Assembly (NCBI GenBank): GCA_013695765.1
Contig: JACCZW010000095.1
Location: 1-39,611, forward strand
Source: Gammaproteobacteria bacterium
GTDB taxonomy: Bacteria; Pseudomonadota; Gammaproteobacteria; JACCYU01
Length of the DNA stretch: 39,611 nt
Direction: 5' to 3'
Part shown: positions 1 to 39,611 of the stretch, one piece after another
How positions within the stretch are numbered: position 1 is the first letter of the stretch
How the letters are laid out: each line of letters opens with the position of its first letter
Position numbers and translations under genes: made by a program
Notes under the pieces: model-generated
Seen by the model: only the letters and a program-made list of their open reading frames with translations
The model's database searches: none
What the model was told of the DNA's origin: nothing

Positions 1-1
1 C

Positions 2-268
2 GAAACGGCCAGGCGCGTGCGCTTCATCAAGCGGGCGCAGCAACTGGGCTTCACGCTGGAAGAGGTTAAAGGCCTGTTGCGTCTGGAGGACGGCCAAAGT
101 TGCCGCGAGACGCGGCTGCTGGCCGAGAAGAAGCTAGAACAGATTGAGGCGCGAATTGACGATCTCAGTCGCATGCGCCATATGCTCAAGAGCCTGATCG
201 CCGAATGCACGGCGGGCAAAAGGCCGCGATCCTGCCCAATTATCGCCACGTTGTCGGCAGCTACTTAG
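2..268 (+). CDS. merR: MerR-family mercury-responsive regulator (C-terminal part, cut by window edge)
   Basis: The reading frame is open from base 2, so the N-terminal winged-helix DNA-binding domain lies outside the window; 88 residues are visible. They hold the end of the DNA-binding domain (RFIKRAQQLGFTLEEVKGLL), the long dimerisation helix and the metal loop. Three cysteines sit where Hg(II)-binding MerR has its ligands: QSCRE (Cys82 in Tn501 MerR numbering), IAEC (Cys117) and RSCPII (Cys126). Seeing all three favours a mercury sensor over the Zn, Cu or Cd sensors of the family. The GTG at 17 is internal, not a real start. MerR usually represses and activates a divergent merTPA operon; such genes would lie left of the window, and none follow on the right. 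Family assignment is firm; mercury specificity is inferred from the cysteines. Confidence 0.85.
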   Translation, partial: ETARRVRFIKRAQQLGFTLEEVKGLLRLEDGQSCRETRLLAEKKLEQIEARIDDLSRMRHMLKSLIAECTAGKRPRSCPIIATLSAAT

Positions 269-812
269 CACATCGCCTCCATCTTTCGCGCGCTCGCAAC
301 CCCGGTCAGCTAGAGAACGTGGTTACGATGATAAGGTACGATGCGGGCCACGTGCTTTAGCTTACTGTGTGGCCCGCGCTTTACATAGGCCAGGCCAGGT
401 ATCGCCGCGACCTTTTAGGTTGAAAGGGCATGGCTCCACACTGGCCAAATCCGGATGTCTTCCAGCCTTCCTAAGCTCCTCGAAAAACTCCTCTTCATTC
501 TGGAACGTTTAAGAGCACGGAGGAGCGGCGCCCGCGCCGCGATATATCTGTGCCCCGGGTCAATCGGGACAAGGGTGTCGCTCCCACCAAACAGCCGGTA
601 GATGTTGGACAGACCTACAGGTTGATTCCTGGTAATCCGCGTATTGCTCGCAGCAGACGCGTTGGACGAACACGTAATTAACTGGCTGTGAACGCAAACA
701 GACTGCCGCTCGTCAGAAAAAATGTGTAAAAATGCAGGTACGCAATAACCCCAATAACGCCGGGGCCTTCTGGTCGCGGCGAGTCCAACGCTTGCGCGCC
801 CAAGGAGGCTCA
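269..812. other. Gene-poor gap with a possible frameshifted ORF remnant
   Basis: No convincing intact gene lies between merR and the MFS transporter. On the minus strand two stretches read like protein but in different frames: about 619-500 (IYRLFGGSDTLVPIDPGHRY) and about 508-362, which runs into a TAA at 364-362 and contains EEEFFEELRKAGRHPDL and PFNLKGRGDTWPG. A single frameshift near 505 would join them into one short ORF. I do not recognise the family. A longer minus-strand frame covering 415-819 exists but overlaps the transporter's ribosome binding site and has unconvincing composition in its N-terminal half. This is either a decayed small gene or chance. Confidence 0.3.
343..377 (+). 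terminator. Hairpin downstream of merR, terminator-like
   Basis: GCGGGCCAC at 343-351 pairs perfectly with GTGGCCCGC at 369-377 across a 17-base loop. It begins 74 bases after the merR stop and is followed by GCTTTACAT rather than a clean T tract, so intrinsic termination is possible but not certain. Confidence 0.35.
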
Positions 813-2195
813 ATGTCATTTCTTGATAGAGAACATACCGTCGCCCGGCCGGGCTACAGCCGCTGGCTGGTGCCGCCCGCCGCTTTGTTCGTGCATCTTT
901 GTATCGGCGAGGTGTACGCCTTCAGCGTATTCAGCGAGCCGATGACCTGGCTCATCGGCATCGATCATTCCGCGCCGGGCGACTGGAAGTACACCGAACT
1001 CGGCTGGATCTACAGCCTCGGCATCGTGTTTCTGGGTTTGAGCGCCGCGCTCTTCGGGCGCTGGGTGGAACGCGTGGGGCCGCGCAAGGCCATGTTCACG
1101 GCGGCGTGCTGCTTCGGCGGTGGTTTTATGGTCGCTTCACTGGGCGCTTCGACGCACCAGTTATGGTTGATTTATCTGGGCTACGGCGTGCTCGGCGGTT
1201 GCGGTTTAGGCATCGGTTACATCTCGCCGGTCAGCGCCTTGATCAAGTGGTTTCCGGATCGACCCGGCATGGCGACTGGGATGGCGATCATGGGTTTCGG
1301 CGGCGGCGCGATGATCGGCTCGCCGTTGTCGGTGCTGCTTATGGATTTCTATGCGACGTCGACCGATGTGGGAGTCACCTCTACATTCCTGACCTTAGGA
1401 ATCATCTATTTTTTCTTCATGAGCATCGGTGCGACGATCGTGCGGGTACCCGCCGAGGGCTGGAAACCATCCGGCTTCGTGCCGCCGGAAGAGCCGTCGA
1501 AGCTTATCACCACCGCGCACGTCGCCGTCAACGAGGCGATGAAGACGCCGCAGTTTTATTTCTTGTGGGGCGTGCTATTCCTGAACGTGAGCGCGGGCAT
1601 CGGTGTGCTCGGCCAAGCCTCAGTCATGTCGCAGGAGATGTTCGCGGGAGGCATTGACGAAGCCGCCGCGGCGGGCTTCGTCGGTTTGCTCTCTATATTC
1701 AACATGCTCGGGCGCATCTCCTGGGCTTCATTCTCCGATTATATCGGGCGCAAGAATACCTACATCGTGTTCTTCGTGCTCGGCATGTGCCTGTACGCGA
1801 TCATACCCTGGACAGCTTCCATCGACAGCGTCACCCTGTTCGTGCTCTCCATGTGCATCATCATCAGCATGTACGGCGGCGGCTTCGCCACCATTCCCGC
1901 GTATTTACGCGACATCTTCGGCACCATGCACGTGGGCGCAATTCATGGCAGACTTCTAACCGCCTGGGCGGCCGCGGGGATCGTCGGCCCGGTGCTGGTC
2001 AATTACATCCGCGAGTTCCAGATCAATTCCGGCGTACCTGACGCGGAGGCTTACAACTTGACCATGTACATCATGGTCGGACTGCTGGCGGTGGGGCTGA
2101 TCTGCAATTTGATGATGAGCCCGGTTAACGCCAGCCATCACTATCGGGCGCACGACGACGCTAAGCGCGGCGCAACCACGAAGGCGGAGACCTGA
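813..2195 (+). CDS. OFA-family MFS transporter (oxalate/formate antiporter family)
   Basis: A 460-residue, roughly 12-helix major facilitator protein of the inner membrane. The N-terminus (RWLVPPAALFVHLCIGEVYAF) and the glycine-rich run GYGVLGGCGLGIGYISP match the oxalate:formate antiporter (OFA) family; the loop after helix 2 carries the MFS-type GRWVERVGPRKAM. The start is the ATG at 813, 27 codons inside the longest ORF, because AAGGAGG at 802-808 is an excellent Shine-Dalgarno site just before it. The substrate is probably a small carboxylate, but family members differ and there are no oxalate or formate enzymes nearby, so it stays open. A 47-residue single-helix protein follows after 3 bases and is probably its partner. 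The two genes converge on the ccm operon. Confidence 0.9.
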   Translation: MSFLDREHTVARPGYSRWLVPPAALFVHLCIGEVYAFSVFSEPMTWLIGIDHSAPGDWKYTELGWIYSLGIVFLGLSAALFGRWVERVGPRKAMFTAACCFGGGFMVASLGASTHQLWLIYLGYGVLGGCGLGIGYISPVSALIKWFPDRPGMATGMAIMGFGGGAMIGSPLSVLLMDFYATSTDVGVTSTFLTLGIIYFFFMSIGATIVRVPAEGWKPSGFVPPEEPSKLITTAHVAVNEAMKTPQFYFLWGVLFLNVSAGIGVLGQASVMSQEMFAGGIDEAAAAGFVGLLSIFNMLGRISWASFSDYIGRKNTYIVFFVLGMCLYAIIPWTASIDSVTLFVLSMCIIISMYGGGFATIPAYLRDIFGTMHVGAIHGRLLTAWAAAGIVGPVLVNYIREFQINSGVPDAEAYNLTMYIMVGLLAVGLICNLMMSPVNASHHYRAHDDAKRGATTKAET

Positions 2196-2198
2196 ATC

Positions 2199-2342
2199 AT
2201 GCGAGAAAATCAACAGCCGGCCGGCGACACCGGCCACCGCACCTCACCGGCGCTGATCGCTATCGCTTGGCTCGCGGTGATGCTGCCGCTGGCGTGGGGG
2301 TTCGTTTCAACCTTGATCGAGGCGTCGGCCTTGTTCACGTAA
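2199..2342 (+). CDS. Small single-helix partner of the MFS transporter
   Basis: A 47-residue protein with a polar N-terminus (MRENQQPAGDTGHRTS) and one hydrophobic helix (ALIAIAWLAVMLPLAWGFVS), ending ALFT. It starts 3 bases after the transporter stop, so it is almost certainly co-translated with it. Short proteins of this form with an LAWG motif occur directly after OFA-type transporters in many bacteria and are annotated as MFS transporter small subunits; a role in stability or assembly is inference. Its length falls below usual gene-calling thresholds, so automated annotation may miss it. Confidence 0.75.
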   Translation: MRENQQPAGDTGHRTSPALIAIAWLAVMLPLAWGFVSTLIEASALFT

Positions 2343-2522
2343 ACCGCGGCCCGGTGCGCTGCCCACCGGCAAATGCGAGTCAGCGCCGTCACCGTCCCGG
2401 CGCTCATAGTGCCAGGTGGTCCTCGTCGCCTTCGATATAAGCCTGATAATTGGGTTCACCGCGACGCGTCACGGTTCGCACTCTGCGTAAGCGACGCGAA
2501 AATCATTGGCGACGCTTTCCGG
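2343..2522. other. Convergent intergenic region between the MFS small subunit and ccmI
   Basis: There are 180 bases between two convergent operons. A short inverted repeat (CCGGTG at 2351-2356 with CACCGG at 2364-2369) lies 8 bases after the small-subunit stop and could act as a weak terminator; no T tract follows. Nothing else is visible. Confidence 0.3.
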
Positions 2523-3806
2523 TCAGGGAATCACCTCATCGATGGTGATCGATACTTTGGCATTCTCGCGGGTGCGCACCTGCGTGTGCTCGCCCAGCAG
2601 GTCGCCACTTTGGGGCATGGCGTCGCCGCTCTTCGAAATGCGAGCGAGCACGTTCACTTCGTCCTCGGCCGACAACTTAAACATCGGCGCCATGGCCGTC
2701 GAATCGTCCAGGGTGACTTCCAGGGGAAGGTCGGCGGCGGCGCCACGTGCGAGCGCCAGCGGCATGCGCGGGCCGTCTATTGCCTGCGCGTAAACGAAAA
2801 CCGTGTCTCCGGGCGCGGCCCGTTCGCTAAGCGCCGTCGCGAGATTTACCGAAACGCTGATGCTGGCCGGCGATGCCGCGGCAGTTTCAGTGTCACCCGC
2901 TGTTTGACCGGCACTGCCCGCCGCGTTATCGACTGTATTCGCCGGCAGACCGGCGAGACGCCGAGCCTCGGCGATGCGCCGCGGAAGTTCAACAAAGCGA
3001 TCGACGAGATCGCGGGGCGCAGTCTCAAGCAATGTCTGCCAGCGCTCGGCCGCGCGCGCGAAGTCTCGTGTCTGAAAATCAGCCCACCCCGCCAGCCACA
3101 GCGCCTGCGGGTTATCCGGCTGTATTTTTAGGGCCTGCTCCAGCAAAGTCGCCGGCCGACCGGCGAACTGCTGGCCGCGGGACAATGCAAGAGTCTGCGC
3201 GTAAGCCGCGAGCAGATCGGGTTCGGTAATTTCCGCCAGTTCGTTAGCGCGCGCGAACGCGCGGTTCGCCGCGGCATAGCTACCCGTGAGCGTGTGGACT
3301 CTAGCGAGCATCACCCAGCCCGTGCGGTCTTCGGGGTTCTGATCGAGCCGCGCCTCGATCACCCGAGTGATCTCCTCGATCGACGGCTGCTCGACGGTAC
3401 CCGTGCCCTCCGAAGCCAGGGTGCGACTCTCATTCAGCGCGTCGAAACCGGTGTTGAACTGAAAATAAAACAGCACCGCAAGCAGGGGCACCGCTATGCC
3501 GACCAGCGCAGCGGTCCAGCCAGCGCCGCCGCCCGAAGAGCGCGCGAGCGGGACCGAATCTTCGGTCACTTCCGCCAGCAGTTCGCGCTCCAGATCCAGC
3601 CGCGCGCGCTCGAACTGCTCTTGAGTCAGCAGATCGTTATCGACATCGCGCTGGAGTTCGATCAGACGCTGCCGGTACAGCGCACGATTGATTTCGCTCC
3701 GTGTGGGACCGTCCGCGGATTCGCCGCGACCAGGCAGTAACGGTGGCAATACAAAACTTAAGGCCGCTATCATGAGCAGCCCCGCGACGATCCAGAAAAC
3801 GATCAC
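2523..3806 (-). CDS. ccmI: CcmI, cytochrome c maturation TPR protein
   Basis: A 427-residue membrane-anchored protein and last gene of the ccm operon. It has an N-terminal helix (FWIVAGLLMIAALSFVLPPL), a cytoplasmic segment with heptad character (EINRALYRQRLIELQRDVDN and LTQEQFERARLDLERELLAE), a second helix near residues 95-115, then a periplasmic TPR region (DRTGWVMLARVHTLTGSY, PDNPQALWLAGWADFQTRDF). In the family, CcmI holds apocytochrome c and presents it to CcmF/CcmH for haem ligation. Here ccmH and ccmI are separate genes 6 bases apart, unlike E. coli, where they are fused. The C-terminal domain (about residue 310 onward) resembles the beta-rich end of long CcmI proteins. Confidence 0.9.
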   Translation of the reverse strand: MIVFWIVAGLLMIAALSFVLPPLLPGRGESADGPTRSEINRALYRQRLIELQRDVDNDLLTQEQFERARLDLERELLAEVTEDSVPLARSSGGGAGWTAALVGIAVPLLAVLFYFQFNTGFDALNESRTLASEGTGTVEQPSIEEITRVIEARLDQNPEDRTGWVMLARVHTLTGSYAAANRAFARANELAEITEPDLLAAYAQTLALSRGQQFAGRPATLLEQALKIQPDNPQALWLAGWADFQTRDFARAAERWQTLLETAPRDLVDRFVELPRRIAEARRLAGLPANTVDNAAGSAGQTAGDTETAAASPASISVSVNLATALSERAAPGDTVFVYAQAIDGPRMPLALARGAAADLPLEVTLDDSTAMAPMFKLSAEDEVNVLARISKSGDAMPQSGDLLGEHTQVRTRENAKVSITIDEVIP

Positions 3807-3812
3807 GCGTGA

Positions 3813-4280
3813 TTATTCCCTAGCGCTGTCATCGAGCAGGTCGCGCAAACGCTGTTGCTCCTGCGCGGACAGGGGCGCGCCGGCTTCGCTGCCCGCGCGC
3901 CGACGGATGCGTAACAACAGTGTCGCCAGGCCGGCCGCGGCTAGCACGAAAGGACCGATCCACAGCACGTAAGTCAGGGGCTTGAACTGGGGGCGGTAAA
4001 GGACGAAGTCGCCGTAGCGGGCAACTAAAAAATCGGTGATCTCGGCATCTGAAGCGCCGTCTTCCAGCAGCTCCTGAATTTCAGTACGCAGGTCGGTCGC
4101 GAGGTCGGCATCCGACTCCGCCAGCGATTCGTTCTGGCAAACGAGGCAACGGAATTCCTCGATCAGGCTGTGGTAGCGCTCCGTCATCGCTGCATCCATG
4201 GCCGCGACCGGTCCCCAGGGCGTCAACCACAATGTCACGCACAACAACACCGAGGCCATCCACCGCACCGCGCCGCGCAC
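3813..4280 (-). CDS. ccmH: CcmH, apocytochrome c thioreduction subunit
   Basis: 155 residues: a signal/anchor sequence (residues 1-27), the thioredox domain with the family's CxxC motif as FRCLVCQN (Cys45, Cys48), and a C-terminal membrane helix (VLWIGPFVLAAAGLATLLLR). CcmH keeps the CXXCH cysteines of apocytochrome c reduced together with CcmG so that haem can attach in the periplasm. Most CcmH proteins read LRCPVCQ; here Leu replaces the proline between the two cysteines, a substitution that could shift the redox potential. It lies 1 base from the ccmG stop, indicating tight translational coupling. Confidence 0.92.
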   Translation of the reverse strand: MRGAVRWMASVLLCVTLWLTPWGPVAAMDAAMTERYHSLIEEFRCLVCQNESLAESDADLATDLRTEIQELLEDGASDAEITDFLVARYGDFVLYRPQFKPLTYVLWIGPFVLAAAGLATLLLRIRRRAGSEAGAPLSAQEQQRLRDLLDDSARE

Positions 4281-4281
4281 C

Positions 4282-4809
4282 TCAGCCCTCGCGCAGCCGC
4301 CTGACCAGCGGCAGAATCGTTTCGGTCAGAACTTCGGCGGTCAGCGGCCCGATGTGCTTGTAACGGATGATGCCCCCACTATCGACCACAAACGTTTCCG
4401 GCGCGCCATAAACGCCCCAGTCGATCGCGACGCGCCCGTCCGCATCGAACGCGATCGCGGCATAGGGATCGCCCAGTTCGCGCAGCCAGCGAATCGCTGC
4501 CGGACGCTTATCCTTGAGATTGAGACCGTAAATGGGTACCTGGCCGCTGCGCGCCAGCGCGACCAGCACCGGATGCTCGCCATAACACGCCACGCACCAG
4601 GTCGCCCACACGTTAACCAGGCTGACATTGCCACGCAGATCGCGATGGGTAAACCTCTGTGCCGGGTGCTTGAGGTGCGGAAGGCTGAACGCCGGCGCTG
4701 GCTTGTCGATCAGCGGGGACGGCACCATCGAGGGGTCACGATTGAGACCTAGCCCCAGAAACACTACCAGCACCGCGAACAGCGCTGCGGGCAGCAGATA
4801 ACGGAGCAT
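4282..4809 (-). CDS. ccmG: CcmG/DsbE thiol:disulfide interchange protein
   Basis: A 175-residue membrane-tethered thioredoxin: an N-terminal anchor (LLPAALFAVLVVFLGLGL), then the thioredoxin fold with active site WATWCVACYGEHP (Cys72, Cys75), the family's acidic EHP after it, and the cis-proline segment YGAPETFVVD. It passes electrons from DsbD to CcmH/apocytochrome c in the periplasm. The stop of ccmF and this ATG overlap by one base (TGATG), so translation is coupled. Confidence 0.93.
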   Translation of the reverse strand: MLRYLLPAALFAVLVVFLGLGLNRDPSMVPSPLIDKPAPAFSLPHLKHPAQRFTHRDLRGNVSLVNVWATWCVACYGEHPVLVALARSGQVPIYGLNLKDKRPAAIRWLRELGDPYAAIAFDADGRVAIDWGVYGAPETFVVDSGGIIRYKHIGPLTAEVLTETILPLVRRLREG

Positions 4810-6800
4810 CAGCCGGGCAGCGGTTGCGCGGAAAACCGTTCCGCGCGCGTGGTCTCACGTTGCGTGGTCACCCGATAGCGCCGATCCGACGCCGCCAACA
4901 CACCGCCGAACGCCATCATCAGCGGTCCCAGCCACAGCCATTGCACGAACGGTTTATAGTAGAGCCGCATGCCCCAGGCGCCGCCGCCGGTAGGTTCACC
5001 AAGCGCCACGTACAGATCGCGGAACAAGGTCGAATCGATGGCGGCGTCCGTCATCGGGTTGGTCTGCACCCGATAGATGCGCTTCTCGGGATGCAGGATC
5101 GCGACTCGCTCGCCGTCGTGCCTCACCTCGACCAAACCACGCTCCGCAAGATAATTCGGACCTTCGGCTTCTCTTACGCCCCGAAACCGGAACGTATAGC
5201 CACTCAGGGTCGTGCTCTCGCCCGGCGTCATGCTCAGTTGCCGCTCGACTTCGAACGCGCTGGCGAAGGTCACGCCGACGATGAATACGCCCATCCCCAA
5301 GTGCGCCACGGTCATGCCGTACATGGCGCGCGGGATCGAGACCAGCGCCTGCGCCAATGTGTAACGCGCACGCTGACGCTGGACATGCGTGTAAAGATTG
5401 AGCCCGGTCGAGATAGCCGCCCAGCCTGCCAGCGCGATACCGACCGCCACCAGAATCGTGTTGGTTCCCGCCACGATCAGCGGCACCAGCACGCCCAGCC
5501 CGATGCCCGCCAGCAACACATAACGCAAATGGTGCGCGAGGTCACCGATACGCGACTGGCGCCAGCGAGCCAGCGGACCCACGCCGATCAGAAACACCAG
5601 CGGCAGCATAAGCGGCACGAACACGGCCGCGAAATATGGCGGGCCCACCGAAATCTTGCCGAGACCCATGGCGTCCAGAAACAGTGGATAAAGCGTGCCC
5701 AGCAGGATAGTGGCCGCCGCCGTCACCAATAGAATGTTATTGATCAACAGCGCCGTCTCGCGCGACACCGTATCGAAGCCGCCGCCGCCGCGCACTTTTG
5801 GCGCGCGCCACGCATAGAGCACCAGTGATCCGCCAACCACCACCAGCAGGAACATTAGGATGTAAATCCCGCGCGCGGGGTCGGTGGCAAAAGCATGCAC
5901 CGACACCAGCACGCCGGAGCGCACCAGAAAGGTACCGAGCAGGCTTAAACTAAAGGCCAGGATCGCCAACATGACGGTCCAGTTCTTGAACGCGCCGCGC
6001 TTGTCCGTCACCGCCAGCGAATGCATCAGCGCGGTGCCGACCAACCACGGCATGAAAGAAGCGTTCTCCACCGGATCCCAGAACCACCAGCCGCCCCAGC
6101 CCAGTTCGTGGTACGCCCACCAGCTGCCGAGCATTATGCCCGTGGTTAAAAATACCCAGGCGGCGGTGACCCACGGCCGCGACCAGCGCGCCCACGCCGA
6201 ATCCAGATGCCCGCCCAGAAGTGCGGCAATCGCAAAGGCAAAAGCCACCGACATGCCCACGTAGCCCATGTACAGAATCGGCGGGTGGATGACGAGGCCT
6301 GGGTCCTGCAGCAGCGGATTTAGATCCTGCCCGTCGGCGGGCGCCGGGAACAGACGCTCGAAAGGATTGGAAGTCGCCAGCATGAATAGCAGAAACCCGA
6401 TGCTTACCAACCCCATGACCGCGATTACCCGCGCGCGAAATTCGGGCGGCAGGCTGCCGCTGAACAAGGTCACCGCGAACGACCAGGCACAAAGTACCAG
6501 CGTCCACAGCAGCAGCGAGCCTTCGTGCCCGCCCCATACCGCCGACACGCGATACGGCAGCGGCAGCGCGGTGTTGGAATTCTGCGCGACATAGGCGACG
6601 GTGAAATCGTTGGTCACGAATGCGTAAGTCAGGCAGGCGAACGCGATCGCGACAAACAGAAACTGCCCTTGCGCGGCCGGCCGCGCCGCCGCCATCCATT
6701 CAGTTTTTCCGAGCTGCGCGCCCGCCAGCGGGACGATGCTCTGCACCAGCGCGAGACACAACGCTATGCTCAACGCGAATTGGCCGATCTCCGGAATCAT
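4809..6800 (-). CDS. ccmF: CcmF, haem lyase subunit
   Basis: A 663-residue polytopic inner-membrane protein that ligates haem from holo-CcmE to apocytochrome c. The tryptophan-rich WWD haem-handling motif is intact (GWGGWWFWDPVENASFMPWL, about residues 234-253), as is the upstream WGGHEGSLLLW (about 89-99). Length matches the usual 640-670 residues. It starts 15 bases downstream of the ccmE stop and runs into ccmG with a one-base overlap. Confidence 0.95.
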   Translation of the reverse strand: MIPEIGQFALSIALCLALVQSIVPLAGAQLGKTEWMAAARPAAQGQFLFVAIAFACLTYAFVTNDFTVAYVAQNSNTALPLPYRVSAVWGGHEGSLLLWTLVLCAWSFAVTLFSGSLPPEFRARVIAVMGLVSIGFLLFMLATSNPFERLFPAPADGQDLNPLLQDPGLVIHPPILYMGYVGMSVAFAFAIAALLGGHLDSAWARWSRPWVTAAWVFLTTGIMLGSWWAYHELGWGGWWFWDPVENASFMPWLVGTALMHSLAVTDKRGAFKNWTVMLAILAFSLSLLGTFLVRSGVLVSVHAFATDPARGIYILMFLLVVVGGSLVLYAWRAPKVRGGGGFDTVSRETALLINNILLVTAAATILLGTLYPLFLDAMGLGKISVGPPYFAAVFVPLMLPLVFLIGVGPLARWRQSRIGDLAHHLRYVLLAGIGLGVLVPLIVAGTNTILVAVGIALAGWAAISTGLNLYTHVQRQRARYTLAQALVSIPRAMYGMTVAHLGMGVFIVGVTFASAFEVERQLSMTPGESTTLSGYTFRFRGVREAEGPNYLAERGLVEVRHDGERVAILHPEKRIYRVQTNPMTDAAIDSTLFRDLYVALGEPTGGGAWGMRLYYKPFVQWLWLGPLMMAFGGVLAASDRRYRVTTQRETTRAERFSAQPLPG

Positions 6801-6815
6801 GACGTCTCCTCGCTG

Positions 6816-7289
6816 TTACTTGTCCAGCGGCGCGTAGCCGGGCGCGGCGTCGCCGGGATGCTCGCCGCCGGCGGCCTTCAGGGAGGCCGCCACTTCGGGC
6901 GGCATGTAATTTTCATCGTGCTTGGCGAGCACCTCTTCGGCGCGGAACAGGCCGTCCCGATCTATCGTTCCGTGCGCCACAATCCCCTGCCCCTCGCGAA
7001 ACAGATCGGGCAAAAGTCCCGTGTAAACCACGGGGATGGTCTTGTCCGTGTCGGTGAGTTCGAAATGCACCGTCAGGTCGTCCCCCTCGTGTTTCACGCT
7101 ACCGTTCACCACCAGACCGCCCACGCGGAACATGCGCCCGGTTAGCGCCTCGCCAGCGAATACCTGGCTGGGACTGTAGAAATAAAGCAGATTTTGCTGG
7201 AATGCATACAGCGCGAGGCCGGTGGCGACGCCCACGCCGATCACCAGTGCGACAATCAGACCTAAGCGTCGTTTACGTTTTGGCGTCAT
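6816..7289 (-). CDS. ccmE: CcmE, periplasmic haem chaperone
   Basis: 157 residues: a basic N-terminus ([10 protein letters not shown]), one membrane anchor (residues 9-30) and a periplasmic beta-barrel that binds haem covalently. The haem-binding histidine is His124 in [12 protein letters not shown], followed by the conserved Tyr128. The start at 7289 was preferred to upstream codons because [10 protein letters not shown] is the standard CcmE N-terminus and it gives the usual 17-base overlap with the end of ccmD. The tail after the barrel is flexible and ends GYAPLDK. Confidence 0.94.
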
Positions 7290-7428
7290 CGATGGTTTGC
7301 TGTGAAGCAGTTTTAGAGAGTTCGCGCAGCAGCAGCCGGCGGCGGCGCAGGGCACTGATCAGGTTGGCGGTGAGCACCCCCACGAACACGGCGTATGCGC
7401 TCCATACGTAGAAGGCGTAACCGCCCAT
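7273..7428 (-). CDS. ccmD: CcmD, small haem-exporter subunit
   Basis: A 51-residue protein between ccmC and ccmE, recognised by position and shape: [18 protein letters not shown] opens a single membrane helix, followed by the basic cytoplasmic run [11 protein letters not shown]. CcmD links holo-CcmE release to the CcmABC ATPase. It starts 19 bases after the ccmC stop and its last 17 bases overlap the start of ccmE. It is easily missed by length filters. Confidence 0.92.
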
Positions 7429-7447
7429 GTGAAGAAATTCCCGCACG

Positions 7448-8182
7448 TCACGCGCGCGCCAGCGCGCGCGCCCAGGCGCTTTGACGTTCGCGCGAGAGCA
7501 CGTCGCAACGCGCCCGCAATAGTAACACGACGGTAAAATACAGCATGAACGCGACCACCATGATCAGCAGCGGCCACAGCATGCTCAAGTCCATGGCCGG
7601 CGAATCGAAACGGCTTATCGTCGGGCCTTGGTGCAAGGTGTTCCACCACGTCACCGAATAATGAATGATGGGAATGTTGACTACGCCCACCAGGGTCAGA
7701 ATGCCGGCGGCACGCGCCGCGGTACGGGGGTCTTCGATTGCGCTGCGCAGCGAGATCACACCCAGATACAGAAACAGCAGGATCAGTTCAGACGTCAGCC
7801 GCGCGTCCCACACCCAGTACGTGCCCCACATCGGCTTGCCCCACAGCATGCCGGTGACCAGCGCGAGGAACGTGAACGAGGCACCCAGCGGCGCGCAGTT
7901 GGCGGCGATGACCTCGGAGAGCTTCATTTTCCAGATCAGGCCGATGGCGGCGGACGTGGCCATCACCATGTAAATAAACAGCGACATCCACGCGGCCGGC
8001 ACATGGATAAAAATAATCCGGTAACTCTCGCCCTGCTGATAATCGGGCGGCGCCACCACCAGCCCCCAGTAAAGCCCCGCCAGCATGCACACCGCGGTTG
8101 CACCGCCCAACCACGGCAGCAAGCGGCCGGACAGGTCGTAAAAATATTTCGGCGAGCCGAGCTTATGAAACCAGATCCACAT
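7448..8182 (-). CDS. ccmC: CcmC, haem-handling transporter subunit
   Basis: A 244-residue, six-helix protein with the WWD motif (WGKPMWGTYWVWDARLTS, residues 114-131) and the two flanking haem-ligand histidines, His60 (FIHVPAAW) and His184 (NTLHQGP). It loads haem on CcmE. Length and motifs are typical of gammaproteobacterial CcmC. It lies 19 bases downstream of ccmB and is transcribed in the same operon. Confidence 0.95.
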   Translation of the reverse strand: MWIWFHKLGSPKYFYDLSGRLLPWLGGATAVCMLAGLYWGLVVAPPDYQQGESYRIIFIHVPAAWMSLFIYMVMATSAAIGLIWKMKLSEVIAANCAPLGASFTFLALVTGMLWGKPMWGTYWVWDARLTSELILLFLYLGVISLRSAIEDPRTAARAAGILTLVGVVNIPIIHYSVTWWNTLHQGPTISRFDSPAMDLSMLWPLLIMVVAFMLYFTVVLLLRARCDVLSRERQSAWARALARA

Positions 8183-8201
8183 ATTCGATGTAAGACTATT
8201 G

Positions 8202-8885
8202 CTAGTTCAACGCGATCCTCAAGCCCGCGGCGGTAGCGAGCGGCGCCAGAATAACACTCATTATGAATATCGCGCCCATGATAGCAAGCTGACCGCTCAC
8301 CGGCAGGCCGGCCGCGGCTGCGTCCACCGCGCTGGTGGCGAAGATCAGCACCGGCACGTAAAGCGGCAGCACCAGCAGCGCCAGCAGCATGCCGCCCCGC
8401 CGCAGCCCGATGGTCAGCGCCACCCCGATCGAACCCACAAGACTCAGTACCGGCGTGCCCAGCGCGAGGGTCGCGAGCAGCACGGGCAGCGCGCCGACCG
8501 GCAGATAAAGCATCATCGCCAGTGGCGGCGCAATTATCAAAAGCGGCAGGCCCGCCACCAGCCAGTGCGCGGTGACCTTGGCCAGTACCAGCGCGGCCAC
8601 CGGCTGCGGGCTTATCAGCATCAATTCCAGCGCGCCATCTTCGAAGTCCGCACGGAACATGCCCTCCAGCGCCAGCAGGGTCGCCAGCAGCGCCACCACC
8701 CACACGACGCCGGGCGCTATGCGGCTCAGCAATTCCGTATCGGGGCCGATGCCCAGCGGCAGCAAGGTCGCGACCAGCGCGAAAAACAGCAGCGGATTGG
8801 CAAACTCCGCGCGATTACGATACGCAAGGATAATGTCACGGCGCAGCAACGTCATGTAGGCAACGCTAATGGCCGGTTGGTTCAT
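8202..8885 (-). CDS. ccmB: CcmB, haem exporter membrane subunit
   Basis: A 227-residue, six-helix permease partner of the CcmA ATPase. The start at 8885 (MNQPAISVAYMTLLRRDIIL) overlaps the ccmA stop in an ATGA junction, the usual ccmAB arrangement; the longer frame upstream is only ccmA read out of phase. Recognisable family stretches include RADFEDGALELMLISP, the coupling region near the ATPase. CcmAB uses ATP to free holo-CcmE from CcmCD. Confidence 0.94.
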   Translation of the reverse strand: MNQPAISVAYMTLLRRDIILAYRNRAEFANPLLFFALVATLLPLGIGPDTELLSRIAPGVVWVVALLATLLALEGMFRADFEDGALELMLISPQPVAALVLAKVTAHWLVAGLPLLIIAPPLAMMLYLPVGALPVLLATLALGTPVLSLVGSIGVALTIGLRRGGMLLALLVLPLYVPVLIFATSAVDAAAAGLPVSGQLAIMGAIFIMSVILAPLATAAGLRIALN

Positions 8886-9535
8886 ACGCCGAGTACGATT
8901 CGCTTGAGCGGATGCGCGCCCAGATCGATGGGGCGATGCGTGGTCAGGATCAGCAACCCGCCAGTATCCAGATGCGCGCGCAACATCGCCTCGATCTGCC
9001 GGGCGGCGTCCGTGTCCAGCGCGGTCAGCGGCTCGTCCAGCAGCCATAGCCTCGCGTCCAGCATCAACAGACGCGCCAACGCCACGCGCCGCCGCTGCCC
9101 GGCGGACAAAGTGCGGCATAGCGTATCCGACATGGTCTTAAGGCCCACCGCCGCCAACGCATGACTCGAAGTGGATAAAGGTTTCGATCTGCCTAGCGCG
9201 CTCGCGAAGCGCAGATTCTCGTGCGCGGTCAGCTCCAGCTTGATGCCATTGGCATGGCCGACGTATCCGATGTCAGCGAGAAACGCCGCACGATCGTCGT
9301 CCACGTCGCGGCCGCGCCATTGAACCTTGCCGGCATCGCGCAGGCCCAGCCCGCACAATAGGCGCAGCAGACTGGTCTTGCCGCTGCCGTTAGGCCCGTC
9401 GATGCGCAGCGCCTCGCCCGCACGGAGCGAAAAATCCACCCCGCTGAACAATTGTCGCTCGTTGCGGGTGCAGGCAAGCTCGCGCGCCGTCAGCTCCGCG
9501 GTCGCAACAAGATTATCGCTGGCTACCGTGTCCAT
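8882..9535 (-). CDS. ccmA: CcmA, haem exporter ATP-binding subunit
   Basis: A 217-residue ABC ATPase: Walker A GPNGSGKT (residues 47-54), signature LSAGQ (143-147), Walker B LWLLDEP (163-169) and the switch histidine His200 (LTTH). It is the first gene of the nine-gene ccm operon, so the operon promoter should lie just right of 9535. A TATCAT box about 9 bases before the ATG could be a -10, but I see no good -35. Confidence 0.94.
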   Translation of the reverse strand: MDTVASDNLVATAELTARELACTRNERQLFSGVDFSLRAGEALRIDGPNGSGKTSLLRLLCGLGLRDAGKVQWRGRDVDDDRAAFLADIGYVGHANGIKLELTAHENLRFASALGRSKPLSTSSHALAAVGLKTMSDTLCRTLSAGQRRRVALARLLMLDARLWLLDEPLTALDTDAARQIEAMLRAHLDTGGLLILTTHRPIDLGAHPLKRIVLGV

Positions 9536-9689
9536 AAGGCGCGTTATGATACAAGAAGCACCGATCTTGCCGAGATCTATGGATTTTACGTAAAGGCTGA
9601 AAAATGTGCCGCGTATCCTCCAAATTCAGCGACCGCAACGGCGGCCGTTTCGGTTGCAGGCAGGCGCGAATGCCGTGTTGACCATGGTC

Positions 9690-10045
9690 CGCACGTTGTT
9701 GGCGCTATTGGGATCGTGCTCATTGCCGCTCGCCAGCGCTGATAGAAATATTGCAGAATTACCACCAGGCCATGCTAGTCGGCGGCGCGTATGACCTTGT
9801 CGGCGCGCTTCAGCCAGGCGAGCTTCAACGCCCCGTGAGGCATGAACGCGGAGACAATCCACGGATGCGGGTCCACGCCGTGCTGCAACGGATTGCCACC
9901 CTGCATCCCTAAGGTTATCGCCGCCTTGAGCAGCTGGCGGCGTACGACGGCAGCGCGGCGATGAATTCACTGGTGTTGCGATTCACGTTCCAGATGCCGG
10001 TATCCGGATACCGCTAGGTGGCTTTAAGTAACAAGGCAGGCTGCA
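9690..10045 (-). pseudogene. Decayed cellulase-superfamily glycoside hydrolase fragment
   Basis: On the minus strand the gap between ccmA and the DUF6494 gene reads as a broken TIM-barrel hydrolase. From about 10013 one frame gives YPDTGIWNVNRNTSEFIAAL; after a shift near 9945 a second frame continues ITLGMQGGNPLQH, PHPWIVSAF, GALKLAWLKRADKVIRAAD, hits a TAG at 9777-9775, then reads HGLVVILQYFYQ. In this family a YPDTG, N-T-x-EF, QGGxP, W-x-x-SAF, ADxxGMVVIL order is characteristic of the barrel's first strands. The rest of the protein (catalytic acids) is absent. So this is the N-terminal part of a gene disabled by frameshift and nonsense mutation. Family is recalled from motif order, not from a search. 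Confidence 0.6.
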
Positions 10046-10160
10046 ATGTGCACGTCTGCACCCATCGCGTAACGGGGATGTCCTTGCGGATGCTAGCCTG
10101 GCAATTGAGGTGCCGGCGCTCCGCGGGCTTCTGGCAACCGTGAATTCCGCCGTGTGACGG

Positions 10161-10370
10161 TTACTTCTCCAGCACAATTTCGCCGTCGATTTTGAATTTA
10201 AGATTTAGCGCCGGGATCTCCAGGGTCATAGCGGCGGGCAGTTTTTCATCACCCTTGAGCTTGCCGGCGGCCAGCGCCGCATCGACCTCTTTCTCGATTT
10301 CCCGCTGCGATGTGATGCCAACCTTTTTCAGGAATTTGCGGATTTGCATGTTCAGTGTATCTTCGTTCAT
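10161..10370 (-). CDS. DUF6494 family small protein
   Basis: A 69-residue soluble protein: MNEDTLNMQIRKFLKKVGIT, then SQREIEKEV, ending in a beta-type segment (LNLKFKIDGEIVLEK). This matches DUF6494, a family of about 70 residues in Proteobacteria with no known function. The start at 10370 is chosen over the longer frame because GAGGA sits 8 bases upstream and the family begins MNE. It stands alone between the decayed hydrolase and xseB, which is transcribed divergently. Confidence 0.85.
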   Translation of the reverse strand: MNEDTLNMQIRKFLKKVGITSQREIEKEVDAALAAGKLKGDEKLPAAMTLEIPALNLKFKIDGEIVLEK

Positions 10371-10556
10371 CACCGTGTCCTCGCTTACAATGCCGTTTGT
10401 CGATCGCTTAAGCATACACGAGTGTAATCGCCGCTTATGACCTCCAGGCCACAGCGCAGCCTGCGTGCACTTAGTGGCCGCGCCAGGGCGTGTCGACCAT
10501 GTTATCTTGATACCGCACAGTTATCCTGATCCTGACATAGTGGCGTTGAAATTCGA

Positions 10557-10811
10557 ATGGCGCGCAAGAAAACACCTGTCGACTTTGAGCAATCGCTGAC
10601 CGAACTGGAGTCGCTGGTCGAACGCCTGGAGCAGGGCGATTTGACGCTGGAAGAATCGCTTAAGACCTTCGAACGTGGTGTGGCGCTCACGCGCGCGTTG
10701 CAGGCCGCGCTTAGGCAAGCCGAACAGAAAATCGAAATCCTGACAACCCGGGGGGGACATGCCGTCGTCGAACCGTTTGAGACCGATAACCACACCGACA
10801 ATGGAAATTGA
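10557..10811 (+). CDS. xseB: Exodeoxyribonuclease VII small subunit
   Basis: An 84-residue protein with the full XseB helical hairpin: [20 protein letters not shown] then [20 protein letters not shown]. Several copies bind one XseA to form exonuclease VII, which degrades single-stranded DNA. Its end overlaps the ispA start by 11 bases, as in many gammaproteobacteria. No clear Shine-Dalgarno site precedes the ATG. Confidence 0.93.
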
Positions 10812-11691
10812 AGCGCGGTTGCACGCGCTTTCCGCGCGCGTGGGGCGCGCGCTCGATGTGTGGCTGCCGGCCGAGCAGTTACAGCCGGGCATGCTGCACA
10901 AGGCCATGCGCTATGCCGCTCTGGGCGGTGGCAAACGCATGCGCCCGGCGCTGGTTTATGCGACCGGTACCGCACTGGGCAGCCCGCTGGACAGCCTGGA
11001 CGGCGTCGCCTGCTCGGTGGAGCTGATTCACGCCTACTCTCTGATCCATGACGATCTGCCCGCGATGGACGACGACGACCTGCGGCGCGGCAAGCCTTCG
11101 TGCCACAAGGCGTTCGACGAAGCTACGGCGATCCTGGCGGGCGACGCCATGCAGGCGCTGGCGTTTTACATACTGGCGCACGATCACCGCATCGCGGTTG
11201 ATCCGGCCGTGCGCATCGAAATGGTGGCATTGCTGGCGCTGGCGTCCGGCTCACGTGGCATGGCCGGCGGGCAGGCCATCGATCTGGCGTCGGTGGGCGC
11301 GAGGCTCGATATTGCGCAGTTGGAGGCCATGCACATTCACAAGACCGGCGCGCTGATTCGCGCCAGCGTGGTGATGGCGGCCGCGAGCTGTCGCGATCTG
11401 GATGCTTCGCGCCGCGACAACCTGGATCATTTCGCGAAATGTATCGGGCTCGCGTTTCAGATTCGCGACGATATCCTGGACGTGGAGGGCGACACCGCCA
11501 CACTTGGCAAGACGCAGGGCGCGGATCATGCGCGCGACAAGCCGACCTATCCCGCGCTGATGGGTCTGGAGCAGGCCAAGGCGCGCGCGCGCGATCTGCA
11601 CGACGACGCACTGGCAAGCCTGTCGGGTTTCGACGGGCGCGCCGATCTGCTGCGCGATATCGCGCGCTATATCGTCATGCGGATCAAGTAA
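10801..11691 (+). CDS. ispA: Farnesyl diphosphate synthase (IspA-type prenyltransferase)
   Basis: A 296-residue trans-isoprenyl diphosphate synthase that condenses IPP with DMAPP/GPP to farnesyl diphosphate in the cytoplasm. Both aspartate-rich motifs are present: [16 protein letters not shown] (from residue 84) and DDILDVEGD (223-231); GGGKRMRP and GGQAIDL are also conserved. The ATG at 10801 (MEIEARL) is preferred to an upstream in-frame codon because it gives the standard N-terminus and the family-typical overlap with xseB. In related genomes dxs follows at once; here it is 4.9 kb away. Confidence 0.93.
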
Positions 11692-11765
11692 TCTGGCTTG
11701 CGGCTTTCGCGCCAGCACCTGTCACCCGCTCATGCTCGACGAAACACCTGCTCGGCGTCCTCTGA

Positions 11766-12255
11766 TTCGCCAGCCGCGCAAGGAACTGGTTCAAGGATGA
11801 CGAGTTGGAATTCCGCAAGACGATCACACGCTATGTCACCGTGGCGCGTAAGCGGCTTCAGCTCATTGAACGACTGCGGGAGTCCGATCGCCGCAAGGAC
11901 GAGGCGCTCGAGGAGCTATTGGTTGTAAACAGCGAGCTGGATCGAAGAGTGCTCGACCGTACCCGTATAGCCGACAAACGCGCCACTCAACTGCGCGCGC
12001 TGGCCTCCGAGCCACGTTGGCCGAGGACCGGAAGCAGCAGAATCTCGCCGCCAATCTGCACGATTCCATGGCGTAGTATCTGATCCTGGCCACATTCAAA
12101 CTCGCCGGCCGGGAACCATCCATCAAGGACGAGGGTATACAGCAGGCGGTGCGGAGCGTCACGAAAGTGCTGAGCCAAGCTAGCGAGTCGGGGCGCTCGC
12201 ATATTTTGCCTTGAGCATGCTGTACTGAAAGACCTGGGTCTGACCAAGGCACTGT
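11766..12255 (+). pseudogene. Decayed sensor histidine kinase fragment (HisKA_3 type)
   Basis: An open frame from 11766 without a start codon gives a coiled-coil linker (RYVTVARKRLQLIERLRESD, DRTRIADKRATQLRALASE). After a frameshift near 12011 it continues ATLAEDRKQQNLAANLHDSM, the dimerisation/phosphoacceptor box of NarX/DesK-type kinases with the phosphorylatable histidine. A TAG at 12074-12076 stands where a Gln codon is usual, then KDEGIQQAVRSVTKVLSQAS, a stop at 12212, and a last shifted piece LKDLGLTKAL. The order matches the HisKA_3 domain; no ATPase domain follows. The gene is therefore truncated at both ends and broken at least four times. Confidence 0.75.
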
Positions 12256-12429
12256 AATCGCTTAAATGAATGCACAACACCGAGTTCGCGATTTCGGCGC
12301 AAGCCGGACAAAATCGTCTGGAACGATTTTGAAAAGTTTTGGCTGGCCCGTTTGGACGCACACGTGGACGCGAGACGAACGTAACGTGCATGCTGAGCTG
12401 AAGACAGGATAATCCTGAAACCTCGCCCT

Positions 12430-13401
12430 TCAGCGCGACGCGCGTTCATGTTCGGCCAATAACGCCTGTATCTGTTCGATATCGGCTTTCGGCAACGTCT
12501 TGTCGCCGGCCTTGACCGTCTCTTCGATCTGTCGCGGGCGGCGGGCGCCGACGATTGCGGCGGTGATTTCCGGCCTTCGCAACACCCAGGCGATCGCCAG
12601 TTGGCCCGTGCTCAGGTCGTTGCGCTCCGCGATGGGCTTAAGCTGCTCGATCAGTTTCAGGTTGGCGCTTAAAAGCGGCTCCTTGAACTGATCGCTGCCG
12701 CGTCGCCAGTCTTCTTTGGCCAGCGCGTCGATTTTTTCGCGCGTGTATTTGCCCGTTAGCAGACCGGCTTTCATCGGGCTGTAGGCGATCACACCGATAT
12801 TATGGGCCGCGCAGTATTCCAGTAAATTGTCCTCCACACCGCGTTCGAGCATGCTGTAAGGCGGCTGCAACGAGGCCACCGGATGGATTTTTTGGATGCG
12901 CTCAAGCTGCGCCACCGTGAAATTCGATACACCCGCGTAGCGCACCTTGCCCTCATCGATCAGCTTGGCGATGGTGTTCCATGCTTCCTCGACGTTCTCA
13001 TCGGGATTGGGCCAGTGCACCTGGTATAAATCGATCGTGTCGATATCGAGGCGCTTGAGGCTGGCCTCAAGCTCTTCTCGTACGCTGGCGGCGTCTAGCT
13101 GGCCGAACGGCGTGGTGCCGCCCTCTTCCCAGCGCAGCCCGCACTTGGTCGCGACGATAACCTGATCGCGACGCCCGGCAATGGCCTTTGCGACCACCTC
13201 TTCCGCGTGGCCCAGGCCATAAATCGCGGCCGTATCGATCCAGTTGACACCTAAATCGAGCGCGCGCTGAATGGCGGCGACGGATTCCTTGTCGTCCTGC
13301 GGACCCCAGCCAAAATCCCAGTCGCCGCCGCCAATTGCCCAGGTCCCCAGCCCCACTGTGGTGAATTCAAGTTCGCTGTCTCCAAGCTGACGTGTCTGCA
13401 T
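12430..13401 (-). CDS. Aldo/keto reductase
   Basis: A 323-residue cytoplasmic NAD(P)H-dependent oxidoreductase with a TIM barrel. The catalytic tetrad is complete: Asp56 and Tyr61 (WIDTAAIYGLG), Lys86 (ATKCG), His129 (YQVHWP). The YSPMKAGLLTGKY loop and the C-terminal IVGARRPRQIEE cofactor segment place it among the IolS/AKR11-like enzymes. The natural substrate cannot be told from sequence. It is transcribed alone, opposite to ispA and dxs, within the interval that separates them. Confidence 0.92.
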   Translation of the reverse strand: MQTRQLGDSELEFTTVGLGTWAIGGGDWDFGWGPQDDKESVAAIQRALDLGVNWIDTAAIYGLGHAEEVVAKAIAGRRDQVIVATKCGLRWEEGGTTPFGQLDAASVREELEASLKRLDIDTIDLYQVHWPNPDENVEEAWNTIAKLIDEGKVRYAGVSNFTVAQLERIQKIHPVASLQPPYSMLERGVEDNLLEYCAAHNIGVIAYSPMKAGLLTGKYTREKIDALAKEDWRRGSDQFKEPLLSANLKLIEQLKPIAERNDLSTGQLAIAWVLRRPEITAAIVGARRPRQIEETVKAGDKTLPKADIEQIQALLAEHERASR

Positions 13402-13536
13402 ATCGTGTTCACTCCAGAGTTAAAAACCAAATGGGTTACTTACCGGCCTTAAAATCAACGAACTGAGCAACCGGCGTGCCACGCTTTGCCCACGACGTTG
13501 CGCGGCGTGTTGCTCGTATCCTTTGCGCGCCCCTAA

Positions 13537-13566
13537 GACGACGCGTTATGGGACGACGCGTTATGG
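13537..13566. repeat. Perfect 15-bp tandem duplication at the 3' end of the DUF4197 gene
   Basis: GACGACGCGTTATGG occurs twice in direct succession, at 13537-13551 and 13552-13566. The second copy contains the stop codon of the DUF4197 gene (TTA on the plus strand at 13561-13563). Because the unit is five codons long, the first copy repeats the stop in the same phase. Confidence 0.9.
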
Positions 13567-14334
13567 CTTGCCAAAGACCTTCTTCAGAATATCGGTGGTG
13601 CGCTTGGCCGGGTCTTGCCGGATCGCCGCTTCCTCTTTAGCAAGATAGTAGAAGATGCCGCCGATGCCCTCGCTCACCACATACTCGGAGAGATCCGCCT
13701 TGACATCGGGTGCGAACGGCACGTTCTGGTAGCGCGACATGACCTTGTCGTAGGCGGCGATCGCGCCAACTTGCGAAAGGCTTTCGGACACGACAGGTGA
13801 CATTTCCGCGGTCAGCGGCGCCGACATTTTGTCCTCGAAATAGCGGGTCGCGGCATCGTCGGGCCCGCTGTAAACGGCTTGCGCGTCTTCCAGGGTCATT
13901 TGCTGGATGGATTGCAGGAAGAGCGCCTTGGCCTTGGGCGTGGCGGCCTCGGCCGCGCGGTTGAGCTTCAGTTCCAGATCGTCGAGCATCGAACCCATGC
14001 CAACGGTATCCAGAGTTGCCTTAACCGTATCCAGACTCTGCGGCAACGGAATGTGAATGGCCGGATCGCTGTTGAAGCCGCCGGTCTGCCCAAGCTGACT
14101 GACCACCGTCTCGGTACCAACGCGCAAGGCCTCCTTCAGGCCCGCCCGTAGCTCGTCGGCCCCCAGTTGCGCGCCGCCGGATTCGTCTCCCGCTAGTCCG
14201 CCAATTAAGTCCTGGCCCTTTTCCAGCCAGCCGGCGCGCAGAGGGCCGCTGGCAACGGCGTACATGGCTATAGTCGCCAGCAACAGGGTCATCGCTGTCC
14301 GTCGGCACGGTTTTACATTTTCATACTGACTCAT
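13561..14334 (-). CDS. DUF4197 domain-containing exported protein
   Basis: A 257-residue protein with an N-terminal signal sequence (TLLLATIAMYAVASGPLRAG) and a DUF4197 body. Recognisable family features are LKEALRVGTETVVSQLGQTG near the start, PLPQSL, the central AKALFLQSIQQMTLEDAQAV with the GPDDAATRYFE segment, and a C-terminal GIFYYLAKEEAAIRQDP. The fold is largely helical and the function is unknown; export to the periplasm is inferred from the signal. A 15-bp tandem duplication covers its stop codon. It follows no operon partner; the next gene in the same direction (aldo/keto reductase) is 159 bases downstream. Confidence 0.88.
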   Translation of the reverse strand: MSQYENVKPCRRTAMTLLLATIAMYAVASGPLRAGWLEKGQDLIGGLAGDESGGAQLGADELRAGLKEALRVGTETVVSQLGQTGGFNSDPAIHIPLPQSLDTVKATLDTVGMGSMLDDLELKLNRAAEAATPKAKALFLQSIQQMTLEDAQAVYSGPDDAATRYFEDKMSAPLTAEMSPVVSESLSQVGAIAAYDKVMSRYQNVPFAPDVKADLSEYVVSEGIGGIFYYLAKEEAAIRQDPAKRTTDILKKVFGKP

Positions 14335-14688
14335 CCATCCTCCTTATCTGGCAGCGTCCGGTCTTTAAGTTTTACACATCGCATGCGACCGGCCGGGCTT
14401 GCGCGGGTTCAACACCTATAGTCCTCCGGTGCGGGCGTTTGCGCGTTCGCGTGTGGTAACGCCGCCATACGACTCGCGCCGCCGCGCGAAGCACCGCAAA
14501 CCGTATTAACGCTTTTTGTTCCAGGACGCGGTGCTCAAATCGGCATCGGCATGTTCCCGCAGGTCGCCACTTATGGGACGTTCGTCTTGACCATCGGTTT
14601 TTGCCGGGCATCCATCCCGCCAGCGCTTATGGCGTCCCGGTCGGCACGCTAATCTCTCCCAACTAAATAAACCACTTAGGGATTAGTG
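14335..14688. other. Divergent intergenic region, no gene seen
   Basis: These 354 bases separate the DUF4197 gene (minus) from the beta-barrel gene (plus). No reading frame resembles a known protein on either strand. They should hold the promoters of both genes, but I see no convincing -35/-10 pair. Confidence 0.5.
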
Positions 14689-16365
14689 ATGATCACAAGC
14701 CTGACAAGGACGCCGACGCCGCGGCGCGCTGTTGCCGACTCAATCCGCGCGCAGAAACTAATTGTCGCAGGTTTGAATGTAACCCGCGCATGCACTATTG
14801 CACTGACCGCGCTGAACTTATCAGCGCCGGCACAGGCCTACACGCCGGTCGCAACCGCCGCGAAGTCGGCACCTGCGGACAAGTCATCCTCTACCCCCGA
14901 ATTCCTGACCAATTTACGTAGGATGCCACGACTGCCAACTTTCGCAACACGCTCCACCACGAACGCTGGCGACAGCATCGATACCAATGATCGGAATTTC
15001 GACGGGCCGCTGTACTGGCAGGAACGAAATTCAAGCTATGGGGCGGTACAGTTCGAAGGCACACGCAGCCCTGCTAGCCCGCTGCCGGACCAGGGTCAGC
15101 CGGTCGATCACTTCTCCATGCATCAGGAAGGTCTGGTGTTCAACGATACGTGGCGGATGGACAGTGCGATTGGCGAGCAACGCACTCACACGTTGCCTAT
15201 GGTGGGATCTGGCTATCGCTATTCTTTGCCCGAAACGGGGTTGCTGGGCGTTACGACGCGCAGCTACGCCAAAGACACGGAGTTCAACTGGACGGCTGGA
15301 CAGGCCGGCTCTGTTGGGGGCCGCAAGATCAAGTCGTTCGAAACGACCTCCGGACAGGTATCCGGTTTCAGCGGCCGCCAGAACCTTAACGACAACTGGC
15401 GCTTAGGTGGACAAGCCTGGATGGTGGAGGGCGATGCTAAGGATGCAGCACAACGCAACCTCGGCGGTGCTCTCGAATACCTGAGTCCGAACAGAAATCA
15501 CCGGCAGACCATGCACGTCGCCCAGGACAGCCAGGATCACATGGGTTCATGGCTGGACAGCGATAACCATCTTGGCGCATGGCGTCAACGGTTCGGCGTT
15601 TATCGTTTCGATCCGAAGTTAAAGTGGGTAAACAAGAAGATGGACGATGACCGCGAAGGCGTTTACTGGCGGACCGATCACGAGAGCCGTCACACCGGCT
15701 GGTTTACCGGGGTGGAAGCGGAAAAAACGAACGTGTACGCCAACCCGAAAACTGCGGGGCTGCTAAAGACTTTCGCCTTCGTCGGCATTGAGCAGCAGCT
15801 CAACTCGGCGACTCGCATCGGCGGCAACTTTCGCTATGGAATCGAGCGCCCCGGAGTTGGCAAGCCATCGTCAATAGCGCACATCCGCAAGCTCAAAACG
15901 TTTCTGGAACGCCAACTGCCCATCGGCATAAGCCGCTTTGGCGCGCTCTTGGTCGAGCGGACTTCGCGGCAGCGCCCCGAACAGCAGGTCGGCGTCTTCT
16001 GGGATCAGGCGTGGCTGCAAAATGACACCGAACGTTTCAAGACCTCGATGGGAGTCACGCGTATTACCCGCGAGACGTTTATGGTCCCATCGACCGGATT
16101 CAAGCTAAAATATTCCCTAACCCGCCAGTTCGCACTCGAAGGGGCAATGCGCTATTTATGGCAGAACACAGGCGACCGCCAGGAAGACGCGTCCAGTTAC
16201 ATGTCAATGGGCGCCAGTTGGGCGGCCTTCCCTGCCTGGCTAGTCAGCTTAAACGGTCGCTGGGACGGCGACGTGGTCCAGGCCGATGAGGCGAACCGCG
16301 ATCTGCTCAACCGCGTTTACTTGACCATCGCCTATCAGCCGCGCGGTAACGCATACGCCGAATAG
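14689..16365 (+). CDS. Predicted outer-membrane beta-barrel protein, unknown family
   Basis: A 558-residue protein with a long N-terminus and hydrophobic stretch (ACTIALTALNLSAPAQA) suitable for signal-peptidase cleavage after AQA. The mature part is rich in alternating aromatic/polar residues and short turns: LGVTTRSYAKDTEFNW, NWRLGGQAWMVEG, WTGVEAEKTNVY-like strands, FAFVGIEQQL, TRIGGNFRYGIE, RFGALLVERTS, FKTSMGVTRIT, FALEGAMRYLW, WLVSLNGRWDG, VYLTIAYQPRG. This pattern suits a barrel with many strands. It ends NAYAE rather than in the terminal Phe common to Omp85 substrates. ATG 14689 is preferred to the GTG three bases earlier; AGGG lies upstream. I do not recognise the family, and no export or polysaccharide genes adjoin it. 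Confidence 0.65.
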   Translation: MITSLTRTPTPRRAVADSIRAQKLIVAGLNVTRACTIALTALNLSAPAQAYTPVATAAKSAPADKSSSTPEFLTNLRRMPRLPTFATRSTTNAGDSIDTNDRNFDGPLYWQERNSSYGAVQFEGTRSPASPLPDQGQPVDHFSMHQEGLVFNDTWRMDSAIGEQRTHTLPMVGSGYRYSLPETGLLGVTTRSYAKDTEFNWTAGQAGSVGGRKIKSFETTSGQVSGFSGRQNLNDNWRLGGQAWMVEGDAKDAAQRNLGGALEYLSPNRNHRQTMHVAQDSQDHMGSWLDSDNHLGAWRQRFGVYRFDPKLKWVNKKMDDDREGVYWRTDHESRHTGWFTGVEAEKTNVYANPKTAGLLKTFAFVGIEQQLNSATRIGGNFRYGIERPGVGKPSSIAHIRKLKTFLERQLPIGISRFGALLVERTSRQRPEQQVGVFWDQAWLQNDTERFKTSMGVTRITRETFMVPSTGFKLKYSLTRQFALEGAMRYLWQNTGDRQEDASSYMSMGASWAAFPAWLVSLNGRWDGDVVQADEANRDLLNRVYLTIAYQPRGNAYAE

Positions 16366-16370
16366 CTCCC

Positions 16371-16402
16371 GCCGGGTCGCGAGATTGAGGTCGCGACCCG
16401 GC
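16371..16402 (+). terminator. Strong hairpin after the beta-barrel gene
   Basis: GCCGGGTCGCGA at 16371-16382 pairs perfectly with TCGCGACCCGGC at 16391-16402 around an 8-base loop, starting 5 bases after the stop codon. The 12-bp GC-rich stem suits a terminator, but CCGCAGACG follows instead of a T run, so it may be a transcript-stabilising 3' hairpin or a Rho-assisted end. Confidence 0.6.
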
Positions 16403-16557
16403 CCGCAGACGCGCAGCCCGCATAGCCGCGTGCTCGCGTCAAGCGCCGAAGATTCACGCCCGGCGTGCGCACCTGGCGGAACCGCGCAAGGTCAGACTTC
16501 GCTTGCATAGCGCGTGCATGGACCAGATAATGATCGCGAAATCACCCGTCTTTCGCG

Positions 16558-18465
16558 ATGACAAACACCGCTTACCCGTTCCTGGACCGTATCCAGCACC
16601 CGCAGGATTTGCGCGAGCTGCCGAAAGCCGACCTCGGCGCAGTCGCCAGGGAACTGCGGGGTTGCCTGCTTGAATCCGTCAGCAATTCAGGCGGCCATTT
16701 TGCGGCCGGCCTCGGCACTATCGAGCTTACAGTTGCCCTGCATTATGTGTTCGACACACCGCATGACCGCCTGGTATGGGATGTCGGGCATCAATGCTAT
16801 CCGCACAAAATCCTCACCGCGCGGCGCGACCGCCTGCATACCATTCGCAAGCAGGGTGGTCTGGCGCCGTTTCCCAAGCGCACGGAGAGCGAATACGACA
16901 CTTTCGGTGTAGGTCATTCCAGCACGTCCATCAGTGCCGGTTTAGGCATGGCGCTGGCGTTTGCCGCCAGTCAAGAAAGCCGCAAGGCGGTCGCCATCAT
17001 TGGCGACGGGGCGCTGACCGCGGGGATGGCTTTCGAGGCGCTCAACCACATGGGCGACCTGCAAGCCGATCTGCTGGTGATTCTCAACGATAACGAGATG
17101 TCGATATCGCCCAACGTGGGCGCGATGAACAATTATCTAACGCGCATGCTGTCAGGCCGCATGTATTCCACCATGCGCGAGGGCGGCAAGCGCCTGCTCA
17201 AGCAGATGCCGCCGATGTGGGAGTTCGCGCGCCGCGCGGAAGAGCACGTGAAGGGCATGATCGTGCCTGGCACCTTGTTCGAAGAGATGGGGCTTAGGTA
17301 TTTCGGGCCGGTCGACGGGCACGATCTGCCAGGTCTGATCCGCACGCTGGAAAGCCTCAGGGGCAACAAGGGGCCGCAGTTGCTGCATATCGTCACGCGT
17401 AAAGGCAAGGGTTACGCGGCGGCCGAAGCCGATCCAGTCAAATATCACGCGGTGACGAAATTCGATCCCAAGGTCGGCATGGTGGCGCCCGGAGGCGTGT
17501 CAAAGCCCACGTATACGCAGGTGTTCGGTGACTGGTTGTGCGACATGGCAGCCGAGGATCCGCGTCTCATGGCGATCACACCCGCAATGCGCGAGGGTTC
17601 CGGTCTGGTGCGGTTCTCGCAGGAGTACCCGAAACGTTATTTCGATGTCGGCATTGCCGAGCAGCACGCGGTGACGGTGGCCGCCGGCATGGCTTGCGAG
17701 GGCCGCAAACCGGTAGTGGCGATCTACTCCACTTTTATGCAACGCGCCTATGACCAGCTGATTCACGATGTAGCGATTCAGAATCTGCCGGTATTGTTCG
17801 CCATCGATCGCGCCGGCGTGGTGGGACCCGATGGCCCTACCCACTCCGGAAGCTTCGATCTCAGTTATTTGCGCTGCATTCCGAACATGACCATCATGGC
17901 GCCAGCGGACGAAAACGAATGCCGGCAGATGCTGTATACCGGTTATCAACTCGACTCGCCTGCCGCCGTGCGGTATCCGCGCGGCACTGGTCCGGGCGCG
18001 GTTATCGAAGCGGACATGCGGCGGCTGGCGACCGGCAAGGCGCAGATGTTACGCCAGGGGCGCAAGATTGCGATCCTCGGTTTCGGCAGCGCGGTCCGCG
18101 ATGCCTTGCTGGCCGGCGAAACGTTGAACGCCAGCGTGGTCAACATGCGCTTCATCAAACCTCTGGATGAAGCGATGGTCACACAGCTTGCGTGTGAACA
18201 CGATGTGCTGGTGACAGTTGAAGACAACGCGATCGCGGGCGGCGCGGGCGGCGCGGTCAACGAGTGCCTTGTGCGGCTGGATGACCACGTTACCGTGCTG
18301 AACCTGGGGTTGCCGGATCGCTTTCTGGAGCACGGCAGCCGCGAACAGTTGCTCGCCGAGGCCGGTATCGACGCCCCCGGCATAGTCGCGTCCATCGAGT
18401 CATTGCTAGACGTCAAACGTCCGAGAGCTACGGCCAGGTCGGTATCCAAAGCGTCGGCGTCGTAG
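16558..18465 (+). CDS. dxs: 1-deoxy-D-xylulose-5-phosphate synthase
   Basis: A 635-residue thiamine-diphosphate enzyme making DXP from pyruvate and glyceraldehyde 3-phosphate, the entry step of the MEP isoprenoid pathway. It has the N-terminal [15 protein letters not shown], the ThDP/Mg motif beginning GDGALTAGM (about 149) and ending NDN (179), the transketolase-type [19 protein letters not shown] with its catalytic glutamate, [14 protein letters not shown], and the C-terminal domain. ATG 16558 gives the usual N-terminus ([16 protein letters not shown]), although no Shine-Dalgarno site is visible. It is separated from ispA by 4.9 kb of unrelated genes and followed by folE2. Confidence 0.96.
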
Positions 18466-18598
18466 CCCTCATCTGATCGGGCAGTCCGCTGCGGATTGTG
18501 CATTGGGCCTTATGCAGACGCGGTTGCCTCACGCCAGCGCTCCTTCCGACCGTCGTGCTCCTTAACACACGAGACTTTTCTAAGGCTGATATTCGATT

Positions 18599-19426
18599 AT
18601 GAGCACCGCCGCCTCCGTCCCGACTGCTTTCAAAGCAATCGAGGACACGCAGAACGCACCGGACATCCGGCAGACGCCCATCAACAAGGTCGGCGTGAAG
18701 GGGCTGATGCATCCGGTGCGCATCGCAGGCCGCGAGGGTGCGCAACATACGATCGCGCGCTTCAATATGTACGTGAATGTGCGGCACAACGTCAAGGGCG
18801 CGCACATGTCGCGTTTTGTAGAGTTATTGATGCGTCGTCAGGATGAGATTGACGTAGGTCAGATTGACCTGGCTTCATTCGAGTCGATGCTGACGGAAAT
18901 GACGCGTCGCCTGGAAGCGGACACCGGACATATCGACATGTCGTTTCCCTTCTTCATCGAAAAATCCGCACCGGTCTCCGGCGCGCGCAGTGTCATGAAT
19001 TACGACGTCACCTTCTCAGGCGAGCTTATCGATGGCACGGCCAGCGTGCGCGCAAAAGTCGTTGTGCCGGTTACCAGCCTGTGCCCGTGCTCAAAGAACA
19101 TCGCCGCTTACGGGGCGCACAACCAGCGGTCGCACGTGACATTGACGGTGCGCGCCGGGCACCCGATCTTTATTGAGGACTTGATTGAAAGGGTCGAGGC
19201 CCAGGCCTCCAGCGAATTATACGGGCTGCTAAAACGCGCCGACGAAAAATACGTAACCGAGCGCGCCTACGAAAACCCCAAATTCGTCGAGGACGTGGTG
19301 CGTGACATAGCGCTTGAGATCAATGACGATCCGCGCATTCTGGCGTATCGGATCGAAGCGGAAAACTTCGAGTCCATCCATAATCATTCCGCATACGCCA
19401 TGATCGAAAAGAACGAGGCCGATTGA
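18599..19426 (+). CDS. folE2: GTP cyclohydrolase FolE2 (type IB)
   Basis: A 275-residue enzyme converting GTP to 7,8-dihydroneopterin triphosphate for folate (and possibly queuosine) synthesis. It is the COG1469 type, unrelated in sequence to Fol[21 protein letters not shown] (Cys162 and Cys164 in the metal/active-site loop) and [19 protein letters not shown] are diagnostic. FolE2 can use metals other than zinc and is often induced by zinc shortage; no Zur box is apparent in the 133 bases upstream. It follows dxs in the same direction and converges on bamC with a 49-base gap. Confidence 0.95.
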
Positions 19427-19475
19427 AGTGAGCCCAATTTTAGGCATTGGCATTCGCAAAGAGGGAGCTTAACTC

Positions 19476-20678
19476 TTAAGCCCCGTCCGGCAACATGCTT
19501 ACCGCGGCGCTGGCGTCATAACCGCCCTGCATGGATGTGATCAGGCGTTCGAGGATTTCTTCCGCCGCGCCCGGCGGCAATGCTTCACGCGCGGCGGTGT
19601 GCGCGGTAATCAAGGTCTGCCCCGGCTGATCGAGCAGGTGCACCTGGTAACGCTGGTTCTCATCCAGCCGCGCCTCGACCCCATCGTCGTCCGGCAATCC
19701 CGTCAACACGCCCGTCGCTCTTGCCGTGGGGGCCCGATAACGAATGTAATACGCGCCGTCGACCATATCCTCGTCTTCAACGGGCAAACCGGCCCGGTCC
19801 AGCGCCAGCCCCGTCTTCTGCCAGACATTGCGGAATTGATCCTCGACCACCAGCACCGGAATACCGGCCACCTTATCAAGGCGCATCGCGGTCGCATCGC
19901 CGCGTGCCATGGCGAGTTGACGCTCAGCCTGCTGCCGCGGCTCGCCCAGATAAACCATCAGCTGTGTCAGATACTCAGCTTCCAGGCCCAGATCGGACGG
20001 GCGCGGCTCCCACTGCCGTAAATCGCGGGGCGAGTCCGCCTGTTCCGCGCCCTGATGCGTCAGATAGACATTGGCGATACCAGCACCCTGGCGCTCCAGA
20101 CGCAGCCGATACTTGTCACGCAGGTCGATGCCGGGCAACTCATTATCGTCAGGCTCGATCCAGCCGGTTTCGATAATCCCTAGCCGCGGCTCATCGCGTG
20201 CGATCTCGATGCCGTTTTCGCGCCAGAAGTCGCGCAGTTTGGGCCACAGGACCGCCGGGTCGGCCTTGATCTCGAGCCAGCGCGCACCGCCGTTCTGGCG
20301 TACGCGCATGTCGGCAAACTCGGGCAACACGCCTGCGACCGCGGCGCTACTAAACCCAGCGGGCTCGTTGTCGCCCAGGAACTGCTCCTGCTGACGCGCA
20401 AGCGCTATGGCGCTGACGGTGTCACCCTCCGGCGCTGGGATGTTCATGCGGCTGTCGGTTGGCGGCGCGCTCAGATCCGGCGGAACTTCCAGCGGCTGCG
20501 TCTCACCGCTCTGTTCGTAGGTTGGCCGGTCATCACCGCCGAAGACGCCGCAACCGCCAAGCAGCATCGTCAGCGAAATCGCGGCAATGGTGCGCACGCA
20601 CTCGCCGGTTACCGCAACCCGCGTCAAAGACGCAACCCTGCCAGAGCTGGCAAGGAGCGCGGAGCAATGTGCACTCAT
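19476..20678 (-). CDS. bamC: BamC, outer-membrane assembly lipoprotein
   Basis: A lipoprotein of the BAM complex that inserts beta-barrels in the outer membrane. The lipobox is LLGGC, followed by an unstructured stretch typical of BamC (GETQPLEVPPDLSAPP) and two helix-grip domains (GARWLEIKADPAVLWPKLRD; RLDKVAGIPVLVVEDQF). ATG 20678 overlaps the dapA stop in an ATGA junction but puts 42 residues before the lipid cysteine. A GTG at 20597 would give a more usual short signal (VRTIAAISLTMLLGGC); which start is used is uncertain. In E. coli, dapA-bamC is followed by purC; here it converges on folE2. Confidence 0.88.
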   Translation of the reverse strand: MSAHCSALLASSGRVASLTRVAVTGECVRTIAAISLTMLLGGCGVFGGDDRPTYEQSGETQPLEVPPDLSAPPTDSRMNIPAPEGDTVSAIALARQQEQFLGDNEPAGFSSAAVAGVLPEFADMRVRQNGGARWLEIKADPAVLWPKLRDFWRENGIEIARDEPRLGIIETGWIEPDDNELPGIDLRDKYRLRLERQGAGIANVYLTHQGAEQADSPRDLRQWEPRPSDLGLEAEYLTQLMVYLGEPRQQAERQLAMARGDATAMRLDKVAGIPVLVVEDQFRNVWQKTGLALDRAGLPVEDEDMVDGAYYIRYRAPTARATGVLTGLPDDDGVEARLDENQRYQVHLLDQPGQTLITAHTAAREALPPGAAEEILERLITSMQGGYDASAAVSMLPDGA

Positions 20679-21553
20679 GCTGCCCAAACTCCGGCCAGCT
20701 TCATCGACTCGCGCAACTGAGCGTGCAAGTGCTCTGAAAACTGCGTAAGCGGCAATCGTATGCCCGCAGGGATCAGCCCCATCTCGCGCAGCGCCCACTT
20801 GACCGGAATCGGATTCGACTCCAGAAACAGATCCCGATGCAGACCTGCGATGCCCGCGTCGATCGCGGCGGCCTTCTCCCGATCTCCTGCCAGCGCGGCG
20901 GCGCACATGTCGTGCATGGCTCGCGGCGCCACGTTGGCGGTCACCGATATTACGCCCCGCCCACCGTTCAGAATTATTTCCATAGCGTTTGCATCCTCCC
21001 CGCTATAAACCGCCAGTCCGCCGTCGCAGCGCGCCATGACTTCACGTGCGCGATCGACGGTTGAGGCTTCCTTGTGACCCACGATGTTGTTGAGTTCGGC
21101 CAGCCGCGCGATCGTCTCGGGCAGCATGTCGCAGGCCGTGCGCCCCGGCACGTTGTACAGAATCTGCGGGATAGCAACGGCTTCGGCCACCGCCTTATAG
21201 TGCTGGAACAGGCCTTCCTGCGTGGGTTTGTTGTAATAAGGCGTGACCAGCAGCGCCGCGTCGGCGCCAGCATCAAGCGCGAATTGCGTCAGTTCGATCG
21301 CCTCACGGGTGGAATTCGCGCCGGTGCCCGCGATCACCGGCACCTGCCGGGCCACCCGTTTGATGACATAGCGGATAACTTCGCAGTGCTCCTCGGTATT
21401 GAGCGTCGCCGACTCGCCGGTGGTGCCGACGGCTATGATCGCGTCGGTGGCATTGTCCAGATGAAAATCGATCAGCGCGCCCAGCGCATCCCAGGCTAGT
21501 CGGCCATCCGATTGCATCGGCGTCGCCAGCGCCACCATACTTCCTTCAAACAT
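20675..21553 (-). CDS. dapA: 4-hydroxy-tetrahydrodipicolinate synthase
   Basis: A 292-residue enzyme condensing pyruvate with aspartate semialdehyde, the first committed step of lysine and diaminopimelate synthesis. Active-site residues are all visible: the Schiff-base Lys161 (VGHKEAS), Tyr133 (ILYNVPGRT, with Arg138) and the GTTGES loop (43-48). The family motif around the lysine is usually GIKEA or GVKEA; here it is GHKEA. It forms a coupled pair with bamC and is divergent from gcvR. Confidence 0.96.
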   Translation of the reverse strand: MFEGSMVALATPMQSDGRLAWDALGALIDFHLDNATDAIIAVGTTGESATLNTEEHCEVIRYVIKRVARQVPVIAGTGANSTREAIELTQFALDAGADAALLVTPYYNKPTQEGLFQHYKAVAEAVAIPQILYNVPGRTACDMLPETIARLAELNNIVGHKEASTVDRAREVMARCDGGLAVYSGEDANAMEIILNGGRGVISVTANVAPRAMHDMCAAALAGDREKAAAIDAGIAGLHRDLFLESNPIPVKWALREMGLIPAGIRLPLTQFSEHLHAQLRESMKLAGVWAA

Positions 21554-21684
21554 TCGTTTCTCCGCCGCAAACTCGTGTCATGTTACTGGCGCCACCGAAG
21601 CTTGACAAGGCAAGCGCCTGGCTTGAGGTTGCGCGGCGCGCGTTAACTGGTACTCTATCTTTTACAATTCTCGACCGTCCTGCC

Positions 21685-22215
21685 ATGACCAACTATCTCG
21701 TTACATCGGCGATCGGCGAAGATCGCGCCGGCACTATCGACCGGCTGGCCCGCGCCATTCAGGAACACAATTGCAGCATCGAAGACAGCCGCATGTCGGT
21801 GCTGGGCGGCAGTTTCGCGCAGATCCTGCTGGTCGCCGGCAAGTGGAACAACTTAGCCAAACTGGAATCGACGCTCGCCAATCTTCAGGATCAGTTACAC
21901 TTGACGATTACCACGCGGCACACCGAGTTGCGCCAGCCGCCGGCGCGGGTGCTGTCGTATACCGTCGATGTGGTGTCGTTGAACCAGCCCGGTATCGTCG
22001 GCAAGCTGTCGTCGTTTTTCTCGACGCGCGGCATCAATATTCACGACATGGCTACCAGCGCCTACCGTGCCCCGCACACCGCCAGCCACATGTTTTCCGT
22101 GCGTATGACCGTGGACGTGCCGTCGCACGTGCAGATCGCGCAGCTACGCGAAGACTTTCTGGATCTTTGCGACGAAGAAAATCTGGATGGGGTGCTGGAA
22201 CCCCTGAAACTGTAA
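21685..22215 (+). CDS. gcvR: GcvR-like glycine cleavage repressor (two ACT domains)
   Basis: A 176-residue protein with two ACT domains: YLVTSAIGEDRAGTIDRLAR (from residue 4) and YTVDVVSLNQPGIVGKLSSF (from about 91). In E. coli GcvR binds GcvA and, without glycine, blocks the gcvTHP operon. The start at 21685 matches the family N-terminus (MTNYLVTSAIG) and replaces a longer frame beginning at 21580. Position opposite dapA-bamC is the same as in E. coli, which supports the identity. No gcv genes are in the window. Confidence 0.85.
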   Translation: MTNYLVTSAIGEDRAGTIDRLARAIQEHNCSIEDSRMSVLGGSFAQILLVAGKWNNLAKLESTLANLQDQLHLTITTRHTELRQPPARVLSYTVDVVSLNQPGIVGKLSSFFSTRGINIHDMATSAYRAPHTASHMFSVRMTVDVPSHVQIAQLREDFLDLCDEENLDGVLEPLKL

Positions 22216-22297
22216 CCGCCGAACTGTAGAACGTTCTTGTCAACTCCGACAAAGGTCGGGCGCGATCAGCGTCCGCGAAACCGCAATTAAATAAACC

Positions 22298-23731
22298 ATG
22301 GCAGAAGCCCGCGCCAACCGCGAGCAAGCGGTCAGCCGCCTGTTCGTGCTCGACACCAATGTGCTGATGCACGATCCCGCCGCGCTGTTCCGCTTCAAGG
22401 AGCACGACATCTTCCTGCCCATGGTAGTGCTCGAAGAGCTTGATCGCGCCAAGAAAGGCCTGTCGGAAGTCGCGCGCAACGTGCGCCAGGTAAGCCGCTT
22501 TCTGGATGAACTGATCACCGGCAAGCGCGATGACGAGATCGCGCTGGGCCTTGAACTTCCCGCCCCCAGGACTGGCAAACAGGGCAAGCCGGCCGCGATC
22601 CAGTGCGGCAAGCTGTTTTTCCAAACACGGATACTGCCGGTCGCCTTACCCGACAGCCTGCCCGGCAACACGTCGGACAACACCATTCTGGGCACCGCGC
22701 TGGCCTTGCAGCGGGAGCGTCCGGCGAATTCCGTCACGCTGGTTTCCAAGGATATCAATCTGCGCATCAAGGCCGCGATCGTCGGTATTCACGCCGAGGA
22801 TTACTTCAGCGATCAGGTGCTGGAAGATGTCAATCTGCTGTACAGCGGCGTGGCGGAACTGGCCGCGGATTTTTGGGAGACTCACGGCAAGGAGTTGCAC
22901 TCTTGGCGCGAGGAAGGCCGCACCTTTTACAAGCTCACCGGACCGCTGATCGAACATTGGCATCCCAACGAATGTCTGGCGCTGCCGGACACCAGTCCGT
23001 TGCCGGCGATCGTGCGCTCCCTGGAGAGCGATCATGCGGTGGTGGAGCTGGCGCACGATTACACCTTGCCGCGGCATACCGTGTGGGGCGTGGCCGCGCT
23101 CAATCGCGAGCAGAATTTCGCGCTGAATCTATTGATGGACCCGGACGTGGATTTCGTAAGTCTGGTGGGTGTGGCGGGCAGCGGCAAAACCCTGCTGGCG
23201 CTGGCGGCGGGGCTCTCGCAGACTCTGGACGAACAGCGCTACCGCGAGATCATCCTGACGCGGGTTACGGTGCCGGTGGGCGAGGATATTGGCTTTCTGC
23301 CCGGCACAGAGGAAGAGAAGATGACGCCGTGGATGGGCGCCCTGATGGATAATCTGGAGGTACTGACCCGTTCGGAGGACGGCGGCGACTGGGGCCGCGC
23401 GGCTACGTCCGACCTGCTGCGTAATCGCATCAAGCTGCGTTCACTCAACTTCATGCGTGGACGCACCTTTCTGAGCCGCTATCTGATTATCGATGAAGCG
23501 CAGAATCTCACATCCAAGCAGATGAAGACCCTGATAACGCGCGCGGGCCCGGGCAGCAAGGTGATCTGTCTGGGTAATGTCGCGCAGATCGACACGCCGT
23601 ATCTCACCGAAACAACGTCGGGCCTGACCTACGTGGTGGATCGCTTTAAGGACTGGCCGCACAGCGGACACATCACCTTGATGCGCGGCGAGCGCTCCCG
23701 GCTGGCCGACTTCGCATCCGAGGCCCTTTAG
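22298..23731 (+). CDS. PIN domain / PhoH-family ATPase
   Basis: A 477-residue fusion of an N-terminal PIN-type nuclease domain (LFVLDTNVLMHDP with Asp19; VVLEELDRAKKG; LVSKDINLRIKA) and a C-terminal PhoH helicase-like ATPase with Walker A GVAGSGKTLL (291-300) and Walker B LIIDEAQN (396-403). The TPWMGALMDNLE segment is a PhoH hallmark. Such PhoH2-type proteins (YlaK-like) are thought to unwind and cut RNA. It follows gcvR in the same direction by 82 bases and converges on the LysR gene with a gap of only 23 bases. Confidence 0.92.
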   Translation: MAEARANREQAVSRLFVLDTNVLMHDPAALFRFKEHDIFLPMVVLEELDRAKKGLSEVARNVRQVSRFLDELITGKRDDEIALGLELPAPRTGKQGKPAAIQCGKLFFQTRILPVALPDSLPGNTSDNTILGTALALQRERPANSVTLVSKDINLRIKAAIVGIHAEDYFSDQVLEDVNLLYSGVAELAADFWETHGKELHSWREEGRTFYKLTGPLIEHWHPNECLALPDTSPLPAIVRSLESDHAVVELAHDYTLPRHTVWGVAALNREQNFALNLLMDPDVDFVSLVGVAGSGKTLLALAAGLSQTLDEQRYREIILTRVTVPVGEDIGFLPGTEEEKMTPWMGALMDNLEVLTRSEDGGDWGRAATSDLLRNRIKLRSLNFMRGRTFLSRYLIIDEAQNLTSKQMKTLITRAGPGSKVICLGNVAQIDTPYLTETTSGLTYVVDRFKDWPHSGHITLMRGERSRLADFASEAL

Positions 23732-23754
23732 CACGACGCCCAGGCAATCCCGCG

Positions 23755-24666
23755 TCAATCAGAAACCACATTCTGACCATTGTTCGCCGCGTATCGGTGG
23801 GCAAAGGCCAGCAGTTCGGCGACGGTCCTCGCCTGAGTCTGCTGGCAAACGAATGAAAAACTGCGCCTGAGCGGTGGATCGAATTCCACGCAGATCAGCG
23901 AACCCAATTCAGTTTCGCGCGCCACACACATGCGCGGCACGATCGCTACACCCATGCCTGCTTCCACCGCGCCTTTGATGGCCTCCACGCTGCCAAGCTC
24001 CAGACTCCAGTCCAGCCCGTGCGCGTCCATCCCGGAGGTGGCAACGTATTCTGAAATGATCGTCCGCACCCGCGATCCCGCCTCGCGACCGATCAATGGA
24101 TAGCGCGCGAGCACCTGTGCGCTGAGACGCTCATGGCCCGCCAGCGGGTGCCCGGGCTGGACGATAATCACCATCTGGTCCACGTGGCAGCGCTGGATTT
24201 TCAGCATATCGTGCACGATCACGCCATCTACCACGCCCACGTCGATGGCACTGCTCTTGACCATGTGCACGATCTCGGCGGCGGCGACGATCTTCAGCCG
24301 CAGGTTGACATCCGGCCGCTCGCGCTTGAAATCGCGCAGCAAGGTAGGTAATAGCGATTCGGCCACGGAGTCGCTGGCGCCTAGGGTTATCGCACCGTCT
24401 ATATCGCGGTTGAGCTCTTTGAGCGAAATTTCCATTTCCGCGTAAAGCCCCAGAATGCGCTCGGCGTACTCGTAAACCCGGCGCCCGGGCTCGGTCAAAG
24501 TCACGCGGTTGTGGGCGCGATCGAACAGGCGAATGTCGAAATGCCCCTCGAGTTGACGAATCTGAAACGTCACCGCAGGTTGCGTCATATGCAGGGCCTC
24601 CGCCGCGCGCGTAAAGCTCAACAGTCGGGCGACGGTGTAAAAAACGCGCAATCTGCGATCGGCCAT
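23755..24666 (-). CDS. LysR-type regulator (CbbR-like)
   Basis: A 303-residue LysR-type transcriptional regulator: winged helix at residues 1-60 (FYTVARLLSFTRAAEALHMT, QPAVTFQIRQLEGHF), linker helix, then a periplasmic-binding-protein-like effector domain. It resembles the CbbR branch, but orthology to a Calvin-cycle regulator is inference. Divergent orientation from the class I aldolase gene across 185 bases suggests that it controls that gene and itself. A TATACT box at 24708-24703 (minus) and a 17-bp palindrome at 24719-24735 fit autoregulation. Confidence 0.88.
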   Translation of the reverse strand: MADRRLRVFYTVARLLSFTRAAEALHMTQPAVTFQIRQLEGHFDIRLFDRAHNRVTLTEPGRRVYEYAERILGLYAEMEISLKELNRDIDGAITLGASDSVAESLLPTLLRDFKRERPDVNLRLKIVAAAEIVHMVKSSAIDVGVVDGVIVHDMLKIQRCHVDQMVIIVQPGHPLAGHERLSAQVLARYPLIGREAGSRVRTIISEYVATSGMDAHGLDWSLELGSVEAIKGAVEAGMGVAIVPRMCVARETELGSLICVEFDPPLRRSFSFVCQQTQARTVAELLAFAHRYAANNGQNVVSD

Positions 24667-24702
24667 GGTCAGGCGGTTTGGTTTGAATCAGGCATTCGCG
24701 GA

Positions 24703-24735
24703 AGTATAGCAAGCGAGGCCTGGCCACACGCCAGG
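24703..24735 (-). promoter_or_regulatory. Candidate lysR promoter with overlapping palindromic operator
   Basis: On the minus strand TATACT (24708-24703) lies 37 bases before the LysR start codon and can serve as a -10. Ten bases further upstream is the perfect inverted repeat CCTGGC-CACAC-GCCAGG (24719-24735), where the spacer and -35 would be. LysR regulators usually bind such dyads near their own promoter and so control the divergent gene. No clear -35 is visible, so the promoter remains tentative. Confidence 0.4.
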
Positions 24736-24851
24736 TGGCAACAGCGCAGCGTGCTGATTTTTCATCGCCCGTCTTTTTCGCCAAACAGGTTAATCACGCG
24801 CGGTCATGCTGGTAAACTTCCTTGCAACGCTGTCTACAGGGAACTCATTCA

Positions 24852-25898
24852 ATGACAAAATACAAATCTAAGCATGCCGATGAATTGCGGCGCACCACGG
24901 CCGCGATGGTCGCCAGAGGCAAAGGCATTCTCGCCATCGACGAGAGTCACGGCTCCTGCGAGAAGCGTTTCAAGAGCGTCGGCGTGGAGTCCACCGAAGA
25001 GACTCGTCGCCAGTATCGGCAGATGCTCCTGACCACGCCGAAACTGGAGGAATTCGTCAGCGGCCCCATCCTGTTCGACGAAACCATCCGCCAGCAGACC
25101 GACGACGGCACCCCGTTTATCAAGGTGATCCAGGGCAAGGGCCAGATCCCCGGCATCAAGGTCGATACCGGCGCGCATCCGCTGGCCGGTTCGCCAGGCG
25201 AGAAGGTCACGGAAGGGCTGGACGGTCTGCGTGAGCGCATTGCGGAGTACTACACAATGGGCGCGCGCTTCGCGAAATGGCGCGCGGTAATCACCATCGG
25301 CGACGGCGCACCTTCGCGGCAGTGCTATGAGGCCAACGCGCACGGCATGGCGCGCTACGCGGCGCTGTGTCAGGAAGGCGGCCTGGTGCCCATCGTCGAG
25401 CCCGAAGTGCTTATCGACGGCGATCACGATATCGACCGCTGCGAAGCCGTGACCGAGGAGATCCACCGCGCGCTGTTCGCCGAACTCTATCGGCATAACG
25501 TGATGCTGCCGGGCGCGGTGCTCAAGACCAGCATGGTCATCTCCGGCCTGGACAACAGGCAGCGGGCCGGCGTCGAAGAAGTCGCCGAGCGCACCGTGCA
25601 GATCCTGCTGCGTACGGTACCTGCGGCACTTGGCGGCGTGGTGTTTCTGTCCGGCGGGCAGACACCTGAGGAGTCCACCGCGCACTTGAACGCGATGATC
25701 GGCAAACACCGCGGCAAGCTGCCCTGGCCGCTGACCTTCTCATACGCCCGCGCGATTCAGGCGCCGGCCTTAAGTGCCTGGAAAGGTAAACCCGAAAATG
25801 TGAAAAAGGCGCAGGAACTGGTCTACAGGCGCGCCCGCTTCAACGGCCTGGCGGCGCTGGGCGAATACAGCGCGGACATGGAACGGCAGGCGGCTTGA
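24852..25898 (+). CDS. fba: Class I fructose-bisphosphate aldolase
   Basis: A 348-residue Schiff-base aldolase of the plant/animal type, cleaving fructose 1,6-bisphosphate (or making it in gluconeogenesis and the Calvin cycle). Residues equivalent to the rabbit enzyme are all present: Asp30 (AIDES), Lys103 (GIKVD), Lys142 (FAKWR), Glu183 and Glu185 (IVEPEV), and the Schiff-base Lys225 (AVLKTSM). GPILFDETIRQ and the GGVVFLSGGQ phosphate loop are conserved. ATG 24852 is chosen over an upstream codon at 24822 because the family begins close to it and AGGGA precedes it. The divergent LysR gene probably regulates it. Confidence 0.95.
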   Translation: MTKYKSKHADELRRTTAAMVARGKGILAIDESHGSCEKRFKSVGVESTEETRRQYRQMLLTTPKLEEFVSGPILFDETIRQQTDDGTPFIKVIQGKGQIPGIKVDTGAHPLAGSPGEKVTEGLDGLRERIAEYYTMGARFAKWRAVITIGDGAPSRQCYEANAHGMARYAALCQEGGLVPIVEPEVLIDGDHDIDRCEAVTEEIHRALFAELYRHNVMLPGAVLKTSMVISGLDNRQRAGVEEVAERTVQILLRTVPAALGGVVFLSGGQTPEESTAHLNAMIGKHRGKLPWPLTFSYARAIQAPALSAWKGKPENVKKAQELVYRRARFNGLAALGEYSADMERQAA

Positions 25899-26038
25899 GG
25901 GCGTAGGCGTTTGCAGTTGACTTGGCGCTTATGTCCATAAGCTCAATCGCGTTCAAGCGGGGCCGCTATGTTGTAGTGCATGCGCTGAAGTAAAAAGGCG
26001 GCATGATCCGCCAGGATACACAACGTCGGGGGAGCACG

Positions 26039-26503
26039 ATGATCAGGCAAATCGCGGTCGCCGGAGGAATGCTTTTATTTCTTTCCACGGCTGGCGCCGA
26101 AACGAAAGTCTACAAATGGACGGACGAGGAGGGCAAGGTGCATTATACGCAGACGCCGCCCGCCGGCGCCGATACGACCACGATAAAACTGGCGCCGCCG
26201 CCCGTTTCCGCGGGTCAGCCCGATGAGCGATTGATAAAGCAGCTTGAGGATTTCGAGCAACGCCGCCAGGCGCGCGATGCGTCAAGGCAAGACCAAGCCG
26301 AAATGAAGAATACAAACAAAATCAGGGCGGACAACTGCACGCAGGCGCAAGAGAATCTCGTAACCCTGGAAAGCCACGGACAGGTAACGTTAAAAGAAGG
26401 CGACAGCTACCGCAAACTGAGCGAAGAAGAACGACAGGCAAAAATCTCCGAGGCGCAAGGGCACATCAAGGAATTCTGCGACAAAATCGCGGGTACGAAG
26501 TAA
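26039..26503 (+). CDS. DUF4124 domain-containing exported protein
   Basis: A 154-residue protein: signal peptide ([20 protein letters not shown]), then a DUF4124 module ([20 protein letters not shown]) of about 40 residues, a proline-rich linker, and a charged helical region with two cysteines ([19 protein letters not shown]) that may pair. The start at 26039 is favoured by the GGGGGAG just before it and by the signal peptide starting there. DUF4124 proteins are common periplasmic proteins of unknown function in gammaproteobacteria. It lies between fba and proS. Confidence 0.85.
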
Positions 26504-26565
26504 CGCTGAACCCGTCGCTGCGCGCCGGAGCCGGCCACCGGCCACGAATTTCGCACCAACCGACC

Positions 26566-28284
26566 ATGCTCGCCTCTCAATTTCATCTCGCAACGCTCAA
26601 GGAAACGCCGGCCGACGCTGAAGTCGTCAGTCACCGGTTGATGTTGCGCGCCGGGTTGATCCGCAGGCTTGCCGCTGGTTTGTACACGTGGATGCCGCTG
26701 GGCGTGCGCGTGCTGCGCAAGGTGGAAGATGTGGTGCGCGAGGAAATGAACCGCGCCGGGGCGCTGGAATTGCTGATGCCCGCCGTACAGCCTGCCGAGT
26801 TGTGGCAGGAATCCGGGCGCTGGGAACAATATGGCCCGGAGCTGCTGCGCCTCAAGGACCGTCACGAGCGCGACTTCTGTTTCGGGCCGACACACGAAGA
26901 GGTCATCACCGACATCGCACGCAACGACTTGCGCAGTTACAAGCAGCTGCCCGTCAATTATTATCAGATTCAAACCAAGTTCCGCGACGAGATACGTCCG
27001 CGCTTCGGTGTGATGCGGGCGCGTGAGTTCGTTATGAAAGACGCCTATTCGTTTCATCTGGACCGCGCCTCGCTGGAACAGACCTATGTGGCGATGTTTG
27101 ATGCTTACACGCGCATCTTCACGCGGCTGGGGCTTGAGTTTCGCGCGGTGCTGGCCGACACCGGCGCCATCGGGGGCAGCCGTTCGCATGAATTTCATGT
27201 GCTGGCCGCCTCCGGCGAAGACGCCATCGCATTCTCGGATGCGGGCGATTACGCCGCCAATCTGGAGCTGGCCGAGGCGGTCGCGCCAGCCGCGACGCGA
27301 CCGCCGCCCGGCGTGGAAATGCAGACCATCGATACGCCGGACACGCATACTATCGACGATTTAAGCCGTCTGCTGAACATCGAGCCGCGCCGTTGCTTAA
27401 AGACGCTCATGGTGAAAGGCGGCGATGGCGCGGTTATCGCGCTGGTTCTGCGCGGCGATCATGCGCTCAACGCCGTGAAGGCCGAGAAGATCGAGGGGCT
27501 GGCCCGGCCGCTGGCCTTCGCCGACGAAGCGGAAGTCATCGAGGCCGCCGGATGCCGGCCAGGATCGCTGGGGCCTGGCGGACTCTCGATCCGTGTTATC
27601 GCCGACCATGCGGCGGCGCAGCTCGCCGATTTCGTATGCGGCGCGAACGAAGACGGCAAGCACCTGACCGGCGCCAACTGGGGCCGCGATGTGCCCGAAC
27701 CGGAACGCGCCGACCTGCGCAACGTCGTGGATGGCGATTCCAGCCCCGACGGTCATGGGACGCTCTCGATCGCGCGCGGCATCGAGGTGGGTCACATCTT
27801 CCAGCTCGGTGACAAGTACAGTCGCGCCATGAACGCCACCGTGCTGGACGAGCAAGGCCGCGCGCGTCACATGATAATGGGCTGCTACGGCATCGGCGTA
27901 ACGCGCGTAGTAGCCGCCGCGATCGAGCAGCATTACGACGAGCGCGGGATCATCTGGCCGGCGCCCATCGCGCCTTTCCAGATTGCGCTGATCCCCATCA
28001 ACATGCACAAGTCCGGACGCCTGGCAGCCGCCGCGCGTGAGTTGTACGATGAACTGCGGGCGGCCGGTTTCGACGTCTTATTCGACGACCGCAACTTAAG
28101 GCCCGGTGTAATGTTCGCCGAACAGGAGCTGATCGGCATTCCGCATCGCGTAGTGCTGAGCGAGCGCGGTTTAGCCGCCAGTCTCGCGGAATACAAGGGC
28201 CGCGGCGACGACAAGTCAACCGACATAGCACTTAACCGTCTAGTCGCGCATCTGCGCACCGGCTTGGCGTCACTTGAGCCATGA
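26566..28284 (+). CDS. proS: Prolyl-tRNA synthetase (bacterial type, with editing domain)
   Basis: A 572-residue class II aminoacyl-tRNA synthetase charging tRNA-Pro. N-terminus [20 protein letters not shown] and length are those of the bacterial ProS that carries an inserted editing domain (about residues 225-405; contains [14 protein letters not shown] and the [14 protein letters not shown] loop). The catalytic core shows [11 protein letters not shown] (about 107) and motif 2 ([20 protein letters not shown]). Motif 3 is in [18 protein letters not shown]. The anticodon-binding domain ends the protein. Confidence 0.96.
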
Positions 28285-28327
28285 GCCCATCAGCACCTTC
28301 AGGAACTCAAGTTTCGAGGTAACGACA

Positions 28328-28666
28328 TTGTTAAACTGGTTTATATTTATAAAACCCGCGGTCACACTCGTAGTGATTTCGTTAGTCCTGGCTGGCTGCC
28401 AGTTCGTGCCACTGACGCCGAGTGGCGAAAAGGCCAGGGTGCTGAGCGCAGCCGAAGTGCAGCAATGCAAAAAAATGGGCAATACCACTGTCTCTGTCAA
28501 GGGCGACATCCTCGGCCTCAAGCGACAAGAAAGCGTAGTTTCCGCGGAGCTGGAACGGCTGGCGCGCAACAACGCGGCCGGCATGGGCGGTGACACGGTG
28601 GTGCCCGCCTCAGACATCATTCAAGGGACGCAGTTATACAATATCTATAAATGCGTGCCAGGTTGA
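28328..28666 (+). CDS. DUF4156 lipoprotein
   Basis: A 112-residue lipoprotein with signal and lipobox NWFIFIKPAVTLVVISLVLAGC, then the DUF4156 body: LTPSGEKARVLSAAEVQQCK, GNTTVSVKG, LERLARNNAAGMGGDTVVP and a terminal YNIYKCV. The only well-placed start is TTG at 28328, preceded by GAGGT at 28315-28319; a TTG at 28274 would extend into proS. DUF4156 proteins resemble RcsF-like or YecR-like small lipoproteins of unknown role. It follows proS by 43 bases. Confidence 0.85.
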   Translation: MLNWFIFIKPAVTLVVISLVLAGCQFVPLTPSGEKARVLSAAEVQQCKKMGNTTVSVKGDILGLKRQESVVSAELERLARNNAAGMGGDTVVPASDIIQGTQLYNIYKCVPG

Positions 28667-28767
28667 CGCATGCTCAGGCGCGAAATTGCGATAATGGGTT
28701 CGCGATCACGAGGACGAATCAGGATCCAATTCATTAACGATCAATACGCATGCGCGAGGTGAGTGAA

Positions 28768-29463
28768 ATGTCCGCTACAAGACCCTATTCGATCCATGCC
28801 CTGGAGCTGGGGCCGATGGACAATTTTGTCTATCTTATCGAAGATCGCGCAACGCAAACCGCCGCGGTAGTCGATCCGGCCTGGGACGTGGGCGCGATCA
28901 CCGCACTTACTGAGGAGCGCGGCCTGCGTATAACCGACGTGCTGCTGACCCACAGCCATCACGACCATGTCAACGGTGTGGAAGCCGTGCTCGACCACTG
29001 CGATGCGCGACTGCACTTGCTTAAAGCCGAAGCGGAATTCTGGCGCCACGACCTGGCGCAGCCAGCCTTACACCACGGGGGCGATCGCTTTGCGCTGGGA
29101 GAAACGGAGCTACAGATCCTGCACACCCCCGGCCATACGCCGGGGTCGGCGTGTTATCACCTGGGCACCGATCTGATTGCAGGCGATACACTGTTCGTAT
29201 TCGGCTGCGGACGCTGCGACCTGAAAGGTGGCGACCCGGAACAAATGTTCACAACCTTGAAGCAGCTTAAAGAGGAATTGCCATCACAGACCGTGATTTA
29301 TCCGGGTCATAACTACGCCACGCGGAACACGGCCACTATGCGCGAACAGGCCGAGGGCAATCCGTTTATGCAGTTCGATAACGCGCACGACTTTGTCCAC
29401 TACCGGATGCATGAACACGATCGTACGCGTGCCACGCCGTATGAACCCGAATATCACCGTTAA
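28768..29463 (+). CDS. Metallo-beta-lactamase-fold hydrolase (glyoxalase II-like)
   Basis: A 231-residue protein with the binuclear metal site: THSHHDHVNG (His62, His64, Asp66, His67), HTPGHTPGS, AGDTLF and YPGHNY. The layout LGPMDNFVYLIED resembles glyoxalase II and related thioesterases, but it is short and lacks the longer C-terminal helical region of classical GloB; the substrate is not certain. ATG 28768 is preferred over 28750 because GAGGTGA lies just before it. Confidence 0.9.
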   Translation: MSATRPYSIHALELGPMDNFVYLIEDRATQTAAVVDPAWDVGAITALTEERGLRITDVLLTHSHHDHVNGVEAVLDHCDARLHLLKAEAEFWRHDLAQPALHHGGDRFALGETELQILHTPGHTPGSACYHLGTDLIAGDTLFVFGCGRCDLKGGDPEQMFTTLKQLKEELPSQTVIYPGHNYATRNTATMREQAEGNPFMQFDNAHDFVHYRMHEHDRTRATPYEPEYHR

Positions 29464-29576
29464 TCAGGCTTACCCTGCTTCACCCACGCAAAAACTGGAT
29501 GCCGGTCGCGTAGACGGGCCTTATAAATCGTGCGCTGGCCGCCGGTGCCTGCGCCGGCAACCGCGAACTCTTCCGG

Positions 29577-29774
29577 TTACCGGAACAACCGCTTCAGCCA
29601 GCCTAGAATTCCGCCGCCTGACGATGATGATCTCGATCCGCCAGACGATGCCGAGCCTCTGGAAGACGACGAGTTATGCGCCGTGGAACGGCCGCTGGTT
29701 CCTCCCGTCATCTTAGCCTGCGAATCATGATGCCGTTTGAGCACAGAGTCTTCCGGGGTTTTGTCTGATTTCAT
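29577..29774 (-). CDS. Ser/Gly-rich small protein of unknown function
   Basis: 65 residues: a charged N-terminus (MKSDKTPEDSVLKRHHDSQ), a low-complexity Ser/Gly stretch in the middle, and a short C-terminal amphipathic helix GILGWLKRLFR. The start at 29774 is preceded by GAGGCG (a fair ribosome binding site), which favours it over a longer frame to 29843. Small proteins with a VLKRHHD-like motif and a Trp/Arg helix occur near the C-terminus of some gammaproteobacterial hypothetical proteins, but I cannot assign a family. The basic tail could bind a membrane or a partner. Confidence 0.55.
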   Translation of the reverse strand: MKSDKTPEDSVLKRHHDSQAKMTGGTSGRSTAHNSSSSRGSASSGGSRSSSSGGGILGWLKRLFR

Positions 29775-29920
29775 TTCTGCGCCTCCTCGGCACTTTAGTA
29801 AACCGTTTGCAACCATATCGACCTTACGCCGATTACCCAACATAATAAAGGGATAACCGCGGGCGCCGTCAAGGGCCGCTTACGTCTTTTTCCGCACATG
29901 CTTCGCGATTACCGGGCGGG

Positions 29921-30832
29921 TTAGAACAGGTCAAGCTGATCGCCGCCACGTGCGGGGACCTTGAACAACGTGGTATCCAGCGAGCGGCGATCGCGATCGA
30001 AGCCCAACCGCTTGCAGGCCAGCGCGAAGCGCCGCGCGATCAGGTCGGCGAATGGCCCGGTGCCCCGCATGCGAGTACCGAATGCGGAGTCGTAGTCCTT
30101 GCCGCTGCGCAGGTTGCGAATCACGCTGATGACGTGATCCGCTTTCAGTGGCGCGTGATGGTGCAGCCACTCGCGAAACAGGTCCTTAACTTCGTGCGGA
30201 AGCCGCAGCATCACGTAGCCCGCCGATTCGGCGCCGGCGTCGCGGCTGCGCTTGAGAATCGTCTCCAGCTCAGGATCGGTAAGCACCGGAATTACCGGCG
30301 CGATCATCACACCGACCGGCACGCCGGCCGCGGTCAAACGCCGCATCGCCTCCAGCCGCCGACGCGGCGCGGTAGTGCGCGGTTCCAGCCGACGGCTCAG
30401 GTCCGAATCAAGCGTGGTAATCGAAAACAGCACCTGCGCCAGATTGCGCTCCGCCATCCGCGCCAAGATATCCAAGTCTCGCTCCACCAGCGCGGATTTG
30501 GTCACGATGGTCACGGGGTGCTGAAATGCTTCCAGCACCCGCAGAATCTCGCGCGAGATCTCGAGCTCGCGCTCGACAGGCTGATAGGCGTCGGTGTTGA
30601 TGCCGAGCGCGATAGGCGAACAGCGATGTCCGGGCCGGCGGAGTTCCTGCTCAAGCAAGGTCGCGGCGTCGGGCTTGTAAAACAGCCGGGTCTCGAAATC
30701 AAGGCCCGGAGAAAGTCCTAGATAAGCGTGCGATGGGCGCGCGAAGCAATACACGCAGCCGTGCTCACAGCCGCGGTACGGATTGATCGATAGCGAAAAG
30801 CCGACATCCGGCGACTCGTTGCGGGACAACAC
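29921..30832 (-). CDS. PA0069-type radical SAM protein, core part (separated from its N-terminus by a frameshift)
   Basis: 303 residues from the GTG at 30832. The cluster motif is CX3CX2C in NPYRGCEHGCVYCFARPSHA (Cys22, Cys26, Cys29), binding a [4Fe-4S] cluster and SAM. The rest is typical of the PA0069 family: GLDFETRLFYKPDAATLL, IALGINTDAYQPVE, ending LFKVPARGGDQLDLF. Function is unproven; the relatives are SPL-like in their fold. Family members start about 60 residues earlier, and that missing piece is found in another frame at 31016-30840, so the gene is broken by a frameshift at about 30840. Either the GTG is used and the N-terminus is lost, or the base count is a sequencing error. Confidence 0.75.
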   Translation of the reverse strand: MLSRNESPDVGFSLSINPYRGCEHGCVYCFARPSHAYLGLSPGLDFETRLFYKPDAATLLEQELRRPGHRCSPIALGINTDAYQPVERELEISREILRVLEAFQHPVTIVTKSALVERDLDILARMAERNLAQVLFSITTLDSDLSRRLEPRTTAPRRRLEAMRRLTAAGVPVGVMIAPVIPVLTDPELETILKRSRDAGAESAGYVMLRLPHEVKDLFREWLHHHAPLKADHVISVIRNLRSGKDYDSAFGTRMRGTGPFADLIARRFALACKRLGFDRDRRSLDTTLFKVPARGGDQLDLF

Positions 30833-31016
30833 TTCTCGACTTATCCGACGTAAGCGTAGTGCGCACCTTGGGCGGCGCGAGGATCTCGTCGTCTACTATG
30901 CCCCAGCCGTCGTCGATCACCCGGTGCGTTTGCGATTCGAAGCGACCGTCCGGATTGCTGATCGCGCCGCGACCCTTGCGGGGCTGCGCCGGTAAGGCGT
31001 CATCGTAATTATTCAT
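30765..31016 (-). pseudogene. N-terminal fragment of the PA0069-type radical SAM gene
   Basis: From ATG 31016 the frame reads MNNYDDALPAQPRKGRGAIS, NPDGRFESQTHRVIDDGWGI, then VRTTLTSDKS, all normal for the beginning of PA0069-type proteins. After DKS the reading frame no longer fits; the core resumes in another frame as VLSRNESPDVGF. A normal gene would read DKSREVLSRNES. The minus-strand text around 30840 lacks two bases (or has one extra) compared with that. The out-of-frame tail continues to a stop at 30765. No slippery heptamer is visible, so programmed frameshifting is unlikely. Confidence 0.75.
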
Positions 31017-31168
31017 CGCCTGGCTTGCGTGACTTGCGCCAGCGTTTTTTCCAGTATGGCCGGATCGACGGGTTTGACCCCGTGATGATCGACACCGGCT
31101 GCGGCCGTGCGTCGCCGGTCCTCCTCCTGCCCGAAACCGGCCAGATTGTCTGAGCTGAAGTCGTTCAT
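31013..31168 (-). CDS. 51-residue ORF translationally coupled to the radical SAM gene
   Basis: From ATG 31168 this frame gives a 51-residue hydrophilic protein: MNDFSSDNLAGFGQEEDRRR then a segment HHGVKPVDPAILEKTLAQVT ending QARR. Its TGA overlaps the ATG of the radical SAM N-terminal fragment (ATGA, 31016-31013), a strong sign of a genuine two-gene unit. A GAGGG lies 12 bases before the start. I recognise no family; the GVKPVDPAILEKTLAQVT part looks structured while the front half looks disordered. It may be a substrate, partner or simply a leader for the downstream gene. Confidence 0.55.
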   Translation of the reverse strand: MNDFSSDNLAGFGQEEDRRRTAAAGVDHHGVKPVDPAILEKTLAQVTQARR

Positions 31169-31429
31169 CGTCTTGCGCGCCCTCAATTAACGTTTGCAAA
31201 TGCCGGGATTGCGGCTGCCGGACGCGGACTGCTTTCCGCTGACATTTTAAGCGCACCCCCCGTCGAGGAAACCCTGCGCTAATGCACCGCCGCATGACCA
31301 TTGGCGGCGTCTCATCTATAAGGTGGCATTCAACATCCGTGCCGACGGTGTACACTAAAACCTATCGGCCATGTGGGCTCAACCACCTTCGCCTCGTCAC
31401 GTACTCAATCGCAAGCACCCGAACTGCTC

Positions 31430-31960
31430 ATGTCCCGACACACAATGTATCTCATCGTCGCGCTGTCTTTGCTAAGCGCCTGCGCAATCGCACCGAAGCC
31501 GGGAAACGCGCTACCGGCGATTGATATTAAAGGCATCCGTGATCTAGCCGATGGACCTTTTCTGCTGGATTTCCTGGCGATCAAGGGCGGCACCGAGGAT
31601 CGCGTGGTGCTGGAATTCGAAACCGGCGCGCCCGCGCAGCGGCTGTCGCGCGTGGTGCTAAAAATACACGTCAACAATCTCGATGAAGGCGGTGAGACCG
31701 GCGTGATCGATATTTACGCCTTTACCGGTGACGGCAAGGCGAATGCGGAGGATTTCGACGCCGGCCAGCGAATCGCGCAGGTCGAGGCGCCGGCAAACGG
31801 CGCCGTGCGCGTCGATGTGACCGAGGTGTTTCTGGCTGCGATGGAGGCGGGCGAGAAGTTCATCGGCTTGCGGCTTTCCACCGCTACGGGCGATCGTTAT
31901 TTTTTTGGGCCCATCGCTAACCTGCCGGACCCGACATTGCGCAAGCGCTACGGCGACTGA
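31430..31960 (+). CDS. Predicted lipoprotein, unknown family
   Basis: A 176-residue protein with a lipoprotein signal (MYLIVALSLLSAC; lipid Cys near residue 18 from ATG 31430), then a beta-rich body: FLAIKGGTEDRVVLEFE, RVVLKIHVNNLDEGGETGVI, IDIYAFTGDGKANAEDFDAG, VDVTEVFLAAMEAGEKFIGL and GDRYFFGPIANLPDP. The strand order recalls a jelly-roll or discoidin-like module used for binding, but this is speculation. A second ATG at 31445 is also possible. It is followed at 10 bases by an SMR transporter gene, so the two probably share an mRNA. Confidence 0.75.
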   Translation: MSRHTMYLIVALSLLSACAIAPKPGNALPAIDIKGIRDLADGPFLLDFLAIKGGTEDRVVLEFETGAPAQRLSRVVLKIHVNNLDEGGETGVIDIYAFTGDGKANAEDFDAGQRIAQVEAPANGAVRVDVTEVFLAAMEAGEKFIGLRLSTATGDRYFFGPIANLPDPTLRKRYGD

Positions 31961-31970
31961 TCCGCACCTG

Positions 31971-32294
31971 ATGCAAGCCTGGTTGCTGCTGGTCGCGGCG
32001 ATCGTGCTCGAAGTCGCGGGTACCACGTCAATGAAGCTCTCGCAGGGCTTCGCCCGTACCCTGCCATCGATCATGATCTTCGTTTTTTACGCGCTCTCGT
32101 TCGTGGCCATGACGTTCGCGCTAAGACGCCTTGACCTGAGCATCGCCTACGCGATCTGGGCGGGCGTAGGCACCGTGCTGATCACGCTCATCGGGTTCAT
32201 TTACTTCACCGAGCAAGCGACCTTGTTCAAAGCCGCGTGCATCGCGCTGATCGTGCTCGGCGTGGTGGGTCTGAGCTACGCCGCCGAGGCGTGA
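31971..32294 (+). CDS. SMR-family multidrug efflux protein
   Basis: A 107-residue, four-helix small multidrug resistance protein. The N-terminus WLLLVAAIVLEVAGTTSMK has the essential membrane glutamate in LEVAGT (Glu14 of EmrE), and RRLDLSIAYAIWAGVGTVLI is the helix-3 signature. It works as an antiparallel dimer exchanging cationic compounds (or guanidinium in the Gdx branch) for protons. The start at 31971 removes an unrelated N-terminal extension. It ends exactly against the folD stop codon: the two genes converge with no base between them. Confidence 0.92.
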   Translation: MQAWLLLVAAIVLEVAGTTSMKLSQGFARTLPSIMIFVFYALSFVAMTFALRRLDLSIAYAIWAGVGTVLITLIGFIYFTEQATLFKAACIALIVLGVVGLSYAAEA

Positions 32295-33182
32295 CTAGCC
32301 GCGCTTTGCCGCGGATTTCGCGGCTTTGAGCGTATTTACCATCAGCATCGCCACCGTCATGGGTCCGACCCCGCCCGGCACCGGCGTGATCGCGGATGCT
32401 TTTTCGCTCACCGCGTCGAAATCCACGTCGCCTACCAGCCGGTAACCTTTGGGCCTGCTGTCGTCGTCCACCCGATTGATACCAACATCGATCACTACCG
32501 CGCCCTCTTTCACCATGTCCGCGGTGACGAATTTAGGCCGGCCGATGGCGGCGATCACGATGTCCGCCTGCCGCGTGATGCTCGAAAGGTCTTTGGTCCC
32601 GCTGTGGCAGACGGTCACCGTTGCGTTAGCGGCTCTGGTTTTCTGCACCAGCATGTTCATCATCGGCTTACCGACGATGTTGCTGCGGCCGATGATGGCG
32701 ACGTGCCTGCCTTCAATCTCCAGGCCGCTGCGCACGATAAGTTCCGGAATGCCGGCCGGCGTACACGGCCGGAAAGTATCCAGCCCGATTACCAGCCGTC
32801 CGACGTTGACCGGATGAAAGCCGTCCACGTCCTTGGTCGGATCGATGCGCTCGATAACTTTCTGCTCATCGATGTGCTTGGGCAGCGGCATCTGCACGAG
32901 AATGCCGTGTATGGCGGCGTCAGCGTTCAACTCGTCGATCAGCGCCAGCAGCGCCTCTTCCGCGATGTCGGCCGGCGGCGTCTTCATCACGGACTTGATG
33001 CCAACCTCTTCGCAAACCTTGCGTTTCGTGCCCACGTAAGTCCTGGAAGCGGGATTGTCACCTACCAGCACTGCGGCGAGACACGGTGTCAAGCCCGCTT
33101 TGGCCGCCTCCGAGACCTGCTGTTTGACTTCGTTTCTAATTTGCGCCGCCACTGCGTTGCCGTCGATGCGTTGTGCCGTCAT
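32295..33182 (-). CDS. folD: FolD bifunctional methylene-THF dehydrogenase/cyclohydrolase
   Basis: A 295-residue enzyme interconverting 5,10-methylene- and 10-formyl-tetrahydrofolate in one-carbon metabolism. The active-site residues Tyr49 and Lys53 are in RTYVGTKRK, followed by LVQMPLPKHID, DVDGFHPVNVGRL, CTPAGIPELI, the NADP site GRSNIVGKP, and PVPGGVGPMTVAML. It ends NTLKAAKSAAKRG. It is convergent with the SMR gene, and the gap upstream (33183-33685) holds an AT-rich palindrome. Confidence 0.95.
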   Translation of the reverse strand: MTAQRIDGNAVAAQIRNEVKQQVSEAAKAGLTPCLAAVLVGDNPASRTYVGTKRKVCEEVGIKSVMKTPPADIAEEALLALIDELNADAAIHGILVQMPLPKHIDEQKVIERIDPTKDVDGFHPVNVGRLVIGLDTFRPCTPAGIPELIVRSGLEIEGRHVAIIGRSNIVGKPMMNMLVQKTRAANATVTVCHSGTKDLSSITRQADIVIAAIGRPKFVTADMVKEGAVVIDVGINRVDDDSRPKGYRLVGDVDFDAVSEKASAITPVPGGVGPMTVAMLMVNTLKAAKSAAKRG

Positions 33183-33316
33183 GTTCGTATCACCATCCTA
33201 AGAATAAGCGCCGGTCAAAATAATTACCGACAATAAACACTAGGCGAAAATGCAGCCGTACACAATCGCGCGATAGCTGGTGCCCGCCGTTAAAAAAAGT
33301 TCATCGGTTGTAATAG

Positions 33317-33330
33317 TTTCAAATTTGAAA
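33317..33330. promoter_or_regulatory. AT-rich 14-bp perfect palindrome upstream of folD and the stress cluster
   Basis: TTTCAAATTTGAAA is a perfect dyad in an otherwise GC-rich region. It lies 134 bases upstream of the folD start and 355 bases before the stress cluster. The form suits binding of a dimeric repressor; I cannot name one. Confidence 0.4.
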
Positions 33331-33370
33331 ACCCTGTCACCTTTCGGCCGGTGCACACACGCGCCTTCGC

Positions 33371-33410
33371 ATGCTGCAAGTGCGCGCGCAACCGCGCGCA
33401 CTTGCAGCAT
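33371..33410. repeat. 18-bp perfect inverted repeat with a 4-base loop
   Basis: ATGCTGCAAGTGCGCGCG (33371-33388) is followed by CAAC and its exact complement CGCGCGCACTTGCAGCAT (33393-33410). An RNA copy would form an 18-bp hairpin with a tetraloop. TTTACC follows, a weak T run. No gene ends here on either strand, so it is not a simple terminator. Confidence 0.85.
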
Positions 33411-33685
33411 TTACCGACCTCTGTTCCAGTCGTCCTTGTGAGCAGCGAAGCGAAGTGCCAATCCAGTAACTATATGATACAGCGGAAATTGTTACTGCTT
33501 CAGCGTGCTCGATATGACGGCTACGGCGACTTGTTCAGCGCCTCCTTGCACCCTGGGTCTGCCAGCGATTCGGCGCGATGGGGCATGATTATTGAATGAT
33601 TCGATGGTATCCTGCGTCCGGTTCGCACCGCGTCCACAATGGCGCTATCCCATTCGCTTACGCTTTCAACGGAGACTCCTGCGCT

Positions 33686-34198
33686 ATGCCCGACTACGAC
33701 ACCCCGAAGCAACCTCAGAACCGCGATTCCCATACGAATACACAGGCATCGCAAGGTGCGCGGCGCACTGCGGACCAGGTCAAGCAGCAAGCGCGCGATG
33801 CGGCGCAACAGGCGAAGACGCAAGCCGACTCCATGCTGGGCGAGCAGCAGCAGGCCGCGGCCGGTCAGTTGCAAGGCGTGGCGAAGGCCTTAAGAAAAAC
33901 CGCGGAGCAACTGGATTCGCAGGATCAAGGCCCCGTGGCACGTTACGCGGAACGCGCCGCGGATAGCCTGGACAGCCTCGGTGATAAATTGCGTGATCGC
34001 GACATCGACAGTCTTGCAGCACAGGTACAGGATTTCGCGCGCCAGCAACCGGGCGTGTTTCTGGGCGGCGCCGTGGCGGCAGGCTTTCTGGTCGCGCGTT
34101 TTCTGAAAAGCTCGGCGCGTGATGAATCACCATCCAGCGCGCCCGGCGCATCTTACGGACAGTCCGATGCCGCGACTGACCCCGTAAGCACACCTTAG
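33686..34198 (+). CDS. YqjD/ElaB-like stress-type membrane-anchored protein
   Basis: 170 residues: a Gln/Ala-rich helical body (RTADQVKQQARDAAQQAKTQ, GEQQQAAAGQLQGVAKALRK, RDIDSLAAQVQDFARQQPGV) and one membrane anchor with the GAVAAGFLVARFLKS motif near the C-terminus. This layout (helical domain, glycine-rich tail anchor) is typical of the YqjD/ElaB/DUF883 group, inner-membrane proteins linked to stationary phase and ribosome binding in E. coli. The start at 33686 has GGAG upstream. It is the first gene of a three-gene cluster. Confidence 0.75.
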   Translation: MPDYDTPKQPQNRDSHTNTQASQGARRTADQVKQQARDAAQQAKTQADSMLGEQQQAAAGQLQGVAKALRKTAEQLDSQDQGPVARYAERAADSLDSLGDKLRDRDIDSLAAQVQDFARQQPGVFLGGAVAAGFLVARFLKSSARDESPSSAPGASYGQSDAATDPVSTP

Positions 34199-34210
34199 TA
34201 GGAGAGTCCG

Positions 34211-34624
34211 ATGCAATCAGACAAGCCAAATAAAGTAGACCGTTCGATAGGCGCGCTCATCAGGGATCTCACCTATGAGTTGACCTCGCTGGTGAGCAAG
34301 GAAGCCGAACTCGCGAAAGCCGAAGCGTCCGAAAAGGTATCGCAAGTCGGCGCCGGTATCGCAGCACTCGTGGTCGCCGCGGTCTTGCTGGTTGTGGGTC
34401 TGGAGGAATTGACGGACGCCGCGACTGTTGGAGTGGGCTATTTGCTGCCGCCGACCGTGGTGCCCTGGCTGGCGCCGCTGATAGTAGGCGGTGTCATCGC
34501 CATCATTGGTTTAATCCTCTTGATGAAGGGCCGCAGTAATCTTCAGCCGCAAAACCTGGCGCCCAACCGCACCACGGAATCGCTTCGTAAAGACAAAGCC
34601 GTGGCGCAGGAGCAGTTTAGATGA
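34211..34624 (+). CDS. Phage holin family / YqjE-like membrane protein
   Basis: A 137-residue protein: an amphipathic N-terminal region (GALIRDLTYELTSLVSKEAE, LAKAEASEKVSQVGAGIAAL) and two membrane helices (AALVVAAVLLVVGLEELT and WLAPLIVGGVIAIIGLILLM), the pattern of holin-X (PF07332)/YqjE proteins. In this family the second gene of a yqjD-yqjE-yqjK-like cluster. Its TGA overlaps the next ATG (ATGA, 34621-34624). No phage genes are nearby. Confidence 0.85.
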   Translation: MQSDKPNKVDRSIGALIRDLTYELTSLVSKEAELAKAEASEKVSQVGAGIAALVVAAVLLVVGLEELTDAATVGVGYLLPPTVVPWLAPLIVGGVIAIIGLILLMKGRSNLQPQNLAPNRTTESLRKDKAVAQEQFR

Positions 34625-35481
34625 GCAATAAATCACAATCGCGCAATTCCCCCCGCGACCCAAAAAAGATTGAGGCCGAGCTCGACCGTACTCGCGGTGA
34701 AATGAGCGAAACGCTGGATGCGCTCCAGGAAAAACTGGCACCCGGCTCGATGTTCGACGAGGCGGTGAACTATTTCCGCAACAGCGGCGGTGGCGAATTC
34801 GCCTCGAACTTCAAGCATTCGATAACGCAAAATCCAGTGCCCGTGACCCTGGTCGGCGTCGGCCTGGCGTGGCTGGCGCTGGCTGGCAGGGGCGGCGGGT
34901 CGTCGTCCGACATGTTTGATGAGAGTGACTATGACGATCCGTACCTTCACACGGAATATCCGGACGACTGGCCCGCGTCGCAGCCCGAAGGCCTGGAAGG
35001 AATATCCGGCGGCACCGCGCCCGGCGATGACGTCGCACCGGGTATGGCGCCAATCGGCACGGACCCTGATCAACCCGGCCGCATGAAACGCATGGCCAGC
35101 GGCGGGCGCGAGCGCATGCGTGGCGTCTCTCGCGGCGCGCGGCAGGGCATGTCGGGTGCTGGCGCAATGGGGCGGCGTCAGGCCGCTCGCGCAAAAAGCG
35201 GATTCGAACACATGCTGCACGAGCAGCCGCTGGTGCTGGGCGCCATTGGTGTGGCATTGGGCGCAGCACTTGCCGCCGGCTTGCCGGGAACCCGGCGCGA
35301 GGATGAACTGATGGGCGAGACGCGCGATCAGTTCATGGACAAGGCGCAGCACAAGGGTAAGGAACAGCTAGTCAAGGAAAAACAGGTCGCGAAATCGGCC
35401 GGCGATGCCGCGAAGAAGGAAGTCAAAAAGAAACCGGACGACACACAGCGGAACGCCTCGAACGAAGGTTCGTCCGGGTAG
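34621..35481 (+). CDS. DUF3618 domain-containing protein
   Basis: A 286-residue protein with the DUF3618 signature at its N-terminus (PKKIEAELDRTRGEMSETLD, ALQEKLAPG), a central membrane anchor (NPVPVTLVGVGLAWLAL), a long Gly/Met/Arg-rich middle and another anchor (VLGAIGVALGAALAAGLPGT), then a Lys-rich tail. This is the third gene of the cluster and is translationally coupled to the holin-like gene. Clusters of a YqjD-like protein, a holin-X protein and DUF3618 occur in several proteobacteria and are associated with envelope or starvation stress; here the role is inference. Confidence 0.88.
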   Translation: MSNKSQSRNSPRDPKKIEAELDRTRGEMSETLDALQEKLAPGSMFDEAVNYFRNSGGGEFASNFKHSITQNPVPVTLVGVGLAWLALAGRGGGSSSDMFDESDYDDPYLHTEYPDDWPASQPEGLEGISGGTAPGDDVAPGMAPIGTDPDQPGRMKRMASGGRERMRGVSRGARQGMSGAGAMGRRQAARAKSGFEHMLHEQPLVLGAIGVALGAALAAGLPGTRREDELMGETRDQFMDKAQHKGKEQLVKEKQVAKSAGDAAKKEVKKKPDDTQRNASNEGSSG

Positions 35482-35877
35482 TGTTGCGCAGGAATTGCAT
35501 TGAGCGCCGGTTCCGGCAGTGATTTATGCACGCAAGCCGAGTGCGTAGGATGGCGTTGCTGGAATCGATATATGCCGATGTTTCTCTGTCAATCGTTCTG
35601 AATTGAGGGCGCAAGCACGCCGAGGGTAAACGCCAGACATCGATAAAACCCTGCGGCACCGGTTCGCCCGCCTATCAAAGGCTATACGGTTAGATTTCGG
35701 GACGACACGCCTCGTGTCGTCTGGCGCAAGCCGTCCCCACTGGCGGCAAGAAGATAAAAAGCCGTGTAAACTTGCCGCGGTCGCCTGCCACCGCAATATT
35801 TTCGCGCGTTACCTGCGCACGGTTCGTGCTGGTTTTAGCCTGCCTGAACGGGCTTCACTTAATAAACCCTAAAAGGA
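35482..35877. other. Intergenic region before the BCCT transporter
   Basis: 396 bases with no believable reading frame on either strand. A hairpin at 35701-35721 is listed separately. The last 30 bases carry AAAAGGA close to the TTG start of the transporter. Confidence 0.5.
35701..35721. repeat. 9-bp perfect hairpin with a 3-base loop
   Basis: GACGACACG (35701-35709), loop CCT, then CGTGTCGTC (35713-35721). It is 219 bases after the DUF3618 stop and has no T tract, so it may be a processing or termination hairpin or an operator for the transporter gene. Confidence 0.55.
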
Positions 35878-37461
35878 TTGGCCATCGACACGCAGCCCGC
35901 CACAGACCGGCAACCTGCCCTAGGCAGCGTCTTCTACGTTTCTGTCGGGCTTTCTACGCTGTTTGTATTGTGGGGTGTCGTATTCCCGCACAACCTCGCT
36001 AGACGGGCTACAGCGGCGCTGGACTACGTGATGACCAGCTTCGGATGGGTTTACATCATCTCGACTTTCGGCTTTCTGATATTCGTGCTGTATCTAGCCT
36101 GCAGCCGGTACGGCGGCATCCGGCTGGGCAAGGACAGTGACCGCCCCGAATTTCGCACGGTTTCGTGGCTGGCCATGATGTTCAGCGCGGGCATGGGCAT
36201 CGGCCTCATGTTCTTCGGGGTTTACGAACCCCTCGCGCACTTCGAAAACCCGCCTTTCGGCCTGGCGCAGCCCGGCACCGAGCACGCCGCGCAACTCGCC
36301 ATCCAATATTCGTATTTTCATTGGGGCCTGCACGCTTGGGGCATCTTCGCGGTGGTCGGCCTGTCGCTCGCCTATTCCGTGTTCCGCAAGGGCAGAAGTG
36401 GTCTGATCAGCCCCATGTTCTATCCACTCCTGGGGAGTCGTGTGGAGGGTCCGATCGGCACGGCAATCGATTGTCTGGCCGTGTTCGCCACCTTGTTCGG
36501 CTCGGCCACGTCGCTGGGCCTGGGCACCTTGCAGATCAGCGGCGGCCTGACGTCCGTGTTCGGTATGCCGAACGCGCTGACACTACAGCTCGCGGTTATC
36601 GCGGTAATGACTTTTTGCTTTACGCTTTCCGCCGTGTCGGGCGTACACCGCGGCATCCAGTGGTTGAGCAACATAAATATGGTGCTCGCGACGTTGCTGT
36701 TGCTGTTCCTGCTGTTCTGCGGCCCGACTGTGTTTCTGCTCAACTTTTTTACGAATTCGATCGGCAATTATATCGGCCAGTTCTTCCAGATGAGTTTCAG
36801 GTCGGCGGTGTTCGGCGATGCGGTCTGGATGCAGAACTGGACGATCTTCTACTGGGCCTGGTGGATCTCGTGGGCGCCGTTCGTCGGCACCTTCATCGCT
36901 CGCATTTCGCGCGGTCGAACCATCCGCGAGTTCGTGTGCGGCGTGTTGTTCGTGCCCAGCCTGGTCAGCTTCCTGTGGTTTTCCGTGTTCGGTGGCGCGG
37001 CTATCGATCTGGAGCTGTCCGGTATCGCTGATATCTCAGCCGTGACCAGCCAGTCGGCGGTGTTGTTCGATACTTTGAACGCTTATCCATTAAGCACCAT
37101 CACGTCGCTCCTGGCGGTAGCGCTGATCGCCCTGTTTTTCATCAGCGGCGCCGATTGTGGCTCGGTGGTGCTGGGCATGCTCTCCTCGGGCGGTACATTG
37201 AGTCCACCGACTAAGGTTGTCGTGCTATGGGGCACCCTCACGGGCCTTTGCGCGGCCGTGTTGCTGCTGGCGGGTGGGCTCAACGCCTTGCAGACCGCCA
37301 CCATCCTGGTAGCCGTGCCATTTGCGTTCGTCATGATGGGATTGTGCTATGCCCTCATCATGGATCTGCGCAGCGATCGGCGCGCCAGCCTGCAAGCCGT
37401 GGCGATCTCCGATAGTCACGTCGGCGCTGCCGGCGACCGCCGCGCTAGCTCGCGTTCGTAA
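35878..37461 (+). CDS. BCCT-family betaine/choline/carnitine transporter
   Basis: A 527-residue, 12-helix secondary transporter. The glycine-rich helix with MFSAGMGIGLMFFGVYEPL (TM3) and the family motif WTIFYWAWWISWAPFVGTFI (TM8), followed by ARISRGRTIREFV, identify a BCCT protein importing betaine-type osmolytes with Na+ or H+. The first possible start is TTG at 35878, since a stop lies 15 bases upstream in frame; the AAAAGGA before it is very close (1 base), which is unusual. The C-terminal tail is short, unlike the long regulatory tails of osmosensing BetP. Confidence 0.92.
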   Translation: MAIDTQPATDRQPALGSVFYVSVGLSTLFVLWGVVFPHNLARRATAALDYVMTSFGWVYIISTFGFLIFVLYLACSRYGGIRLGKDSDRPEFRTVSWLAMMFSAGMGIGLMFFGVYEPLAHFENPPFGLAQPGTEHAAQLAIQYSYFHWGLHAWGIFAVVGLSLAYSVFRKGRSGLISPMFYPLLGSRVEGPIGTAIDCLAVFATLFGSATSLGLGTLQISGGLTSVFGMPNALTLQLAVIAVMTFCFTLSAVSGVHRGIQWLSNINMVLATLLLLFLLFCGPTVFLLNFFTNSIGNYIGQFFQMSFRSAVFGDAVWMQNWTIFYWAWWISWAPFVGTFIARISRGRTIREFVCGVLFVPSLVSFLWFSVFGGAAIDLELSGIADISAVTSQSAVLFDTLNAYPLSTITSLLAVALIALFFISGADCGSVVLGMLSSGGTLSPPTKVVVLWGTLTGLCAAVLLLAGGLNALQTATILVAVPFAFVMMGLCYALIMDLRSDRRASLQAVAISDSHVGAAGDRRASSRS

Positions 37462-37489
37462 CGATCTGATCCCAAGCACCCCATCCGCG

Positions 37490-38206
37490 ATGCACCCTTG
37501 CCTGATCGTGAAACTGGGTTCGGCGCCCGAGCACCTGCGGGCGCGGCGCGGCGACTTCGAGCATTACTTCGCTAAAGGTTTGGAAATCGATCTAGATAAG
37601 TGTCTGGTAGTCAATCCCGAGGCGGGCGACATGCTGCCGGACGCGCGGCATTTCCGCGGTGTCGTGATCACCGGCTCGGACGCGATGCTGACCGACAACA
37701 CGGACTGGAGCCTGCGCGCGCAGGCCTGGCTGGAGCGAATTTTGCCAGACGAAAAGATGCCGGTGCTGGGCGTGTGCTACGGTCATCAATTACTGGCGCA
37801 GGCTTTGGGCGGCAAAATCGGATGGTCGCAAAACGGCGAAGAGCTGGGCACCATTTCGGCGGAACTCACAGGAGATGGTCAGCGCGACCCACTGCTTGAC
37901 GCGCTTCCGCTCGATTTCGTCGTGCAGGCGGCGCACAGCCAGGCGGTGCTGGAACTGCCTCCCGGCGCGCGGCTGCTGGGGCGCAACGCGCACGAGCCAA
38001 TTCAGGCGTTCGCGTGGGGAACGAATGCCTGGGGCGTGCAATTTCATCCGGAATTCGACGCGGATATCAGCCGTTTTTACATCGAAGACGACCGCGAAAC
38101 GCTCGAACGCGATGGTCGCGAGCCGGATGCGATGATGCGCGCGACGCGCGACACGGATCATGGCGCAGCGCTGCTGCGCCGCTTCGCGAAGCGGTTACGC
38201 GGCTAG
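37490..38206 (+). CDS. Class I glutamine amidotransferase domain protein
   Basis: A 238-residue protein of the GuaA-type GATase fold: nucleophile Cys96 in VLGVCYGHQLLA, and the His186/Glu188 pair in WGVQFHPEFD complete the triad. The oxyanion loop TGSDAML is present. Stand-alone GATases of this type hydrolyse gamma-glutamyl amides or glutamine, with unclear substrates. It starts 28 bases after the BCCT gene, on the same strand, suggesting a common transcript. The start at 37490 replaces an upstream frame overlapping the transporter. Confidence 0.9.
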   Translation: MHPCLIVKLGSAPEHLRARRGDFEHYFAKGLEIDLDKCLVVNPEAGDMLPDARHFRGVVITGSDAMLTDNTDWSLRAQAWLERILPDEKMPVLGVCYGHQLLAQALGGKIGWSQNGEELGTISAELTGDGQRDPLLDALPLDFVVQAAHSQAVLELPPGARLLGRNAHEPIQAFAWGTNAWGVQFHPEFDADISRFYIEDDRETLERDGREPDAMMRATRDTDHGAALLRRFAKRLRG

Positions 38207-38335
38207 CGCCGGGGCAAGCTGGAGCGCCATACACCCGCCGCTGCCTGAGACCGAAGCGCGGGCGTCGTGTAATCAAGCGCGCCGGCAGACGCTGCCGTTA
38301 CACCGGAATCAGGCTTTGCCGCCCCGCCCCCATCC

Positions 38336-39611
38336 TCAACGGCAGCTTCGCAACAAACCGCTTTCGATGAGCGCATCGCGCCACGTTTGCGCCATTCTCC
38401 TATAGCCCGCCGGGTTGGGATAAAGCGCGCCATGCAAGTCCGCCATGTCGTTCAGTGCGTGATCGATCACCATCACCTTGTGGGGCCCACTCACGGCGGT
38501 CTCACTCCCCGCCGCCATTGCCGCCAGTCCGTGGCTGAACTGCTGAAAGCCCGGTAAAGCAGCGAGCCTGCCGACCGGCGCGGCCACCACAACGGCAACG
38601 CGATTGCCGCCGGCGCTGGCTTGCCAGCGGGCGATCTCATCGAGGATCGCGACCAGGCCCGCGACGCCATCGGCGATATGGCCACGCTCGATCTGTAGCA
38701 GGACCACATCCGCCGGATGCGCTGACAGCCATCCGTAGATACCGTCCGTACCGTCTCCGCGCCGGCCGTAGGCGAGCTCGCTCAACGACCAGCCGGGGTG
38801 GGCCTCTTGATCTACGTCAGATTCCGTCACCCCAACAGCCGAAGCCGGGGACCCGACGAAGTCCACCCGGTACCCGTCTGCCGTCAGCAGATCGATCAGC
38901 GGTGGCCGGAAACCGCCGCGTCGCGCGGCGTTAACCACGCCGGCGGTGGTCGCGCCGCCCAGCGCCATCAACCGGGACTCGAACGTTAACCGTGCACTCC
39001 AGCGCGCCGTGTTACCCGCGCCGACGACTTCATACGTAAAGCGATCACTGACGCCCGGTGCGTCGCGATACGGCACGTACGCGTATTGCCCGATGAGCGC
39101 ATCGCGCAGGGACACGCTGCCATTGCGGCCGTCGCTCACCAGGCGATAAAGCCGTGGCCCAGCTGGTTGGGCAACGCCCGCGGACAAGTTTCCGACCGTC
39201 ATCTCCGTATTCGACACTACGCGGCAAATTTCGCCCGACGTACCCGCGGCCAGTACCGTAACCCGGGCCCGGTTGGACTTGAGTCCACGGTCGTCTTGCA
39301 CCGTGTAATAGAGCGCGTCGGAGAGGTCAGCGGTCGCTTTGTTCCGCACATAGCTCACCGTGCCATCCGCATTCGCCCACGCGATGCCGTTGCGCGGCTG
39401 TGTCACGATATCGATCGAAGCCGGATTCAAGCGCCCGCTAAACGCTACGTCGTTGCTCAACACGTCGATCATTATTGGCGTCGTCCCGCCGGTCGATTTG
39501 ACGGCTGCGGTGCGCATCGCGGTCAAGCTATTGGCCACGACGGCGGGGCTTCCACCGCCAACATCGGCGCCGGCATCGGGAGGCGGCCCCGGTGGTTGCT
39601 CGTCCGGCGGC
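38336..39611 (-). CDS. Surface protein with Ig/cadherin-like domains and a degenerate SGNH domain (N-terminus cut by window edge)
   Basis: The frame is open to the window end, so the protein continues upstream; 424 residues are visible. It begins with a Pro/Gly/Asp linker (PPDEQPPGPPPDAGAD), then two Ig/cadherin-like modules (IDVLSNDVAFSGRLNPASID with DGTVSYVRNKAT; SVSLRDALIGQYAYVPYRDA), then a C-terminal SGNH-hydrolase-type domain: GGATTAG for block I, VDFVGS, HPGW, DVVLLQIERGHI and NPAGYRRMAQTW for block V. The catalytic Ser, Asn and His positions are Ala, Gly and Tyr (see findings), so enzymatic activity is unlikely. The GTG at 39538 is internal. It is probably secreted or surface-attached. 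Confidence 0.8.
   Translation of the reverse strand, partial: PPDEQPPGPPPDAGADVGGGSPAVVANSLTAMRTAAVKSTGGTTPIMIDVLSNDVAFSGRLNPASIDIVTQPRNGIAWANADGTVSYVRNKATADLSDALYYTVQDDRGLKSNRARVTVLAAGTSGEICRVVSNTEMTVGNLSAGVAQPAGPRLYRLVSDGRNGSVSLRDALIGQYAYVPYRDAPGVSDRFTYEVVGAGNTARWSARLTFESRLMALGGATTAGVVNAARRGGFRPPLIDLLTADGYRVDFVGSPASAVGVTESDVDQEAHPGWSLSELAYGRRGDGTDGIYGWLSAHPADVVLLQIERGHIADGVAGLVAILDEIARWQASAGGNRVAVVVAAPVGRLAALPGFQQFSHGLAAMAAGSETAVSGPHKVMVIDHALNDMADLHGALYPNPAGYRRMAQTWRDALIESGLLRSCR

Follow-up and report, generated by a model that had tools for sequence, protein, structure and literature searches.

The window, a stretch of 39,611 nucleotides read from one gammaproteobacterial genome (G000), carries the 3' part of a probable lipoprotein gene whose C-terminal SGNH domain is derived from CE3 esterases and has lost all of its catalytic side chains. 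As read from the alignments, the catalytic loss is well supported, and it is old and shared with relatives in a second genus. The gene is under purifying selection. On balance, we favour the reading that the window protein would be a cell-surface pseudo-esterase, the old cleft of which binds polysaccharide without processing it.

Gene extent and architecture

The gene (38336..39611, reverse strand) was read as 424 codons in a frame that stays open to the contig edge. The initial annotation had placed its start at the GTG at 39538, which was not borne out: the true start codon lies outside the window, which is the entire contig G000:C95, and the frame exits inside a Pro-rich linker (PPDEQPPGPPPDAGADVGG; 39539..39611, reverse strand), the assembly break falling inside the repeat. 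The probable 5' part lies at the end of contig G000:C94 (10458-11180, forward strand), where a 241-codon open frame holds the lipobox LAAC|GFVDSGGSQ, PKD modules, and the same PPPPPDEP repeat as the window's linker, within which contig C94 terminates. In the congener G001, a linker of this kind likewise interrupts the gene, which is spread over contigs C157 and C226; the same RND gene lies upstream. The two independent assemblies both break in such a Pro-rich repeat, so the full gene is divided between contigs in both. The homolog L010, from the sister genus, is complete, having an intact lipobox and the parts in the same order.

From position, repeat, and synteny, we infer that the C94 and C95 parts belong to a single lipoprotein whose length is 665 residues or more. 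The product is probably a cell-surface lipoprotein, of which the window holds the C-terminal half, and it would be placed at the outer surface. The probable full order is lipobox, PKD/Ig modules, Pro-rich linker, two Ig-like modules, and the C-terminal CE3-derived SGNH domain. Residues are numbered below from the GTG at 39538, although this codon is not the gene's start.

Ig-like module 1 (39254..39496, reverse strand; residues 15-95) matched Big_9 (Pfam PF17963, E=1.1e-11). Ig/cadherin-like module 2 (38978..39247, reverse strand), a weaker second Big_9 or tandem-95 stretch detected at a relaxed threshold, contains Cys105, which pairs by position with the C-terminal Cys399 in most homologs. 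The SGNH domain, without its catalytic residues, occupies 38339..38977 (reverse strand) and was matched to 2vpt both by sequence and by AlphaFold2/Foldseek. The span of 38336-39170 given for it earlier holds for approximately 38339-38977, and the boundary at 39170 does not, as it includes part of the second Ig-like module.

Identity of the domain

A phmmer search of the window domain against the PDB returned a single match, the CE3 esterase 2vpt (E=1.1e-7), and a profile built from five relatives recovered 2vpt (2e-13) together with the CE3 enzyme of 5b5l/5b5s (5e-7). The domain was modelled with AlphaFold2 (pLDDT 82.1, pTM 0.84) from an input of 21 homologs from viral contigs, almost all of which retain the catalytic motifs. 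Foldseek ranked 2vpt first for this model (E=2.9e-11, TM 0.72/0.79), followed by other CE3 structures. An alpha/beta/alpha SGNH fold is thus predicted for the window domain, and the fold proposed in the initial annotation agrees with both the sequence matches to 2vpt and the match of the model to active CE3 structures. Such SGNH domains are also encoded on 22 IMG/VR viral contigs (L109-L130), of which 21 were aligned, nearly all with catalytic motifs.

Pfam Lipase_GDSL and Lipase_GDSL_2 detected no SGNH domain in the window protein. Against their cut-off of 32.9, the half-degenerate paralog C103 scored 19.1 bits, and the intact L031 and L011 scored 40.2 and 48.7. Since dead members are invisible to Pfam, surface proteins that combine Ig modules with a dead SGNH domain are probably under-annotated.

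Loss of catalytic residues

The motif blocks all lie on the reverse strand. Block I (38945..38959) reads GGATT (194-198) in place of GDSIT, with Ala196 for Ser; block III (38678..38689) reads ERGH (284-287) in place of GTND, with Gly286 for Asn; and block V (38414..38431) reads GALYPN (370-375) in place of D..HPN, with Gly370 for Asp and Tyr373 for His. These are the substitutions that had been listed from the sequence at the outset, in the same numbering. The Ser196, Asn286, and His373 columns, which hold Ala, Gly, and Tyr in the window, are 100% conserved in 34 intact homologs, a reference set made up of the domains retaining Ser, Asn, and His. Gly284 and Thr285 of block III, at 100% in the same 34 homologs, are gone from the window domain, and the Ile of GDSIT and the His before GTND are also substituted. 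Block II (38849..38863) reads DFVGS and retains the oxyanion-hole Gly229, likewise at 100% in the intact set. With the nucleophile, the acid-base dyad, and the oxyanion Asn lost, the domain should not hydrolyse esters.

The ortholog in G001 is 75% identical over the gene and has the same residues as the window at 196, 286, and 373, and the homolog in G002 has Gly, Lys, and Tyr in the Ser196, Asn286, and His373 columns. The congener ortholog and the sister-genus homolog are also without Ser, Asn, Asp, and His, and the loss of catalytic residues by which a pseudoenzyme is recognised is conserved across these three homologs from two genera (clade A). The initial annotation had named homologs with the same losses as support for a non-catalytic role, and they were found in a second species, with the same residues, and in a second genus. 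Although intact homologs exist, the window copy does not derive from recent mutation of any of them; a recent mutation or an assembly error was ruled out by the occurrence of the same residues in an independent congener genome.

Of the 38 columns whose conservation in the intact set reaches 85% or more, clade A has lost 10 (S196, I197, G246, H282, G284, T285, N286, I322, V358, and H373), six of them in the motifs of blocks I, III, and V. Structural motifs persist, with Gly194, Thr198, Arg211, DFVG, Pro374, Gly378, and Trp386 retained.

It is highly improbable that the domain is still an enzyme, for instance one that uses His369 or His360 with the Thr of GATT, or one whose cleft now supports another chemistry. 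In favour of such an activity, all three clade A homologs conserve His360 and His369, which are rare in or missing from the intact set, and Thr198 is retained; however, every intact enzyme likewise conserves Thr198, which therefore does not qualify as a new nucleophile, and neither the oxyanion Asn nor the block III Gly remains. No new conserved Ser specific to clade A was found in the alignment against the intact homologs. A replacement Ser/His pair, put forward at the outset as grounds for rejecting the non-catalytic reading, thus appears to be lacking its Ser, with the alignment offering two clade-specific His.

Selection

Omega was estimated for G000 versus G001 using NG86 with a codon bootstrap. 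The values were 0.35 for the SGNH domain (95% CI 0.24-0.53), 0.24 for the second Ig module (0.12-0.43), 0.18 for the N-terminal part (0.11-0.27), and 0.73 for the first Ig module (0.39-1.42), where the interval spans 1. The SGNH domain of the paralog gave 0.19 (0.11-0.35), the Ugd control gave 0.09, and most neighbouring genes fell at about 0.08-0.2, below the window gene, which indicates weaker constraint on the latter. That the window protein is kept by purifying selection, weaker than that on its neighbours but real, is well supported, and the initial view of a conserved fold under selection rather than a decaying gene is upheld by the SGNH value and its interval, which lie below 1.

Relaxed selection with slow decay after catalysis was lost is improbable as an explanation of these values. 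It would account for an omega of 0.35-0.39 that exceeds most neighbours, for the interval of the first Ig module including 1, and for a 7-residue deletion in the window copy relative to its ortholog, but frames are open in all three clade A members, the intervals for the SGNH domain, the second Ig module, and the N-terminal part exclude 1, and the signal and the Cys pair are retained.

No significant excess of conservation was found at the former active site, where, with a flank of 6, the observed value was reached by 43 of 220 shifts for the congener pair and by 39 of 220 shifts for all three homologs. Given this negative test, some weight has to be left for a purely structural role, in which the domain would act as a module for structure or protein interaction: it would cap the Ig-type surface lipoprotein as a folded unit, and its old cleft would bind no glycan. 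Although the clustering of relatives in polysaccharide loci (see below) argues against such a cap, and the Ig modules alone would be enough as a scaffold, it would fit an old pocket without special conservation, a near-universal Cys pair (one Cys upstream of the domain and one C-terminal) in intact and degenerate members, and Ig modules that are typical adhesin parts. We regard it as unlikely, though a reading to be taken seriously.

An apparent region of omega >1 at 14686-16365 was traced to stops in the copy of the congener and rejected as artefactual. This part of the window encodes a putative 559-aa protein with no Pfam match. In the congener copy of the gene (G001:C226, near 12243-13928), the N-terminal third is interrupted by in-frame stops and contains out-of-frame text, a pattern that suggests compensating frameshifts or a broken copy.

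Relatives at different stages of loss

Searching 369 genomes of the class together with targeted families yielded 47 SGNH domains. The subfamily is rare outside the class: a phylum-wide survey of 399 genomes added just two further weak matches. A scan of the genome collection returned Ig-type matches alone, in Pseudoalteromonas (L003-L007) and in an Opitutales MAG (L008).

Asn is absent in 13 of the 47 domains, Ser is also absent in 10 of those 13, and His is also absent in six of those 10, the Asn-, Ser-, and His-less sets being perfectly nested. At the Ser, Asn, and His positions, the paralog C103 has S/E/H and its congener ortholog C57 has A/E/H. A genus-level group in XrtA-type loci has Gln for Asn in 5/5 members, which differ in whether Ser and His are still present. 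The tandem pair of G197, two adjacent large lipoprotein-like genes at 549-8151 of L095 (G197:C42), has Glu for Ser and His for Asn in both SGNH domains.

Clade A, the C103/C57 pair, and the XrtA group were each strongly supported in the tree. Ser-bearing sisters (C103 and G372) lie inside supported branches, which implies at least three separate Ser losses, barring reversal. A single clade of all degenerate members is compatible with the data (AU p=0.34), so that Asn loss may have happened once.

It is conceivable, though we would put it as less than probable, that SGNH esterase lipoproteins of polysaccharide loci have been repeatedly converted, in the fixed order Asn, Ser, His, into non-catalytic polysaccharide-binding surface proteins, which would then form a CE3-derived lectin family missed by domain databases, each step being represented by living intermediates. 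Homologs that are intact, half-eroded, or dead coexist, in some cases within a single genome, and the route by which an enzyme becomes a binding protein can thus be tested directly. To our knowledge, few natural pseudo-esterases have been described. A search of open-licence papers found no published pseudoenzyme or dead SGNH domain of CE3 type, and did find CE4 and CE2 cases of non-catalytic binding.

Genomic context and proposed function

Surroundings were read for about a dozen of the 47 relatives, and most of these, intact or degenerate, sit in polysaccharide export or biosynthesis loci. The degenerate gene G212_C36 is followed by genes for an XrtA-type export protein, a chain-length factor, a tyrosine kinase, and an ATPase, and is also adjoined by a Wzm/Wzt-like ABC transporter, these names being taken from NCBIfam matches mostly below cut-offs. 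The degenerate genes of G312, G372, and G373 are flanked by genes similar to those of G212, as judged by sequence likeness. The intact genes G206_C6, G102_C127, and G001_C8 are flanked by Wzm/Wzt-like transporter genes. The paralogs C103 and C57 adjoin Ugd, and C103 is also near WecA-like, Gmd, and glycosyltransferase genes. Four Ig-repeat lipoproteins of ~1200-1400 aa (L105 6848-10549, L143 7210-10905, L144 1952-6064, and L106 8960-12595) carry C-terminal degenerate SGNH domains and adjoin XrtA-type EPS export genes; Pfam saw no SGNH domain in L105, the one of the four that was scanned.

The window gene is flanked by a CusA-type RND pump (on C94) on one side and GATase/BCCT genes on the other. 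This is not a polysaccharide locus, and the context of the relatives therefore bears on the window gene indirectly. Elsewhere in the window, at 33596-35481, a row of three small genes encodes an unknown 200-aa protein, a Holin-X membrane protein (PF07332), and a DUF3618 protein, and is likely of envelope-stress type.

With relatives at several stages of loss found mostly beside polysaccharide-export genes, the window domain probably binds cell-surface polysaccharide. That context, together with precedent, raises the likelihood of the carbohydrate-binding or adhesion role that the initial annotation had offered as a possibility. For the pseudo-esterase proposed here, the Ig modules and linker would hold the old substrate cleft away from the membrane, the cleft would bind a polysaccharide chain that the cell makes or exports, leaving it unprocessed, and this binding could help retain the polysaccharide at the surface or help adhesion.

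Comparison with known systems

The window domain shares the SGNH fold and motif blocks with the CAZy CE3 acetyl(xylan) esterases CtCes3-1 (2vpt) and TcAE206 (5b5s, 5b5l), but differs from them in having Ser, Asn, Asp, and His replaced and in its C-terminal position on an Ig-type lipoprotein. It is described here as a CE3-derived homolog and not classed as a CE3 enzyme, because three defining features of the family were looked for and were absent. Ig-fused SGNH lipoproteins of the same class (L011, L023, L031, L096, L105, and others) have a homologous domain and the same Cys pair as the window protein, with Ig-like modules in most and a lipobox in many; many have the full SGNH set and several are partly degenerate. 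Where their surroundings were read, they lie mostly in polysaccharide loci, whereas the window gene does not.

Two functional precedents come from other esterase families. The CE2 domain of CtCel5C-CE2 (CtCE2), an SGNH carbohydrate esterase, also binds polysaccharide non-catalytically at its active site, and its Ser-to-Ala mutant S612A binds cellohexaose ~8x tighter than the wild type (PMC2661963). Unlike the window domain, CtCE2 belongs to CE2 and not CE3, keeps its Ser-His dyad and activity, and works in a setting of plant cell-wall degradation. The C-terminal domain of PgaB is a dead carbohydrate esterase, a CE4 pseudo-esterase that binds PNAG, the cell's own biofilm polysaccharide (PMC7828330). 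It differs from the window domain in being derived from CE4 rather than SGNH enzymes and in being fused to an active deacetylase domain. In function, the window domain would be most like a glycan-binding pseudo-esterase of the kind seen in PgaB and CtCE2.
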